From positions 620,001 through 684,000 of the forward strand of contig NZ_CP018914.1 of assembly GCF_001951015.1 (NCBI RefSeq): a stretch of DNA of 64,000 nucleotides, in the 5' to 3' direction. The first letter of the stretch is position 1. Every line of letters starts with the position of its first letter. Positions 1 through 64,000 of this stretch are shown here, piece after piece. The notes below the pieces were generated by a model. The model ran no database searches and was not told the DNA's origin. It was given only the letters and a program-made list of their open reading frames with translations. Position numbers and translations under genes: made by a program. The stretch is from Rickettsia rickettsii. GTDB taxonomy: Bacteria > Pseudomonadota > Alphaproteobacteria > Rickettsiales > Rickettsiaceae.

Positions 1-2
1 AT

Positions 3-89
3 ATAAAAGAAAGCCTAGAAATTATATCTGTATCAAATATTGATCAAGTACTTAAGCATGCTTTGGTAGGAACACCGATAAATAAATAG
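3..89 (+). CDS. lon: Lon protease, C-terminal end only
   Basis: An open frame enters from the window edge and ends at a TAG. The 28 residues that remain (ending in ALVGTPINK) fit the last strand and helix of the Lon proteolytic domain, where Escherichia coli has a similar LDI...I.EVL.LAL pattern. Lon is the ATP-dependent serine/lysine protease that degrades misfolded proteins in the cytosol. The active site lies upstream of the window, so only the tail can be judged. In Rickettsia prowazekii lon precedes sca3, which matches what follows here; that neighbourhood is from memory and supports the call. Confidence 0.65.
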   Translation: MKESLEIISVSNIDQVLKHALVGTPINK

Positions 90-270
90 AGATTTATTAA
101 TAGTCAAAATATCATATATTAAATTAATGCAAGCTATAGTAAAGTAATTCTTTTTGACTTTTCAATCAAAATGCGATTTTTCTTGCTTAATTCCTGACTA
201 TCTTGAGCTCACCTATTATTATAGACTCTCTTCCTTATGCCTGTCACTAAATTGGGCTGAATTGACTATA

Positions 271-386
271 TTGTTGCGTGGATCAATTTCACCTCTGTCA
301 CCCCGTGGCTTGACCATGGGATCCAGAAAACTACTAATAATTTTAGTATTTTGTATTGTTTTTATGGACCCCGTGGGGGTGTGACA
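271..386. repeat. Palindromic repeat, GTCACCCCGTGG family
   Basis: An imperfect inverted repeat runs from a leader TTGTTGCGTGGATC to GTGTGACAC. The arms read GTCACCCCGTGG...GGATCC and GGACCCCGTGGGGGTGTGAC. The centre contains TACTAATAATTTTAGTA, itself a palindrome. The same leader, arm and centre recur at 44479-44606 and 60561-60650, so this is a dispersed mobile-like repeat. The rest of the 90-763 gap holds one short coding remnant (388-477) and a second palindrome (581-689). Confidence 0.8.
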
Positions 387-387
387 C

Positions 388-477
388 AGTAATGCTGCTA
401 CTACTGCGGCAGCTACTCAAAGCGGTGTATCTGAGGTAGTAAAATCCATGCCTACAATAAAAGACAAAACAGCTTAG
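388..477 (+). pseudogene. Unidentified C-terminal coding remnant
   Basis: Directly after the palindromic repeat there is an alanine/threonine-rich open frame (SNAATTAAATQSGVSEVV, then KSMPTIKDKTA) ending in TAG. It has no start codon of its own. It looks like the tail of a protein whose upstream part was lost or separated by the repeat. I do not recognise the family, and a chance open frame of 29 codons cannot be excluded. Confidence 0.25.
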
Positions 478-580
478 TTTATCTTTCCAAATTTCATTGA
501 GAAATTCCTTTAACTTAATTCTAAATACATAATTAAATTTCTACACTACCAAGTAACAATATTTGTTTGGTACAGCATCG

Positions 581-689
581 TTCAGAAAGCTTGATACAAG
601 TGAATTTTCTGACATGTGCCTTTGCTCACGTACTTTTTGTACGTTCCGCAGGCTCAGTCGTCAATTCATCTTGTCTAAAGCTTTCTGAA
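581..689. repeat. Palindromic element with TTCAGAAAGC arms
   Basis: The two ends, TTCAGAAAGCTTGATACAAG and CTTGTCTAAAGCTTTCTGAA, are imperfect reverse complements. The centre holds CACGTACTTTTTGTACGT. Size (about 109 bp) and design match a Rickettsia palindromic element. It lies upstream of the sca3 remnant and could have replaced its promoter region. Confidence 0.7.
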
Positions 690-763
690 TCTAGCTCTAT
701 CTGCTTCTATTTTATTATTGTAAAAAAGTTGCTACAAATTATTAATTAAATGTATTAATATTA

Positions 764-2757
764 ATGAAAGAATCAAAAATTTTAAGAAAATTTTTAGCAA
801 CGGCATCATTATGCGGAACATTATTCACTAGCTCTAATACTGCAGGAGCAACAATTCCTAATCTCGGTAGCGTAAGCTTGAGTCCCGGTGCCGGTCTTGT
901 AGGAGGAGTATTTAATAACGGCAATATTTATTCAAAGGACTTGGCATTAAAATATCGGCAGATAAAACAAATGCTGTTATTGGCGGGATAAATACATTAA
1001 TTAATAGCACTACCTGCTTTTGGTGGGGTTGAGGTAAGTCAAAATGTATCACTAGGTGCTTTTAGTGCAACAGTAGGTCTTACTCCTAATTTCACTCCTC
1101 TTAAATTTATTAATAATGATGTTACGTCAATTGTTACCGGAGTCGGTAATCAAACATTTAGTAATATAGATTTCGCCGGTAAGAATTCTACTTGACAAAT
1201 TAATAATGGTTTAAATATTACAACTCAGATAGATAATACGGTAGCTGGCAATAACGGTACAATAACATTTGTAGGTACGGGTACTATATCAAATCACATA
1301 GGTCTAACTAACTCTCTTGCTGGAATAAATCTAGGAAACGGGGAAGCACAGATTTATATGTCCGGCGCAGGTAATATTACAATTAATGCTGCAAATATAA
1401 ATCTTACTAACAATAACTCTATACTTACTCTTTTTGACGGTAATATAACAAAGTTAACGGGTAATATAAGTAATACTACCGGCGTTGACGGTCAAGGGAT
1501 ACTAAATCTAGCTCATGATCTTGATAGTAGTAACATAATAACAGGCGATATAGGTAATATAGGCTCATTAGCCGCAGTATAATGTTTTACTTGGGTCGGC
1601 AACACTTAATTCTACAATATTAAAAGCTACTAATATTAATTTACAAAGTAATACGTCCGTACTTAATTTAGATGACGACATAACGGTTGCGGGTAATATA
1701 GACGGTGCTAAAGGAGTAAACGGAAATTTTATAGGGAATGCTATACTTAACGGAAAGATAAATAATTTCAATATACTTCAGTGTAATGGAGGTAACGGTA
1801 AGATTCTTGATTTACAAGGTAATACTACGGTAAATAGTATTGTTTTTGCAGATAGTGTTTTAGCTGCGGGCACTATAAGTGTTAACAGTCTATTAGATGT
1901 AGGAGGTATTACTTTTAATAATAGTAATGCTAGTGGCGGTACTTTAATAATAAATACCAAAAATACAATCAATGTTGCATTATTAAACGCTATAAAAGCA
2001 AAAATACAAATAAATGCTAATTTAACAATAATGATCCAAGTGCCGGAGATATAGGTGATATTAGAATAGCGGATAATACGACATGCAAATGGGAATGTAA
2101 ATTTGCTAAAATAATAATTTAAACAAATCTGGCAATGATGAATATGGAATAGTGAGAATAGGAGCAATCACAAAATACCTAACCATAGCAAATAACGGTG
2201 GACCTTATACTATAGAATACTCATCGCCTTAAGAATTTCATAGTAGACTGAGCAGGTGATGTCGTAGTCGATAATACGGTATTTACGCAGTTACTTAGTA
2301 TGAATAGCAGGTAACATTTAACCAAGCTTTAGACCTAGGAGCGGGTACATATTATTTAGAGCAGATGGTGAGTTAATAGTAAATGGTGTGACCAGTTCAG
2401 TTACGACCTCTGCAAATAACCAAGGCAATAACCAATGCACACTGACAATACAAAGCGGTAATGTTAACGGTACGATTGGAACTAACGGCAGCAGCTTAAA
2501 ACTCGTAAATATCGGAGCAACCCCCATTACGTTCTCAGCTAATGTATTTGTTCCCGTAGCTTTAAATAAGAATGGCTCTATCTTAGCTTTAGCAGATGGG
2601 GTTACGCTAACCGGTAGCGTAGGAGCAAATGGAGCAGTACTTAGCACCGGCGGTGTAGGCGGTACATAATTTATAGGTGACGGTAATGTAACTCAAAATA
2701 TAGGTACGGATGCTGCAAATAGCCCTGCTAATGCTAATATAAATATCTCTAACTTTA
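764..2757 (+). pseudogene. sca3: Degraded autotransporter, sca3-like
   Basis: The frame opens with a signal-like N-terminus (MKESKILRKFLATASLCGTL, then an ATGA-rich hydrophobic region). It continues in changing frames with glycine/asparagine-rich beta-helix segments such as GNITINAANINLTNN, LFDGNITKLTGNIS, NVNGTIGTNGSSLKL and LTGSVGANGAVLS. These are typical of the passenger domains of rickettsial autotransporters (OmpA, Sca3). At least six stops or frameshifts interrupt it, at about 991, 1195, 1582, 2050, 2230 and 2669. No C-terminal beta-barrel is visible, so the gene is dead. The name sca3 rests on position next to lon, as in R. prowazekii; the passenger motifs alone would not separate Sca3 from OmpA-type proteins. 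Confidence 0.7.
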
Positions 2758-2867
2758 CTTAATGCAGTAATCTCCATTGCGGCAATTAATTTTTGTGCTT
2801 CTGCGGTATTTTCTTTCTGTATAGTTCTTATTAATTCTTGATTTGAGGGTTGAAACCATCTAAACAT
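2758..2867 (-). pseudogene. Truncated N-terminus of an ankyrin-like protein
   Basis: Reading leftward from an ATG at 2867 gives MFRWFQPSNQELIRTIQKEN followed by TAEAQKLIAAMEITALSK. The ELI..I...N...A..LI.A pattern resembles the first helix pair of an ankyrin repeat. After about 36 residues the frame runs into the antisense of the sca3 passenger, so the rest is missing. I infer a deletion that joined the 3' side of sca3 to the beginning of a convergent gene. The ankyrin assignment is tentative because only one repeat-like unit is left. Confidence 0.35.
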
Positions 2868-3139
2868 AATTATTTTCGTATTAAATTCTATAAATTTTGT
2901 TAAAAATGAGCTTATAGATAGAATCATAATAAGAAGTTTTAAGAATACAATAGAAATTTAACTAAAAGTGCGAACAAATGAGTTGAGGTTACTTTAAGGC
3001 ATATACAAAGTTAGTTTTTTATAATATTTAAAATTCGGAATTTAAAAGAGTTTAATATGAGAATTAAAACAAAAGGCGAATAAAAGGAGCATATGAATTT
3101 TTTAGAAAACGACAGGAAATCCCGAAACCTGAAAGGGGT

Positions 3140-3216
3140 TGGCGAGAGTGACGGGACTCGAACCCGCGACCTTCTGCGTGACAGGCAGATGCTCTAACCA
3201 ACTGAGCTACACCCCC
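3140..3216 (-). tRNA. tRNA-Asp (anticodon GTC)
   Basis: On the minus strand the sequence folds as a 77-nt tRNA. The acceptor pairs GGGGGTG with CACTCTC (two G-U pairs). The D arm contains AGCTCAGTTGGTTAGAGC. The anticodon loop is CTGTCAC with GTC, and the T arm is GCGGGTTCGAGTCCCGT. The discriminator base is G, as expected for Asp, and CCA is encoded. A palindromic element starts only three bases beyond its 5' end. Confidence 0.97.
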
Positions 3217-3219
3217 TTA

Positions 3220-3345
3220 TATACTCTTCTGCTTTTAAGAATTGCTCTTTCATTTTATCAAGGATTGCATCTTCATCCATTAAGTATAGGCTGCGGGTGC
3301 TCACCTCTCAAAAGAAAATTCAACTCTTGAAATCATTTGAGTATA
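3220..3345. repeat. Palindromic element, TATACTCTTCTGC family
   Basis: The ends are TATACTC and GAGTATA. Internally it carries TAAGTATAGGCTGCGGGTGCTCACCTCTC. The same layout (TATACTCTTCTGC, TATAGGCTG, GTACTCGCTCCTC, CAAATCATTTGAGTATA) recurs at 22564-22679 inside miaA, which defines a family. It abuts the 5' side of tRNA-Asp, so any promoter for that tRNA must lie in or beyond it. The remaining bases to 3610 are AT-rich with no recognisable gene. Confidence 0.8.
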
Positions 3346-3610
3346 AGTAAAAGATAACAATGTATATAACAATTTTTCTATTCCTGCAAGAGTAAAATAT
3401 CGTATTTTATCAAAAAATATACAGAACCTAACATCTAGCTTATTCCTAATATTATAATTACTAGATATCTCTATTAATCCAAATTAGTCACTACTAGTTG
3501 AAGCCTTGAAAATTATATACTTTTTAAGGCCTTTGTTAAAAAAGAAAAACCTAGTAGTTACATTTATTTTAATAAAATTTTACTTTATTAATAATTATTA
3601 GAGGTTTCAT

Positions 3611-3919
3611 ATGACTAAACCATATGTCATTAAATTAACTACTCCTTTTGAGCGTATTAAACTTTATAATTCTATACCCGATATTGCGCTTAGAAGTGCT
3701 ATTATTATGCATGCAATAATAGATGCAACTAATACTTCTAATAAGAAAGAGGCAACAAAAGCAGAATATAACGCTAAAAAATGGCTTGTTGAAAATAATG
3801 AAAATTTTAATGCTACCTGCTTAGAAATTGGCATTGAGCCTCATTATGTAAGAAAGACTGCTAAAAAACTAATTAAATCGCAACAAAATAAGGATAAGCG
3901 TCCTAAACTCTACGGCTAA
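3611..3919 (+). CDS. Conserved small protein of unknown function (102 aa)
   Basis: The 102-residue frame begins MTKPYVIKLTTPFERIKLYN after a good GAGG ribosome-binding site, 7 bases before the ATG. It is basic and largely helical. The end (NATCLEIGIEPHYVRKTAKKL) could form a helix-turn-helix-like unit, but I do not recognise a named family. There is no signal peptide or membrane segment. It is followed by a hairpin and then hpf on the same strand, so a role near ribosome or stress physiology is possible but is guesswork. Codon use and composition match the neighbours, and the intact frame suggests a real gene. Confidence 0.7.
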   Translation: MTKPYVIKLTTPFERIKLYNSIPDIALRSAIIMHAIIDATNTSNKKEATKAEYNAKKWLVENNENFNATCLEIGIEPHYVRKTAKKLIKSQQNKDKRPKLYG

Positions 3920-3978
3920 AGTTTAAATAAATTAATTTGTAATAAAACTTGAAATTACTCTAAATATAAATTAATTGT

Positions 3979-4003
3979 ATAGGTGTTACTTAGTAACGCC
4001 TAT
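3979..4003 (+). terminator. Hairpin between the 102-aa gene and hpf
   Basis: ATAGGTGTTAC and GTAACGCCTAT form an 11-bp stem with one G-U pair and a three-base loop. No long T-run follows, so it may be an attenuator or an RNA-stabilising hairpin rather than a strong terminator. Confidence 0.45.
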
Positions 4004-4035
4004 ATATTAATTATTTCAGATTATAAAGGTTATTT

Positions 4036-4614
4036 ATGATTATTTCAGTTTCAGGTCAACATATTTCTATCGGTAATAATTTACAAGAATATTCAAAAGA
4101 GAGGGCTACGCAAGTCGTTAAAAAATATTTTACCGATATAATAAATATAGATATACATTTTTCAAAAGAAGGAATTAACTTTAAATGTGATATTATAGTA
4201 AAATATGGCTCCGGTAAACATAATATAGTCAAAAGTAATGATAGTTGTAGCGATATATATGTAGCTTTTGATAAAGCTATGTCAAAACTAGAAAAACAGC
4301 TTAGAAAATATAAATCAAAATTCAAAAATCATCATGCGGGTAAAGTAAAAATATCAGAAATTGCTTACGAAGGTACTAAATATATTATTAATCCGCAATC
4401 TGATAGTGAAACCTCTAACGCCGAAGATAATGATAATCCGGCAATTATCGCTGAAAAGCCTGTAGAAATATTAAAATTATCAGTAAAAGAAGCGGTAATG
4501 CAAATGGATTTAGAAGATTTACCTGCAGTAGTATTTAAAAATATAAATAATGATCGTATCAATATAGTTTATTATCGTAAAGACGGTAATATTTCTTGGG
4601 TAGATTATAATTAA
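4036..4614 (+). CDS. hpf: Ribosome hibernation promoting factor (long form)
   Basis: The 192-residue protein has the HPF/YfiA beta-alpha-beta-beta-beta-alpha domain over about residues 1-100. It includes ISVSGQHISIGNNLQEYSKE and a helix FDKAMSKLEKQLRKYKSK. A linker follows, then a C-terminal domain (about 130-190) with VKEAVMQMDLEDLPAVVFKN and VVYYRKDG-like strands, which is the dimerisation domain of long HPFs. Such proteins bind the decoding centre of the 30S subunit and join two 70S ribosomes into inactive 100S dimers in starvation. The ATG follows AAAGG. The stop overlaps the ATG of the broken carbonic-anhydrase-like gene (TAATG), which suggests an ancestral operon. Confidence 0.9.
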   Translation: MIISVSGQHISIGNNLQEYSKERATQVVKKYFTDIINIDIHFSKEGINFKCDIIVKYGSGKHNIVKSNDSCSDIYVAFDKAMSKLEKQLRKYKSKFKNHHAGKVKISEIAYEGTKYIINPQSDSETSNAEDNDNPAIIAEKPVEILKLSVKEAVMQMDLEDLPAVVFKNINNDRINIVYYRKDGNISWVDYN

Positions 4615-5181
4615 TGCTCATTATCCCTTACAAAGGAGTTACGCCAAGAATCGATAAAAGTGCATATATTGCCGAAAGCAGCTCTTTAATAGGAGATGTT
4701 GAAATAGGTAGTAATTTCAAGCATTTGGTTTAATACGGTTTTTAGAGGTGACGTTGAATAGATAAAAATAGGAAATAATACTAACGTACAAGACGGTAGT
4801 GTAATTCATGCTTTAAGGTTTAACGGACCGGTAGAAATAGGCTATAATATAACTACCGGTCATCTCGCTCTTATTCATGCCTGTACAATACATCATAATG
4901 CTTTTATCGGTATGAGTGCTACGATAATGGATTATGCAGTAATAGAAGAATATGCCTTTATTGCTGCAGGCAGTCTTATCCTGCCAAAGAAGATAATTAA
5001 ATCTCAAGAATTATGGATGGGATCCCCTGCAAAATTTGTTAGATATTTAACCGATCAAGATTTAGAATATATGCAAGATAATGTAAGACATTATGTAGAA
5101 CTTGCAAATGTTTATAAGATACTCGTTTCATTTGAAAAATTGGCGTCGTCTATCTACTTTTTACGTATCAAGAGTATATAA
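4614..5181 (+). pseudogene. Broken gamma-carbonic-anhydrase-like protein
   Basis: The left-handed beta-helix hexapeptide pattern is plain: IPYKGVTPRIDKSAYIAE, SSLIGDVEIG, FRGDVE, IKIGNNTNVQDGSVIH, then GHLALIHACTIHHNAFIGM and MDYAVIEEYAFIAAGSLI. The tail is the usual EL.MGSPAKFVRYLTDQD. This is the YrdA/PaaY/CaiE family, and two of the metal-binding His are still visible. The frame is broken near 4719 (one-base shift after GSN) and by a TAG at about 4758 where Glu-Lys would be expected. The gene began by overlapping the hpf stop. The 3' end overlaps convergent folD by 21 bases. Confidence 0.85.
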
Positions 5182-6027
5182 GGAATCCTTAAATGCCTTA
5201 ACCGTATTTTTAAGTAAAAACGCAATGGTCATCGGTCCGATGCCGCCTGGGACGGGAGTAATATATTGTACTTTAGACTGAACATTTTCAAAATCAACAT
5301 CACCGATAATTTTATTGCTGCTAATTCTATTAATGCCTACATCAATTACTATAGATTCAGGATTAAAATATTCTGCAGTTAATTTTAAAGGTGAGCCTAT
5401 TGCAGCAACAACAATATCGGCTTTAGAAGTAATAGAGCGTAAATTGTGTGTCTTAGAATGACAAATAGTAACGCTGCAATTTTCTTTTAACAGTAAAGCA
5501 CTTAAAGGTTTGCCTACTATATTTGAGCGTCCAATAATTACAACGTTTTTACCGGTTAAATTAGGTTCGTATTTTTTTATAGCTGCAAGACAACCAAGAG
5601 CAGTGCAGGGAATAAAGCCTTGACTAATTCCGCTATGTAAGTAACCGACATTTAAAGGGTGGAAACCATCAATATCTTTAGAAGGTGATATTGCCGATAA
5701 AATTTTATTTTTATCTATGGAGCTTGGCAAAGGAAGCTGAACTATAATTCCTGAAATCTCGTTATCAAGGTTTAACTCATTGATTTTTGATATTAAATCA
5801 TTAGTATGAATAGTAGCAGATAGATTTATTAATAAAGTATAAATTCCTACTTTATGTGCATTTTTTATTTTGTGTCTTACATAAATAATGCTTGCCGGAT
5901 TATCACCTACTAGGACTATAGCAAGCTTTGGTGAAGCGTTGGTTTGGCTTGTAAGTTCTTGAATTTCTAGCTTTAAGTCTGCTAGTATCTCATTGGCTAA
6001 TGCTTTACCGTCAATTATATTATTCAC
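5161..6027 (-). CDS. folD: Methylene-THF dehydrogenase / methenyl-THF cyclohydrolase
   Basis: The protein interconverts 5,10-methylene-, methenyl- and 10-formyl-tetrahydrofolate with NADP in the cytosol, supplying formyl groups for fMet-tRNA. The 288 residues are full length. Tyr49 and catalytic Lys53 sit in IYVRHKIK, Asp120 in SKDIDGFHP, the NADP site in [10 protein letters not shown], and the signature [11 protein letters not shown] is near the C-terminus. It stands alone on the minus strand and converges on the pseudogene to its left. folC at 50.6 kb would polyglutamylate the same cofactor. Confidence 0.97.
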
Positions 6028-6055
6028 TCTTATTTTTGTCTCCGTTCAGTTTTAA

Positions 6056-6157
6056 CGTCATTACAAGGAAATTACGTAAGTAATTGACGAAGCAATCTCA
6101 GGAGTTTGTTATTGTTTCATGAGATTGTCACGTTCTCTAAGGTTGTTCGTAATGACG
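6056..6157. repeat. Palindromic repeat, CGTCATTGC family
   Basis: The ends are CGTCATTAC and GTAATGACG, with the internal AAGCAATCTCAGGAGTTTGTTATTG and ATGAGATTG typical of this family. Its canonical arms are CGTCATTGCGAG...CTCGCAATGACG. It fills the space between folD and the reductase gene. Confidence 0.8.
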
Positions 6158-6163
6158 ATCTCT

Positions 6164-7186
6164 TTATTTAGTCACGCTCTTACTTCTTTTCCCCGTATTT
6201 TTGGTAGTAGAATACTCAAAATGTAGAGCCTTGCCGTCAAATACTCTACTATAAGCATGATGAAGACTGCTTGCCGCTTCAGCAAAACCCGTAAGAATCA
6301 GCTTAAGCTTACCAACATAATGAGCAATATCGCCAATGGCGTAAATACCTTCTATATTAGTTTGATAATAGGAAGAGTCTACTTCAATATGGTGAAGCTT
6401 AACATTTAAACCCCAATTTGCTAAGCTACCTAAATCTTGCTTTAACCCAAAAAAAGGCAGTAATATATTGGCATCCAATTTGCGAGTATTATTTTGTAAA
6501 TCTTTAACTATAACCGATTGAAGTTCACTATTATTACCATCTAAAGCATTTAATTGATAACCGGTTATTAACTCGATTTTATTGGTTTCTGCAATATGCC
6601 TTAATTGCCTTACGCTTTCAGGAGCTGCTGTAAATTTATCCCGCCTATGTACTAAATATATTTTATTTGCAATATCTGAAAGAGAAATAGCCCAGTCAAC
6701 AGCCGAATCCCCGCCGCCTGCTATAACTATATTTTTACCCGCAAATTTGCTTTTATCATTGATGAAATAAAAAACTGACTTGCTTTCAAAATCTTCAATA
6801 TTCGCAAGGGGCGGTTTGTTTGGACCGAATGAACCTGCTCCTGCTGCAATAATAATAACTTTGCTTTTAATAAGAGTGTTTTTTGAGGTTTTAATTTCAA
6901 AAAAATCATCTTGTTTATTTAGCTCTATAGCTTGCTGATTTAAATGATATATAGGGTTAAAAGGAGCTGCTTGAAGTGCTAACTGTTTTATTAGCTCTTC
7001 TGCTACAATTTTAGGATATGCCGGTATATCGTAAATAGGCTTTTCAGGATATAGGGTAATACACTGACCGCCGATAACTTCTTGTGCATCAATAACATGA
7101 CACTTCATGCCAAGCATTCCTGCTTGAAAAACTGCAAATAATCCAACCGGACCGGCACCTATTATTACAACATCAGTATTATGCAT
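6164..7186 (-). CDS. Ferredoxin-NADP reductase, thioredoxin-reductase-like type
   Basis: This is a 340-residue two-dinucleotide-binding flavoprotein. The FAD motif is [13 protein letters not shown] (residues 9-21), the NADPH motif is [12 protein letters not shown] (about 155-166), and the second FAD motif is [11 protein letters not shown] (about 292-302). The redox-active CxxC of thioredoxin reductases is absent, and [18 protein letters not shown] matches the type 2 ferredoxin/flavodoxin-NADP reductases (YumC-like). It would exchange electrons between NADPH and ferredoxin, for example for iron-sulfur cluster work. The C-terminal KRSKSVTK lies beside the repeat at 6056-6157 and may have been altered by it. 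Confidence 0.9.
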
Positions 7187-7309
7187 ACTTTTTATATTTA
7201 AATTTTAAAAAGGATTTTATTGGATATTGAGAAAATAATCAATGGTTATGTGAGTATATTTATAGAAATCCAACACTTTCTCAGAGGGATTTTTACAAAC
7301 TGTCGGATA

Positions 7310-7490
7310 TTATACTAGACGAGATGCATTTAAAGGTTGTACTGCATTCCACTTTTCTTCTACGGGTTCTAATATATTCGCTTTTATCTCGGCTTTGTTT
7401 TGTAGCATACCGAATAATGAGATTTTTTTAGTATTTATAGGTAATATTTGTGCTACTTCCCTATCGTTTTGGTAATTATAATAGATTCTT
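7310..7490 (-). pseudogene. Unidentified coding remnant
   Basis: On the minus strand a frame reads YYNYQNDREVAQILPINTKK, then ISLFGMLQNKAEIKANILEP and VEEKWNAVQPLNASRLV before TAA. The amino-acid use is protein-like, but there is no start codon with a ribosome-binding site and I do not recognise it. It probably is the tail of a lost gene. The rest of the 7187-7718 gap is AT-rich and shows only the inverted repeat at 7480-7526. Confidence 0.3.
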
Positions 7491-7526
7491 TATCTGTTTG
7501 TAATTTTTCTATATAAAGAATCTATT
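7480..7526. terminator. 14-bp perfect inverted repeat
   Basis: AATAGATTCTTTAT (7480-7493) and ATAAAGAATCTATT (7513-7526) are exact reverse complements around a 19-base loop. There is no clear T-run after either arm. It could be a weak bidirectional terminator or a leftover palindrome. Confidence 0.35.
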
Positions 7527-7718
7527 TATAGCTAATTTGGGTTATATTCATTATATTTTAATGTAAAAAATAAAATTTAAAGAAAAACCAAAACAAATTC
7601 TGTGGGGCACATATCATCAATTCATATTTAAATATAACCATTTCTTAAACTAGCCTTGTAAAATCATTAAACTTTGTAAAAGATTAATAATAGAAATTAA
7701 TTATTTTTATTATTAATT

Positions 7719-8207
7719 ATGAAAATTAAGATTCTACGAAATATTATCGGTTTTATTATCTTAACTATAAGTACGGGCAATAGTTTTGCCTCCTCCGCTA
7801 ATGCTTTTTTTCCTTGTGAGTGCGATGGTGTTACCGTCTTGTATAGTTCGGCTACTCCTTTAGCTTTCGGTACGTATGTTCCAACTGTCGATGCTCTGCA
7901 AACAAATACAATTATAATAAAGTGTACTTTAGGTATTAATTATACTGTTTCATTAAATGCCGGTACTGCACCTGCTGCTACAACTAGTACCCGTAAAATG
8001 ACTGGTCTTGTTAACACTAATAGTTATTTACCTTATAATCTTTACTCCCATGCAGGGAGAACACAGAATTGGGGAAATCAATCAAGTGACTGGGTAATGG
8101 GAACAGGACTAGATCAAACGCTCACAATATACGGCAAAATACCTCAAGGAGCAAATGTTCCTTCCGATACTTATAATGATACAATTACAATAATCGTGGT
8201 ATATTGA
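7719..8207 (+). CDS. Spore coat protein U (SCPU) domain pilus subunit
   Basis: A 162-residue secreted protein with a signal peptide (about residues 1-25, ending near SFASSA). An SCPU domain follows: paired cysteines near CECDG, LAFGTYVPTVDALQTNTII, KCTLGINYTVSLNAGT, YNLYSHAGRTQNWGN, LTIYGKIPQGANVPSDTYND and TITIIVVY. The fold is the subunit of archaic (Csu-type) chaperone-usher pili, in which subunits complement each other by donor strands. The name does not imply sporulation. It is intact, but the chaperone and usher genes that follow are broken, so assembly into a pilus is doubtful. It begins ATG AAA ATT with only a weak ribosome-binding site. Confidence 0.85.
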   Translation: MKIKILRNIIGFIILTISTGNSFASSANAFFPCECDGVTVLYSSATPLAFGTYVPTVDALQTNTIIIKCTLGINYTVSLNAGTAPAATTSTRKMTGLVNTNSYLPYNLYSHAGRTQNWGNQSSDWVMGTGLDQTLTIYGKIPQGANVPSDTYNDTITIIVVY

Positions 8208-8227
8208 TATAAATCATTTTTTAAGAT

Positions 8228-8627
8228 TTCTACCTATCCTATCTATATTCTTGATTTTTAATTCTTTTGCCAGTGCCACTATCGTACCTGTCAATATATA
8301 GTAATAGAATAGCAACTATTACGGTACAAAATAATGATTATGCACCTAAAAAGTTTCAATTAATTTGTTTAAAGCGTACATATAAAGATGGAAGAATATA
8401 AAGAAACTAAAGATTTAGTGGCAACTCCGGTAACATTTACCTTACATGATGGTAAAATACAATTGATACGGGTAGCTTTAAAAAACACACAGACTTATTC
8501 TACTAAAGCAAAAGACTATAGCATTTTTATAAAAGAATTACCTCGTAGAGTGAAGTTAGAGAATAGTGTTACCTCCACCGTAGATCTTGTTGTTCAGCAT
8601 AGTATAGCTATAACAATATCAGGTTAA
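8228..8627 (+). pseudogene. Broken periplasmic pilus chaperone (PapD/CsuC-like)
   Basis: One frame gives a signal-like end and mature start (SIFLIFNSFASATIVPVNI) and is then closed by TAG. The next segment reads NRIATITVQNNDYAPKKFQL, followed after a shift near 8400 by ETKDLVATPVTFTLHDGKIQ, LIRVALKNTQ and DYSIFIKELPRRVK. This is the N-terminal Ig-like domain of pilus chaperones, with the G1-type VTPVxFxLxxGxxQxIRV strand and the FIKELP strand. It ends with a short piece similar to the second domain. It lies between the subunit and usher genes, as in csu operons. Confidence 0.75.
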
Positions 8628-8689
8628 AAATCTTTAAAACTAAATAAATTAAAGCAATGTGCTTTTTAAATACAATAATATCGGTTTTT

Positions 8690-11103
8690 ATAGGTATTAT
8701 TTTTTTATACCGGTGAGTTTTGCAGGTGGAGTTATCTCTGAATCTCTTGGTGATACTTCGCCTTGAATCGCAGCGGATACAAACGTACATGAGGATTAGG
8801 AGTTAGGGTAATTGTCCCAATTACCTCTAGCAGTAGAATTTGAGAATAGCGCTAATGAAATTGCGGGTGAGAGTGAATTGATGGTTTCGTTAGAAGTTAA
8901 TTATACCGAAACCGATATATTGCCGACTATAGTGCACAACGCTCAAGGTCATTATTTAATTCCTCTTGAAGATATAGAACATTTTGATGTTCAAGAAGAT
9001 TATCTTAAGCAGGGTTTAGTGCATTATCATGATACTGCATATATTAATTTAGATTTGCTTGAGGGTACTAAATATGATTTAAACTTTGAGAATTTAGATT
9101 TAAATATTACTTTTCCAGCAGAAAAATTCAACCTCAATCATTTGATGTTTCAGGTGGTCCTATGAAGAACGTCGATACTAAACTTATTAGTGGGGTATAT
9201 TTAAACTATGATGTGACTCTTAGTCCAAATGATGATATTAATTATTTAGCCGGAGTAGAGGAACTCAATTATTTCACTGAACACGGTGTATAGTTATAGT
9301 TTCTTATTTCAAACTGAAGCCGTTAAATCAAATTTTTCTAAAATCACAAATACCACAAAAAACCAAAATAAATTTACACGTTTAGACACAAATTGGACAT
9401 ATGAGAATGTGGATAAGATGACTAATTGGTGGGTAGGGGATAATAGCATAACTAAAGTGTCTTCTTGGTCTAATTCAACTAGATTTGCCGGTATTCAGTA
9501 TACTACTAATTTTGCAGTTAGACCGAATTTAGTTACCTATCCGTTACTGGATTTTAGAGGGAAATCAGAACTTCCAAGCAGTATAGAGATATTTTCAAAT
9601 AGTATACCTATATATAATGCTAAAGCTCATATGGGGGATTTTGATATAACCAATATTCCGGTTATCACCGGTAGAGGTGATTTAATAGTTAAAACGCAAG
9701 ATATAAACGGTAAAGTTTAGACAATTACTATTCTCCTTATTACGCATCACCGAGCTTATTACGTTCCGGGCTTTCACATTTCTCTTACGAAGCAGGTTCT
9801 CAAAGACAAGATTTTACTATATATAGCAGTGCTTATAAATATTTAGTTCTAAATACTGATTATATGCTTGGTATGAATGATTATAACAAGCTGCGGACAT
9901 TTTAAATTTTTAAAAAATAATGGAGCAGTAGGGGTAATAATTTAAAAATCGGAAATTTATTATAGGCATTTCAGCTGCAAGTAATATCAAAATTTCGGTC
10001 GCTGTCAAAGAATTAATTGCGGCTATACTTATGAATCGGAATATTTTGATATTAATAGTAATTTAGATTGGAATAATAGTAATTATCAGGACGTATATAA
10101 CAATCCCGATAAAATTTTCTCAAGTTTAAATTATCAGATTTCAGCTAGTTGCGGTAATACCGATTTTGGTAATATAAGTGTTAATTTTTTGTCTTTTGTC
10201 GTAAATAACACAATGCAAAAAGGTAAACGCTCAAATATATTATCATCAACTTATCAAAGAAATATTACTAAAAAAGGTTTCTTAAGTTTTACTATAGGTA
10301 CCGATTTAAACAGTAAACGTAAAAATAATTTTGCCTATATACCATTTAACTTAAATTTAGATTCCAATAAAAGCATTTCATTGACCGATTTATATCAAAA
10401 TAAATATCATACAAAGCAACTTGGTGTTTCCTGGCCGATTACTTCAAATATAGGATGGGGATATAATGCTAACCTGATCAAAGTTAAAGCTACAAATTAC
10501 AATGTACAAGTTAACCGTAACGGTAAAAATAATGATATTGGAGTTTATCTGCAGAAAAATGATACCGAAATAATGAAACAGTTTAATATCAAAGGAGGAA
10601 TTTTCTCTATTGATAAAAGCTATTATGAGACAAGACCGATGGAGGTCTTGCTTTGATTAAAGTCAATAGTTTAAAGAATGTCGGGGTTTATAATAATAGC
10701 GGGTGATACCGATGATAAAGGTAAAATGCTTGTACCTAACTTAACACCGTATGTTCCTTCCGAAATAAGACTAGACGATGAAAATCTACCTCTTAATACA
10801 GAGTTTGAAGAAATTGCTTTGAAAGTTGCTCCAAGAACAAAATCAGCGGTATTATTAGACTTTAATATTAAAATAATTAAAAGCATTGAAATGACAGTAT
10901 TTGATAGTACGTGAGTATTGAAGGTTTAGATGAAGAAATATTTGTAGGCTATGATGGTAAGATATATATTAAAGATCTTGAAGTATTAAACGGTTCTATT
11001 TGTGACGAGAATGCGGAGAATAATAAATACTGTCATTTTAGCGTACCGGTTAATAGAGATTTAAATGACCCTGTAATTGATTTAGGCGAAGCAATATGCA
11101 AAT
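8690..11103 (+). pseudogene. Broken outer-membrane pilus usher (FimD/CsuD-like)
   Basis: Several frames across 2.4 kb give usher sequence. An N-terminal domain has LPLAVEFENS, IPLEDIEHF and YINLDLLEGTKYDLNFEN. A beta-barrel part has GVYSYSFLFQTEAV, FAGIQYTTNFAVRPNLVTYP, LLDFRGKSELPSSIEIFSN and GDFDITNIPVITGRGDLIVK. A C-terminal part has AGDTDDKGKMLVPNLTPYVP, SEIRLDDENLPLNTE and FVGYDGKIYIKDLEV. Order and motifs match the usher that translocates subunits through the outer membrane. At least five lesions separate the pieces (about 9163, 9718, 9900-10190, 10656, 10912), so no usher can be made. Confidence 0.8.
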
Positions 11104-11144
11104 GAAGACTTATTATTACTCCTGTGTGGACTAAAAACGCTCCG

Positions 11145-11180
11145 TTGTCATACCGTGGCTTGACCACCACGGTATGACAA
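11145..11180. repeat. Perfect 14-bp inverted repeat, TTGTCATACCGTGG
   Basis: TTGTCATACCGTGG and CCACGGTATGACAA pair exactly around CTTGACCA. It is a short member of the GTCACCCCGTGG/GTCATACCGTGG repeat family, placed between usher and the second subunit gene, and could fold as a terminator-like hairpin. Confidence 0.75.
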
Positions 11181-11199
11181 ATTCTTTTTAAGCAATGTC

Positions 11200-11640
11200 A
11201 AGAAATCAATAATAATATTATTAATCAACATGATTATGTCAGGAAATGCTATGGCGTTACTTGCAACATGTAATCCGTCAGTTCCAACCGTAAATTTCGG
11301 TAGTTTTAATGTCGGTGCCATTAGCACAACTTCTGTTACTGCTTCAGTTACTTGTAGTGCTTTATTATCACTACTTGTTAGCTATACCGTAACTTTCAGT
11401 ACGGGAGCTGCTAATATTTATAACCCAAGAAATATGATTAATGGGGTACGTAAGCTGAATTATAATTTGTATAAAGATGCCGGTTTTACTCAAATCATCG
11501 GTAACGGTACTAGTAGTACTGTAACATTTACCAGCTATACACTAGGTCTTGAACCGGTCACAAAAAACTATACCGTATATGCACGTCTGCCGTTACAACC
11601 TATTGCTGCACCGGCACGTTTCAAGACACTATTACCGTAA
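11200..11640 (+). pseudogene. Second SCPU-domain pilus subunit, damaged at both ends
   Basis: The central 136 residues are an SCPU domain: LLATCNPSVPTVNFGSFNVG, SVTCSALLSLLVSYTVTFST, NYNLYKDAGFTQIIGNG and KNYTVYARLPLQPIAA. A hydrophobic signal-like stretch (KKSIIILLINMIMSGNAMA) precedes it in frame but has no proper start codon. Near 11600 a one-base shift replaces the expected last strand, since the other frame reads GTFQDTITVT. In csu-type operons the last gene is the tip adhesin, so this could be its remnant. Confidence 0.75.
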
Positions 11641-11870
11641 CCCAGCCATGGCTATATAATAAAAAATCTTTAAAATCAAAATTCTTCATTCTAGGTTCTA
11701 ACTTTGTTGCTTGCATGGATTGACTCCTAGGGTGCTAGACATTGCTGTCCAGTATTATGAAGCTGTATTTTTATTATAATATCAAAAACAATTTAAGTTT
11801 TATATTACTATAACTACATTGAGTATTTTGTAGTTACTTAATATTTTTAACTTAAATAAAGGTCGAATTT

Positions 11871-12540
11871 ATGAAAAATGAAGAACAACACAATCCACCA
11901 ACTCCAAAACATGGTCGAATAATATTCCCGCTTTACACAATGGGAAAAGTTTGTGTAGATAAGAAGCTAATAGATGAAGAGTGGAAACTTAACGAATTTG
12001 AAACAGGGAAAGGGAGTGATGAGCGTTTTGGAAATGATGTCGCAGGGGAACCGCTACCGCTAGATGGGCATATTCTTAATGGTGGGCGTACAGATGATAC
12101 AGATTGGGTAAATGCTACTAATGAAGAAATAAGAGCGGAATTAAAAGATCCAATGTTTAACTGGATAAACTATACCATTAGAAGGTGAGAAAAAACTTAC
12201 AATAGCATGGGATTATATTGTATCACATAAAACTTGCGGTTATATAGTGCAAATGACAAAAGCAGAGTTTACCTTTGCAAATAGACTGAAACATGATGAT
12301 TTAGAAGAAATTTATAGTGAACTTTCTGATCAATTTCCTTACTGGGATAATACATTAGTTCCTTCTAAAATGATTTAAGTAACTTTTCCAGATAGAGAGC
12401 CAGGATATTATGTTGTAGCAGTTGATTGGATAGTAGCCGACACGCCACGTTTGTTGCATCGTTTATTGTATAAGGATGAGGTTACACCGATACTCTTAAT
12501 ACGAATGATAGAGAATGTATTTAACGTTATTCCCGTATAG
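11871..12540 (+). pseudogene. Unidentified acidic protein, frameshifted
   Basis: The first part (105 residues from MKNEEQHNPPTPKHGRIIFP) has a good start after AAAGG. At about 12170 a one-base shift leads into PLEGEKKLTIAWDYIVSHKT, CGYIVQMTKAEFTFANRLKH and DDLEEIYSELSDQFPYWDNT. A TAA at 12376 interrupts before VTFPDREPGYYVVAVDWIVA and the final TAG. I do not recognise a family. No signal peptide or membrane helix is visible. Restored, it would be about 220 residues. Confidence 0.55.
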
Positions 12541-12547
12541 ATAAGGT

Positions 12548-12622
12548 TTTGTTGCATGGATCGGTTTTCTTTCTGTTACGCTGTGACTTGATCGTGAGAT
12601 GACAGAGATGGAATCGATCCTT
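12548..12622. repeat. Degraded member of the GTCACCCCGTGG family
   Basis: It starts with the family leader TTGTTGCATGGATCGG and continues with GTTACGCTGTGACTTGATCG and GAGATGACAGAGATGG, a worn version of the arm. The remaining bases to the nrdA start at 12918 contain CTTAAGTGTGCCTTAAG and an AT-rich stretch; I see no gene in them. Confidence 0.55.
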
Positions 12623-12917
12623 AAACTTATGTCTACGCGAAAATGCAACCGGGAACCACGCAACGTTGCCTTACTTCCGCAGGATAAGACTGTTTGTGCC
12701 TTAAGTGTGCCTTAAGAAAGTATAATATTTGTACAAACAATTCTATATAGTAATCAAGAGTGATTTGTGTCAAGTCAAAAATCTAAAAAAAAATAAATAT
12801 TTATATTGAATAAATTATTATTCTCGTGTCTACTTAAGTGAAGATTCTATACACTGAATATGGTGTCATTTTTTCAAAATAAGCATTATAAATCCTACAA
12901 CCCCATTAGTACCTATA

Positions 12918-14741
12918 ATGAACACGTTTAAAAAAAATAAATTTCAAATCACTATAAACAACAACCATAACAATTTACTTACTCCTTTCGGTAAAGCTAT
13001 TCTGCGAGATCGATATCTTATGAAAGGTGAAGATTTTCAAGATTTATTTGCAAGAGTTTCTAGTTATTATGCCGAAAATAAACAGCATGCTCAGAAGTTA
13101 TATGAATATATGAGTAAAATGTGGTTTATGCCAGCAACACCAATCTTAAGTAACGGCGGAACGGATAGGGGACTTCCTATTTCATGCTTCTTGAATGAGA
13201 CCGATGATAGCTTAGACGATATAGTAAATTTATGGACAGAAAATGTTTGGCTTGCTGCACGCGGTGGCGGGATTGGCAGTTATTGGGGTAATGTTCGTGC
13301 TATTAATGAAGGGATTCGTGATAAAGGTCATTCATCTGGTATTATACCGTTTATTAAAGTAATGGATTCTATGACTCTTGCTATTTCGCAAGGTTCTATT
13401 AGGCGAGGTTCATCGGCTGTATATTTGCCTATTAATCACCCTGAAATTGAAGAATTTATCGATATAAGACGTCCGACAGGCGGGGATGTTAACCGTAAAG
13501 CTCTTAATATTCATCACGGTATAGCTATAACCGATGAATTTATGAAAGCAGTTAAAAACAATACGGATTTTGACCTTGTTAGTCCTGCTACCAAAAAAGT
13601 CGTAAATAAAGTTAGAGCAAGAGATTTATGGGTTAAGTTATTAACTACTAGAATAGAAACAGGTGAGCCTTATTTGTTATTTATCGATAGTGTTAATAAA
13701 TCTATCCCTAAGCATCATAAAAAATTAGGGCTTCAAGTTAAAATGTCTAATCTTTGTAGCGAAATTACATTGCCGACGGGAATTGACCATCTAGGCAAGT
13801 CAAGAACTGCTGTTTGCTGCCTTTCCTCTTTAAATTTAGAGTATTACGAAGAGTGGAAAGACGATAAAGAATTTATCCATTCTATTATGTTGTTCCTTGA
13901 TAATGTTTTAGAAGACTTTATTAATAAAGCACCGGATACTATGGCAAGAGCTAAATATTCAGCTTTACGTGAGCGAAGCGTTGGACTTGGCGTAATGGGC
14001 TTCCACTCATTTTTGCAAATGAAAAAAGTACCGATAGAATCGGTTATGGCAAAAGTTTGGAATAAAAAAATATTTGAATATATATCTGCTGAAACTGATA
14101 AAGCCTCAATAGAAATCGGTAAAGAAAAAGGAGTATGTCCTGATGCTCTAGATGCAGGAAGTAATGAACGATTTAGCAATAAAACCGCAATAGCACCTAC
14201 CGCCTCAATTTCGGTAATAGCAGGTAATGCCTCACCCGGAATAGAGCCGTTTGCCGCTAATAGCTTTGTACAAAAGACTTTAACCGGTTCTTTTAACGTG
14301 CGTAATAAACATTTAGAAAGGTTATTAGAGGAGAAAGGATTTAATAATGATCAAGTTTGGTCTTCGATTGCAACACATGAAGGATCAGTACAACATTTAA
14401 CATTTTTATCCGAAGAAGAAAAACAGGTTTTCAAAACCGCTTACGAAATTGATCAGAATTGGCTAATTGAACTGGCAAGCGATCGTACTCCTTACATTAC
14501 GCAAGCACAATCTTTAAACATCTTTTTACCGGGGAATGTTAGTAAGAAATATTTAAATAATATTCATTTTAAAGCCTGGACAAAAGGAGTAAAAAGTTTA
14601 TATTACTGTCGATCGACATCAATACAGCGAGCCGATAAGGTCTCGCATGACGTATTAAAGGCCAATTTTAAAGATTTAGAGGAACAAAACGATAAGTTAG
14701 CAGAAGCCGGTAACTACGAAGAATGCTTAGCTTGTCAGTAA
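12918..14741 (+). CDS. nrdA: Class I ribonucleotide reductase, large (R1) subunit
   Basis: R1 reduces ribonucleoside diphosphates to deoxy forms together with the NrdB radical subunit. The catalytic residues are all visible: Cys90 (ISCFLNET), Asn278, Cys280 and Glu282 (SNLCSEI), and Cys300 ([10 protein letters not shown]). The tyrosine pair is in SLYYCRS and the C-terminal redox pair in CLACQ (Cys603, Cys606). At 607 residues it is short. The domain starts directly at [14 protein letters not shown], so the N-terminal ATP-cone that gives dATP inhibition in E. coli NrdA is absent. nrdB follows on the same strand after an 829-base insertion. Confidence 0.97.
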
Positions 14742-14749
14742 GTATAACT

Positions 14750-15570
14750 ATGCAAAGATATTTAGACCCAACAAATGATGTAGCATTTAAAAAATTGTTT
14801 ACGGATAAAACAAGGTGACTAGGCTTTCTCAATATATTATGAGGTTACCTGAAGAGTTAAGGATTATCAACCTTGAATATATTTCAAACGAACAAGCGCC
14901 GGATTTAGGATAGAATAAAAGGAGTATAGTAGACGTAAAAGTTCGAGATAACTCCGGCAATATTTATATTGTTGAGATGCAAAACGGCTATGCCGATGCT
15001 TCTTTATCAAGAGTACCATTAGTTGTATAGCATTTTCTTCGCAATTAAAAAGAGGAAAAGAATATGTTGATCTAGCTCCTGTAGTAATGGTAGTAATTAT
15101 TTCTGGATTTCAGGCATTGCCCGAGGAACAAGAATGTATTAGCTATCATCAAACTATTAATGTCGGCAACGGTAAGCATCAACTTAAATGCTTGCGTATT
15201 TGTTGAATTAGACAAATTTACCAAAGAAGCAGATGAGTGAGAAAGCTTAGAAAATGATTGGTTATATATGATGGCTAAATTCGATAGAGCAAAAGAACCC
15301 CCGCAACATACAAAAGATGAAAATAGCATTATCAGTTTATAAAACTATTGAATAATTTAACTGGAGCGAAGCAGAATATGATAATTATATTAAAGCGATG
15401 CTTGCTACTCAAACGGAAGAGTTAAATCAAAAAAGTAAATATAATGAGGGGAAAGCTGAGGGTATTGAAATTGGAGAAACTAGAAGCAATACAGAAATAG
15501 CAAAAGAAATGTTAGCGGATAATGAGCCGATATCAAAAGAAGAAATAGAAAAATTAAAAGAAGAAAAATT
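14750..15570 (+). pseudogene. Dead Rpn-family PD-(D/E)XK nuclease/putative transposase
   Basis: The start [20 protein letters not shown] is the hallmark of the Rpn/PDDEXK_2 group (recombination-promoting nuclease/putative transposase). A later frame reads [20 protein letters not shown] then [10 protein letters not shown], the D...E.Q catalytic strand. The tail [20 protein letters not shown] is also typical. Stops and shifts occur at about 14818, 14911, 15030 and 15204. The gene begins eight bases after the nrdA stop and its last frame runs past the nrdB start. It therefore sits in an otherwise logical nrdA-nrdB operon. Confidence 0.75.
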
Positions 15571-16557
15571 ATGTCACTACTTGATGCAAGTCCAATTTAT
15601 AAACCGTTTTCATATCCATGGGCATATGAAGCTTGGCATACTCAACAAAAAATTCATTGGCTACCGGAAGAAGTACCGCTTGCCGACGATGTTAAAGATT
15701 GGAAATATAACTTAACGCCAGGGGAAAAACATCTATTAACGCAAATATTTCGTTTTTTTACACAGGCAGATATTGAAGTGAATAATTGCTATATGAAGCA
15801 TTATTCACGAGTATTTAAACCGACTGAAATATTAATGATGTTATCAGCATTTTCTAATATGGAAACGGTACATATCGCGGCATATTCACATTTACTTGAT
15901 ACGGTAGGTATGCCGGAAGTAGAATATTCAGCATTTCTTAAATATAAGGAAATGAAAGACAAGTATGATTATATGCAGCAATTCGGAGTGGATGCCAAAG
16001 AAGATATAGCAACTACACTCGCAGTATTTGGAGCTTTTACTGAAGGATTACAGCTATTTGCTTCTTTTGCGATCATGCTTAATTTCCCTCGTTTTAATAA
16101 AATGAAAGGTATGGGACAGATTATTGCTTGGTCAGTGCGTGATGAAACACTTCATACTAACTCAATTATTACTCTGTTTAAGACTTTTGTAAGAGAAAAC
16201 CCTGAAGTTTGGACAGAAACTTTACGTAAACGTATTTATGAAGCTTGTACGACTATTGTGCATTTTGAAGATGCCTTTATTGAACTTGCTTTTGAAGTTG
16301 GCGGTATTGAGGGATTAACGGCATATGAAGTAAGACAATATATTCGTTATATTGCCGACCGTCGTTTAATGCAGCTAGGACTCAAAGATGTATATTTGGT
16401 AAATCATAACCCCCTTCCTTGGCTTGATGAAATGCTAAACGGAGTCGAACATACGAACTTTTTTGAAAATAGAACAACTGAATATTCAAAAGCAGCGACT
16501 ACCGGTTCATGGGAAGAAGTATTCACTGAGATGGACGCCACAGCGGAGGCTAAATAA
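15571..16557 (+). CDS. nrdB: Class I ribonucleotide reductase, small (R2) subunit
   Basis: R2 carries the di-iron centre and tyrosyl radical. The likely ligands are Asp67 (TQADIEV), Glu98 and His101 (METVH), Glu159 (FTEGLQL), and Glu193 and His196 (VRDETLH). The radical tyrosine is Tyr105 (HIAAYSHL). The 328 residues lack an N-terminal ATP-cone. The ATG is preceded by GAAGAAAAA and lies inside the reading frame of the dead nuclease, so its translation signal may derive from that gene. It is separated from nrdA only by that insert. Confidence 0.95.
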
Positions 16558-16704
16558 TATACTCAGATAGCACTTATGCTAAACATGTTGTGTCGAAGTA
16601 TACATATTAAGAACAACAATAACAAAAAATTAAAAATACCTGATCTTTATTTTTAAAAATTTTTTAAAATAGATTTAGAATATTTAAACATTGCAAGTGA
16701 TTTT

Positions 16705-19554
16705 ATGGCTGTTATAAATAATAAAAACTATCAAAAAGTTGTAGAAAAAGTTTTATCTTCTTCTAAAGCTAATAAAGTACTAAAGAGTGCAATTCAGGAC
16801 TTATCATCTTCAAAGAGTATAAGCTTAAGAACGATATTACTCGGAGCAAAATTTATTTTAACTAATCCTGTAAATACTTATAATCTTGTTAAGCTTGCTA
16901 ACTCTTCTAAGATATATCTTGATCCGGAATTTCAAAAATCACTTCTTAAAAAATCTCCAATATGGGAATTTTTAAAAAAACATTCGGATGATTTGCCTAA
17001 AATAGGTCAAATCTTAGCAAATGCAGGCTTTAGAGAATTTCAAGATAAGAGTGCTTTAGATGAAAAGGGACTCGAAATACTAAAAGAATGTTTTAAAAAT
17101 GAACAAGTACTTAAAAAACTTCAAGAAATTGCAGTTGAAGTAAAGCAAGAGCTACCGGACTGGAATAAAGTGACTTCTAGAACTTTAGATATGCTGGTTA
17201 CCGATAAAAACTTCCAAAAATTCTTTAACGAAAAGAGTGAAGATATTACGAAATACATACGTACAGGAGCAACTGAAATACTTCCAAGCGATTATATAAA
17301 AACTTTTGATTATATATTACAAAAACCCGAAAAGAAAAATTTATTAAAAATATTTAATGAACATCCTGATTTTAAGCAAGAACTGGCTAAAAATATAAAC
17401 AATCCTAATACTCTAAAAAGATTTAATAAGTTATCTCCTGAAAAACAAATAATTATTGAAAATTTCTTAGAAGAAGCAAAAGAACAAGCTAAACCTTTCT
17501 TAAAAGAACATTTTGAAACCTACAAAATTGATCTTAAAATTTTAGATATTATTCCTACTTTATTAAATAAAATGCCTGAGATAAAAGAGATTTGTGATAC
17601 TCTTAATGCTCCAAATCAAGGTGTAATGATATCTCTTGAGAAATCCTTAGAAATGGTCGCTGGTGATGATAAATTAAAAAGTTTTTTTGCTAATAATAAA
17701 ACAATCTTACCAAATATTGCTTTAGGTATTATTGAAAATACTCCTAGCGTACAAAACATAACAAAAGAATATAATTTTGATAAACAAATGCTTAGTATTG
17801 TAGGCGAAGTTATGTCAAAACCGGAAGTTGCTCATGAGATTATTGCAGACTTAAATAAAGGCGATTATATGAGTTTAACCGGTAATATAATCGCCGCCCT
17901 TAATGATCCTTCATTTAAATTAAAAGATATATTAGTAGAGCAAAGTAAAGGAGGTCTATTTGATAATTTAATTACAGGAGTTTTAGAACAAGATGCAAAA
18001 AACAGCCAAACTATAAAACAACAACTTATAAATTATAGTCTGGAAGCGAGTGATGTTACAAAGCTAACGAGCATAATGCCTATATTACTTGATCAATCTG
18101 AATCATTAAAAAAGATTTTTCGAGATTTTATTCAAGGTGATTATACGGGAATGGCAAAAGAGTTAATAGCTTTAACTAAAGACAATCCTGAAATTAAAAA
18201 ATATTTAAACAATAATAGAGAAATATTTGCAAGTATTTTAGATAAAACTTTAGTAGAAATACCAGGTATAAATAACCTTGATAAGAAAGAATTATATAAT
18301 GTACTTCCATCAATGTTAAACCATCCTAATGAATTAGTTAAAGTTATAGAAGAGGTTGAAAAAAGTAATTATAGTGAGGCTGCTAGTGCTATATATAATC
18401 TAGTTCAAAAAACAAATTATTTGGAAGGGCAATTGCCGAATATTATAAAAGCAGGTTTGAGCTATGCTACTGAAAAACTAAAAGACGTATTTAGTCCATC
18501 ACAAGATTTTAAAGATAAAACTATAGATGCAATTACTCTTAGAAATAATTTACATAAAATACAAAATGGAAAATTCAGCTTAGAGGGAGCTATATTAGTA
18601 GGTGATTTATCTAATATCGACTTCTCAGGCGTATCATTAAAAAATGCAGATTTAACTAAAGTCACTTCTTTAAAAGATTGTAATTTTAAAAATATTAATT
18701 TAGCAGAGGCTAAATTACCTGATAATTTAATGCTACTTACTGATACTTACAATCTTGATAAGGCTATCCCTCCTTTAGTACCTAAACTAATTAAAGAACA
18801 ACAAGCAAAATTAATTGATAAGGCAATTGATAAATTATTTTTACAAATACAAGCTGAAGGAAAAAGAAATGTACTTAGTAAAAAAAAATTTGCTCAACAA
18901 GTAAAAAGATTATATGAAGAAAATCAAACGATTAAAGACTATATTATAGAAAAACTAAATTCACTACCTATGAATATGGTTACTAACCTAGCTACTCCTA
19001 GAACAAATCAATATAAACATATTACAAATCATGTAAATTCTCCATTACAAGTATTGAACCCTTTATATGAAAATATTGCAAATAAACAAAATATTAAGAG
19101 TAATTTATTGGCAAATATTTTAAGCGAGAAAATATCACAAAAACTTTTTGATAAAGGTGATAATAGAGGTGAAGATTTTTACATGATAAATCAGATGCTA
19201 AAACCTATCGTTTCTGAATATTCTAAAGAAAATCCTGATAATATAAATAATTTTTTAGAGCCAAAAAATCTAGAAAAGTTAGCAAGTAATATTGCCTCTA
19301 CTTTATATTCTAAATCTAAATATACTGGGGTAGGCACTATTACCGGTGGAATTTATTTACCAAAAGAAATCTTCAATGAACAGTTAAAAGATAACTTTAA
19401 AAATGAGTTCGAAAATATTAATAAATTAAATGTTTTAAAAGCAGCAAAAAATATAGTTTCAAATTTAGATAGTAAAGTGCATGTAGTAGATAATCAGGAT
19501 AAATCAAATACTTACGCATCATTACCTACAAAAAGTAAACAAATACACAGATAA
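16705..19554 (+). CDS. Large helical protein with a pentapeptide-like patch (949 aa)
   Basis: A lysine/asparagine-rich, almost wholly helical protein without signal peptide or membrane helix. Residues about 1-600 show repeated helical units containing PEIKKYL, IIENTPS, ILDKTL and LNKGDYMSL/FIQGDYTGM phrases, suggesting an array of degenerate repeats. Residues about 620-680 hold a pentapeptide-like strand (GAILVGDLSNIDFSGVSLKN, then ADLTKV and CNFKNINLAEAKL). A charged helical tail follows. I do not recognise a named family. A cytoplasmic scaffold or a secreted effector are both possible, since such helical proteins are common among rickettsial host-directed factors. A degraded tandem copy follows. 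Confidence 0.8.
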   Translation: MAVINNKNYQKVVEKVLSSSKANKVLKSAIQDLSSSKSISLRTILLGAKFILTNPVNTYNLVKLANSSKIYLDPEFQKSLLKKSPIWEFLKKHSDDLPKIGQILANAGFREFQDKSALDEKGLEILKECFKNEQVLKKLQEIAVEVKQELPDWNKVTSRTLDMLVTDKNFQKFFNEKSEDITKYIRTGATEILPSDYIKTFDYILQKPEKKNLLKIFNEHPDFKQELAKNINNPNTLKRFNKLSPEKQIIIENFLEEAKEQAKPFLKEHFETYKIDLKILDIIPTLLNKMPEIKEICDTLNAPNQGVMISLEKSLEMVAGDDKLKSFFANNKTILPNIALGIIENTPSVQNITKEYNFDKQMLSIVGEVMSKPEVAHEIIADLNKGDYMSLTGNIIAALNDPSFKLKDILVEQSKGGLFDNLITGVLEQDAKNSQTIKQQLINYSLEASDVTKLTSIMPILLDQSESLKKIFRDFIQGDYTGMAKELIALTKDNPEIKKYLNNNREIFASILDKTLVEIPGINNLDKKELYNVLPSMLNHPNELVKVIEEVEKSNYSEAASAIYNLVQKTNYLEGQLPNIIKAGLSYATEKLKDVFSPSQDFKDKTIDAITLRNNLHKIQNGKFSLEGAILVGDLSNIDFSGVSLKNADLTKVTSLKDCNFKNINLAEAKLPDNLMLLTDTYNLDKAIPPLVPKLIKEQQAKLIDKAIDKLFLQIQAEGKRNVLSKKKFAQQVKRLYEENQTIKDYIIEKLNSLPMNMVTNLATPRTNQYKHITNHVNSPLQVLNPLYENIANKQNIKSNLLANILSEKISQKLFDKGDNRGEDFYMINQMLKPIVSEYSKENPDNINNFLEPKNLEKLASNIASTLYSKSKYTGVGTITGGIYLPKEIFNEQLKDNFKNEFENINKLNVLKAAKNIVSNLDSKVHVVDNQDKSNTYASLPTKSKQIHR

Positions 19555-19689
19555 CTCCATAAATCTTAGATCAAATTGATTTAATTACCATATTATGTAA
19601 TATAAATTAAAATATTTAAGTAGTGCTTAATTTATTTCTTTAAATCAATTTTAAGATAATTTAATGTTTATGTAATTAAATATATTTCA

Positions 19690-21650
19690 TTATTTTTACG
19701 GCAGTTACAAATTCCATTAAAGATATTACATTAAAGAATTTTAATAAAACTGTTAAAAGGACATTATCTTCTACTGATGCAGAAAGGCATTGACAAGCTT
19801 TATTTATGACCTTGCATCTCCAAAGAAAAAATATTACCAGTTAGTATAGGAGTATTATTAAAAGGTGCGAAGTTTGCCTTCACTAATCCCGTAAATAGTT
19901 ATAATCTTGTTAAACTTGCAAGCTCCTCTGATATATATCTTGATTCAAAGTTTCAAAAATCTGCTCTTGACAAATCCGAAATATAGGATTTTCTAAAAAA
20001 GCATTCCGATGATTTACCAAAAATAGGACAAATCTTAGCAAAAGCAGGTTTTAGAGAATTTCAAGATAAGAGTGCTTTAGATGAAAAGAGACTCGAAATA
20101 CTAAAAGAATGTTTTTAAAATGATGCTGTACTTAAAAGCCTTCAAGAAATTGCACTTGAGATAAAGCAAGAAGTACCGGACTATGAATAAAGTAACTTCT
20201 AAAACATTAGGAATGTTATCCACGGATAAAAATTGCTGAAAATTTTTTAATGAAAAAGGTAACGATATTGCGAATTACATAACTGAAATACTTCCAAGCG
20301 ACTATATAAAAGCTTTTGATGATATATTACAAAAACCTCAAAGTAAATGACACATATGCAAAAGTTATAAAAATATTGAATGAACATCCTGAATTTAAAA
20401 AAGAGCTGGCTGAAAATATAAACAATCCTAATGCTCTAAAAAGGTTTAATAAATTATCTCCTGAAAAATAAATAATTATAGAAGGTTTCTTAATAGAAAC
20501 TAAAGAACAAGCTAAACCTTTCTTAAAAGAATATTTTGAAAGCTATAAAGTTGATGTAGAGATTTATTAAATAAAATGCCTGAAACAACAGAGATTTTTG
20601 ATACTCTGAATGCAAATCAAGGAGTAATGGTGGCTTGTGGAGATCTTTAGAAATGGTAGCGGGTGACGATAAATTAAAAAGTTTTTTTGCTGATAATAAA
20701 ACAGTCTTAACAGATATTGCCGCAGCTATTATTGAAAATACTCCGAATATACAAAGCATAACGCAAGAATATAATTTCGATAAACAAATGCTTAGTATAG
20801 TAGGTGAAGTTATGTCAAAACCGGAAGTTGCTCATGAGATTATTGCAGACTTAAATAAAGGCGATTATATGAGTTTAACCGGTAATATAATCTCCGCCCT
20901 TAATAGATCCTGCATTTAAATTAAAAGATATATTAGTAGAGCAAAGTAAAGAGGGTTTATTCGATTAATTAAAGGCATTTTAGAGCAAGATGAAAAAAAT
21001 AGCCACACTATAAACAGCAGCTTGAAAATTATTGACTAGAAACAAAAGATACTACAAAACTTACGAATGTAATGCCTATATTACTTGATAATCCTGAATA
21101 ATTAAAAAAGGTTTTTGATGGATTTGTTAAAGGTGATTATACGGGAATAGCTAAAGAATTGGTAATGTTAACTAAAGATAATCCCGAGATCAAAAAATAT
21201 TTAAACGATAATAAGGAAATATTTACAGGTATTTTAGATAAAACTTTAAAAGATGTATCCGGTATAAATAAGCTCGATAAGAAAGAATTATATAGTATAC
21301 TAACACCTATGCTCAATCAACCGGATAAGCTGATTCCAATCTTAGAAAATATTGAAAATAAAAAATATATTAATGTTGCTACTAGTATAGGTAGTTTAGT
21401 TTGGAAAGAAGGACAAGCACTGAATATTATTAAACAAATACTAAATGTTGTTCAAGCAGGAGTTGGTTATTATCAAAAATCTGATAAGAAACCAGAATTA
21501 GAAAATAAAGTTCCGGCTGATGTATTAAAAGAAGCACAAAGTATCGTCTCAAATTTAAATAGTAAGATTAATATTGTAGGACCTAAGACAAATACACTTT
21601 CCATTACTCCTATTTCCAATAATAAAAAGAAAGAAGCAATACGTAGATAA
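19690..21650 (+). pseudogene. Degraded tandem copy of the 949-aa protein gene
   Basis: The region aligns by eye with 16740-18420. Shared phrases include HSDDLPKIGQILA, AGFREFQDKSALDEK, FNKLSPEK, LEMVAGDDKLKSFFA, IIADLNKGDYMSLTGNII and TKDNPEIKKYL. At least ten stops and shifts break it. The last open part (21159-21650, 163 residues) passes from the helical repeats directly to a tail like that of the intact protein (AQSIVSNLNSKINIV against AKNIVSNLDSKVHVV). The pentapeptide patch and about 300 residues are missing. An 87-base segment (20806-20892) is identical to 17806-17892, exactly 3000 bases upstream. Confidence 0.85.
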
Positions 21651-21651
21651 G

Positions 21652-22743
21652 CTATATAGTTTTAAAAGAGTTTTTTAAAGTTTGAGTAAATTCTTCTTGG
21701 TTAGCATATTCCAATGTGATTTTATCTTGTATCTGATTTTTAAACCAAGTAACTTGTCTTTTAGCATACTGACGGGTTCGTATTTGAGCTGCATTTAAAG
21801 CCTCATCTAAAGTGAGATTGCCGTTTAAATAAGCTAAAATTTCTTTTATCCCTACAGCTTTCAAATTCGTATAATCTTTAGGAGCAAATTGCTTTTTTAT
21901 TAAAGCTATTTCGTCAATTGCCCCTTCTTTAAATATCTTATCTAAACGCTCATCACATGTTTTATATAAAAACTTTCGCTCAGGATTTAAGAAAATAATT
22001 TTGCAATTAAAATCAGATAAGATTTGTTCTTTTGGCAAAGTTTGAAAAGAAAAAATAGATTTACCAGTTTGCATGAATACTTCATAAGCTCTAATTAAAC
22101 GCTGAGTATCATTTTGGTTTATTTTAGAAGCAGCAAGCGGGTCAAACTTCTCTAATTTACCCCATAATTCTATATTGCCTATTTTAACATGTAAATTTCT
22201 TACCTGTGCTTGTAAATCTTCTGATATATCAGGAATATTATTATAGCCAAACACTAAAGAATTAATATATAAACCCGTTCCACCTATTAATATAGGTAGC
22301 TTACCCCTGTCGGTTATTTCTTTTATTTTTTCTGTCGCAAGTTTTAGATATTTTATTACCGAGAAATCTTCTGTCATTGATAAGAAGTTATATAAGTGAT
22401 ACAAGATTTCAGTTTTGTAGCTTTTCGGAGGGGAGGCGGTAATAATAGGAATTTCCTTATAAACCTGCATTGAGTCGATATTAATGATTTCGCCGTTATA
22501 AGCTTTAGCCAGTTCATGACCTAAATAAGACTTCCCGCTAGCAGTCGGCCCGCATAATATAATTATACTCTTCTGCTTTGAAGAATTGTTTCTGCAAAAC
22601 TTCGGATCACCTATTAAATATAGGCTGTGCGTACTCGCTCCTCGTTTTACATTCCCATTCTCCAAATCATTTGAGTATATTTCTTTCTTTGTCACTTGTT
22701 TAACTAATAAATACAAACTTGTATCGTCATTGCAAGCCAGCAT
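21652..22743 (-). CDS. miaA: tRNA dimethylallyltransferase with a repeat-encoded N-terminus
   Basis: MiaA transfers a dimethylallyl group to A37 of tRNAs reading UNN codons. The P-loop is CGPTASGKS (about residues 64-72). Other motifs are [29 protein letters not shown] and the tRNA-facing [16 protein letters not shown]. The first 60 residues are abnormal: residues about 22-60 are translated from a palindromic element (22564-22679) and MLACNDD comes from the end of another repeat. The ancestral start was probably the codon now reading GTG at 22695 (VTKKEI), just before the insertion. The real start is uncertain. The gene ends one base from the dead tandem copy on the other strand. Confidence 0.9.
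22564..22679. repeat. Palindromic element inside miaA, TATACTCTTCTGC family
   Basis: The ends TATACTC and GAGTATA and the internal TAGGCTGTGCGTACTCGCTC match the copy beside tRNA-Asp (3220-3345). It is 116 bp, lies wholly within the miaA frame on the minus strand, and is read through without a stop just ahead of the P-loop. Confidence 0.85.
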
Positions 22744-22830
22744 TTATGATGGCGTGGCAAGCTCAGGAGTTTTTTTATATTATCTTATGAGATTGCCGCG
22801 TCGTTGCTAACGTAACGCCTCGCAATGACA
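22725..22830. repeat. Palindromic repeat, CGTCATTGC family, upstream of miaA
   Basis: CGTCATTGCAAG and CTCGCAATGAC are the arms, with GTGGCAAGCTCAGGAGTTTTT and ATGAGATTGCCGCGTCGTTGC inside. Its left edge supplies the apparent first codons of miaA. A trailing CCATGTAACAACGCC piece reaches about 22857. Confidence 0.8.
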
Positions 22831-22878
22831 GAAAAACCTATCCATGTAACAACGCCTAGCAGGAATGACCTCATACCC

Positions 22879-23205
22879 TTAAACGGTTTCATTAGTATTT
22901 CCTAAAGTGTCAGTATTAGCATTACTATCTGCTGGTCCACTAAATGTTATTGTACCAAGTTTGTTGTCATAACTAATAGTTGGAGCACTAAATAAGCCCG
23001 CATCACTGTAGTCAATGGTCAGACTATTTAAACCATGAGATGCGGCTACGTCACTGTTAAGAGGATTATCAGTAGGCTCAAGGTCTTTATGTTTTATTAC
23101 TAATGGTGCCTCAACGTTAATATTTAATGTATTTACACCTATTGGTGTTATTGTAACTAATCTAGTATCAACAAATGAGTGATTGATATTTGAGATTTTT
23201 AACAT
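22879..23205 (-). CDS. Hypothetical protein (108 aa), possibly a fragment
   Basis: A 108-residue frame starting MLKISNINHSFVDTRLVTI. It is rich in Asn, Thr and Asp with short beta-like strands (INVEAPLVIKH, LNSLTIDYSDAG, LGTITFSG) and ends NTDTLGNTNETV. There is no signal peptide or cysteine. Composition recalls a surface or calcium-binding beta domain, but I recognise no family. The 3' end lies beside repeat sequence, so it could be cut short. The ATG has only a weak purine-rich site upstream. Confidence 0.45.
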   Translation of the reverse strand: MLKISNINHSFVDTRLVTITPIGVNTLNINVEAPLVIKHKDLEPTDNPLNSDVAASHGLNSLTIDYSDAGLFSAPTISYDNKLGTITFSGPADSNANTDTLGNTNETV

Positions 23206-23275
23206 ATTATTTTTCTTTATATTAATTTAATGTAAGAAAAATATATAAAATAATATTTTAGAAAGCAATAATGTG

Positions 23276-24664
23276 TTAATAATTAATTAATAACCCGTAT
23301 TTTTCAAGATATTTATTAATTATAGTGATTATTTCCTCTAAACCATTCTTACTATCTGATTCAGCCCTTGCAACTATAATAGATTCGGTATTAGAGCTAC
23401 GCAAGAGCCACCAACCATGTGCAGTATTTACCCGTACACCGTCTATATCATTAAACTCCATTTTCTCTTCTAATGATTTTTCTTTAATCTCTTTAATAAT
23501 TTGTAATTTTAACTCTGAAGGAACAACAATTTTAATTTCCGGTGTACTATAGCTTTTCGGTACATCCTCTATTATCTCATCTAGAGTTTTACTTGATCTA
23601 CTAAGTAAATCTAAAAATCTAAGAGCTGCATAAATTGCATCGTCAAAACCAAAATATTTATCGGCAAAGAATATATGCCCGCTCATTTCGCCAGCGAGTA
23701 AAGCCTTTGTCTCAAGCATTTTGCTTTTAATAAAAGGATGACCTGTTCGCCATATTATAGGATGTCCTCCATATGATTTTATTTTAGCGACTATAAATTG
23801 GCTGACTTTTACATCAACTATTATAGTTGCGTTTGGATTTTCCTTTAAAATATCCTCAGCAAAAATGCATAAAATTTGATCACCTAATAATATTTTACCG
23901 CTTGAGCTTATAATGCCGATTCTATCACCGTCACCGTCAAAAGCTATACCAAGGTCACAATTTTGTTCTTTAACCACTTTTATTAACTCCTGCAAATTAG
24001 CAGGATTTGTAGGATCAGGATGATGGCTTGGAAAATTCCCGTCAATTTTACTATGTATGATTATATTCTTGTTTGAGAGATGCTTTTTAAGTTCTTCAAC
24101 AATATCGCCGGTTGCTCCATTGCCGCAATCCCAAGCCACTTTTAATTTTGGATTAATGTTTATTCCATCTAAAATACGTTTTAGGTATTTAGATTGTATA
24201 TTATGGATTCCTGCTTTCGCAGGAATGACATAAGGGGATGCTGGTGTGGTATTGGGGTAGTTATCCAAAATCTTAGTCAATAACTCCTGTATCTGATCAC
24301 CGAAAAAAGGTTTACCGTTTTGTAGTATTTTAAAGCCGTTATCGTCACGAGGATTGTGTGACCCCGTGACCATAATACTACCGGCGGGCGTAAAGTGTTT
24401 ATCGGCAAAATATAAAACTGGTGTTGGAACTACGCCAATATTTATGATTTCAGCCCCTGCATTAGTTAATCCTAGTTCTAAAGCTTTACAAAGGGTAGGG
24501 GAGCTAAGCCGACCGTCTAAACCGACACAGATTTTATCGTTATCTTTCGTTATAGTCATCTCGGCAAAACCAAAGCCGATTTTATAAGCTACTTCTTCCG
24601 TTAAATCTTTAAGGCTATTGCCTCTTATATCATAAGCCCTAAAAATTTCTTTGTTAATTTGCAT
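23276..24664 (-). CDS. Phosphomannomutase/phosphoglucomutase with repeat insert
   Basis: An alpha-D-phosphohexomutase that moves the phosphate between C1 and C6 of mannose or glucose, feeding nucleotide-sugar and LPS synthesis. Visible motifs are the phosphoserine loop VTGSHNPRD (Ser102), the Mg site FDGDGDRIG (about 242-250), the sugar loop GEMSGHIFF and the phosphate-binding RSSNTESIIVARAES. The length of 462 fits the family. Residues about 142-156 (SPYVIPAKAGIHN) come from a 33-bp palindrome in domain 1, an in-frame insertion in a loop. Substrate preference cannot be read from sequence, so no gene symbol is given. Confidence 0.93.
   Translation of the reverse strand: MQINKEIFRAYDIRGNSLKDLTEEVAYKIGFGFAEMTITKDNDKICVGLDGRLSSPTLCKALELGLTNAGAEIINIGVVPTPVLYFADKHFTPAGSIMVTGSHNPRDDNGFKILQNGKPFFGDQIQELLTKILDNYPNTTPASPYVIPAKAGIHNIQSKYLKRILDGININPKLKVAWDCGNGATGDIVEELKKHLSNKNIIIHSKIDGNFPSHHPDPTNPANLQELIKVVKEQNCDLGIAFDGDGDRIGIISSSGKILLGDQILCIFAEDILKENPNATIIVDVKVSQFIVAKIKSYGGHPIIWRTGHPFIKSKMLETKALLAGEMSGHIFFADKYFGFDDAIYAALRFLDLLSRSSKTLDEIIEDVPKSYSTPEIKIVVPSELKLQIIKEIKEKSLEEKMEFNDIDGVRVNTAHGWWLLRSSNTESIIVARAESDSKNGLEEIITIINKYLEKYGLLINY
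24201..24233. repeat. Short palindrome within the phosphomannomutase gene
   Basis: TTATG, then ATTCCTGC, TTTC, GCAGGAAT and CATAA form a hairpin of the GTCATTCCCGC family. Its 33 bp equal 11 codons and keep the frame open on the minus strand. Confidence 0.8.
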
Positions 24665-24698
24665 AGAAAACTGTTTTGAATATTATTACATGGCTCTT

Positions 24699-24822
24699 AT
24701 GTCATTCCTACAAAAGAGCCTTGTTGCATGGCTCGGAAAACCTACTCGATGTTATCCCCGCGTAGGCGGGAATGACATAAAACAATCCATGCAACAACAC
24801 CTGCAAGTCGCTTGCAATGACG
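24699..24822. repeat. Compound repeat upstream of the phosphomannomutase gene
   Basis: It contains GTCATTCCTAC, the leader TTGTTGCATGG, CCCCGCGTAGGCGGGAATGACATAA, the inverted leader CCATGCAACAA and finally GCTTGCAATGACG. Parts of three repeat families are thus nested within 124 bases. Confidence 0.75.
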
Positions 24823-24834
24823 AATTTGCACAGT

Positions 24835-25557
24835 CTAGAAACTAAAGCTCTCACCTAAATACACTTCCTTAACTTTCTTGCTATTTGCTATTTCCTTAGC
24901 ACTTCCTTCTAATAATACTTTACCTTCAAAAATAACATAAGCACGGTCGACTATATCTAGAGTATCACGTACATTATGGTCGGTAATTAATATACCTATA
25001 TTAAATTCACGTAAATAAGTAATGAGATTTTTAATATCGGAAATAGCAAGCGGGTCAATACCGGCAAGCGGTTCATCAAGCATGATAAATTTAGGCTCTA
25101 TTGCAAGTGCACGTGCAATCTCAAGCCTACGCCTTTCACCGCCTGATAAGCTAGCAGCGGATAAATCTTTTAAATGCACTATCGAAAACTGCTCTAACAA
25201 ATTATGGGTTTTTTGTTCAATTACTTCTTTATCATTGTTAGATATCTCAACTACAGCCTTAATATTATCTTCAACCGACAATTCCCGAAATATCGAAGGT
25301 TCTTGAAGAAGATAGCCGAGCCCAAGCCTTGCTCGTAAATAAATAGGCAAGTTGGTAATATTGATATCATTTAAAAGTAATTGCCCTGAGTCCAGTTTCA
25401 TTAAACCGATAATAATGTTAAAGCAAGTTGTTTTACCGGCTCCATTCGGACCGAATAAACCAACTATCTCTCCTTGTTTTATATTCAGAGATATATCAGT
25501 TAATATATTCCTTTTTTTGTAGGATTTTGATATATTTTTAACGTGTAAGCTGTCCAT
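24835..25557 (-). CDS. lptB: LPS export ABC transporter ATPase
   Basis: LptB powers extraction of lipopolysaccharide from the inner membrane by LptFG. The 240 residues show the Walker A GPNGAGKT (36-43), Q-loop YLLQEPSIF, the signature LSGGERRRLEIARAL, Walker B KFIMLDEPLAGID and the H-loop ITDHNVRDTLDIVDRAYV. The LLQEPSIFRELSVEDNI stretch and length are typical of LptB. It is the last gene of the minus-strand group kdsD-lptC-lptA-lptB, separated from lptA by a 121-bp repeat. Confidence 0.95.
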   Translation of the reverse strand: MDSLHVKNISKSYKKRNILTDISLNIKQGEIVGLFGPNGAGKTTCFNIIIGLMKLDSGQLLLNDINITNLPIYLRARLGLGYLLQEPSIFRELSVEDNIKAVVEISNNDKEVIEQKTHNLLEQFSIVHLKDLSAASLSGGERRRLEIARALAIEPKFIMLDEPLAGIDPLAISDIKNLITYLREFNIGILITDHNVRDTLDIVDRAYVIFEGKVLLEGSAKEIANSKKVKEVYLGESFSF

Positions 25558-25600
25558 CTTTTTTATTTGTTAAGATTTTGTTGCGTGGATTAATTTTCAA

Positions 25601-25721
25601 CGTCATTGCGAGAAAATTACGTAAGTAATTGACGAAGAAATCCAGTTAAAAATATTAATCTTTAGCATTTTTTTAATTATTTTCTGGATTGTCACACTTC
25701 TTGCAATCGCTTGCCATGACG
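25601..25721. repeat. Palindromic repeat, CGTCATTGC family, between lptA and lptB
   Basis: CGTCATTGCGAG and the worn GCCATGACG are the arms. The internal GAAATCCAG and CTGGATTGTCACACTTC distinguish the subtype with a CTGGATTG centre, also seen at 40376-40558. A leader TTGTTGCGTGG precedes it at about 25578. Confidence 0.8.
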
Positions 25722-25739
25722 TACCAACGGTAAATAGCT

Positions 25740-26156
25740 CTATTTTTTAATAATATCTACATAGTAGATTAGTTTATTAGTTTTTAAAACATTATCGTCA
25801 CGCTGTAATATTACATTACCAAGTAGAATCAGTTGTTTATTATCGCAAAAATATTTAGCACTGTCTGCAAGTAATAATTCATTATTTATTTTTCTTTCTA
25901 CAGTCAATTTAGTAGGGACAACTATATGATCAATAGTTTGCTTTTCATCTATTGTTTTATAAAAAATATATAATTCTTTCGTTCTAAGTATCACATTATC
26001 GAAGTAAACAATAACATTTCCAAGATATGCTGCTTTTTGTTTGGTTCTATCAATAATTAAACTATCAGATGTGATATGTAAATTTGAAATATTTTTATCA
26101 TTAGCATATATTATATTACTAATTATAAGAAGTAAAACAAGTTTAATAATAGACAT
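25740..26156 (-). CDS. lptA: LPS transport periplasmic protein LptA (OstA-like)
   Basis: A 138-residue secreted protein with a hydrophobic N-terminus (IIKLVLLLIISNIIYA, residues 3-18) and one OstA/LptA beta-jellyroll. The visible strands are LHITSDSLIIDRTKQKAAYL, GNVIVYFDNVILRTKELYIF, LLADSAKYFCDNKQLILLG and NVILQRDDNVLKTNKL. It bridges LptC and LptD in the periplasm. The first two codons (ATG TCT) belong to the end of a palindromic element, so the start codon may have been supplied by the repeat. Confidence 0.85.
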   Translation of the reverse strand: MSIIKLVLLLIISNIIYANDKNISNLHITSDSLIIDRTKQKAAYLGNVIVYFDNVILRTKELYIFYKTIDEKQTIDHIVVPTKLTVERKINNELLLADSAKYFCDNKQLILLGNVILQRDDNVLKTNKLIYYVDIIKK

Positions 26157-26296
26157 CTTTCCAAACTTCGCTTCTAGAGGTAATTTTTAGACATCAAATC
26201 GGTACTCGTATCCTCAAGTACTTCTTTGTACGCTGCGGTGCTACATTCCATGTCTCCTTTAAATTCCTCTCTATAAGCTGGTTTGGCAAGATGTCT
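26151..26296. repeat. Palindromic element filling the lptC-lptA junction
   Basis: The ends are AGACATCTTTCCAAAC and TTTGGCAAGATGTCT. Inside are CTTCTAGAGGTAATTT, GTACTCGTATCCTCA and AAATTCCTCTCTATAAGC. The same element lies inside truB (30872-31015), after the GST/SspA gene (48917-49067) and truncated at 41161-41235. It resembles the published RPE-1 type, though the family number is from memory. It touches the lptC stop and contains the lptA start. Confidence 0.9.
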
Positions 26297-26891
26297 AATC
26301 CGATAAATCGATGATTGTAGAGACATTGCCTTTAAAAATTATAATATTATTTTCATCTTTTGTATTAAAACTATCCGAAGTAATTGAAGAGTTTTTGTAA
26401 AGTAACGTAGCAGGGGAATGACCGGTTATATTCTTATTTACTAAATCAATCCTTGCATCGTTAGTGTTAAATATGATCTCATCAAAAAAAAGTTTTACAT
26501 CGTTTTTTAAATCTAATATGCTTGATTCTTCATCTAAAAAGCCTTCTTTCGCATTGATAATAAGAGTTTGGTCTTGATTTACGTTATAAATAGCATTTAT
26601 TATATCTAATTTATATTTGTTATTCGACTCTTTTATAGCTCGTTCAGTTTTAATCTTATACGCATTTAAATTTTTACTTACTCCTTCAAAAATTGAATCT
26701 TTCAATATAATATTATACTTTAAATCAAACTTTTTATTGTCTTTTAAACTTTTTTTTGTAACGTTAATATCGTTTTTTTCATTAATATAACCGCTTTTAA
26801 TTAATATATACCCTATATATAAAATTCCAACTGTTATTAAAAGATATACAGATTTCCAAATTTTTTTTCGCCGTTTATAAGAAGAGGGCAT
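26295..26891 (-). CDS. lptC: LPS export protein LptC
   Basis: A bitopic inner-membrane protein: a basic start ([14 protein letters not shown]), one helix ([17 protein letters not shown], residues 15-31) and a periplasmic jellyroll. The strands include [54 protein letters not shown] and [17 protein letters not shown]. LptC receives LPS from LptBFG and passes it to LptA. It begins five bases after kdsD and ends against a palindromic element. Confidence 0.85.
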
Positions 26892-26896
26892 AGATT

Positions 26897-27856
26897 TTAG
26901 CTAACCCCTATGCGTAGTAAATCATGAATATGAATAATGCCTATAATAATATTATCATCAACAATCGGTATATTAGTGATATTCTTGGCTTTCATTAAAT
27001 TTAAAGCCTCTTTTGCAAATATTTCCGATGAGATATGAATAGGGTTTTTGGTCATAATGCTTGATGCTGTTTTTAAGTGGATTTGATCGTTAATATGACG
27101 ACGTAAATCCCCATCGGTTATAATTCCCACCAAATTTTGGTTTTTATCTGTTACAAGCGTACAACCTAAACGTTTTTTATTCATAATAATTATAGTTTTG
27201 GCAAAGGAAGTATCTTCATATACTAAAGGTATTTCATCACCGCTACGCATTAGGTTTTTAATTTTTGTTAAATTAGCGCCGATTGTACCTCCCGGATGAT
27301 AAATTTTAAAATCATCTTTAGTAAAGCCTCGTTTTTCATGTATAACAGTCATTAAAGCATCACCGAGTGATAGCATGATTAAAGATGATATAGTAGGAAC
27401 TCCAATTACAGAAGCTTCCTGGTATTCAGGTACTATTAATAAAAAATCGCTTCTTTTAGCTAAAGTAGAATTTTTATTCATTGTCATTGCAGCAATTTTT
27501 ATGGAAGAGTTCTTGCAATATTCAATTATATTAAATAGTTCTTTAGTTTCGCCGGAATTAGATAACATAATTACTATATCATTTCTCGTCACCATACCTA
27601 AATCGCCGTGACTTGCTTCTGCCGGATGTAAATAAAAAGCAGGCATACCGGTTGAAGAAAAGCTAGCAGCGATTTTTCTTGCAATATAACCGCTTTTGCC
27701 TATGCCGGTTAGGATTATCCGTCCTTTGAAAGATAGTAAAAATTCTATAATTCTGTTAAAGTCTTCAGGGATATTTTCGGATAATTTTTCTAAAGCACTT
27801 GCTTCACTAGAAATAACCCTCTTTGCGATGATTCGGTAATTATTTGTGTTGGTCAT
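26897..27856 (-). CDS. kdsD: Arabinose-5-phosphate isomerase
   Basis: Converts ribulose-5-phosphate to arabinose-5-phosphate, the first step of Kdo synthesis for LPS. The 319 residues have an N-terminal SIS domain ([37 protein letters not shown]) and two C-terminal CBS repeats (residues about 200-319, [14 protein letters not shown] and [14 protein letters not shown]). The SIS plus CBS architecture and length match KdsD/YrbH. It heads the minus-strand LPS group with lptC only five bases away. Confidence 0.95.
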
Positions 27857-27869
27857 TTATTTACTCATT

Positions 27870-28042
27870 GTCATACCGTGGCTTGTCCACGGTATCCAAC
27901 AAATTATTAGTATTATGAGCTATTTTTGTGGATACCCGAACCGTCATTGCGAGCAGCCGTAGGCTGCACGGCAATCTCATGAAATAATAACAAACTCCTG
28001 AGATTGCTTCGTCAATTACTTCGTAATTTCCTCGCAATGACG
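27870..28042. repeat. Two adjacent palindromic repeats
   Basis: GTCATACCGTGGCTTGTCCACGGTATCC is a half copy of the GTCACCCCGTGG family. From 27942 to 28042 there is a well-preserved CGTCATTGC element with arms CGTCATTGCGAG and CTCGCAATGACG and the inner GCAGCCGTAGGCTGC hairpin. They separate kdsD from pnp. Confidence 0.85.
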
Positions 28043-28055
28043 ATTAAGCTTCATA

Positions 28056-30302
28056 TCAATTAAAATACTTACGTTCTGTAATTACTTCAGCAATTTCAGC
28101 ATTATTATCTTCATTCCAAGCGCGTTTTTTACTAGAATCATGTCGCTGCTCAGGTTCTGAATTGTCCTTAGTATTATTAACACTAGTTTTTGGCTTTGTA
28201 TTATTTGAAAATTTATCTTTATCGGCATTTTTAATAGTTAATTTTGCTTTGCCTTTATTATCAAAGCCTATTAGCTTAACTTTTACTATATCGCCTTGTT
28301 TTAAAACACTGCTAACCGTTTCTATTCTTTCTCCTGATACTTCACTAATATGAACAAAGCCGTCTTTATTACCTACATAATTAATAAAAGCACCGGAATC
28401 TAAGACTTTCACTACCGTACCGTTAAATATTTCACCGATTTCAGGTTCAACGACAATAGCTTTAATTTTATCTAAGGCAACTTTTAGCTTATCTCTATCT
28501 GAAGCATAAACAGACACCGTACCGTCATCGCTTATATCTATTTTAGCACCGCTAGTTTCACAAATTTCCTTTATTACTTTACCTCCCGGTCCTATAATAT
28601 CTCTAATTTTATCCTTATCTATTTTTATAGTAGTAGTAGAAGGAGCATTTTTACTTAGTTCGTTATTTGGTTTACTGATAACTTTATTCATTTGCTCCAG
28701 TATATGTAAACGACCGAGTCGTGCTTGCTCTAAAGCTACTTTCATTATTTTAAAATCTACTCCGGATATTTTGATATCCATTTGTAATGCAGTAATCCCT
28801 TCGCCAGTTCCTGCAACCTTAAAGTCCATATCACCGAAATAATCTTCATCGCCGAGAATATCCGATAATACGGCAAAATTTTTACCTTCCTTAACAAGTC
28901 CCATAGCAATACCCGCAACCGGTGCTTTTATCGGTACGCCGGCATACATTAAAGCAAGAGAACTACCGCAAACAGTTGCCATTGAAGAAGAACCGTTAGA
29001 TTCCGTAGTTTCGGCAACTACTCTAATAGAATAAGGAAATTGTACTTTATTAGGTAATATTGGATTAATAGCACGCCATGCGAGTTTACCGTGTCCGACT
29101 TCACGACGACTAGGTGCTTTCATTGGCATTGCTTCATTTACAGAGTAGGGCGGAAAGATATAATTGAGCATAAAACGCTCTTTATACTCACCCTCTAAAC
29201 TGTCAACTATCTGCTCATCTAAACTAGTACCGAATGTAGTACTAACTAAGCTTTGCGTTTCACCTCTAGTAAATAAAGCTGAACCATGTGCGGAAGGTAG
29301 TAAACCTATTTCACAAGCAATTTGTCTTATATCCGTGGTACTTCTTCCATCGATACGTCTATTTTTTTCTAAAATCTCGTTACGTAATATACCTGATTCA
29401 ATAGCTTTTAAAGCTGATTCGATTTGATAATGACTATATTTTTTATTTTCTATGTCGCTTACAAAATGTGTAAAAACTTTTTCAGTTATTAAATCTAAAT
29501 TAGTGCTACGTTCTTGTTTAGATTTCATTGCAAAAGCTTGTTCAATTTCTTTTACAAATAACTTCTCAATTTCTTTCTTTAATGAAGCAGGATATAAAGC
29601 TTGCATTTCAAGTTTTGGTTTTTTAGCTTCTTCTGCTAGTTCTTTAATTATCTTTATTACCGGCTGAAAGCTTTCAAATCCAAATTTTACAGCTTCTAAC
29701 ATTTGTTCTTCAGAAAGTAAATGAGCTTCTGATTCAACCATCATTACTGAATCTGATGTTCCTGCAACTACTAAATCAAGCTGACTTGTTTTTAATAATG
29801 CAAGTGTCGGATTTAAAACAAATTCACCATTGATTAAACCTACTTTACTTGCCGCAACTATTTCTAGATAAGGAGCAGGGGATAGGCTAAGTGCAGCCGA
29901 TGCACCGATAATTGCAAGTATATCTACCGGAGTTTCAGGATCATATGAAAGAACACTGCAAGTGACATGCGTTTCATTCACAAAAGCCGGATGAAATAAT
30001 GGTCTAATCGGTCTATCTATTAAACGAGATACTAAAACTTCTCTATCTGATGGTTTTCCCTCATGTTTAAAAAATCCCCCTGGTATCTTACCGGCAGCAT
30101 ATGCCATTTCTCTATAATTAATTGTTAAAGGAAGAAAACCTATGCCCTCTTTTGCTTTGTTAGCTACTACTGCCGTACATAATAAAACGGAATTACCCAT
30201 TTTTACCGTAACTGCCCCGTCAGCTTGCCTTGCTATTTTACCTGTACTAAGCTCAAGAACTTGCCCGTTCCATGTAACACTCTTAGTTATTTCGTTAAAC
30301 AT
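28056..30302 (-). CDS. pnp: Polyribonucleotide nucleotidyltransferase (PNPase)
   Basis: A phosphorolytic 3'-5' exoribonuclease of RNA turnover. The 748 residues contain two RNase PH domains (FGGTAVTVKMG-like start, [20 protein letters not shown]; second with [10 protein letters not shown]-like [16 protein letters not shown] and the catalytic [20 protein letters not shown]), a KH domain ([15 protein letters not shown], about 560-610) and an S1 domain ([20 protein letters not shown], about 620-690). A lysine/asparagine-rich tail follows. The order truB-rpsO-pnp on the minus strand is the conserved bacterial arrangement, here with a repeat between rpsO and pnp. Confidence 0.97.
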
Positions 30303-30346
30303 CTATTTATCTCATCTCATAATTTATATTTTATTGTATTCTACCA

Positions 30347-30440
30347 CGTCATTGCGAGGAAACTTACGAAGTAATTCGACGAAGCAATCTCAGGATATTT
30401 GACGAGATTGCCACGCATCCTACGGCTGCTCGCAATGACG
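30347..30440. repeat. Palindromic repeat, CGTCATTGC family, between rpsO and pnp
   Basis: CGTCATTGCGAGG and GCTCGCAATGACG flank AAGCAATCTCAGGATATT and GAGATTGCCACGC. The hairpin lies in the rpsO-pnp spacer, where many bacteria have an RNase III-processed hairpin. Confidence 0.85.
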
Positions 30441-30449
30441 ATTATCCAA

Positions 30450-30725
30450 CTACTTAATCTTTCTAATTCCTAGCTTACTTATTAAATCTAAATACTTGCT
30501 AACATTATTCTTTTTAATATAGTTAAGTAATCTGCGGCGGCGCCCGACTAAAATTAATAATCCGCGTCTTGAAGTATGATCTTTATGGTTAGATTTAAAA
30601 TGCTCGGTTAAATTATTGATTCTTTCAGTTAAGATAGCACATTGCACTGCACTTGAACCGGTATCATTTTCCGTTATAGCATATTCTTTAATTAATTGTT
30701 GTTTACGTTCTGTAGTAATCGACAT
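30450..30725 (-). CDS. rpsO: 30S ribosomal protein S15
   Basis: A 91-residue protein with the S15 pattern: [60 protein letters not shown] and a final [12 protein letters not shown]. It binds 16S rRNA helix h22 early in 30S assembly. The ATG follows AAGGAG at a normal distance. It sits between truB and pnp. Confidence 0.98.
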
Positions 30726-30760
30726 CGATCATTTCTCCTTAAATATATAGACTTCCAGTT

Positions 30761-31798
30761 TTAAAAGAAGTCTTGTGTTAAATTAAATACTCGTAAAGAA
30801 TTAAAGCAACTTTTGTTTAAGCTACCTATTGCAAGCAAAGTGCCTTTATAGCGAACCCACAAAAGATCAATAGACATCTTACCAAACTCTACTTCTAGAG
30901 GTAATTTGTACGTCAATCCGGTACTCGCATCCTCACGTACTAAAGTGTACGCTGTGGTGCTGCGTTCCGTGTTTCCTTTAAATTCCTCTCTATAAGCAAA
31001 TTTGGCAAGATGTCTAAAGTCTTTTTCATAATTAAATAAACATTTCTGTCCATATTTAATTTGCTGTGCTTGGCTGTCAGTTGCATCAAGAACCAGGATG
31101 TCGTCCAGTATTGCTTCTATCTTTATACTTTTTGCCTCTAGGGCATTTTTGGTAATTTCGTCAGGCGATTTAATTCGGATAGCATTTTCTTCTTTAAATA
31201 TTCCAACCTGAGTACGGCGTAATTCTATCACAAATCCTAAACTTTGCAAGGACAATGCCAAATCTTCTGCTAAAGTCCTTATATAAGTACCTTTTGAGCA
31301 TTCCGTATAGTATGTAGCGGTAGCATTTTTCTCATCAAAATTTAAACATTTTAGATCATAAATAGTTATATTTCGTGGCTTTAATTCTACTTTTTTTTCC
31401 TCTCTAGCCAATTTATAAGCTCTTACACCGTTAACTTTAAGAGCTGAAAAAGCCGGCGGTATTTGTGTTACGCTACCGATAAATTTAGAACATACGGCAT
31501 AAGCTTCTTCTTGAGAAGGGACACAATCTTTCGTTGCTATTACTTTACCAGCACAATCGCCGCTATTGGTTTGCATTCCGAATTTTACGGTAAAAATATA
31601 GGTTTTTCTAGCATCAATGAGCAGACGTATCAGTTTTGTAGCTTCACCTACGGCAAACGGTAATATTCCTTCCGCTTCTACGTCTAAAGTACCGGCATGT
31701 CCTATCTTGGTTTTACCGAGTATTTTTTTTACTATGCTAACAAGTTGAGCAGAACTTATACCTCTTGGTTTATAAATATTTAACCAATAATTACTCAT
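30761..31798 (-). CDS. truB: tRNA pseudouridine-55 synthase with repeat insert
   Basis: TruB makes pseudouridine 55 in the T loop of tRNAs. Motifs are [33 protein letters not shown] (catalytic Asp in GTLD), [30 protein letters not shown] and [12 protein letters not shown]-like [12 protein letters not shown]. The C-terminal domain is interrupted at about residues 262-309 by a 48-codon palindromic element, encoding [20 protein letters not shown] and [16 protein letters not shown]. The frame resumes with [11 protein letters not shown], so the catalytic domain is untouched. The 345 residues include the insert. Confidence 0.95.
30872..31015. repeat. Palindromic element in frame inside truB
   Basis: AGACATCTTACCAAAC and TTTGGCAAGATGTCT are the ends, with CTTCTAGAGGTAATTT and AAATTCCTCTCTATAAGC inside. 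The 144 bp equal 48 codons. On the truB strand it encodes a basic and acidic peptide containing TYKLPLE, the phrase also seen in the copy at 41161-41235. Confidence 0.92.
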
Positions 31799-31815
31799 TT
31801 TAATGTGATTTTAAC

Positions 31816-31847
31816 TTGACTTAAATTTAGACAATCTTTAATATATA
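31816..31847 (+). promoter_or_regulatory. Candidate tlc4 promoter
   Basis: TTGACT at 31816-31821 is followed after 16-20 bases by TTAATATATA (31838-31847), between the divergent truB and tlc4 starts. It would leave a leader of about 30 bases before the tlc4 ATG. Confidence 0.4.
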
Positions 31848-31882
31848 ACTCTAGCCAATAGCAAGATAGGTTAGACCAAATA

Positions 31883-33418
31883 ATGACGATTAACCCCAGT
31901 AATATAGAAAATTCTTCCTCTAAAATCAATAGCTATTTTTCTAAACTTACCGATTATATCTGGCCTATAAAACGCCATGAAGTTTCTAAATTTTTATTCA
32001 TCACTTTATTAATGTTCTGTATTTTATTTATCCAAAATCTAATCAGAGCTTTAAAAGATAGTATTGTTACTACTATGATCGGTGCCGAGATTATCTCGTT
32101 TTTGAAGTTTTGGGGAGTGATGCCGTCAGCTTTTTTAATAACTGCTATATATGTAAAGCTTGTTAATAAGATGAAAGCAGAAAATATATTTTATCTTATT
32201 ATATCAATATTTTTAACATTCTTTGCTCTTTTTGCTTACGTTATTTTTCCAAATCATGAAATGCTGCATTTCAGTCCTGCAACCGTTCAAAATTTAACGG
32301 CAAGTTTACCTAATTTAAAATGGTTTATATTGCTTTTATCAAAATGGAGTTTTTCGTTATTTTATATAATAGCCGAATTATGGCCAAACGTAGTTTTCGC
32401 ATTACTTTTTTGGCAGTTTGTTAATAATATTACTACAGTAGAAGAATCTAAAAGATTTTATCCGTTATTCGGTTTACTTAGTCAAACAGGTATTTATTTA
32501 GCAGGGCAGTTTTTAGAAAATCTAAGTAATATTAATGATTACGTAACTAATAAATTTGCATTGCAATCGTCTTTTCATACACTTTCTATACAAATTATAC
32601 TAACTATAGTATTAATTTTAGGAATAATAGCTATTAAAACTTTTTGGTTGCTTAATCATAAAGTACTAGACAAAGAGCATATGGCGTTACTCAGATTTAA
32701 AGCAAAGAAAAAATCTATGACTATTGCCGAAAGTTTTCAGATGCTTCTATCGTCAAGACATATTAGATTAATTGCAACTTTGCTTATCTGCTATGGCATT
32801 GCCATTAATTTAGTAGAAGGTCCTTGGAAAGCAGCAGCTACTAAAATTTATAAAACTCCAACCGAATATGCAGCTTTTATAGGAAGTTATTTGAGCTATA
32901 CCGGAGTATTTACTATTTTATTTGTCGTACTTGGTTCAAATATAGTTAGAAGACTTGGCTGGTTTACGGCGGCTGTTATCACCCCTTTAATAGTTTTTAT
33001 TACCGGTATATTATTTTTTGCCGTTAATAATTTTGAAAGATTTGCCGGCTTAATAATAGTAAATTTTATTCTAACCGATCCTGCTTTAATTGCTATAACA
33101 ATAGGTGCTATTCAAAATGTGCTTAGTAAATCAAGCAAATATACCTTATTTGATTCAACAAAAGAAATGGCCTATGTTCCTTTAGATCCGGAAATAAAAA
33201 TAAAAGGCAAAGCTGCTGCCGACGTGATAGGTACAAAACTCGGTAAATCTGGTAGTGCATTTTTACAATCATTGGTATTTATAATATTACCTTCCGCTAG
33301 TTATCAATCTATTTCCATCTGTTTAATGATTATATTTATAATTACTTGCTTAACCTGGCTTTGGGCAACTAAAGCACTCAATAAAGAATATAAAAATTCT
33401 ATTAAATTTTCTCAATAA
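31883..33418 (+). CDS. tlc4: Tlc-family nucleotide transporter (Tlc4-like)
   Basis: An ATP/ADP-translocase family membrane protein of 511 residues with about 11-12 transmembrane helices. Visible segments include FITLLMFCILFIQNLIRAL, FALFAYVIFPN, LFYIIAELWPNVVFALLFW, IILTIVLILGIIAIKTFW and AVITPLIVFITGILFFAV. Conserved phrases are IKRHEVSKF, LKDSIVTTMIGAE, EGPWKAAATKIY and ALIAITIGAIQNVLSKSSKY. Rickettsiae use these proteins to take nucleotides from the host cytosol. Placement between truB and sca4 matches Tlc4 of R. prowazekii, reported to carry non-adenine nucleotides rather than ATP; that assignment is from memory. Its start codon is preceded by a weak TAGG site. Confidence 0.93.
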   Translation: MTINPSNIENSSSKINSYFSKLTDYIWPIKRHEVSKFLFITLLMFCILFIQNLIRALKDSIVTTMIGAEIISFLKFWGVMPSAFLITAIYVKLVNKMKAENIFYLIISIFLTFFALFAYVIFPNHEMLHFSPATVQNLTASLPNLKWFILLLSKWSFSLFYIIAELWPNVVFALLFWQFVNNITTVEESKRFYPLFGLLSQTGIYLAGQFLENLSNINDYVTNKFALQSSFHTLSIQIILTIVLILGIIAIKTFWLLNHKVLDKEHMALLRFKAKKKSMTIAESFQMLLSSRHIRLIATLLICYGIAINLVEGPWKAAATKIYKTPTEYAAFIGSYLSYTGVFTILFVVLGSNIVRRLGWFTAAVITPLIVFITGILFFAVNNFERFAGLIIVNFILTDPALIAITIGAIQNVLSKSSKYTLFDSTKEMAYVPLDPEIKIKGKAAADVIGTKLGKSGSAFLQSLVFIILPSASYQSISICLMIIFIITCLTWLWATKALNKEYKNSIKFSQ

Positions 33419-33499
33419 TATTAGTTTTGTCTTGATATTACTAAAATCTCTATATACTATCTTTGACAGTATAACTCAAACTGTGAAAAAAGGATATGT

Positions 33500-33621
33500 T
33501 ATGTCATTCCCGCAGAGGCGGGAATCCAGAAAAAAACGAAATAAATCGAGCTTTTAATTTAAAAATCTAGTGTGCTTAGACTTTTTAGTGACTGGATACC
33601 CGCCTACGCGGGAATGACATA
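33500..33621. repeat. Long palindrome, GTCATTCCCGC family, upstream of sca4
   Basis: TATGTCATTCCCGC, AGAGGCGGGAATCCAG on the left and CTGGATACCCGCCTACG, CGGGAATGACATAAG on the right form a 122-bp imperfect palindrome. TCGAGCTTTTAATTTAAAAATC is in the loop. The sca4 promoter candidate starts 32 bases after it. Confidence 0.85.
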
Positions 33622-33652
33622 AGAGGGTAAAGATCAATATAACAACATCGAC

Positions 33653-33681
33653 TTGACTACGCATCACTTACAGTTTATGCT
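33653..33681 (+). promoter_or_regulatory. Probable sca4 promoter
   Basis: TTGACT (33653-33658), a 17-base spacer and TATGCT (33676-33681) fit a sigma-70 promoter. Transcription would begin near 33688, about 23 bases before the sca4 ATG and just ahead of the GAGAGG ribosome-binding site. Confidence 0.6.
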
Positions 33682-33710
33682 AATTAATTTTTGGTTAAAT
33701 GAGAGGTTTT

Positions 33711-36700
33711 ATGAGTAAAGACGGTAACCTAGATACAAGTGAATTTGATCCTTTAGCAAATAAGGAATATACAGAAGAACAAAAGCAAACATTAGAACAA
33801 GAGCAAAAAGAATTTTTATCTCAAACTACAACCCCAGAACTAGAAGCTGACGATGGTTTTATCGTTACTTCTGAATCTTCTGCTCAATCTACCCCTTCAA
33901 TGAGTGCTTTATCGGGCAATATCTCTCCTGACAGTCAGACATCAGACCCAATAACCAAGGCTGTAAGAGAAACAATTATACAACCGCAAAAAGATAATTT
34001 AATAGAACAAATATTAAAAGACCTGGCAGCCCTTACAGACCGTGATTTAGCTGAACAAAAAAGAAAAGAAATAGAAGAAGAAAAAGAAAAAGATAAAACA
34101 TTAAGTACTTTTTTCGGTAATCCGGCTAATAGAGAATTTATTGATAAGGCTTTAGAAAAGCCTGAGCTTAAAAAGAAATTAGAATCAATAGAAATAGCCG
34201 GCTATAAAAATGTGCATAATACATTTAGCGCCGCTAGTGGATACCCTGGTGGATTTAAACCGGTACAGTGGGAAAATCACGTAAGTGCAAGCGATCTTAG
34301 AGCAACAGTAGTTAAAAATGATGCAGGTGATGAACTCTGTACCTTAAATGAAACAACTGTTAAAACTAAGCCTTTTACTTTAGCTAAACAAGACGGTACT
34401 CAGGTTCAGATCAGCTCATATAGGGAAATAGATTTTCCTATAAAACTTGATCAAGCCGATGGGTCAATGCATTTATCGATGGTAGCATTAAAAGCTGATG
34501 GCACAAAGCCCTCCAAAGATAAAGCCGTATATTTCACTGCCCACTACGAAGAAGGACCAAACGGTAAGCCTCAACTTAAAGAAATAAGCTCACCAAAACC
34601 TTTAAAATTTGCCGGAACCGGAGATGACGCAATAGCTTATATAGAGCATGGTGGAGAAATTTATACACTTGCGGTAACACGCGGTAAATATAAAGAAATG
34701 ATGAAGGAGGTGGAACTGAACCAAGGGCAGAGCGTTGATTTATCGCAAGCTGAAGATATTATAATAGGACAAGGACAAAGTAAGGAACAACCGCTAATAA
34801 CTCCACAGCAAACAACAAGTTCATCGGTTGAACCACCTCAGTATAAACAACAAGTACCACCAATTACTCCTACTAACCAACCACTGCAACCTGAGACTTC
34901 ACAAATGCCACAGTCGCAACACGTGAATCCAAATCTTCTTAATGCAGCTACGGCTTTATCAGGCAGCATGCAATATTTATTAAATTATGTAAATGCAGGT
35001 TTAACAAAAGAAATTGATAGCAACCAACAAATTGATTTAATTAAAGAAGCAGCCACGGTAATTCTTAATAATGAGAAAAGTGATATTGCTGAAAAGCAGG
35101 CTAATATCATTGCTTTCGCTGAAAATACGGTCAATAATAAAAACCTCAAACCGGATGCAAAAGTAGCTGGAGTCAATGCAGTATTAGAAACCATAAAAAA
35201 TGATCAGAATACCCCAGACCTAGAAAAATCAAAAATGCTTGAAGCTACAGTAGCTATCGTTTTAAATTCAGAGAATCTTGAGCCGAAGCAAAAACAGCAG
35301 GTGTTAGACAAGGCAGTAGATGTCGGTTTAAGTCTTAAAGATGATGCAAGTAGAGCTGCAGCAATTGACGGTATTAAGGATGTTGTAATAAAAAGTAACC
35401 TTTCTACTGTAATGCTTATAGCAGTAGGTGATAAGGTTAATGTCTCTGAATTAAGCAATGCGGAAAAACAAAAATTATTAGGTTCTGTATTAAAGAAAGG
35501 TGTAGAAGCCCAAGTTCTCAGTCCGGCACAACAACAATTGATGCAGCAGCATTTAGATAAGATTATGGCAGAACAAACTAAAAAAGATACAATAAAAAAA
35601 GTAAATGATATTTTGTTTGATCCTCTAAGTAATACTGAATTAAAAACAACAAACATACAAGCCATTATATCTAATGTTTTAGATGGTCCGGCTACAGCAG
35701 TAGTCAAAGGCGAAATAATTCAAGAAATTACTAACACAGTTGCAGGAAGCTCGCTTGAAGCTCAAGACAAAGCAACGATTGTTAAAGGGGTAGGCGAGAC
35801 TATAGCTACTCATAGTGATACCTCTTTATCCTTACCTAATAAAGCACTTATTATGGCATCAGCGGAAAAAGGTATTGCAGAAAGTCAGACCACTTTACCT
35901 GATAGAGAGCTAATGACTAAAGGGTTAGTAGACGGTATTTATGAAGGCAAAGGAGGTCCTGAAATAACTAAGGCAGTTTCTAGCGGGATCGATAATAGTA
36001 ATATTAATGACTCTGAGAAAGAGGCACTTAAAAAAGCTAAAGATGCAGCGAGTGAGACAGCTTTAGATAGAGACACTCAAAATTTAACTGAAGGGTTAAA
36101 AGGACAGAATATAGAAGAACACAAGCCTCACGATGATATATATAACAAAGCTCGAGAAGTAATTAACGCTGTTAATCCTGTTATAGAAGCATTAGAAAAA
36201 TCTAAAGAACCGGTAGTGTCGGCAGAAGCAAGAATTGTACAAGAAACTTCTAGTATATTAAATAATATCTCTAAGCTTGCAGTTGAGAAAGTCAATAATT
36301 TTCGTGCTATGCTTTCTCCAAATGGTAACCTTAAAACTCTTGAAGAAAAAAAAGAGGAATCAATAAAAAAAGTAGATGAGCTGGTAAAGGCATTTGGTAC
36401 TAAATCTTCTACTGCAGAACAGCAAAGTTTCATTAAAACTAATTTAATTGATGATAAAACTTTATCTAAAGAGGTACGTTTACAAACTATAGATAAGTTA
36501 TTACAAGAACAAAAACGAGCAGAAGCAATTGAAAACCCTAGTGTTAAAACGGAAGATGTAAGGGTAGTATCAGGAAAGTCTCAATTAAAACCTATAAGTA
36601 AAGATAATCCAGATATTGAAAAAGCTAAAATGGTAGTAGGAAGAGATAGAGTTAATATCAAAGGGAATATAAAAATTATGGGAGCATTAATGAATGCAAG

Positions 36701-36773
36701 AGATATCATTCAGTCGGAAAATTTAAATAAATCAACACCTATTAAAAGAGAGTCTTCCCCTCCACAACGCTGA
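33711..36773 (+). CDS. sca4: Surface cell antigen 4 (vinculin-binding effector)
   Basis: Sca4 (gene D, PS120) of Rickettsia begins MSKDGNLDTSEFDPLANKEY. It is a 1020-residue protein without signal peptide or beta-barrel despite its name. An N-terminal globular domain reaches about residue 360 (YKNVHNTFSAASGYPGGFKP, QVQISSYREIDFPIKLDQ). A Pro/Gln linker follows (about 360-410), then a long helical part to the end containing amphipathic helices. In R. parkeri Sca4 is secreted and binds the vinculin head, lowering tension at cell junctions during spread. I chose the ATG at 33711 because GAGAGG lies seven bases before it; an upstream in-frame ATG at 33699 lacks a site. Confidence 0.97.
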   Translation: MSKDGNLDTSEFDPLANKEYTEEQKQTLEQEQKEFLSQTTTPELEADDGFIVTSESSAQSTPSMSALSGNISPDSQTSDPITKAVRETIIQPQKDNLIEQILKDLAALTDRDLAEQKRKEIEEEKEKDKTLSTFFGNPANREFIDKALEKPELKKKLESIEIAGYKNVHNTFSAASGYPGGFKPVQWENHVSASDLRATVVKNDAGDELCTLNETTVKTKPFTLAKQDGTQVQISSYREIDFPIKLDQADGSMHLSMVALKADGTKPSKDKAVYFTAHYEEGPNGKPQLKEISSPKPLKFAGTGDDAIAYIEHGGEIYTLAVTRGKYKEMMKEVELNQGQSVDLSQAEDIIIGQGQSKEQPLITPQQTTSSSVEPPQYKQQVPPITPTNQPLQPETSQMPQSQHVNPNLLNAATALSGSMQYLLNYVNAGLTKEIDSNQQIDLIKEAATVILNNEKSDIAEKQANIIAFAENTVNNKNLKPDAKVAGVNAVLETIKNDQNTPDLEKSKMLEATVAIVLNSENLEPKQKQQVLDKAVDVGLSLKDDASRAAAIDGIKDVVIKSNLSTVMLIAVGDKVNVSELSNAEKQKLLGSVLKKGVEAQVLSPAQQQLMQQHLDKIMAEQTKKDTIKKVNDILFDPLSNTELKTTNIQAIISNVLDGPATAVVKGEIIQEITNTVAGSSLEAQDKATIVKGVGETIATHSDTSLSLPNKALIMASAEKGIAESQTTLPDRELMTKGLVDGIYEGKGGPEITKAVSSGIDNSNINDSEKEALKKAKDAASETALDRDTQNLTEGLKGQNIEEHKPHDDIYNKAREVINAVNPVIEALEKSKEPVVSAEARIVQETSSILNNISKLAVEKVNNFRAMLSPNGNLKTLEEKKEESIKKVDELVKAFGTKSSTAEQQSFIKTNLIDDKTLSKEVRLQTIDKLLQEQKRAEAIENPSVKTEDVRVVSGKSQLKPISKDNPDIEKAKMVVGRDRVNIKGNIKIMGALMNARDIIQSENLNKSTPIKRESSPPQR

Positions 36774-36810
36774 TCAAGATTTGTATTCTGTATATTATCA
36801 AGGCAAGCAA

Positions 36811-36840
36811 TGTTATTCCCGCTTCTGCGAGGATGACATA
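36811..36840. repeat. Short palindrome after sca4, GTCATTCCCGC family
   Basis: TGTTATTCCCGC, TTCT and GCGAGGATGACATA form a worn hairpin in the convergent space between sca4 and the HTH regulator gene, where it could end transcription from either side. Confidence 0.65.
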
Positions 36841-36891
36841 AATTATATCACAACGTAATCAGGATGGCAGCTTGCCGTTATGCATTAGTTT

Positions 36892-37269
36892 TTAGTTTTT
36901 CTTTCCAGCTAAACATTTTACTAAATTATTAACGGCTTGTTGTTCTTCTGTGCTATTAATTTTCATAAAATTTCTTGAAACTTCAATACACATACGTTGA
37001 TGTTGAGTATGTACGGGCTGCGGTTTATTAGCTTCTTCTAAACCTTCAAAGAAATAATCAATATTCCTATCTAAAGCTTCTGCAATTAGTACTAACCTTC
37101 CTACAGAAATTCTATTAATTGCTTTTTCATATTTTTGTAATTGTTGATGCGTAACATCAATTACTTCAGCCAGTTGTTGACGAGACAACCCCTTAGCGAG
37201 TCTTAAAGAATAAATTTTCTTGCCGATAAAACTATCGATTTTTTGTATAATATCGTTTTTTCTACCCAT
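36892..37269 (-). CDS. Xre-family HTH transcriptional regulator
   Basis: A 125-residue DNA-binding protein. The helix-turn-helix lies at about residues 17-71: LRLAKGLSRQQLAEVIDVTH, QQLQKYEKAINRISVGRLV, then LIAEALDRNIDYFFEGLE. This is the lambda-repressor-like fold common to SinR- and ClgR-like regulators. A short basic tail follows. It has a good AGGAG ribosome-binding site. A 517-base AT-rich region lies upstream, unusually long for this genome, and may hold its operator. Targets are unknown. Confidence 0.9.
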   Translation of the reverse strand: MGRKNDIIQKIDSFIGKKIYSLRLAKGLSRQQLAEVIDVTHQQLQKYEKAINRISVGRLVLIAEALDRNIDYFFEGLEEANKPQPVHTQHQRMCIEVSRNFMKINSTEEQQAVNNLVKCLAGKKN

Positions 37270-37786
37270 TATCCTCTCCTTGGTTACTAATTATATCTAT
37301 ATTTAAAAATTTTCTTTGAACAAAAATGATATTATCCTATATTATTATAAAACATGTGGTTATTAATAATTTAATACCGTTAAACTTATCCAAGTGTAAG
37401 TAGAAATGATACCATAAATTAATATTATAAGCAACTACAAAATAACATTTTTTAAGTTTTTTGTAATCATTTGGTAAATAATTATTAATAGAATAAAATT
37501 ATTTCTTATCAAATAAAAATATCATAAGAACTTTAAAATTATTTGTAAAATATGAATACCTTATGTTTTAAAAACTTATTTACTGAAGCATAAATTAACA
37601 ATTTATAAAAAATTTTTGGTGCATTATAGAAAAATATAAAATTAATGCAAGGAAAAAATTTCATTTCTATATTAATATTTCAAATCAAGGATAAAGTATA
37701 GTTTCATTTTAATTATAAATTAATTATTTACAGCGAACTTATTTAAGATTAAATATAAAATTAATAATAACAACTTAGCTTTTATA
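37270..37786. other. Long AT-rich intergenic region
   Basis: The space between the divergent HTH regulator and YihY-like genes is about 80 percent A+T. It has no open frame of note and none of the palindromic families seen elsewhere in the window. It must contain the promoters of both flanking genes. Candidate boxes are too many in such sequence for me to pick one. Confidence 0.5.
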
Positions 37787-38614
37787 ATGAGAAAAATTTG
37801 TAATTGTCTTTACGTAGCCTTATTTAGAACAATAGAAGATGATGGCGTTGAACATTCGGGATATATGTCATTCATGATACTTTTATCTATTTTCCCTTTC
37901 CTAGTATTCTTATTAGCTTTAACAAGCTTTTTAGGAGCTTCAGAACTTGGTCAAAATTTTATACAAATTTTTCTAGAGAGTCTTCCAGAACAAGCAATGG
38001 AATCAATAGAAAAAAGAATACGCGAATTACTAAGTGCTCCTCCTCAAAGTTTAATGAATCTTGCCATAGTAGGCAGTATTTGGACTGCTTCTTCTTTTGT
38101 AGAATGTTTAAGGACTATTTTAAATCGTGTATATCAAATAAAATCTCCACCCCCTTATATAAGAAGAAGATTACTTAGTATTATACAGTTTCTTATAATT
38201 AGTGCCTTGATTACCTTTACTATGTTTCTTTTAGTGGTGATTCCAATATTATTTACAAAAATTCCGATAATATTAGAGACCATTGAAAAATATAAGATCA
38301 TTTTAAATTTTATAAGATATTTTTTAATTTTAATTTTATTATTTTTAGGTGCCTCATCTTTGTATTATATATTACCTAATGTAAAACTAAATTTTATTGA
38401 TGTATTTCCAGGGGCTTTATTAACTGTGATATTATGGATAATAAGCGGCTATTTGCTTTCAACTTATATAGTCTACTATAATCAATTAAATCTAATGTAT
38501 GGTTCACTTGGTAGTATAATAGTTACATTAATATTCTTTTATATTATAAATATGATATTTATCTATGGTGCGGAATTTAATTATCTAATGAAAAATTATG
38601 AAAATATAGAGTGA
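37787..38614 (+). CDS. YihY/BrkB-family membrane protein
   Basis: A 275-residue inner-membrane protein of the YihY/virulence factor BrkB family (once miscalled RNase BN). The family pattern is clear: EDDGVEHSGYMSFMILLSIF, PFLVFLLALTSFLG, GSIWTASSFVECLRTILNRV, RRRLLSIIQFLIISALITF, GASSLYYILPNVKL, DVFPGALLTVILWIISGYL and YGSLGSIIVTLIFFYIINM then IFIYGAEFN. Six transmembrane helices are expected. Biochemical function is not settled for the family. It is monocistronic by its spacing. Confidence 0.92.
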   Translation: MRKICNCLYVALFRTIEDDGVEHSGYMSFMILLSIFPFLVFLLALTSFLGASELGQNFIQIFLESLPEQAMESIEKRIRELLSAPPQSLMNLAIVGSIWTASSFVECLRTILNRVYQIKSPPPYIRRRLLSIIQFLIISALITFTMFLLVVIPILFTKIPIILETIEKYKIILNFIRYFLILILLFLGASSLYYILPNVKLNFIDVFPGALLTVILWIISGYLLSTYIVYYNQLNLMYGSLGSIIVTLIFFYIINMIFIYGAEFNYLMKNYENIE

Positions 38615-38764
38615 AGTGCAGCTTAAAGCACTTCATCAGAAAAATAAAATACTGAATTGAAACAATTTTCGGCAGTTTTATATTTAATATTTTATATCAA
38701 TCTTTATTTTAGTTGTAAAAAACAATTATTGTTTAGTTTTTAGGTTTTGTGAACAAAATACAAA

Positions 38765-39598
38765 TTATTTAAAAAAATCCGGTTTAAATAACATAAAGCT
38801 CGCCTGAGATGATGTCGGTAATGGAGTTAAATTATATTGTGGATCGAAAGCATTTCCGTAAATTTTTTCTATTGTTTGGAGCGAACTTGGAGATTTCAAA
38901 GCCAACAATATTGACTTTAAAATAGTAAAAATTGCTATATATGGATCGGTTTCGGGGGAAGATAAGCGATGTTCTAAACGTTTGGGAAAAGCATTTGGAG
39001 TTCGTACGGCTACGCTTCTATTATTTCCACCGTACGATATATGCGTAGGAGCCATAAATTTTTTATTTATCCGTGAATAATCTAGAGTAGTAGGCATAAA
39101 AGCGAGTAGGGTGTCTAACATATAGTGACATAGCCCTTGTGCTGCTAAAATTATATAATAATCATTGAACTCGGAATGAAAATTAATATGAAAATGCATA
39201 CTATTACCATAATCATCCAAAAACGGCTTAGGCGAAAAATCTATATAACCGTTTAACTGCTGTGCCATTTTTTTTAAAATAGTTTTAACCTCTAATATAT
39301 TTTTTATATATTGTATTAAGTTTACAGAAGGGGGGAGATCTATTTCAAATTGGTTATTGCCTTTTTCTTTTTTTATTTTAGCAATTTTAAATCTAGCTAA
39401 GTATTTTCTTGAAAGTATTTCAAATTTAGCTATATCAATATTGTGGCTTAAATAAAACTCTATTTCTACGCCAATAATAGGGATTAGGTTATAGTCTTGA
39501 TGAAATTGTGCTATTATTTTTTCTAGCTGTTTATTTTTTTGTAAACGACCGGATAAAGTATTAATAAAACTATTATAATTAATATGGGATATTTTCAT
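38765..39598 (-). CDS. Stand-alone glutamine-synthetase-like catalytic domain
   Basis: A 277-residue protein with glutamine synthetase (GS) catalytic-domain motifs: IGVEIEFYLS (metal site strand), SMHFHINFHS (H-x-N/H ATP/metal site), NRSVAVRTP and RLEHRLSSPETDPYIAI (the R-x-E-x-R of the GS active site), with PKPFLDDYGNSMHFH before. Family proteins are usually 440-470 residues and begin with a beta-grasp domain, which is missing here. It may act as a gamma-glutamyl ligase or carboxylate-amine ligase. Its ATG overlaps the ATG of the divergent PgeF-like gene. No clear ribosome-binding site is seen. Confidence 0.75.
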   Translation of the reverse strand: MKISHINYNSFINTLSGRLQKNKQLEKIIAQFHQDYNLIPIIGVEIEFYLSHNIDIAKFEILSRKYLARFKIAKIKKEKGNNQFEIDLPPSVNLIQYIKNILEVKTILKKMAQQLNGYIDFSPKPFLDDYGNSMHFHINFHSEFNDYYIILAAQGLCHYMLDTLLAFMPTTLDYSRINKKFMAPTHISYGGNNRSVAVRTPNAFPKRLEHRLSSPETDPYIAIFTILKSILLALKSPSSLQTIEKIYGNAFDPQYNLTPLPTSSQASFMLFKPDFFK

Positions 39599-40319
39599 GG
39601 AAGGATTAATAAACGGATCAGTTTATTATAAAATTTTTGATAAAACATTCAATAATTCTAGTCATAGATATATAAAAAAAAATAACTCTATAAATGAAAC
39701 AGAAATAGTTGAAAACAAAAAATCTATTACTACTTATTTTAAAGCACAAGATATTTTAATTTTAAACCAAGTACATGGCAATCAAATTGTTAATGCTGAC
39801 GAGTCCATAATTGCCGTACCTGAAGCAGATGGCAGCATTACAACTAAGAAAAATTTAGTATTAGCGGTACAATCAGCAGATTGTGTACCGGTATTACTTG
39901 CAAGCGGCGACGGTAAAATAATCGGAGCGGCACATGCAGGTTGGAAAGGAAGTATAAATAATATTATTAGTAATATAGTTACTAAAATAACAGAAAAAGG
40001 AGCAAAGAATTTAATAGCAGTGATAGGTCCTGCCATAGCTCAAAGTTCATATGAAGTTGATGATGAATATTATAAAGCTTTCTTAAGTAAGGATATTAAC
40101 AATAAACAGTTTTTTATAAACTCTATAAAAGAAAATCATTATATGTTTGATTTACCGGCTTTTGTAGAGTTAAAACTTAAAGAAGCAGGCGTCAAAGATA
40201 TAAAAAATATTGCTGAAGATACTTACACAAATCCGTTAAAATATCCAAGTAAAAGACGCTCATATCATTTGCAAGAACCTTATAATCAGAATATATTATC
40301 AGCTATCGTAATGAAATAA
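39597..40319 (+). CDS. PgeF/YfiH-family (laccase-domain) protein
   Basis: A 240-residue DUF152 protein with its metal site: His60 in NQVHGNQ, Cys96 in QSADCVPVL and His113 in AHAGWKGSI, plus VIGPAIAQSSYEVD and EDTYTNPLKYPSKRRSYH. Members remove misincorporated residues during peptidoglycan synthesis (PgeF) or act on purine nucleosides (YfiH, LACC1). Rickettsiae have peptidoglycan, so the editing role is plausible. Its ATG and that of the minus-strand GS-like gene share two bases, so the promoter must lie within the neighbour's coding sequence. Confidence 0.9.
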   Translation: MEGLINGSVYYKIFDKTFNNSSHRYIKKNNSINETEIVENKKSITTYFKAQDILILNQVHGNQIVNADESIIAVPEADGSITTKKNLVLAVQSADCVPVLLASGDGKIIGAAHAGWKGSINNIISNIVTKITEKGAKNLIAVIGPAIAQSSYEVDDEYYKAFLSKDINNKQFFINSIKENHYMFDLPAFVELKLKEAGVKDIKNIAEDTYTNPLKYPSKRRSYHLQEPYNQNILSAIVMK

Positions 40320-40375
40320 TGGCATTGCTAAATAAATATTGATGGTTTGAAAAAGCTACACCATTGCAAGGAGGC

Positions 40376-40558
40376 GTTGTTGCATGGACACTGAGTCATC
40401 ATTGTGAGCAGCCGTAGGCTGCGTGGCAATCTAGAAAATAATTAAAAAATTCTGTAAATTAGAATTTTTTACTGGATTGCTTCATCAATTACTTTGTAAT
40501 TTCCTTGTAATGACGGGAAAACCGGTCTACGCAACAATGCTCGCTCGCAATAACGATA
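40376..40558. repeat. Compound repeat, CGTCATTGC family
   Basis: It begins GTTGTTGCATGGACA, then CATTGTGAGCAGCCGTAGGCTGC and GTGGCAATCTAGAAAATAATT. The second half has ACTGGATTGCTTCATCAATTAC and TTGTAATGACGG, then CTACGCAACAATGC and CTCGCAATAACG. It fills the gap between the PgeF-like gene and the dead def gene. Confidence 0.8.
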
Positions 40559-40611
40559 TCTATCTTTATTTAGCAATGCAAAAATCACTCTTCATTTATC
40601 GGAGTATATTA

Positions 40612-41163
40612 ATGAATCAAGATAAACCTTACTATCAAATAGTTTATGCACCAAACGATATTTTTAAAAAACAAGCAGAATATATAGACATTGTTGATGA
40701 CAATATTCGTACTATTGTCGATACAATGCTTCAGAATTTACATATAGAAAGGGCAGTGGGCTTGGGTGCTAATATGGTAGGAATATTAAAGCGTATAGCG
40801 GTAGTTGACCTACATGAAAATAATAAATCATCGCCTATAGTTTTTATTAATCCGGACATAACTTATTTTTCAGAAGAAACACAAACTTTTATTTAGGATT
40901 CTTTATCGTTTCCAGGCATTGAAGCATCTATTACACGATCAAAAGCAATCAAGCTAAAATATCTTGATTATAACGGTAATAAGCAAGAACTAGCAGCAGA
41001 AGGCTTTTTAGCAACTGTAATTCAGCATGAAATAGATTATTTAAACGGCAAAACTTTCTTAGATTATTCATCAAAACTTAAGCGTGATACACTACTTAAA
41101 AAGATGCTAAAGCATATAAAACTCCATCCTCCACATATTCACGATAGCGGTTGTAGGCATTAG
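40612..41163 (+). pseudogene. Dead peptide-deformylase-like gene
   Basis: A def-like frame of 183 codons with one internal TAG at 40894-40896. Before it come MNQDKPYYQIVYAPNDIF, motif 1 as GLGANMVGI (usually GxGLAAPQ) and PIVFINPDI. After it come SLSFPGIEA (motif 2, usually EGCLSVPG) and TVIQHEIDYLNGKTFLDY (motif 3, QHExDHLxG). The missing Gln of motif 1 and Cys of motif 2 show that it was a divergent second deformylase even before the stop arose. It starts after CGGAG. The stop is at 41161, where a truncated palindromic element begins. Confidence 0.8.
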
Positions 41164-41235
41164 ACATTGTCTCAAACTGCGCTTCTAGAGGTAATTTATA
41201 CATCAAGCCTAGACTCGTATCCTCACATACTACAT
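41161..41235. repeat. Truncated palindromic element
   Basis: TAGACATTGTCTCAAACTGC, CTTCTAGAGGTAATTT and GTATCCTCACATACT form the left half of the element seen whole at 26151-26296 and 30872-31015. The right half (AAATTCCTCTCTATAAGC) is missing; the dead toxin gene begins instead. Confidence 0.8.
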
Positions 41236-41253
41236 GAGGGTAAGAAGTAAAAA

Positions 41254-41679
41254 ATGGTCTCTTTTGTTTTAGATTCTTCAATTACTTTATCATGGCTTAT
41301 GCCTGATGAAGTAGCAAGCTTGGATATACTAGATAAAACCATAACAGAAGGAGCAATTGTCCCTGCTATTTGGGGGCTTGAGATTGGAAATGTATTATTA
41401 TGTGCAGAGCGTGCAAAACGTCTTACTGCAAATCAACGTCACCAAGCAATTTATACTTTAAAGGATCTTTACATCAAATTTAAAGGATCTTTACATCAAA
41501 ATTGATCAAATAACATTGGAACATATATGGTTTGAGACAATGGATTTAGCCGTACAATATGGATTAACACTTTATGATGCTAGTATTTAGAGCTAGTATT
41601 ACGCTGTGGGTTACCAATAGCAACACTTGATAAATCCTTAAAACAAGCAAGTAAAGCCGCTTGGGTCGTAGTATTGTGA
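41254..41679 (+). pseudogene. Dead VapC-type PIN-domain toxin
   Basis: The N-terminal half, FVLDSSITLSWLMPDE and VPAIWGLEIGNVLLCAERAK, is a PIN RNase domain with the first Asp and the Glu of the active site. After two lesions the other frame gives DLAVQYGLTLYDAS and YLELVLRCGLPIATLDKSLK, which hold the C-terminal acidic residues. The lesions are a 22-bp tandem duplication (41457-41500) and a one-base loss in GATGCTAG/TATTTAGAG at about 41582. No vapB antitoxin is left upstream, where a truncated repeat lies. Confidence 0.85.
41457..41500 (+). repeat. Exact 22-bp tandem duplication
   Basis: The unit TTTAAAGGATCTTTACATCA plus AA occurs twice without a gap (41457-41478, 41479-41500). Since 22 is not a multiple of three, it shifts the frame of the toxin gene. 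Removing one copy restores the frame up to the second lesion. Confidence 0.95.
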
Positions 41680-42374
41680 TCACATCTTCACAAGTCGTAG
41701 CCAAGCTGCCCAGTCACGTTTGCCTAAATCTTCTTCAAACGATAATAAGTCTTTTACCGTCTGCTTACATATTTCTACGGAAGGGATTATAAGCTCTTGT
41801 TCTTTTGTAGAATTTAGTAGGCATTGCGTTTTACAAGCTTGTTCTAAATGGTAAGTATAAAACATAGCTTCATGAATAGTTTTTCCGCAGGTAATAGCAC
41901 CGTGATTACGAAGTAACATCACATAATTCTGTTTAAGGTCAGTAACAAGTCTACTACTCTGTTTGTCGGCATCTAGTACTAGAGAATTATAATTATGATA
42001 TGATATTCTGTCGTAAAAATGTAATGCCCATTGACTGATCGGTAAAAGCCCGCATTTTAAAGCAGAAACGGCAATAGCTGCAGGAGTATGATAATGAAAA
42101 ATAGAGAAATATCAGGGCGTGTTTTATAAATACTACCATGAATAAAGTAACCGGTTTTATTATATTGATATTCTTCTCCTTCTAAAATTTGTCCGTCTAA
42201 ACTAACTTTTAAAAGATTCTCTGTAGTTACTTCTTCAAATCTTAGTCCAAAAGGATAAATATAGTAAAAAACGGCATTTTTAGGTCTTGCGGATAGATGC
42301 GTATAAGTATGATCATCCAGCGATAAATACGCCATTATTCGGTAAGCGGCAGCTAAATTATATTTTATATCCAT
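41680..42374 (-). pseudogene. Frameshifted class II aldolase/adducin-family gene
   Basis: The N-terminal frame has [55 protein letters not shown] and [12 protein letters not shown]. Near 42105 a one-base shift in a T-run moves to [14 protein letters not shown], with the zinc site H-Y-H, then [20 protein letters not shown] and [13 protein letters not shown]. This is the fuculose-aldolase/adducin-head fold of about 230 residues. All other sequence is well kept, so the lesion may be recent, or an error in a homopolymer. It ends next to the toxin gene on the other strand. Confidence 0.85.
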
Positions 42375-42417
42375 AATTGTTAAAATCTATATTGGTTTTA
42401 TGTTATTCTCGCGTGAT

Positions 42418-42600
42418 GTTGTTGCGTGAATCAGCTGTCCAATCTGAGCTACGGAAATTGCATAGCAATTGATGAAGCAATCTCAGAAGTCTGTTATTAT
42501 TTTATGAGATTGCCACGCAAGTACTACAACTGCTGGCAATGATTGGGTAATATCTACACAACAAGGCCACACAGGAATGACATAGGAGCTGTGCAACAAA
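42418..42600. repeat. Worn compound repeat, CGTCATTGC family
   Basis: TTGTTGCGTGAATCAGC, ATTGATGAAGCAATCTCAGAAG, ATGAGATTGCCACGC and GCTGGCAATGATTGG match the family with many changes. ACAACAAGGCCACACAGGAATGACATAGG follows from the GTCATTCCCGC family. It separates the aldolase remnant from the membrane protein gene. Confidence 0.65.
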
Positions 42601-42609
42601 TCCTCAACT

Positions 42610-44418
42610 CTATTTAAAAGGAGCGTATACCGCTTCTTCCTTTGTTTCTATAATCGCTTCTTTAGGAGCTTTTATGCATTCTTGTAAGGATTTCTTACCT
42701 AAATACGGTACTAGATTATAATTTAATATATAACATTGTAAATTATCTTTCTTACCGCTAAAGTTAAATTCAATTTTATTGCCTTGCTCCAATAGCTTTT
42801 TCACTTCTATTGTTTGCTGGATAAAATTCTTTTGTTCTAAGTTTAAGTGTTTGATTCTTAGTATATTTTTTACTACGGAAAACGTAGAAACAGCAAGAAG
42901 CAGAAAGCATATAAATAACTCTTTATTACTTTGCTTGTGTAAGAAAATACTATTTTTAACATACGAAGCTGCAATCATTCCGATAGCTATAACATAACAG
43001 CCAAGATATCTAAGTAACGATGCCCCTCTAATTGCCTCTTCATAACTAAAGTTAAAGAAATATAAATATAACCGCCACAAAGCAAAAATTATAAAACACG
43101 CAAACGTACTTATCAGGAAAAATTTATATTCTTTCAGCAAATCCGGTTTATATTTACGAATTCCGTACCATGCAGCTATACAAATAGTATATACAACTAA
43201 ACTTCCTTCTTTTAATAAGAATAACAAGAGAAATTTACCGTAATTTAGTAATAATGATCTATGCTGTTCATTAAAATTTTCAGCAATATATACTAAATTG
43301 CTAAAACTATGTTCGCATCTGTCAAAAAAATCATGGGTGTTTTTAAAATAACTCATCCAAATAAAATTACACAAAATAGGTAAAGTAAGTAAAATCAGAT
43401 ACGTAATATAATCACTTGATTTCTTAGGCTTTTTATAAAAAATTGTATAATGAGCTATAAGAATTATCGAAGCAAAACTAGCAAGCCATGTTCCAATTTC
43501 TCGGAAAGAGGCAAGTAATATCGTAATAGGTAAAATAAGCAATAATGCTTTTTTCTTGTCTTCCGCAAGGATATAAATTGCAAAAATAGCTCCGAACATT
43601 AAGCCAATAGTACTATCGTTATATATTGAACGAATTCCGGTCGTATATAATACTACGCCGCAAAGTAAAAGTGAAAACAACATTCCGGTTTGCCACAATT
43701 TCTTATTTGCAGCTAAAGGAGCTAGAAATGCTAAATGTAATAAGAAATGAGCAAATAATACGTTACCGTCCGAATAACCTGAAAGTAGCAGCATAAAATA
43801 ATGATAAACGGCAGCTCCTCTTGGATAATGGGCATGAGTAGTAATAATGGAAGTTAACGAAGACTGATTTTCAAAAACACCGAAATATAATAATTCTTTA
43901 GTAAATATTCCCCAATGTGAGAAATCATCATAAGAATGCAGCGATGCATCTCTGGTATAAAGAAAAAACAAAAGAATCAATAAAGTAAATACAATGATTT
44001 CAATTATATTTTTTCTAGATTCCTGCTTCCACAGAAATGACATGAAGGAGGTATTATTGCGTAGATCAAGAAATGCGTGCGGTGTCATACCGTGGCTTGA
44101 CCACGGTATCCAAAAATATAACTTAAAAATACTAAACATTTTTAACTGGATCCCGCGATCAAGTCGCGGGATGAAAGGAGCGGAGCCACCCCCTACAACA
44201 ACGCCTATAAAATGCAGGAATGACATGCAAGCTAAAAATATACCGATGAAATAATATATATATGTTGTAGCCGGTAATAGCTTTAACATAGCAAAACAAT
44301 ATAAAATCGGTACTAATATGCTGATTGTTATGGGAATAGCGAAAGTCAATTTTGTTTTGAAATATTTGGCAAAAAAAGATGAAAACCCAAAAATGCTTAA
44401 TATTGGTATTATGATCAT
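42610..44418 (-). CDS. Polytopic membrane protein with repeat insert (602 aa)
   Basis: An inner-membrane protein with about 12 hydrophobic segments, for example ITISILVPILYCFAMLKLL, IYYFIGIFLACMSFLHFIG, IIVFTLLILLFFLYT, LLILPITILLASF, ILLTLPILCNFIW and YVIAIGMIAASYVK. DASLHSYDDFSHWGIFTKEL and HAHYPRGAAVYHYFMLL lie in a periplasmic loop and recall the GT-C fold of lipid-linked sugar transferases (ArnT/PMT-like). I cannot name the family with certainty. Residues about 63-133 between the second and third helices are translated from a compound repeat. The C-terminus is a small soluble tail (KIEFNFSGKKDNLQCYILN). Confidence 0.75.
   Translation of the reverse strand: MIIIPILSIFGFSSFFAKYFKTKLTFAIPITISILVPILYCFAMLKLLPATTYIYYFIGIFLACMSFLHFIGVVVGGGSAPFIPRLDRGIQLKMFSIFKLYFWIPWSSHGMTPHAFLDLRNNTSFMSFLWKQESRKNIIEIIVFTLLILLFFLYTRDASLHSYDDFSHWGIFTKELLYFGVFENQSSLTSIITTHAHYPRGAAVYHYFMLLLSGYSDGNVLFAHFLLHLAFLAPLAANKKLWQTGMLFSLLLCGVVLYTTGIRSIYNDSTIGLMFGAIFAIYILAEDKKKALLLILPITILLASFREIGTWLASFASIILIAHYTIFYKKPKKSSDYITYLILLTLPILCNFIWMSYFKNTHDFFDRCEHSFSNLVYIAENFNEQHRSLLLNYGKFLLLFLLKEGSLVVYTICIAAWYGIRKYKPDLLKEYKFFLISTFACFIIFALWRLYLYFFNFSYEEAIRGASLLRYLGCYVIAIGMIAASYVKNSIFLHKQSNKELFICFLLLAVSTFSVVKNILRIKHLNLEQKNFIQQTIEVKKLLEQGNKIEFNFSGKKDNLQCYILNYNLVPYLGKKSLQECIKAPKEAIIETKEEAVYAPFK
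44018..44232. repeat. Compound repeat within the 602-aa membrane protein gene
   Basis: It holds GATTCCTGCTTCCACAGAAATGAC, GTCATACCGTGGCTTGACCACG, a TAAAAATACTAAACATTTTTAACTGG core, GATCCCGCGATCAAGTCGCGGGATGA and AACAACGCC with AGGAATGACATGC. At least two families are nested. On the minus strand it reads through without stop, adding about 70 residues. Confidence 0.85.
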
Positions 44419-44478
44419 ATTAATTTGTAAATATTGTAAATAATTTTTTGGTCATTGCGTGAACCGGTAAAACCCACT

Positions 44479-44606
44479 GTGTCACCCCGTGGCTTAACCA
44501 CGGGGTCCAAAAAACAATAAAAAATACTAATAATTTTAGTATTTTTAACTGGATCCCGTGGTCAAGCCACGGGGTGACAGAGGTGAAATTGATTCACGCA
44601 ACAAGG
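44479..44606. repeat. Best-preserved GTCACCCCGTGG-family palindrome
   Basis: GTGTCACCCCGTGGCTTAACCA, CGGGGTCC and the core TACTAATAATTTTAGTA are followed by GGATCCCGTGGTCAAGCCA, CGGGGTGACAGAGGTGAAATTG and the inverted leader GATTCACGCAACAAGG. It is the mirror image of the copy at 271-386. The rest of 44419-44680 contains further worn pieces (AACCGGTAAAACCC, GCAACAACGCC) and no gene. Confidence 0.85.
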
Positions 44607-44680
44607 CCACGCGGAAATGATATAGAACGAAAATGTCCGGCACTATAGGTATCCAATACCCGCTTGCAACAACGCCTTTA

Positions 44681-47317
44681 TCACCCGTGTTTAATTTTAG
44701 CTTGTGCTGCGGCGATTCTTGCTATAGGGATACGATATGGAGAACAAGAAACATAGTTTAAATTCATTCTATGAAAAAATTCTATAGAGGCAGGGTTCCC
44801 TGCATGTTCTCCGCAAGCTCCGAGTTTCAAATTAGCATTACTGCTTTTTCCGCGTTTTATAGCAATTTCAATTAATTCTCCTACTCCTTCTTCATCGAGA
44901 GTAGTAAATGGATCAGATTCAAAAATCTTTTCTTCTAAATAATATGGAAGAAAAGAGGCAATATCATCTCTAGAAATTCCATATGTAGTCTGAGTTAAAT
45001 CATTAGTACCAAAACTAAAATAGTCAACTTCCTTAGCTATTTTCTTACTGCCGAGTGCTGCCCTGGGTAGTTCTATCATAGTACCGAGCGTAAAGGAAAA
45101 CTTATAGCTATAACGTTGCTCTAATTCTTCTATTACCGCATAAATATCCATTTTAAGCTTTTGTATTTCACCTACATTGCTAATTAAAGGAATCATTAAT
45201 TCTAAGTTGCATTCTATATGTTCTTTTTTATGTAGCTCAAAAATAGCTGTAAAAATTGCTTCAATTTGCATTTGGTAAATTTCTGGCGAACATATACCAA
45301 GTCTACATCCACGGTGACCGAGCATAGGATTTACTTCATGCATAGCATGAAGACGTTGATTAATCATGGATAAAGGTAGATTTAAGCTATTGGCTAAATT
45401 CTTTTTATCTTCTTCGGTGGTAGGTAAAAACTCATGTAACGGCGGATCAAGTAATCTAATATTTACCGGTTTATCTTTCATTACTCTGAATAAAGCTTTA
45501 AAATCCTCAGTTTGCAGAGGTAATAATTTCTGCACGGCAAGCTTTCTCCGTTCTATATCAGGAGCAATAATCATGTCTCTTACTAAAGGAATTTTATTTT
45601 TATCAAAAAACATATGTTCGCTACGACATAAACCTATACCTTGAGCTCCAAACTTTACAGATACTAAAGCATCGTTAACTGTTTCAGCATTTGCACGAAC
45701 TTTTAAGCTACTAATCTCGTCTGCCCAATCTAAAATTAATTTTGATTCCTCACTGAAAGTAGGTTGAATTAACGGCATTTCACCTAAGAAGATTTTACCG
45801 CTACCTCCATCAATCGTTATAATATCACCTTGTTTAATAACTATGTCGCCTGCTGTTAATATTTGTTTTTTCTCATCTATAGATAAATTACTTGTACCGC
45901 AAACACAAGGCTTCCCCATACCTCTTGCCACAACTGCAGCATGTGAAGTCATTCCCCCTCTAATAGTTAAAATACCTGAAGAAACATGCATTCCGTTAAT
46001 ATCCTCAGGACTAGTATCATGGCGTACTAAAATTACTTTATGATGATGAGATAATTTTTCGGCATCATAAGGTGAGAATACTGCAATACCTGTTGCAGCC
46101 CCAGGAGAAGCAGGTAGCCCCTCAGCAATAGAAGTAAGCCCCTTACTGTAATCAATTCTTGTATGTAATAATTGATTTAATGATTCCGGATCGATTCGCA
46201 TTAAGGCTTGTTCTTTAGAAATAAGCTTTTCTTCTACCATTTGTACGGCAATATTAATAGCAGCGATGGCTGTTCTTTTTGCAGTACGTGTTTGCAAAAT
46301 ATATAGCTTATTATTTTCTATAGTGAATTCTATATCCTGCATATCTAAGTAATGTTCTTCAAGCTTTTGTGCAATTTGTGATAACTCCTTAAACACTTCC
46401 GGCATCATTGCTTGCATAGAATTTGAATCATTTGCAATAATAGGCATAGGTGTTCTAGTTCCCGATACTATGTCTTCACCTTGAGCATTTATTAAAAACT
46501 CTCCAAAGAGCTTTTTTTCTCCTGTAGCAGGTGATCTAGTAAAAGCAACTCCCGTAGCTGAAGTTTTACCTAAATTACCGAAAACCATTGCTTGGATATT
46601 AATAGCAGTACCGCAATCCTCCGAAATATTATTGATTTTTCTATATATAACCGCTCTATTACTCATCCAAGAATGTAGCACCGCTTTAATTGCCGATTCT
46701 AACTGTTCATAAGGATCATTAATTAGTTGCTTAGTATACTTAATATGCAACCGTTTGAAATCATCAATAATTTTTTCTAATAATTCTACGGTAATATCGC
46801 TATCTTTATGAATATCGGCTTGCATCTTGTGCTTTTCGTAAATTTGTTCAAATAGATCACTAGGTATAGATAATACCGTTGAACCGTACATTTCTAAAAA
46901 TCTTTTGTAACTATCAAGAGCAAATCGTTTATCACCGCAGGAATCCGCAAGAGCATTACACACTTCGTTATTCATTCCAAGATTAAGGATAGTATCCATC
47001 ATTCCAGGCATTGAAACCGTAGAGCCCGAACGCACCGATAACAATAAAGGATTGCTTGTACTGCCGAAAATTTTACCGGTAATTATTTCAAGTTCAGTGA
47101 TAGCTTTTTTTAAGTCGCTTTGAAAGTTTTTAGGAAAGTTATTATTGTGGGTATAAAAATAATTACATAGCTCTGTAGTTATTGTAAAACCATCAGGAAT
47201 AGGTAGTTTTAGGTTGGACATTTCGGCAAGACCAGCACCTTTGTTACCAAGTATATTTTTCATTCTAGCGTTTCCATCACTACCATTACTGCCAAAATAA
47301 TAAATTAATTTTTTCAT
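44681..47317 (-). CDS. ppdK: Pyruvate, phosphate dikinase
   Basis: PPDK interconverts pyruvate, ATP and phosphate with PEP, AMP and PPi. In Rickettsia, which lacks complete glycolysis, it links imported or TCA-derived pyruvate to PEP. Motifs are GNKGAGLAEMSNL (ATP-grasp), the phospho-His loop GGMTSHAAVVARGMGKPC, the PEP-domain VNIRLLDPPLHEFLP, GHRGCRLGICSPEIY, FSFGTNDLTQTTYGISRDD and the catalytic Cys in LGACGEHAGNP. The ATG at 47317 (MKKLIYYFG) gives 878 residues. An in-frame TTG 12 bases upstream is possible but lacks support. It is alone on its strand with rnpB divergent. Confidence 0.96.
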   Translation of the reverse strand: MKKLIYYFGSNGSDGNARMKNILGNKGAGLAEMSNLKLPIPDGFTITTELCNYFYTHNNNFPKNFQSDLKKAITELEIITGKIFGSTSNPLLLSVRSGSTVSMPGMMDTILNLGMNNEVCNALADSCGDKRFALDSYKRFLEMYGSTVLSIPSDLFEQIYEKHKMQADIHKDSDITVELLEKIIDDFKRLHIKYTKQLINDPYEQLESAIKAVLHSWMSNRAVIYRKINNISEDCGTAINIQAMVFGNLGKTSATGVAFTRSPATGEKKLFGEFLINAQGEDIVSGTRTPMPIIANDSNSMQAMMPEVFKELSQIAQKLEEHYLDMQDIEFTIENNKLYILQTRTAKRTAIAAINIAVQMVEEKLISKEQALMRIDPESLNQLLHTRIDYSKGLTSIAEGLPASPGAATGIAVFSPYDAEKLSHHHKVILVRHDTSPEDINGMHVSSGILTIRGGMTSHAAVVARGMGKPCVCGTSNLSIDEKKQILTAGDIVIKQGDIITIDGGSGKIFLGEMPLIQPTFSEESKLILDWADEISSLKVRANAETVNDALVSVKFGAQGIGLCRSEHMFFDKNKIPLVRDMIIAPDIERRKLAVQKLLPLQTEDFKALFRVMKDKPVNIRLLDPPLHEFLPTTEEDKKNLANSLNLPLSMINQRLHAMHEVNPMLGHRGCRLGICSPEIYQMQIEAIFTAIFELHKKEHIECNLELMIPLISNVGEIQKLKMDIYAVIEELEQRYSYKFSFTLGTMIELPRAALGSKKIAKEVDYFSFGTNDLTQTTYGISRDDIASFLPYYLEEKIFESDPFTTLDEEGVGELIEIAIKRGKSSNANLKLGACGEHAGNPASIEFFHRMNLNYVSCSPYRIPIARIAAAQAKIKHG

Positions 47318-47602
47318 ATCATATATCAAAATTTGCTAACAATTTATGTGTTTAGGAGCATTAAATACATATTTATACAGTATGAAAAAAATAGTAGCAA
47401 CGTTAAATTAAGAATATCTTTAATAAAATAGTTGAAATTTTAATTTGTTATTATACTTGTTAATTTAATTATATTCTGTGTACAAAAGTCAAATTTTCAA
47501 AAAAAATCTTATTAATTTTCGCTAAAAAATATCTCAAAATAGCAAATCAATTAGAAACCTTCACAGAATCTAATAAGTTAATTGAACTTATTCTAAATGT
47601 TA

Positions 47603-47631
47603 TTGACTAATTTAAGAAAATTGACCATAAT
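47603..47631 (+). promoter_or_regulatory. rnpB promoter
   Basis: TTGACT (47603-47608), 17 bases, and CATAAT (47626-47631) lie just ahead of the RNase P RNA. The predicted start is near 47638. The 47330-47602 stretch is AT-rich without other recognisable features. Confidence 0.7.
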
Positions 47632-47637
47632 TCTAAG

Positions 47638-48143
47638 TGGTCGTGCAGTTGCGTGATAATATAGCAAAGCTATAGATCACGAGGAAAGTCCGGACTCTAT
47701 AGAGGTATGGTGCCGGTTAACCTCCGGCAGAGTATTATTACTTTAGGGACAGTACCACAGAAAATACACCGCCAAGTATGAATACGAAGATCAACTTCAA
47801 AAAGAGCTAGGAGTTCACAAGACGAGGAACGGAGCGTATACTTAATACGTGAGTACCGTAGTACTTGTGAAATGACGCAGCCAATTTTTGCAGTTGATCG
47901 AGTATTTTTGGTAAGGGTGAAAAGGTACGGTAAGAGCGTACCGGTAAGTTGGTAACAAGTTACGCATGGTAAACCCCACCAAGAGCAAGATCAAATAGGC
48001 GTTACAGAACTTATCAAGTTCCCGGGTTATCTCTAGCCGGCTTGTAATGCGGGTAGATCGCTTGAGGTAAACGGTAACGTTTATCCTAGATAAATAACTG
48101 CAATGAATTAATATTCATACAGAATCCGGCTTATAGACCTTAT
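47638..48143 (+). ncRNA. rnpB: RNase P RNA (class A) with a palindromic insert
   Basis: The catalytic RNA that removes tRNA 5' leaders. Conserved blocks are in order: GAGGAAAGTCCGGACTC, ACAGAAAATACACCGCC, GGTAAGGGTGAAAAGGTACG, GGTAAGAGCGTACCGG, GGTAAACCCCACC, AGAGCAAGATCAAATAGG, CTAGATAAATAACTGC and the 3' ACAGAATCCGGCTTATAGACC. At about 500 nt it is over 100 nt longer than usual. The excess is a 110-bp palindromic element at 47790-47899, in the hairpin before the GGTAAGGGTGAAA block. Core sequence is intact, so it is probably functional. Ends are approximate. Confidence 0.96.
47790..47899. repeat. Palindromic element inside rnpB
   Basis: GATCAACT and AGTTGATC are the outer ends. AAAGAGCTAGGAGTTCACAAG and CTTGTGAAATGACGCAGCC form further arms, with CGAGGAACGGAGCG and GAGTACCGTAGTAC in the centre. 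The element extends an existing hairpin (AAGTATGAATAC...GAGTATTTTTGG) rather than breaking the conserved core. RPEs in rnpB have been reported for Rickettsia; I recall this but cannot check it. Confidence 0.85.
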
Positions 48144-48144
48144 T

Positions 48145-48226
48145 GTCATCCCGCGACTTGATCGCGGGAGCTTAGAAAATAGCTTAACAAATATTGATAG
48201 ATCCTGCGATCAAGTCGCGGAATGAC
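48145..48226. repeat. Palindrome directly after rnpB
   Basis: GTCATCCCGCGACTTGATCGCGGGA and TCCTGCGATCAAGTCGCGGAATGAC are near-perfect reverse complements around a loop with AATAGCTTAACAAATATT. It starts at the rnpB 3' end and could serve as its terminator or processing site. Confidence 0.85.
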
Positions 48227-48246
48227 TAGGACTGTAACACAATTTA

Positions 48247-48915
48247 ATGAAAAAGTTATATCATAATCCTATTTGTCCTCTTTCAAGACAAGCCCGTGTC
48301 TTCTTAAAAGCATTAGATATAGAATTTACTACGATTAAAGAAGATTATTGGCAATTCAATAAAGATTTCTTAAAAATAAATCCTGCCGGAACTTTACCTA
48401 TTTTAGCAGAATCATACGGCTTATTTGTGGTAGGTATTTATCCTTTTGTTGAATATCTTAATAGCAAATATCCGAATTTTAATTTTTTAGATGAAGATAT
48501 TGATATTTGTTGCGAAATTAGACGATTATTCTTTTGGTTTAACGATAAATTTTATCGTGAAGTTACTAAGATTATTATCGATGAAAAAGTTATAAGATCA
48601 ATTGCTAAAATGAGTAGCCCACGAACCGAGTTTTTACGTGTTGCAAAAAATAATTTAAATTATCACTTAGAATATATAACTTCTTTACTAGAAAAAAGAA
48701 GTTATCTTGTATCGGATTCACTAACTATTGCTGATATTGCCGCAAGTTGTCACTTATCGGTACTCGATTATTTCGGTGAGATTTATTGGGATAAATGGAC
48801 GCTTATCAAACATTGGTATTCACTAATTAAATCAAGACCGGCTTTTAGGTTATTACTACAAGATAGAATCCCTGGCTTTACCCCTCCAAACTATTATACA
48901 GATTTAGATTTTTGA
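48247..48915 (+). CDS. Glutathione S-transferase/SspA-like protein
   Basis: A 222-residue protein with an N-terminal thioredoxin-like fold (MKKLYHNPICPLSRQARVFL, INPAGTLPILAE, with the cis-Pro in GTLPIL, and VVGIYPFVEYLNSKYP) and a C-terminal helical domain (YLVSDSLTIADIAASCHLSV, DYFGEIYWDKW). The pattern CPLSRQ and RIPGFTPPNYY suggests the alphaproteobacterial GST subgroup close to SspA. It could conjugate glutathione or bind RNA polymerase as SspA does; sequence does not decide. Its stop is one base from a palindromic element. Confidence 0.85.
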   Translation: MKKLYHNPICPLSRQARVFLKALDIEFTTIKEDYWQFNKDFLKINPAGTLPILAESYGLFVVGIYPFVEYLNSKYPNFNFLDEDIDICCEIRRLFFWFNDKFYREVTKIIIDEKVIRSIAKMSSPRTEFLRVAKNNLNYHLEYITSLLEKRSYLVSDSLTIADIAASCHLSVLDYFGEIYWDKWTLIKHWYSLIKSRPAFRLLLQDRIPGFTPPNYYTDLDF

Positions 48916-48916
48916 A

Positions 48917-49067
48917 TAGACTTCTTCGGAAACTCTACTTCTAGAGGTAATTTGTGCGTCAATTCGCTGCTCGCATCCTCTCACGTACTTCTAAGTACGC
49001 TGCGGTTCTGTTGTGCTGCGTGTTTCCTACAAATTCCTCTCTATAAGCACGTTTCCGAAGAAGTCTA
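48917..49067. repeat. Palindromic element, TCTAGAGGTAATTT family
   Basis: TAGACTTCTTCGGAAAC and GTTTCCGAAGAAGTCTA are exact reverse-complement ends. CTTCTAGAGGTAATTT and AAATTCCTCTCTATAAGC are inside, with a slightly longer centre than the other copies. It supplies the last 13 codons and the stop of the minus-strand BPL_N gene. Confidence 0.92.
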
Positions 49068-49779
49068 ATATATAATTTAATAATTTGATTCTTTCCGTAT
49101 CATGAGCTTTTAGTATTTTATGAATATTATTAAGAGATTGATTTTTTATGAGTGCAGGATCATATTCAAGATGAACTCCACTTAAAATAGCTGTCCCGTC
49201 GCCGTAAGTACATTTTATTATTGCAGCCTGAGAATCCTCATAACTTGCTATTATTTTAGTATCTTTGGTATTTTCTGCATCAATAAAATATCCACCGCCA
49301 TTATAAAAAGCATAACAATCCTTAATATTTAAATTAAGTGTTGGATTTATTTTTAGATAAGCGGCTCTTGCTCCTTTATGTGAGTTGTAATAATAAGGAG
49401 CAAGCAATGGTCCTCTAACCGTTCCATTGAAAATCTTTAATTCTCTTTTACTTATAACCTCTATATTTGTTCCTTTAGCAAATTCTACATAGTTACCGCT
49501 GTAGTAACTGCCTGCACATATCCCAAGAAAATTACCACCGTTTTTAATATAATTCTTTATATTAGCATTTCCTTTGCCTTGCAATTTTTGTACATAGTAT
49601 AAATCTCTTCCACCGAGTAAAATAAGTAATAAGGTGTTTTGAACCCACTTTTCGTCTATAATTTCTTGTGCAGTAATATAATCTACGTTATACTTTGGAG
49701 CATAAAGTCTTAAGGTATGCACGCAATGCTTAATACTTTCTTTTGAAACTCCTAGATCATTATAAATTTTTATTTTCAT
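49027..49779 (-). CDS. BPL_N domain (type 1 glutamine amidotransferase-like) protein
   Basis: A 250-residue protein of the biotin-protein-ligase N-terminal (BPL_N) family. Motifs are MKIKIYNDLGVSKESIKHC, YDITAQEII-like YITAQEIIDEKWVQ, LILLGGRDLYYVQKLQGKGN, the nucleophile elbow FLGICAGSYYSG (Cys in GICAG), APYYYNSHKGARAAYL, YNGGGYF and GVHLEYDP. The fold is a class I glutamine amidotransferase. It stands back to back with bioY, which suggests a biotin role. The end (FFGNVLIERNL) is encoded by a palindromic element that has replaced the original terminus. Confidence 0.85.
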   Translation of the reverse strand: MKIKIYNDLGVSKESIKHCVHTLRLYAPKYNVDYITAQEIIDEKWVQNTLLLILLGGRDLYYVQKLQGKGNANIKNYIKNGGNFLGICAGSYYSGNYVEFAKGTNIEVISKRELKIFNGTVRGPLLAPYYYNSHKGARAAYLKINPTLNLNIKDCYAFYNGGGYFIDAENTKDTKIIASYEDSQAAIIKCTYGDGTAILSGVHLEYDPALIKNQSLNNIHKILKAHDTERIKLLNYILDFFGNVLIERNL

Positions 49780-49854
49780 TTTTATATTCTTGACAAGGAC
49801 ATTATATAATTCTATTTAGTGTAATTACTTAAAAATAAATCATGCGGTAATTTT

Positions 49855-50397
49855 ATGCAACTTAATTCAATCTCACTACCGTTAACCACAAGGCAAGCAA
49901 TAGAAATAGTTTTAGGAGTGACATTACTTACTATTTGTTCACAAATAGTAATACCTATAAAGCCTATATTTATTTCATTGCAAACCGTTGCAGTAATATT
50001 CATCGGACTTACATATAATAAGACTACCGCACCTTTAACAATATTATCTTTCATAACTCTTGGAGCAATGGGAATCCCTGTGTTTGGAGAATTTTCAAGC
50101 GGTTTACGAATATTATTCGGTCCTACCGGAGGATATCTAGCAGGTTTTGTAATTGCCGTATATGTTATGGCTAGCTTAAAAGATAAAATTTTTACTTCTA
50201 ATCAATGGTTAAATCAGATATCTTTATGTTTGATCGGTAATATAATTATTATGAGTTTAGGCTGGATGTGGCTCTCTACATTCTTAGGAGCAAGCGGTGC
50301 CTTTTACGGCGGCGTATTACCTTTTATAATACCGGGAATAATTAAATCAGTATTATTAATTGGACTTATCAATGCAGTAAAACCAAAAACTCGATGA
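49855..50397 (+). CDS. bioY: Biotin transporter BioY
   Basis: The substrate-binding membrane protein of an ECF-type biotin uptake system, able in some bacteria to work alone. The 180 residues have about six hydrophobic helices with typical phrases: AIEIVLGVTLLTICSQIVIP, ISLQTVAVIFIGLTYNKTTA, LTLGAMGIPVF-like ITLGAMGIPVFGEFSSGLRI, LFGPTGGYLAGF (the signature) and YGGVLPFIIPGIIKSVLLIG. Import explains the absence of biotin synthesis and serves birA at 54.6 kb. It is divergent from the BPL_N gene with 75 bases between. Confidence 0.95.
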   Translation: MQLNSISLPLTTRQAIEIVLGVTLLTICSQIVIPIKPIFISLQTVAVIFIGLTYNKTTAPLTILSFITLGAMGIPVFGEFSSGLRILFGPTGGYLAGFVIAVYVMASLKDKIFTSNQWLNQISLCLIGNIIIMSLGWMWLSTFLGASGAFYGGVLPFIIPGIIKSVLLIGLINAVKPKTR

Positions 50398-50434
50398 ACT
50401 TCAGTATTGCCTAAAAACAGTTGATCTAAAGTTT

Positions 50435-50555
50435 CGATGTCATTCCCGCGCAAGCGAGAATCCGCTACTTTTAAGCTTTCTAAAAGCTTGATTTATCTCG
50501 CTTTACCCTGTTTCGAGCCATGCAAAAACACCACCTTTGCAGGAATGGCATCGAT
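50435..50555. repeat. Long palindrome, GTCATTCCCGC family
   Basis: CGATGTCATTCCCGCGCAAGC and CCTTTGCAGGAATGGCATCG are the ends, with CTTTTAAGCTTTCTAAAAGC as an inner hairpin and CGAGCCATGCAAAAACACC from the leader family. It lies between bioY and folC. Confidence 0.8.
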
Positions 50556-50613
50556 CTTTAAGTTGACAACAAATATGGTATAACTCTATCATTCATGAAA
50601 AAAATCAATAACA

Positions 50614-51894
50614 ATGCTAATGCCTCATTTTCCCGTGCCGACCTGGAAAAATAACATTAAATATGATCTTGAAAATATAGCAAGACTTTTAAGAGCCTTA
50701 GGTAATGCTCATTTAAGACTTCCTCCCGTCATACATATAGCAGGTACAAACGGTAAAGGTTCAAGTAGTGCTATGCTTAAAAGCATCTTTACGCTTGCCG
50801 GTTATAAGGTACATTGCTATACATCTCCTCATTTATTAGAATTTAATGAACGAATCGTAGTAGCAGGTGAGAAAATCTCGGATAATGAATTATGGCAGGT
50901 TTGTGAGCAGGTGAGGGTAGCAAGCGAAAAAGTTAATATTGAACCTAGCTTCTTTGAAGGTACTACGGCAGCAGCGTTTCTAGCATTTGAGAAAACAAAA
51001 GCCGATATATTAATTTTAGAGACGGGACTAGGCGGTCGGTTAGACGCAACAAATATAGTAGAACAACCATTAATTACTTTAATTACACCTATTTCATATG
51101 ATCATATGCATATGCTGGGTAATACATTACCCCTAATAGCAGTTGAGAAAGCTGGTATTATGAAGTCTTGCGTTCCTTGCGTTATAAGTATGCAAGTTTT
51201 GGAAGTTTATGAAACATTATTTGCCAAGGCTGAAGAGTTAGAAGTACCGAGTTTCTGTTATGAATATGATTTCGGTATTAAAAAGACGGACAACGGATTT
51301 ATTTATTCATCACGAAATTTTACCTATGAGTTTCCGACTCCTTCGCTACTTGGTGATCATCAATTAATAAATGCTGCAAGCGTTATTGCCTTAATAAGCC
51401 TTATTAACAAACAATTTAATATTAATAATGAGGTTATTGCTAAAGGATTACAAAATACTATTTGGCCTGCTAGAATCGAAAAAATAGAACCGAAGAAATA
51501 TTCTAAATTAATAGGTGATAATGTTCAAATTTGGATAGACGTAGCTCACAATAATGGCGGAGCTCAAGTTTTGGCAACTTGGATGCGTGATAATTTAAAA
51601 TCATCGATATATTTAATACTCGGTATGACTAAAAATAGGAATATTGAGGAATTTTGCTCTTACTTTAAGGATTTGACAATTAAAGGTTACGGCGTTAAAG
51701 TGTTATCCGAACCGCTAAGCCATAGTGCAGAAACAATAAATTTGGAAGGCAGAAAGAGTGGTATTGATTTTAGCAAAAGCAACTCACTCGAAGAAGCGAT
51801 TAGTGATATAAAGAAGATAAACGGCGATAATAAAGCAAATATTATAATAACCGGATCGCTTTATTTAGCTTCCGATTTTTATAAGTTACTATGA
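50614..51894 (+). CDS. folC: Folylpolyglutamate synthase
   Basis: FolC adds glutamates to folates (and may make dihydrofolate). The 426 residues show the P-loop HIAGTNGKGSSSAML, YTSPHLLEFNERIVV, the Mur-ligase FFEGTTAAAFLAF, ILETGLGGRLDATNIV, TPISYDHMHMLGNTL, PSLLGDHQLINAASVI and WPARIEKI, with IDVAHNNGGAQVLATW. The start MLMPHFPVP fits the usual FolC N-terminus; either ATG (50614 or 50620) may serve as no site is clear. Together with folD it handles one-carbon cofactors. Confidence 0.95.
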   Translation: MLMPHFPVPTWKNNIKYDLENIARLLRALGNAHLRLPPVIHIAGTNGKGSSSAMLKSIFTLAGYKVHCYTSPHLLEFNERIVVAGEKISDNELWQVCEQVRVASEKVNIEPSFFEGTTAAAFLAFEKTKADILILETGLGGRLDATNIVEQPLITLITPISYDHMHMLGNTLPLIAVEKAGIMKSCVPCVISMQVLEVYETLFAKAEELEVPSFCYEYDFGIKKTDNGFIYSSRNFTYEFPTPSLLGDHQLINAASVIALISLINKQFNINNEVIAKGLQNTIWPARIEKIEPKKYSKLIGDNVQIWIDVAHNNGGAQVLATWMRDNLKSSIYLILGMTKNRNIEEFCSYFKDLTIKGYGVKVLSEPLSHSAETINLEGRKSGIDFSKSNSLEEAISDIKKINGDNKANIIITGSLYLASDFYKLL

Positions 51895-51919
51895 TGTCAT
51901 GCCTGCGTGGATACTAAAT

Positions 51920-52017
51920 CGTCATTGCAAGCAACTGCAAGGAGCGTGGCAATCTCATAAAGTAGGACTCCTGAGATTGTGCTTCGTCAAAATTTTCAAT
52001 TTTTCCTCGCAATGACG
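51920..52017. repeat. Palindromic repeat, CGTCATTGC family, before sodB
   Basis: CGTCATTGCAAGC and CCTCGCAATGACG are the arms, with GTGGCAATCTCATAA and CTCCTGAGATTGTGCTTCG inside. It lies about 50 bases ahead of the sodB start. Confidence 0.85.
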
Positions 52018-52066
52018 TATTGATTCTCGCTATAAATATATAAAAACCAACATAGGAGAAAATAAC

Positions 52067-52696
52067 ATGACCTATTGCAACAAATCTAATCAAACCTCAT
52101 ATCCTTTTATCTTACCTGATTTACCTTATGAGAAAGAAAGTTTTAAACCACATTTTACTCTCGAGACTTTTGATTATCATCATGGTAAGCATCATAATAC
52201 TTATGTACAAAATCTAAACAATTTACTCAAAGATAAAGAAGAATTACAAAAAAAAGATTTAGAAGAAATAATAGAATGGTCATCACAAAACTCAAATGCG
52301 GCTATTTTTAATAACGCAGCCCAAATATGGAATCATACCTTTTTTTGGCATTCAATAAAGCCGCAGGGCGGAGGTAAGCCAAGCGGTAAAATATTAGAAC
52401 AAATTAATAAAGATTTCGCTAGTTTTGAAGAGTTTTGTAAACATTTTAAGCAAGAGGCAGTAGGACAATTCGGTAGCGGCTGGGCATGGCTTGTATATCA
52501 CGATAATAGGCTACAAATTATAAAAACCGCTAATGCCGGTACACCTATAGCACACGGTATGAAGCCACTTCTTGCATGTGATGTATGGGAACATGCTTAT
52601 TATATTGATTATCGTAACAAACGACCTGATTATGTTGACATATTTATTAAGCATATGATCAACTGGCAGTTTGTAGAAGATAACTTAATAAAATAA
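52067..52696 (+). CDS. sodB: Iron superoxide dismutase
   Basis: Converts superoxide to hydrogen peroxide and oxygen in the cytosol. The 209 residues carry the metal ligands His in [14 protein letters not shown] (His38), His in [11 protein letters not shown], and Asp and His in [23 protein letters not shown] and [11 protein letters not shown] point to the Fe rather than the Mn type. It starts after TAGGAG, eight bases from the ATG, a strong site. The next gene (a broken patatin) starts four bases after its stop, so they may once have formed an operon. Confidence 0.96.
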
Positions 52697-52700
52697 AACT

Positions 52701-54590
52701 ATGGCTGATATAAAGGTAAGAAAACATCCTATTATTAATAATCTGAAGCAAGAGTCACAAACTCCTGTAGTTAATGAGCAATCTGATATATTAGAGGAGT
52801 TAAAAGACCTAAAAAAATTCAACAATCTTCTAGCAATCAAACAAAAACATTGCAGGAGTTAGAGCAAGCACAGAAAGCTCCTATCGAATATATAGCTTTT
52901 AGTGGAGGAGGAGCTAAGGGAGCAATATATTTCGGAGCTTATGAGACAGCAAAAAAGCTGGTATTTTAGATAATGTCAAGGCGGTAGCAGGTTCTTCCGC
53001 TGGTGCTATAACTGCCACAGTGGTAGCTCTTGGGACACCCGCCTGAGCGATTTGAAGAAATTTCTAAAAATACAAATCTGCAAACTTTACTTGGAAAAAA
53101 AGGATTTTCTGTGGATATAGTACAGTTAAATAAAGACGGTAAACCTTTATATGCTCTATTAGAACTTGTTATTAAAGAAAATATAGGAAATTTTTTACAG
53201 AGATCAGATATAGTAAATGTTAAAGATGATAAAGCTCTTGATGAATTAAGAGAAAGATACAACCAAAAAGACGGTAAAATATATTTTAAGGATATAGCGT
53301 TACTGCGAAAATACAATCCAGTGCAGTATAAAGATTTAGTAATTATGGCAACTCAGCAAGAGACAAGTGAACTAACTATTTTCAATAGCTTTGATACGCC
53401 AAATGTTGAAATTACTTTAGCTTGCTGTGCTTCTGCTTCTATACCGCTTGTTTTTAAGTCGGTAGAAATTGACAGTAAAAAATATATAGACGGCAGATAT
53501 AGAGATAATATACCGACAAAATATTTTAAAGGCAATGAACTGGAATTTGATACAAAAACAATAACTGATAATATGGAGGAGATTACCTTAGCTAAAAAAC
53601 AAGGTAGAACTCTAGCTATGGCTTGTGGTACGTGTATGGAAGCTGATGCAAATATTGCTATATATAGTGCAAAAAAATTTGAAAGCCCAAGTGATATCGT
53701 AAAGTTTTTAGCTGATATATTATTTAAGACACTTGCAAAAGTAGGAGGAAAATTTAAATATACTGAAACTCTAAGAGCAACTAATGAACAGTTACGTGAA
53801 AATGCTTTAAACACTGCTGTTTTAGATACTACCGGAATAGATACTTTGGATTTCAAAGATGCACAAAAATATTCTAATTATTTGCATATTAAAGGATATT
53901 GTCACACTAGAGAACATTTGAATAATCATGACCTTGGCAAAGAAGCAGATAAAATATTTGACCATCAAAAATTTCTACTATAATGTTTATGAAGTTTATG
54001 ATAATAAAAATCTACATAAAACATTTGGCACTAAATTGTTAGAAATGTTTATTCAGTCAACAGAAAATAATACTTCTAAATGGCAAGAAGGAGTTATTGA
54101 AAATCATGATAATAAAGCAAAGATGTTATTATCATTTTGTAAAACCGGAGCATTAAACGAAAAAGAATTAAATGAAAAGCTTAAAGAATATGTAATTATT
54201 GCTGCAACTAGTCGTAATAATACACTAAAAGCCGATACAAACTCATTGAACGCTTTATTGTATACCTTAAATGATACTGCTGCTTCAAGTAAAATAAAAG
54301 ATAGTTTCATTGAGGTACTTGGAATAGATAAAACTAAAGATGTAAGATTTGATAAAACTAAAACCTTTGATGAAAATATTGCTAAGTTTAAATTTACTAA
54401 ACAAGATTTAGAAAGCTTTATAACTAAGAGTAAAAGCGAAGCACCAAAAATTCAAAGCAAACATAGTGTAGCTACAAGTCATGTCAGTAGGAGGCGAGTT
54501 AGGTGTTTTGATGTCATTCCTGCGAAAGCGGGAATGACATCAAGCGGGTTTTTCAAGCCATGCAACACAGCTCGCCTTTCCTCGCAATGA
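52701..54590 (+). pseudogene. Broken patatin-like phospholipase (Pat2-like)
   Basis: Frames join as follows: an N-terminus (MADIKVRKHPIINNLKQESQ), then the oxyanion loop FSGGGAKGAIYFGAYE, the nucleophile elbow AGSSAGAITATVVALG, and the long part HPPERFEEISKNTNLQTLLG with the catalytic Asp in YIDGRYRDNIP. Four shifts occur, at about 52815, 52963, 53030 and 53970; three are in runs of A. The last frame ends in repeat sequence (54508-54543). Intact rickettsial patatins are phospholipase A2 effectors used for phagosome escape. Position between sodB and birA suggests Pat2, from memory. Confidence 0.85.
54508..54543. repeat. Perfect short palindrome at the patatin 3' end
   Basis: TTGATGTCATTCC and GGAATGACATCAA pair exactly around TGCGAAAGCG. 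It is a short GTCATTCCCGC-family copy that provides the last codons of the patatin remnant and is followed by CAAGCCATGCAAC and CTCGCAATGACGG pieces. Confidence 0.85.
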
Positions 54591-54605
54591 CGGCTACTCA
54601 AAAAA

Positions 54606-55406
54606 ATGAATATCGGTACATTTAAACTAATTGTTTTTGACAAGCTAGACAGTACAAACTCTGAGGCTATGAAAATGGCTCAGAATGCTAAAGTTGATTC
54701 AAACTATGCAGTACTTGCCAAATCTCAAACTAATGGACGTGGTAGAAGCGGCAAAAACTGGCAGTCTAGGTCAGGTAACTTACATGTAAGTTTACTAATA
54801 AAGCCTGATAAAGAGCTAGAATTAGTGCCGCAATTATCTTTTGTTACGGCACTTAGCGTTTATGATAGTATAACCTCTTTATGTCACTCCTATAGTTCTC
54901 TATGTCATTCCCGCGAAAGCGGGAATGACATAAGGAACGAAAATAACATTATACAACTAAAATGGCCCAATGATGTATTAATTAACAGTCGGAAAATTGC
55001 CGGTATACTTCTTGAATCTGTTAAAGTAGAAAATAATTATTACCTTATTATCGGTATCGGCATTAATATTAGCTATCACCCTGATAATATCGACCAGCCT
55101 ACTACTAGCTTAATAAGCGAAAATCTACCACCTATAGAACCGCAAGCTTTACTTGAGATATTAATAGAAAATTTTGAAGAATATTATCAAATTTGGCATA
55201 ATAACGGTTTTCCTTTTATTAGAAAAAAATGGTTAGAACATGCTTATAAGTTATATGAAAATATTAGCGTTAAATATCAAAATGATATAGTAACCGGTCT
55301 TTTTAAAGATATCGATAATACCGGCAGAATAATATTGCAACTACCGTCCAAAAAAATAATCTCTTTTTCCAATGCCGAACTTTTTTTTAGCAAAAAATAT
55401 TACTAA
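54606..55406 (+). CDS. birA: Biotin-protein ligase with repeat insert
   Basis: Activates biotin with ATP and attaches it to the biotin carboxyl carrier domain. The 266 residues begin at the catalytic domain (no HTH regulatory domain). Motifs are FDKLDSTNSEAM, QTNGRGRSGKNW (the biotinyl-AMP loop), GNLHVSLLIKP, LKWPNDVLIN with Lys119, GILLES and IGIGINIS. Between VYDSIT and IIQLKWPNDV about 22 residues (SLCHSYSSLCHSRESGNDIR) come from a repeat, only a few residues before the catalytic lysine. With bioY it completes use of imported biotin. Confidence 0.93.
   Translation: MNIGTFKLIVFDKLDSTNSEAMKMAQNAKVDSNYAVLAKSQTNGRGRSGKNWQSRSGNLHVSLLIKPDKELELVPQLSFVTALSVYDSITSLCHSYSSLCHSRESGNDIRNENNIIQLKWPNDVLINSRKIAGILLESVKVENNYYLIIGIGINISYHPDNIDQPTTSLISENLPPIEPQALLEILIENFEEYYQIWHNNGFPFIRKKWLEHAYKLYENISVKYQNDIVTGLFKDIDNTGRIILQLPSKKIISFSNAELFFSKKYY
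54901..54932. repeat. Perfect short palindrome within birA
   Basis: TATGTCATTCCCGC and GCGGGAATGACATA pair over 14 bases around a GAAA tetraloop. The preceding TTATGTCACTCCTATAG is a partial second unit. The whole insert keeps the birA frame. Confidence 0.9.
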
Positions 55407-55473
55407 ATTTAAATTGTAGATTTAATTTTTGTTAACTTCTACTTAAGCTCCAATTTAACAAGGTAATAAATAT

Positions 55474-55697
55474 ATGTCCCAAGAGAATAACAACCCAAGT
55501 TATCTGTCTCAAGCGTTTTTAACAAATGCATATGAGCCATTAAACGAATTTAAAAAACTTTCTTCTAATAACATTCGTACATTAATGGAAGATTTTATAA
55601 AATTGAAAAAGCTTTTAAATGTACACTATTTACGGGTAATAATAACGCATGTGAAGGTTTAGTAGAATTATATGACGCAGTAATAAAAAATGCCTAA
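55474..55697 (+). pseudogene. Short frameshifted gene before the tail-gene remnants
   Basis: MSQENNNPSYLSQAFLTNAY begins a frame after AAGG. At about 55600 a one-base shift restores IEKAFKCTLFTGNNNACEGL and VELYDAVIKNA before TAA. Restored length is about 74 residues. I do not recognise it. Its place ahead of tail genes hints at a phage or gene-transfer-agent origin, without proof. Confidence 0.45.
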
Positions 55698-55953
55698 TTA
55701 GGAACTTCAAAATATAAATATAACACAATTTAGAGATATTATGGTCTTAGTCGGAAGAGAACTTAAGCATGAACAATGTATAAATACCTCCTTATTGTCA
55801 GTCAATATTAATGAAAAATTTCTCAAACCAAGTGTTGTTACACACGTAAAAACTATTGAAATATGTCAACAGCAAAATAGTGAAGATCCTTTCGCAATTA
55901 ACGAGTCAGAAATATTTAATCAAAAATGCAAGGTTAAGCAGTACGGAATTTGA
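55698..55953 (+). pseudogene. Unidentified coding fragment
   Basis: A frame without a good start reads LQNINITQFRDIMVLVGREL, KHEQCINTSLLSVNINEKFL and EICQQQNSEDPFAINESEIF, and stops at 55953 inside the next gene. No family recognised. It may be the 5' part of a gene whose reading frame is lost. Confidence 0.3.
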
Positions 55954-56368
55954 GCAATTTAATAGCTTTTTTAAAGCAAGATGTGGAAGTAATTTTGCTT
56001 TGAGATTTAGGAATTATGCAGATTATAGAGGAATTAACGAAGTTATTGCTAAAGGGGACGGTAATTTAAATAAATTTCAGCTAAGGAAGATATATGGCGA
56101 TCCTATTGCTCCTTACGAACGAGTTATCACTAAACCGGTTAATAATAGTGTCATTCTATACATTAATAATGTAAGAACTATGGGCATTGTAGATTACAAC
56201 GATGGTATAGTGACCTTACCAAGTCCCTTAGGTCAAGATGTAATTTTAACTGCTGATTTTACTTTTGACATAGCAGTTAGATTTAGTATAGATAGTTTTG
56301 AATATTCTTATTGTAATGACGGTTCTATAGCGTTATACAACATAGAGTTAGTGGAGGTGATTATATGA
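55856..56368 (+). CDS. DUF2460 tail protein (GTA ORFg12-like), N-terminally truncated
   Basis: From about residue 24 the sequence fits DUF2460: LSSTEFEQFNSFFKARCGSN, FALRFRNYADYRGINE, KFQLRKIYGDPIAPYERVIT, KPVNNSVILYINN, DYNDGIVTLPSPLGQDVILT, ADFTFDIAVRFSIDSF and a final LVEV. This family is gene 12 of the Rhodobacter-type gene transfer agent and of related phage tails. The usual N-terminus (about 60 residues with the Y...G.R pattern) is missing or shifted, so it may be inactive. It overlaps the next gene as ATGA, the coupling expected in a tail operon. Confidence 0.75.
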   Translation: MKYVNSKIVKILSQLTSQKYLIKNARLSSTEFEQFNSFFKARCGSNFALRFRNYADYRGINEVIAKGDGNLNKFQLRKIYGDPIAPYERVITKPVNNSVILYINNVRTMGIVDYNDGIVTLPSPLGQDVILTADFTFDIAVRFSIDSFEYSYCNDGSIALYNIELVEVII

Positions 56369-56833
56369 GTATTGCGATTGAAGAGGTAATTACAAAGCTT
56401 ACGAATTTTGTTTATTGTTTTCAAATTAAGCGAGCTAGCGGTGAGGAATTAAACTTAACAAATAGCGATCATGCTATAAAAAGTGAAGAGAGAGTTTTTT
56501 TACCAAAGTCCAGTTTAGATTTAAAAGAAACAGAATTTAACGATTCCGCACAAAACCATATAATCATTGAAGGTATTTTTGAGGAAAACGGCTATTATAC
56601 GGCGGTCAAATTATATTCAGCAAAATCGTTTTAACAGTAAAGTTCTAAGCAATTTCGGTGATTTGATTATATTAGAGGATATTATACCGGATTATTTTAA
56701 AGATGCCGAGGAAGTAAAAATTACTGCCGGATGTGATAAAAATTTTATAACCTGTTGCAATAAATTTAATAATGCTATAAATTTTAGGGGCGAACCGCTA
56801 ATACCAAAAACAGATTTTATAAATTTAGTATAA
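56365..56833 (+). pseudogene. Frameshifted DUF2163 tail protein (GTA ORFg13-like)
   Basis: The first frame has YCFQIKRASGEELNLTNSDH and AIKSEERVFLPKSSLDLKET. After a one-base shift near 56605 the second has NRFNSKVLSNFGDLI and EVKITAGCDKNFITCCNKFN with NAINFRGEPLIPKTDFINL. The GCD..F.TC..KF.N..NFRG.P.IP pattern is the C-terminal signature of the GTA gene 13 family. The product is much shorter than the usual 290 residues, so a central deletion has also occurred. Confidence 0.8.
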
Positions 56834-56836
56834 TCA

Positions 56837-57010
56837 ATGAAACAAAGTTTTATAAAACTAGTATATGCAGAGCTACAGAATATAATAAATATGAAAAGCT
56901 CCAAACAACAGCAAAAAAAAGAAACGCAATTAATTGATTATTTTAAAATAGTTGAAAGTAATATATTATATACATTTCAAAAAATAAAACAGGGATATGA
57001 AAGAGACTAA
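56837..57010 (+). CDS. Small basic protein (57 aa)
   Basis: Starts MKQSFIKLVYAELQNIINMK and ends FQKIKQGYERD, four bases after the tail-protein remnant and overlapping the next gene by 14 bases. It is lysine- and glutamine-rich and helical. It has no clear ribosome-binding site. It may be a real overlapping gene or a leftover. Confidence 0.35.
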   Translation: MKQSFIKLVYAELQNIINMKSSKQQQKKETQLIDYFKIVESNILYTFQKIKQGYERD

Positions 57011-57326
57011 ACGTTTTTTTAACAAAAATAATAGATTAAATAAAGGTTATGCTAAGACTTTTAGTGTAAACGAACCTGATAATAATTTTTACCGTAAAAA
57101 ATTTGAACATATATTACCGCCAATTGATTTAATCAGTGAGTATGAGAGTATTTATCCCGGTACTTTAAAGGAATTAATGCATATGGCACAACAAGAGCAA
57201 GCTCATAAGCATGCTATAGACCTAAAAAACTTGAAAATACAGGCAAGAGTAGCTAAATTAACACGAATCTGTTTATTAATATTTGGAATTTGCCTTGTAG
57301 TTTCAATTTTTTTTAAAACTTTCTAA
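56997..57326 (+). CDS. DUF2335-family predicted membrane protein
   Basis: A 109-residue protein with the DUF2335 layout: HILPPIDLISEYESIYPGTL, KELMHMAQQEQAHKHAID, and one hydrophobic C-terminal segment (ICLLIFGICLVVSIFF, about 92-107). DUF2335 members are small membrane proteins often found near phage or mobile genes, of unknown function; some resemble holin-like proteins. It starts with AGGG only two bases from the ATG, so translation may be coupled to the preceding small gene. Confidence 0.7.
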   Translation: MKETKRFFNKNNRLNKGYAKTFSVNEPDNNFYRKKFEHILPPIDLISEYESIYPGTLKELMHMAQQEQAHKHAIDLKNLKIQARVAKLTRICLLIFGICLVVSIFFKTF

Positions 57327-57425
57327 ATAAAATTAAAGATAAAATATTTTATTTACTTGTAATTTTAAATAAAATAAGTTAAATCCAATATATATTTATT
57401 TATAAACATAATACGGAGACATTTT

Positions 57426-57950
57426 ATTTCTAAAAATAATTTTCCTAAGGCTAATAGAGAAATCAGAGCTAGAGAAGTGCGTTTAGTAGGCGAAAACGGC
57501 GAAATGCACGGCGTCGTAAATATTAGAGAAGCATTAGATATGGCGGAAAGAGCCGGTCTTGACTTAGTCGAGATATCACCGAATGCTGTACCCCCTGTCT
57601 GTAAAATTCTAGATTTTGGTAAGTTTAAGTACGAAAGCAAAAAACGTTTGCATGAAGCACGCAAAAAACAAAAAATCATCGTACTTAAAGAAATGAAATT
57701 TAAACCTAATATTAGTATAGGTGATTTTGAAACTAAGTTAAGAAAAATAAAAGAATTTTTAAAAGACGGAGATAAAGTAAAAATTTCTTTATGGTTTAAG
57801 GGACGAGAGATTCTTCATAAAGAGGTCGGTCAAGAACTATTTAAACGTATAGAAGTAGGGCTCGAAGGACTCGTTAAAATCGATCAGCATGCTAAAATGG
57901 AAGGTAAACAGATGATAATGATCGTTAGCCCTGATATTAAGGTGCAATAG
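57426..57950 (+). CDS. infC: Translation initiation factor IF-3 (apparent ATT start)
   Basis: IF-3 keeps ribosomal subunits apart and checks initiation codons. The N-domain has [20 protein letters not shown] and [20 protein letters not shown]. The C-domain has [40 protein letters not shown] and VSPDIKVQ. The frame continues upstream of the only GTG (57477) through [12 protein letters not shown], and no ATG, GTG or TTG occurs before. ATT at 57426 lies seven bases after GGAG and gives 174 residues, the normal length. An AUU start is the known autoregulatory device of infC in other bacteria. Confidence 0.93.
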
Positions 57951-57960
57951 CTACTCAAAT

Positions 57961-58057
57961 CGTCATTGCGCGTGAACGTAGAGAGTGTGGCAATCTCAGG
58001 AATTTTACTGTTTCATGAGGTTGCCGCGTCGAGGCTTGGCCTCTCCTCGCAATGACG
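57961..58057. repeat. Palindromic repeat, CGTCATTGC family, between infC and pdhC
   Basis: CGTCATTGCGCG and CCTCGCAATGACG are the arms, with GTGGCAATCTCAGG and CATGAGGTTGCCGCG inside. It fills most of the infC-pdhC spacer. Confidence 0.85.
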
Positions 58058-58095
58058 TGTAATAACAACAATAAAAAGTCAAATCTAAATAAGTT

Positions 58096-59334
58096 ATGCC
58101 GATTAAAATTTTAATGCCTGCTTTATCTCCAACTATGACGGAAGGAAATCTAGCTAGGTGGTTAAAAAAAGAAGGGGACAAAGTTAATCCTGGAGAAGTA
58201 ATTGCTGAAATTGAAACCGATAAAGCAACGATGGAAGTAGAAGCAGTAGACGAAGGTATACTTGCCAAAATAGTTATCCCACAAAATAGTCAAAATGTAC
58301 CTGTTAACTCTTTAATTGCCGTGTTAAGTGAAGAGGGAGAAGAAAAAACAGACATTGATGCGTTTATTGCAAAAAATAATAGTGTATCACCGTCACCGAA
58401 AACAGATGCTAATCTTCTGAAACCCCACGAGAATATAACTAATGTAGAAGAACAGGTAACAGTTATAAAACATGATGCTAGTAAAATATTCGCCTCACCG
58501 CTTGCAAAAAGACTTGCAAAAATGAGAAATATTAGATTTGAGAGCGTGAAAGGTAGCGGTCCGCACGGTAGAATAGTCAAACAAGATATCTTATCATATA
58601 CTCCTAGCACTGCTCATAATAAAATAGTTAGCAGAAATCCTGAAGAATATCGTTTAGTACCAAATAATAATATCCGCAAGATTATAGCCAAGCGTCTGCT
58701 TGAATCTAAACAAACAGTTCCACATTTTTATTTATCTATAGAATGTAATGTCGATAAATTGTTAGATATAAGAGAAGACATTAATAAATCTTTTTCTGAA
58801 GATAAATCAACAAGGATATCGGTTAATGATTTTATTATTTTAGCAGTAGCCAAAGCTTTACAAGAAGTGCCAAATGCCAATGCTAGCTGGGGAGAAGATG
58901 CAATTAGATATTACAATAATGTCGATATTTCAGTAGCGGTAGCGATTGAGAACGGGCTTGTTACACCGATAGTTAAAAATGCCAATCAAAAAAACATTCT
59001 AGAACTATCTCGTGAAATGAAAGCATTAATAAAGAAAGCAAAAGATAATAAATTAACCCCTGAAGAATTTCAGGGTGGAGGGTTTACCATTTCTAACCTC
59101 GGTATGTACGGTATTAAGAATTTCAATGCTATAATTAACCCACCGCAAAGTTGTATAATGGGCGTCGGAGCTATTGCAAAACGTGCTATAGTCAAGAATG
59201 ATCAAATAACTATAGCAACAATTATGGACGTAACTCTTTCTGCCGATCACCGAGTAGTAGACGGAGCAGTCGGTGCTGAGTTCTTGGCAGCATTTAAAAA
59301 GTTTATAGAGAGTCCCGTTTTGATGTTGATATAA
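58096..59334 (+). CDS. pdhC: Pyruvate dehydrogenase E2 (dihydrolipoamide acetyltransferase)
   Basis: E2 is the core of the pyruvate dehydrogenase complex and transfers acetyl groups to CoA. The 412 residues have one lipoyl domain (1-78, Lys43 in ETDKATMEVEA), an Ala/Ser-poor linker, the E1/E3-binding domain (about 133-168, IFASPLAKRLAKMRNIRF) with GSGPHGRIVKQDI, and the catalytic domain (190-412) with SADHRVVDGAVGAEF near the end. The other E1 genes are not in the window, as in R. prowazekii where pdhC lies apart from pdhAB. Confidence 0.96.
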   Translation: MPIKILMPALSPTMTEGNLARWLKKEGDKVNPGEVIAEIETDKATMEVEAVDEGILAKIVIPQNSQNVPVNSLIAVLSEEGEEKTDIDAFIAKNNSVSPSPKTDANLLKPHENITNVEEQVTVIKHDASKIFASPLAKRLAKMRNIRFESVKGSGPHGRIVKQDILSYTPSTAHNKIVSRNPEEYRLVPNNNIRKIIAKRLLESKQTVPHFYLSIECNVDKLLDIREDINKSFSEDKSTRISVNDFIILAVAKALQEVPNANASWGEDAIRYYNNVDISVAVAIENGLVTPIVKNANQKNILELSREMKALIKKAKDNKLTPEEFQGGGFTISNLGMYGIKNFNAIINPPQSCIMGVGAIAKRAIVKNDQITIATIMDVTLSADHRVVDGAVGAEFLAAFKKFIESPVLMLI

Positions 59335-59336
59335 GT

Positions 59337-59428
59337 CGTCATTACGAGCAGCCATAGGCTGCGTGACAATCTCATCAAATATCCTGAGATTGCTTTGTTG
59401 CAACTTTCAGTTGCTTCTCGCAATAACG
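59337..59428. repeat. Palindromic repeat, CGTCATTGC family, after pdhC
   Basis: CGTCATTACGAGCAGCC and TTGCTTCTCGCAATAACG are the arms, with the inner AGGCTGCGTGACAATCTCAT and TGAGATTGCTTTGTTGC. It begins one base after the pdhC stop. Confidence 0.85.
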
Positions 59429-59466
59429 TTGAAATCGCACCCATAAACAAATCACAATAAAATAAC

Positions 59467-60534
59467 ATGCGTTTTTCAGATAATTTAGCAAAAATTTTAG
59501 ACAAATACGAAAATTTAGGCAACAAACTATCTTCCGGCATTATGGGAGACGAGTTTGTTAAGGCATCTAAAGAATATGCAGAACTTGAAGATGTTGTAGC
59601 AAAAATTAAAGAATATAATAAGGCTAAATCTGAGCTTGAAGAAGCAAATAATTTTAAGCTAGAAGTGGGACTTGATAATGCCACTTTAGAAATGATTGAA
59701 GACGAAATATACACTCTTGAAAATTCGTTACCAAAACTTGAAAGAGCCGTAAAAATTGCTTTATTACCAAAAGATGATGCGGATAGTAAAAGTGCTATTA
59801 TTGAAGTTAGAGCAGGAAGCGGCGGAGAAGAAGCGGCACTTTTTGCTGCCGTACTTTTTAATATGTATCAAAGATATGCTGAGTTAAAAGGATGGCGTTT
59901 TGAGATATTAGCAATTTCCGATACGGGAATAGGCGGTTATAAAGAAGCATCAGCGTCAATAAAAGGCAAAGATGTATTTTCTAAGCTCAAATTTGAGTCA
60001 GGTGTTCATAGAGTACAGAGAGTACCGGAAACGGAATCACAAGGACGTATTCATACTTCGGCAGCAACGGTTGCAGTACTTCCTGAGGCTGAAGAGGTTG
60101 ATATTAAAATTGAAGATAAAGACTTAAGAATCGATACTTATAGAGCTTCAGGGGCTGGTGGACAGCACGTTAATACTACCGATTCTGCCGTACGTATAAC
60201 TCATATCCCTACCGGTATTACCGTAGCCTTGCAAGATGAGAAGTCACAGCATAAAAATAAAGCAAAGGCGTTAAAAATTCTACGTGCTAGAATTTATGAA
60301 GAAGAACGACGTAAAAAGGAACAAGCAAGAGCCGATAGCAGAAGAGGGCAGGTAGGTTCAGGAGATCGTTCGGAGCGGATACGTACTTATAATTTCCCAC
60401 AGGGAAGAGTATCCGACCATAGAATACACTTAACACTTTATAAGATAGACGAAGTAGTTAAAAACGGACAATTAGATGAGTTTGTTGAAGCTTTAATTGC
60501 AGATGATGAAGCTAAAAAACTTTTGGAGATATAA
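59467..60534 (+). CDS. prfA: Peptide chain release factor 1
   Basis: RF1 reads UAA and UAG stop codons. The 355 residues are full length. Motifs are [35 protein letters not shown] (the PxT anticodon-like motif reads PET instead of the usual PAT/PVT), [15 protein letters not shown], the GGQ loop in [20 protein letters not shown], and [20 protein letters not shown]. Prokaryotic RF1 is methylated on the Gln of GGQ by PrmC, not present in the window. Confidence 0.97.
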
Positions 60535-60560
60535 GTGTATATCGTCATTGTGAGTAGGCA

Positions 60561-60650
60561 TTGTTGCGTGGATCAATTTCACCTCTGTTCACCCCGTGGC
60601 TTGACCACAGGATCCAGTTAAAAATACTAACATTATTAGTATTTTTTATT
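60561..60650. repeat. Half copy of the GTCACCCCGTGG family
   Basis: TTGTTGCGTGGATCAATTTC, CACCTCTGTTCACCCCGTGG and GGATCCAGTTAAAAATACTA repeat the left half of the copy at 271-386. The right arm is missing. A half CGTCATTGTGAG lies just before it. Confidence 0.75.
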
Positions 60651-60694
60651 ATTTTTAATGACGATATACAGCAAAAATACAGCCTAATAAACAA

Positions 60695-62458
60695 ATGAAA
60701 CCACAAGTATCTATAAACGGTAAAATCTGGCAGCAGAAACTGATTAACGAAGATATAGTCACCGAGTTATGTCGTAGTTTCAAAATTAGTGATTTACTTG
60801 CTAGGATAGTATCATTAAGAGTAAATAATCTAGAGGAAGTAGAAAATTTCTTGAGACCGAAAATCAAAAATTTATTACCTGATCCTTTCCATCTACTTGA
60901 TATGGAAAAGGCTGTAGATAGAACTGTTACAGCTATTTTAAATAACCAAAAAATATGTATCTTTGCCGATTATGATGTAGACGGTGCTACTTCAGCCGCT
61001 TTACTTAAAAATATTTTTAGAGATTTAAATATACTATGTGATATTTATGTTCCTGATCGTATAGCTGAAGGATACGGTCCAACTCCTTTTGCTATGCAAA
61101 AAATTAAAGATCACGGCACAGAATTATTAATTACGGTTGATTGCGGTGCTATGGCACATGAAGCCCTAAAATACGCAAAAGACGTTAACCTTGATGTTAT
61201 AGTAATCGATCATCATATAACTACGGAAATATTACCGGATGCAGTAGCTATAGTAAATCCAAATCGTATTGATGAAAAAAGCGAATATAAACATTTGGCA
61301 GCCGTAGGAGTTGCTTTCTTATTTGCAACTGCAATATTATCGAATTTAAAGAAGCAAAATTATTTCACGCAAACAATGCTTCAGCCTAATCTAATGCAGT
61401 ATCTAGATTTAGTGGCTCTTGGTACTGTTTGCGATATGATGAAATTAACAGGCTTAAATCGTGCATTTGTTGCAAGCGGATTGAAAGTAATGCAACAAAG
61501 GCAAAATATAGGGATTAAAACATTATATGATATGGCAGGGCTTCATGAAATACCAAAATGTTATCATTTAGGGTTTATTCTAGGTCCGCGTATCAATGCA
61601 GGCGGTAGAGTAGGCAAGTCAAGTTTAGGGGCTCATCTCCTATCTACTAGTTGTTCTAATGAAGCAAATAAATTAGCTAAAGAACTTGAAAAACACAATA
61701 ATGAGCGTAAAGTAATTGAGTTATTAATGATAGAAGAAGCGATGGAAATTGCTTTGACACAACAAGATAGTAGTGTATTATTTATCGTAAAAGAAGGATG
61801 GCATCCAGGCGTTATAGGAATCGTTGCCGGCAAATTAAAAGAAAAATTTGATAAGCCGGTGGCAGTTATAGCTTTAAATGACGGGATTGGTAAAGCTTCA
61901 TGCCGTTCTATTTTAGGTATTGATTTTGGTGCTGAAATTATCAATGCTAAAAGCAAAGATTTGCTAATAGCAGGCGGAGGTCATGCTATGGCGGCAGGTT
62001 TTACCGTAACGGCTGAAAAATTACAAGAATTGCAGAATTTTTTTAATAATGCTTTTAGAATTAGTATAACTAAACTAGAAAATTATAAGCATGCGGAATA
62101 TGATATTGATTTAACGGTTAATAGTGTGAATTTCCCTTTAATGGAGGAATTAAACACTTTAGAGCCTTTCGGTCAAGGAAATCATGAGCCTATATTTAAA
62201 TTTGATGATTTATTTGTATTAAAAGCGGATATCGTTGGAAGTAAGCATATTAAATGTATGCTTGTTCCAAATAAGCGAGGCTTTGGTAATAAAGCCTTAT
62301 CTGCTATTGCTTTTAATTCGGTAGGCACTGCATTTGAAGATGTTTTATTAAGCCCTAAAACAAAAAATATTGCTGCAATAGGAACGTTAAAAACTAATAA
62401 TTGGCAAGATAATTATACTATTCAATTAATTATAAAAGATATACTTCTAAAAGAGTAG
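60695..62458 (+). CDS. recJ: Single-stranded-DNA-specific exonuclease RecJ
   Basis: A 5'-3' exonuclease of recombination and mismatch repair. The 587 residues have the DHH-family motifs: FADYDVDGATSAALL (about 90-104), PDRIAEGYG, LITVDCGAMAHEAL, VIDHHITTE (motif III), NPN, AAVGVAFLF, LGTVCDMM and the GPRINAGGRVG stretch. The DHHA1 domain has GIGKASCRSI and GGGHAMAAGFTV. A C-terminal OB-like domain follows (about 480-587). It follows prfA with a repeat between. Confidence 0.95.
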   Translation: MKPQVSINGKIWQQKLINEDIVTELCRSFKISDLLARIVSLRVNNLEEVENFLRPKIKNLLPDPFHLLDMEKAVDRTVTAILNNQKICIFADYDVDGATSAALLKNIFRDLNILCDIYVPDRIAEGYGPTPFAMQKIKDHGTELLITVDCGAMAHEALKYAKDVNLDVIVIDHHITTEILPDAVAIVNPNRIDEKSEYKHLAAVGVAFLFATAILSNLKKQNYFTQTMLQPNLMQYLDLVALGTVCDMMKLTGLNRAFVASGLKVMQQRQNIGIKTLYDMAGLHEIPKCYHLGFILGPRINAGGRVGKSSLGAHLLSTSCSNEANKLAKELEKHNNERKVIELLMIEEAMEIALTQQDSSVLFIVKEGWHPGVIGIVAGKLKEKFDKPVAVIALNDGIGKASCRSILGIDFGAEIINAKSKDLLIAGGGHAMAAGFTVTAEKLQELQNFFNNAFRISITKLENYKHAEYDIDLTVNSVNFPLMEELNTLEPFGQGNHEPIFKFDDLFVLKADIVGSKHIKCMLVPNKRGFGNKALSAIAFNSVGTAFEDVLLSPKTKNIAAIGTLKTNNWQDNYTIQLIIKDILLKE

Positions 62459-62501
62459 ATAGACTAAGTATATATAATAACAACGTAAAAAATAATAATT
62501 T

Positions 62502-63824
62502 ATGAGAAATTTAAAGAAAACAAAAAATACTACAATTTCTAAAGACTTAGCAGAAGTACAAGAGCATTATCAAGATTATCCTTATCCTTTCAGAGACCCA
62601 AATCAAGAACAAGAATATTTACTTGCAACATGCGGTGAGTTCTTAGGAGAATTAAACCATTTTCTATATCAAGGAAAAGAAAATTTTAATAATAATTTTA
62701 GATGCTTAATAGCAGGCGGCGGCACCGGTGATTCGACTATTTATCTTGCCGAGCAGTTAAAAGATAAAAATGCCGAAATAATATATCTAGATTTCAGCAA
62801 GCCTAGCATGGAAGTAGCACAAAAACGTGCAGAAGTACGAGGTCTTAGAAATATTAAATGGATTAATGATTCAATATTAAATATACCTAATCTAAAACTT
62901 GGAAAATTCGATTATATAAATTGTACCGGCGTGCTTCATCATTTAGCAAATCCTGATGAAGGTTTAAAAAATCTAAAAGATTCTTTAAAGCCGACCGGCG
63001 GTATGGGTTTAATGGTATATGCTAAATACGGACGTACCGGTGTTTATCAAATTCAGGATGTAATGAAAATGATAAATAAAGATACTAAAAGCCGTATCGA
63101 AGAAGTAATGAACGGGAAGCTAATTCTAGATAATTTGCCTGCTACTAACTGGTATAAAAGAGGTTGGGAGTTATTTTCAGATTACCAAAATTTCGGTGAC
63201 ATCGGAGTTTATGATATGTTCCTGCACAAACAGGATAGAGCCTATTCCGTTCCTGAGTTATATGAATTCGTAGAAAAAGCAAGCTTAAATTTTGTTGATT
63301 ATCTTGATCCTTTAGAGAAAATTTTATTAAGACCGGAAAATTATATAAAAGATTTTTCACTTCTACAAAAAATTAAAAAGATGGATAAAGTAACTAGAGA
63401 AGCAATTTCTGAAATACTTACCGGTAATATTATTAAACATTCATTTTACGTATCAAATCAAAAAGATAGTGTAGCCTCTCTTGATGACCTTGATAATATA
63501 CCGTACTTCCATAATATTGCCAATTTTGCTAAACAAATTTATGAGCATTTGGAATCTAATCCTTCAGCAGTAAATAATGCTATTAATTTTACTATTAATA
63601 ATGGGATATTAAATAATGTTAACATCTCAATGTCGATATTTAGAAGCACTAAATATATTTTTAAATATATGGTAGAAGAGAAAAGTTTAAGAGAAATATT
63701 TGATGCGGTACGCAACGAATTAAACCAAGCAATAAGCAATGAGGCCTTATTAAATGAAGTTAAAAATGTATTCATGCCATTACTTAATACAAATGTGTTA
63801 TTGTTAAGATCAAAGGATTGCTAG
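62502..63824 (+). CDS. Class I SAM-dependent methyltransferase (440 aa)
   Basis: The Rossmann-like domain begins after VQEHYQDYPYPFRDP. Motif I is CLIAGGGTGDSTIYLAEQL (about 69-87), followed by EIIYLDFSKPSMEVAQKRA (motif II), NDSILNIPNLKLGKFDYINC and GVLHHLANPDEGLKNLKDSL (motifs III and IV). A helical C-terminal part of about 250 residues has no obvious domain. The YPYPF start and 440-residue length recall the rickettsial methyltransferases that act on outer-membrane protein lysines, but I cannot show this. The substrate is unknown. It is transcribed with recJ 43 bases upstream. Confidence 0.85.
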   Translation: MRNLKKTKNTTISKDLAEVQEHYQDYPYPFRDPNQEQEYLLATCGEFLGELNHFLYQGKENFNNNFRCLIAGGGTGDSTIYLAEQLKDKNAEIIYLDFSKPSMEVAQKRAEVRGLRNIKWINDSILNIPNLKLGKFDYINCTGVLHHLANPDEGLKNLKDSLKPTGGMGLMVYAKYGRTGVYQIQDVMKMINKDTKSRIEEVMNGKLILDNLPATNWYKRGWELFSDYQNFGDIGVYDMFLHKQDRAYSVPELYEFVEKASLNFVDYLDPLEKILLRPENYIKDFSLLQKIKKMDKVTREAISEILTGNIIKHSFYVSNQKDSVASLDDLDNIPYFHNIANFAKQIYEHLESNPSAVNNAINFTINNGILNNVNISMSIFRSTKYIFKYMVEEKSLREIFDAVRNELNQAISNEALLNEVKNVFMPLLNTNVLLLRSKDC

Positions 63825-63845
63825 AGTTACGTGGATTGATTCATC

Positions 63846-63992
63846 CGTCATTGCGAAAAGAGGTTACCAGGGTCGTCATGAGCTACGCAGCCGTAAGCTG
63901 TGCAGCAATCTCATGCAATAATAATAAACTCCCAAGATTGCTTCGTAATTTTCTTGCAATGACCATTTACCGATTACCTGCTCGCAATGACG
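63846..63992. repeat. Compound CGTCATTGC repeat at the window end
   Basis: A half unit CGTCATTGCGAAAAGAGG is followed by CGTCATGAGCTACGCAGCCG, GCAGCAATCTCATGCAATAAT, TTCTTGCAATGACC and CTCGCAATGACG. Two copies appear to be nested. Confidence 0.75.
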
Positions 63993-64000
63993 ATTTGGGT

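What the first reader, a model, noticed from the sequence alone, without database searches (positions are those of the whole stretch)
7719..11640. Decaying Csu-type chaperone-usher pilus locus in a Rickettsia chromosome
Subunit (SCPU), PapD-like chaperone, usher and second SCPU gene occur in the order of archaic csu operons. Only the first subunit gene is intact; chaperone and usher have several frameshifts. Surface pili of this class are not a recognised part of rickettsial biology. An intact subunit without its export partners is odd: it may be under selection for another role, may be secreted by another route, or may just not have decayed yet.
Basis: partly seen in the sequence, partly recalled or inferred. 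Interest (0 to 1): 0.72.

Follow-up and report, generated by a model that had tools for sequence, protein, structure and literature searches.

The report
Relic of a rickettsial hair-like pilus
This stretch is the broken remains of a gene set for a hair-like surface fibre that the ancestors of Rickettsia probably had; some insect-dwelling relatives still carry it whole, with an unusually small assembly helper, while in this genome all four genes, including the one that looked intact, are damaged.

Summary
The locus is real: SCPU subunit, PapD-type chaperone, usher, second SCPU gene, between an FNR-like gene and nrdA. It is the relic of an operon ancestral to Rickettsia, not a recent arrival. 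Of 23 genomes of the genus, 5 keep all four genes open (the 3 that can be named are beetle endosymbionts), 10 including this one have broken genes, 5 keep scraps, 3 show none (one clean loss, two uninformative). On this genome's own branch the gene shows 6 non-synonymous to 1 synonymous change, against 11 to 22 on the ancestral branch. Less expected, the intact relatives' chaperone is only 142-162 residues, the first of CsuC's two domains: all 17 places found in the family have frames of 84-172 aa, all 13 others found in the order 248-394 aa. CsuC holds its subunit with residues of both domains, so this is a reduced variant of the archaic pathway. The window copy itself is an ordinary pseudogene cluster.

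The parts
7719..8207 (+). Relic of the major subunit gene (SUB1, SCPU domain); frame open for 162 aa, but 12-14 residues within 30-44 are out of frame relative to relatives
   Evidence: SCPU 9.8e-27; shifted stretch; 6 N: 1 S on own branch
8215..8627 (+). Relic of the single-domain chaperone gene (PapD_N / CsuC domain 1), in at least two frame pieces (8255-8401, 8373-8627)
   Evidence: PapD_N 4.5e-5 for 8373-8624; tblastn pieces 8215-8298, 8231-8392, 8391-8621 against the intact relative
8701..11105 (+). Relic of the usher gene, broken into several open pieces (8812-9165, 9090-9293, 9259-9720, 9714-9905, 9985-10656, 10675-10914, 10908-11105)
   Evidence: pieces; PapC_N 0.06, Usher 0.009 and 3.7e-5; tblastn to intact usher, 16 stops in the aligned frame
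11124..11183 (.). Dispersed, partly palindromic repeat (probably a Rickettsia palindromic element; the name is recalled) at the 5' part of the second SCPU gene; limits approximate
   Evidence: 27 matches in the own genome, of which one is the place itself and one its own inverted match, so 25 other places; a lower bound, since 40 of 82 candidates were scored
11194..11640 (+). Relic of the second, terminal SCPU subunit gene (SUB2); C-terminal end out of frame
   Evidence: SCPU 4.5e-18; tblastn residues 13-157 of the 167-aa query, 80.7%; other-frame tail visible (11553-11723)
6164..7186 (-). Flanking ferredoxin-NADP-reductase-like gene (FNR; name by eye), synteny anchor
   Evidence: match in 23 of 23 genus genomes at E <= 0.001, 22 of them close (77-100% identity), G016 only a distant one (28%)
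12918..14741 (+). Flanking nrdA (ribonucleotide reductase large chain; name recalled, beside the small chain), synteny anchor
   Evidence: small chain at 15571-16554 by Pfam

Best explanation
The window holds the non-functional remains of a four-gene archaic (Csu-type) chaperone-usher operon, SUB1 - chaperone - usher - SUB2, inherited vertically from the ancestor of Rickettsia and broken independently in several lineages. Where intact, it most likely makes a thin surface fibre: SUB1 and SUB2 enter the periplasm by signal peptides; the chaperone, reduced to the first CsuC domain, lends its last strand to complete each subunit's fold; the usher swaps that strand for the N-terminal extension of the next SUB1 and passes the fibre out; SUB2, which lacks such an extension, can only be the first subunit and caps the tip. 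Shown here: gene content, synteny, single-domain chaperone, purifying selection among open copies, no visible constraint on SUB1 in the window genome's own branch. Inferred: fibre assembly, tip position, surface location, any adhesive role.
For: Profiles and homologues; chaperone nearest CsuC 5d6h (3.6e-7, only residues 4-120 of 243), subunit nearest the C-terminal part (156-311 of 312) of CsuE 6fjy (1.3e-12), usher nearest FimD (1.2e-16). Synteny: of 20 genus genomes with any trace, 12 have FNR and nrdA on both sides in one region, G013 over two contigs, 3 FNR only (G003, G012, G019), 3 nrdA only (G015, G017, G020), 1 neither (G011). Usher tree: G020+G017 outside the other Rickettsia, all inside a starred clade with G185/G186/G188. 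dN/dS by NG86: SUB1 0.07-0.46, chaperone 0.06-0.36 (0.34 and 0.44 for the open frames of the broken operons G015 and G010), usher 0.12-0.15, SUB2 0.10-0.23. Different first breaks: G003 chaperone, G012 and G005 usher. Window SUB1 scrambled stretch and 6 N: 1 S. Chaperone keeps Pro59 in 16 of 16 rows and Arg89 in 13 of 16 (Lys 2, Ile 1; one of the 16 is the two-domain G162).
Against: The window's usher pieces alone stay below Pfam's cut-offs; identity rests on relatives. The 6:1 count is small, is P=0.052 under omega 0.3, and close pairs show raised ratios anyway (FNR G010-G000 0.38, G008-G000 0.25). Against G022 the window pieces give low ratios (SUB1 masked 0.16; usher pieces 0.12 and 0.22, SUB2 0.17, chaperone 0.35), as most of that history was constrained, so decay is recent and the relaxation rests on few changes. 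The hydrophobic position Met32 of CsuC, part of the predicted usher-binding patch, is polar or charged in all 16 chaperone rows (one pairwise alignment, and the two-domain G162 is polar too). Frame breaks could be sequencing errors in some genomes; reads were not available. No structure could be predicted (switched off). No fibre, protein or transcript of an intact copy was seen. A return to frame could in principle reflect selection to keep the frame open.
Confidence: 0.9

Rival explanations
1. The 162-residue subunit is kept under selection for another job: the frame was broken and re-opened, and the product is used or exported by another route.
For: The frame is open for 162 codons and SCPU still scores 9.8e-27; frame is regained after the shifted stretch; masked ratio against G022 is 0.16.
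Against: The shifted stretch covers the predicted donor strand and the conserved Cys region; 6 N: 1 S on the window's own branch, P=0.003 for 6 or more of 7 under omega 0.13, 0.052 under 0.3, 0.46 under 1; the close relative G010 has its SUB1 broken at other places; four usher pieces (8812-, 9259-, 9985- and 10675-) also share one frame with out-of-frame stretches between (coordinates), so regaining frame is not special to SUB1. The low ratio against G022 is shared by the plainly broken usher and SUB2 pieces.
Confidence: 0.05
2. Recent horizontal acquisition of a Csu island that is now decaying.
For: SCPU in only 27 of 343 genomes of the order; the SUB1 gene of G014 does not group with its neighbours' (p-AU 0.0067, group named after seeing the identities), so single-gene exchange may occur.
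Against: 12 genus genomes have it between the same two flanks, among them relics in G001, G004, G009; the usher tree follows the order that I expect from recall; single-domain chaperone at all 17 places found in the family.
Confidence: 0.05
3. In the intact relatives the short chaperone does not support fibre assembly: it is a remnant, or the operon makes a non-fibrous secreted subunit.
For: CsuC needs both domains to anchor the subunit end; double mutation of Arg89 and Tyr196 leaves near-zero subunit recovery (PMC4654587, passages). The family's chaperones have no second domain, and the Met32 position of the predicted usher patch is not hydrophobic.
Against: Chaperone under purifying selection (0.06-0.36); single-domain in six genera of the family; gap to the usher 29-50 bp in 7 of 10 measured cases and 171-209 bp in 3, so no room for a lost domain of about 100 residues there (G171 not measured); ushers of 790-853 aa open without stops in the five full sets and G003.
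Confidence: 0.15

Closest known systems
Archaic chaperone-usher pathway, Csu pilus of Acinetobacter baumannii (CsuA/B, CsuA, CsuB, CsuC, CsuD, CsuE)
   Same: SCPU-type subunits, chaperone of CsuC type with Pro59 and mostly Arg89, usher, order subunit - chaperone - usher - terminal subunit (csu order recalled)
   Different: Chaperone has one domain instead of two; two SCPU genes (three in G020/G017) instead of four subunit genes; terminal subunit is one domain (~150 aa), not a two-domain tip adhesin like CsuE
Short-chaperone chaperone-usher clusters of other alphaproteobacteria (G691, G357)
   Same: Chaperone frames of 157 and 172-175 aa next to frames of 837 and 922 aa that look like ushers (usher by position and eye, not tested)
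   Different: Their subunits do not look like SCPU (by eye; DUF4402-like is recalled, not tested); not in Rickettsiales
Classical type 1 / P pili (FimC/FimD, PapD/PapC)
   Same: Usher by profile and PDB hit
   Different: Subunits and chaperone are of the archaic type; classical anchor residues not examined

Membership tests
Archaic (Csu-type) chaperone-usher pathway | SCPU-domain subunits | tested here: met
   9.8e-27 and 4.5e-18 in the window; 17 of 23 genus genomes
Archaic (Csu-type) chaperone-usher pathway | Usher with outer-membrane usher profile | tested here: met
   Intact relative G022 1.6e-27; window pieces below cut-off singly, secured by tblastn
Archaic (Csu-type) chaperone-usher pathway | Chaperone of CsuC type: conserved Pro59 and Arg89 in domain 1 | tested here: met
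   Pro 16 of 16, Arg 13 of 16, Lys 2, Ile 1 (15 single-domain rows and G162); numbering from the CsuC alignment and PMC4654587 passages. The window chaperone is a fragment and was not in the 16
Archaic (Csu-type) chaperone-usher pathway | Two-domain chaperone; domain 2 supplies Tyr196 and Arg174 of the subunit anchor | tested here: not met
   All 17 places in the window's family 84-172 aa against 13 of 13 other places in the order 248-394 aa; PapD_C 0 of 23 (though the two-domain G162 also lacks a PapD_C hit, so length is the real test)
Archaic (Csu-type) chaperone-usher pathway | Two-domain tip adhesin as last gene (CsuE) | tested here: not met
   SUB2 frames 147-153 aa in G003, G012, G014, G017, G020; signal peptide followed almost directly by the first Cys (by eye)
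Archaic (Csu-type) chaperone-usher pathway | Gene order subunit - chaperone - usher - terminal subunit | tested here: met
   the csu order itself is recalled
Archaic (Csu-type) chaperone-usher pathway | Fibre on the cell surface | not testable with these tools
   no microscopy or protein data
Functional gene (window SUB1) | Conserved reading frame and constraint | tested here: not met
   small numbers for constraint

The most novel reading that the evidence does not exclude
The family Rickettsiaceae had, and some arthropod symbionts still have, a surface pilus built by a very small archaic chaperone-usher set: one fibre subunit, one cap subunit without donor strand, one usher and a half-size chaperone that works without the domain thought to hold the subunit's end. 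Its repeated loss would track changes of life style in Rickettsia.
Probability: 0.5. Interest if true: 0.65.

Novelty: new variant of a known kind. Interest (0 to 1): 0.48.

Why it matters
For the window genome it settles an ordinary question: a pseudogene cluster with no intact part. For the family it shows that a chaperone-usher pilus was part of the ancestral gene set of a group where I found no paper about such pili, and the one-domain chaperone is a natural test of how much of the chaperone archaic pilus assembly needs, since published mutations in CsuC put part of the subunit anchor in the missing domain.

Tried and rejected
Rejected: intact subunit under selection; recent transfer; chance open frames. 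PapD_C as a test of domain 2 was dropped as decisive because a two-domain chaperone (G162) also misses it; frame length was used. Uniqueness of the single-domain chaperone to Rickettsiaceae was rejected: two short ones exist in 385 genomes of the class (G691, G357). In the phylum sample (398 genomes, list of places cut off) the only frame under 200 aa among the listed places is one of 135 aa whose profile match stops at position 81 of 126.

Led nowhere: structure prediction (switched off); the R. felis and R. bellii genome papers are not held; paper searches for single-domain chaperones (listings only). NCBIfam gave no family for the window's two SCPU frames.

Rows dropped: the usher rows of G185 and G186, because I gave a wrong frame (open frames of 978 aa). 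One search covered 27 regions of 21 other genus genomes plus the window; G016 had no region (no close FNR match), and G018 only a contig end. The chaperone of G171 (159 aa) is not among the 17 places, which missed it. Tree rows were chosen by me: 13 ushers and 13 subunits; left out of the subunit tree were the broken or partial SUB1 of G010, G015, G002, the window's, and the open SUB1-like frames of G186, G187, G188, G180, G183, G171, G191, G162. The chaperone rows were 16 chosen open frames.
Full report
What is there. The window lies in a single-contig genome of 1,268,242 bases. Searched piece by piece (10 pieces), SUB1 and SUB2 hit SCPU strongly (9.8e-27, 4.5e-18), one chaperone piece passes the PapD_N cut-off (4.5e-5), three usher pieces match PapC_N or Usher below cut-off (0.06, 0.009, 3.7e-5), and four pieces have no chaperone or usher hit. 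One of these, the 223-aa piece 9985-10653, is placed only by tblastn to an intact relative. Open runs of 153-223 aa did not occur in 500 dinucleotide shuffles of the region (longest 150).

Relatives. SCPU is found in 17 of 23 genomes of the genus, Usher in 14 of 23, PapD_N in 12 of 23. An FNR-like match occurs in 23 of 23; in G016 it is only a distant one. With the intact proteins of G022 as queries, 27 regions of 21 other genomes and the window were compared. All four genes open: G022, G014, G013, G020, G017 (5 of 23; G013 and G017 over two contigs, the 5' end of SUB2 of G013 lying at a contig edge; SUB2 of G022 carries an in-frame insert ahead of its signal peptide, by eye). Recognisable but with breaks: G000 (window), G002, G003, G005, G006, G007, G008, G010, G012, G015 (10). 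Scraps only: G001, G004, G009, G011, G019 (5). None: G021, where FNR and nrdA lie close with only a PIN-like gene between; G018, where the contig ends; G016, where the region was not found (3). Names come from contig lengths shared: G008 R. kotlanii, G010 R. rhipicephali, G002 R. australis, G021 R. tamurae, G011 Rickettsia MEAM1, G014, G013 and G017 endosymbionts of Omalisus, Pyrocoelia and Oxypoda (beetles, by recall), G018 an Ixodes persulcatus symbiont. By recall of genome length only, G003 would be R. bellii, G005 R. felis, G001 R. akari, G004 R. canadensis. Of the named genomes, the three with a full set are beetle symbionts; one insect symbiont (MEAM1, whitefly) keeps only SUB2, so the link with host is loose.

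Descent. Of the 20 genomes with any trace, 12 have FNR and nrdA on both sides in one region, G013 over two contigs, G003, G012 and G019 show FNR only, G015, G017 and G020 nrdA only, G011 neither. The usher tree of 13 rows puts G020+G017 (100/100) outside the four other Rickettsia rows (100/100), and Rickettsia next to G185/G186/G188 of another genus of the family (96/98). Four long rows (G191, G171, G162, G183) are unsure. Different genes are broken in the near-identical G003 (chaperone) and G012 (usher), so decay began more than once, unless some breaks are sequencing errors.

The 'intact' subunit. In the window, 12-14 residues of SUB1 within 30-44 are read in another frame than in R. kotlanii and G022, while the DNA there is 33 of 36 and 38 of 42 identical. 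This stretch spans the predicted N-terminal donor strand and a cysteine conserved in the relatives. Leaving 17 columns around it out, changes on the window's own branch are 6 N to 1 S, on the branch shared with R. kotlanii 11 N to 22 S, on the R. kotlanii branch 5 N to 5 S. FNR plus nrdA on the window's branch have 6 N to 16 S; Fisher p=0.011; against the shared branch p=0.029. The numbers are small and two comparisons were made. Six or more N of 7 has P=0.003 under omega 0.13, 0.052 under 0.3 and 0.46 under 1. Against G022 the masked SUB1 gives 0.16, and the plainly broken usher pieces and SUB2 give similar values, 0.12, 0.22 and 0.17: most of that history was constrained, and decay is recent. 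R. rhipicephali's SUB1 is broken at other places.

The chaperone. In the open copies the chaperone is 142-162 aa and ends at, or up to about 25 residues after, the end of the first CsuC domain; the PDB match to CsuC covers residues 4-120 of 243. In the order, PapD_N occurs in 27 of 343 genomes at 30 places: all 17 places in the window's family have frames of 84-172 aa (three of these are broken or cut genes: G000, G003, G002), all 13 places outside it 248-394 aa. In the class sample, 35 places in 32 of 385 genomes, only G357 (175), G691 (157) and the window (84) are under 200 aa. The gap to the first possible usher start is 29-50 bp in 7 of 10 cases measured and 171-209 bp in G017, G020, G185; G171 was not measured. 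Pro59 is kept in 16 of 16 rows, the anchor Arg89 in 13 (Lys in G183, G171; Ile in G013), and donor positions are mostly hydrophobic (His at one position in G022-like rows; Thr or Pro at another in six rows from other genera and in the two-domain G162); the position of Met32, in the predicted usher patch, is polar or charged in all 16. In CsuC the subunit end is held by Arg89 of domain 1 and Tyr196 and Arg174 of domain 2, and losing Arg89 and Tyr196 together leaves nearly no subunit recovery (PMC4654587, passages). How the short chaperone copes is open.

Subunits. By eye, SUB1 has about 15 residues between signal peptide and first cysteine, room for a donor strand; SUB2 in Rickettsia has about two. 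A subunit without donor strand can only be first in the chain, hence the tip. CsuE, the known tip, is a two-domain adhesin (PMC9452303, passages); SUB2 has one domain.

Selection among open copies (NG86): SUB1 0.07-0.46, chaperone 0.06-0.36 (0.34 and 0.44 for open frames in the broken operons G015 and G010), usher 0.12-0.15 (0.08 for an open piece of the broken G005 usher), SUB2 0.10-0.23; the highest SUB1 values involve G014, with large dS. FNR gives 0.06-0.17 among the same genomes, but 0.25 and 0.38 for the close pairs G008-G000 and G010-G000.

Known before. None of the papers in the listings that I saw is about the operon (one search listed 40 of 104; passages read in four papers). Tables in PMC7519539 (passages) list R. 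conorii RC0640 (420 bp, usher homologue in R. gravesii) with TPM 304 and 26, and peg.0736 (186 bp, Spore Coat U homologue in R. hoogstraalii) with 6 and 130; the columns are tick then human cells in the second table, and I read the first, whose header I did not see, the same way. So relic pieces in a relative are transcribed, apparently not in step.

Verdict. The window copy is an ordinary decayed operon. The family-wide one-domain chaperone makes the living copies a new variant of the archaic pathway.

Noticed in passing
window 11124-11183: Dispersed palindromic repeat (probably RPE, name recalled; 25 other places at least in the genome) in the 5' part of the second subunit gene; in G022 (L100 7554-8237) the same place holds an in-frame insert ahead of the signal peptide (by eye).
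   Followed up: partly
L107:8484-8987 (G014) against L100, L105: SUB1 of the Omalisus symbiont does not group with its usher neighbours' SUB1 (47% identity to G022 while the usher is 82%; p-AU 0.0067, group named after seeing this): gene exchange or very fast change.
   Followed up: partly
L100:3228-3653 and relatives: A gene that looks like a PIN-domain toxin (by eye) sits between FNR and the pilus operon in many genus members, broken in some, and gives no hit in the window, G008 and G010.
   Followed up: no
window 11856-12540: Open pieces in more than one frame between SUB2 and nrdA look like another decayed gene; the two pieces scanned have no Pfam hit at 0.001.
   Followed up: no
L108:8965-9988 and L109:5470-6490: Tandem duplicate of SUB1 in the deep-branching G020 and G017.
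   Followed up: no
L139:4835-10802 (G191): A relative of the same family with nine SCPU matches in one genome, five of them at this locus; a large expansion.
   Followed up: no
window 53030-53983: Patatin-like frame that matches only the last part of the profile (118-190 of 191), maybe shortened.
   Followed up: no
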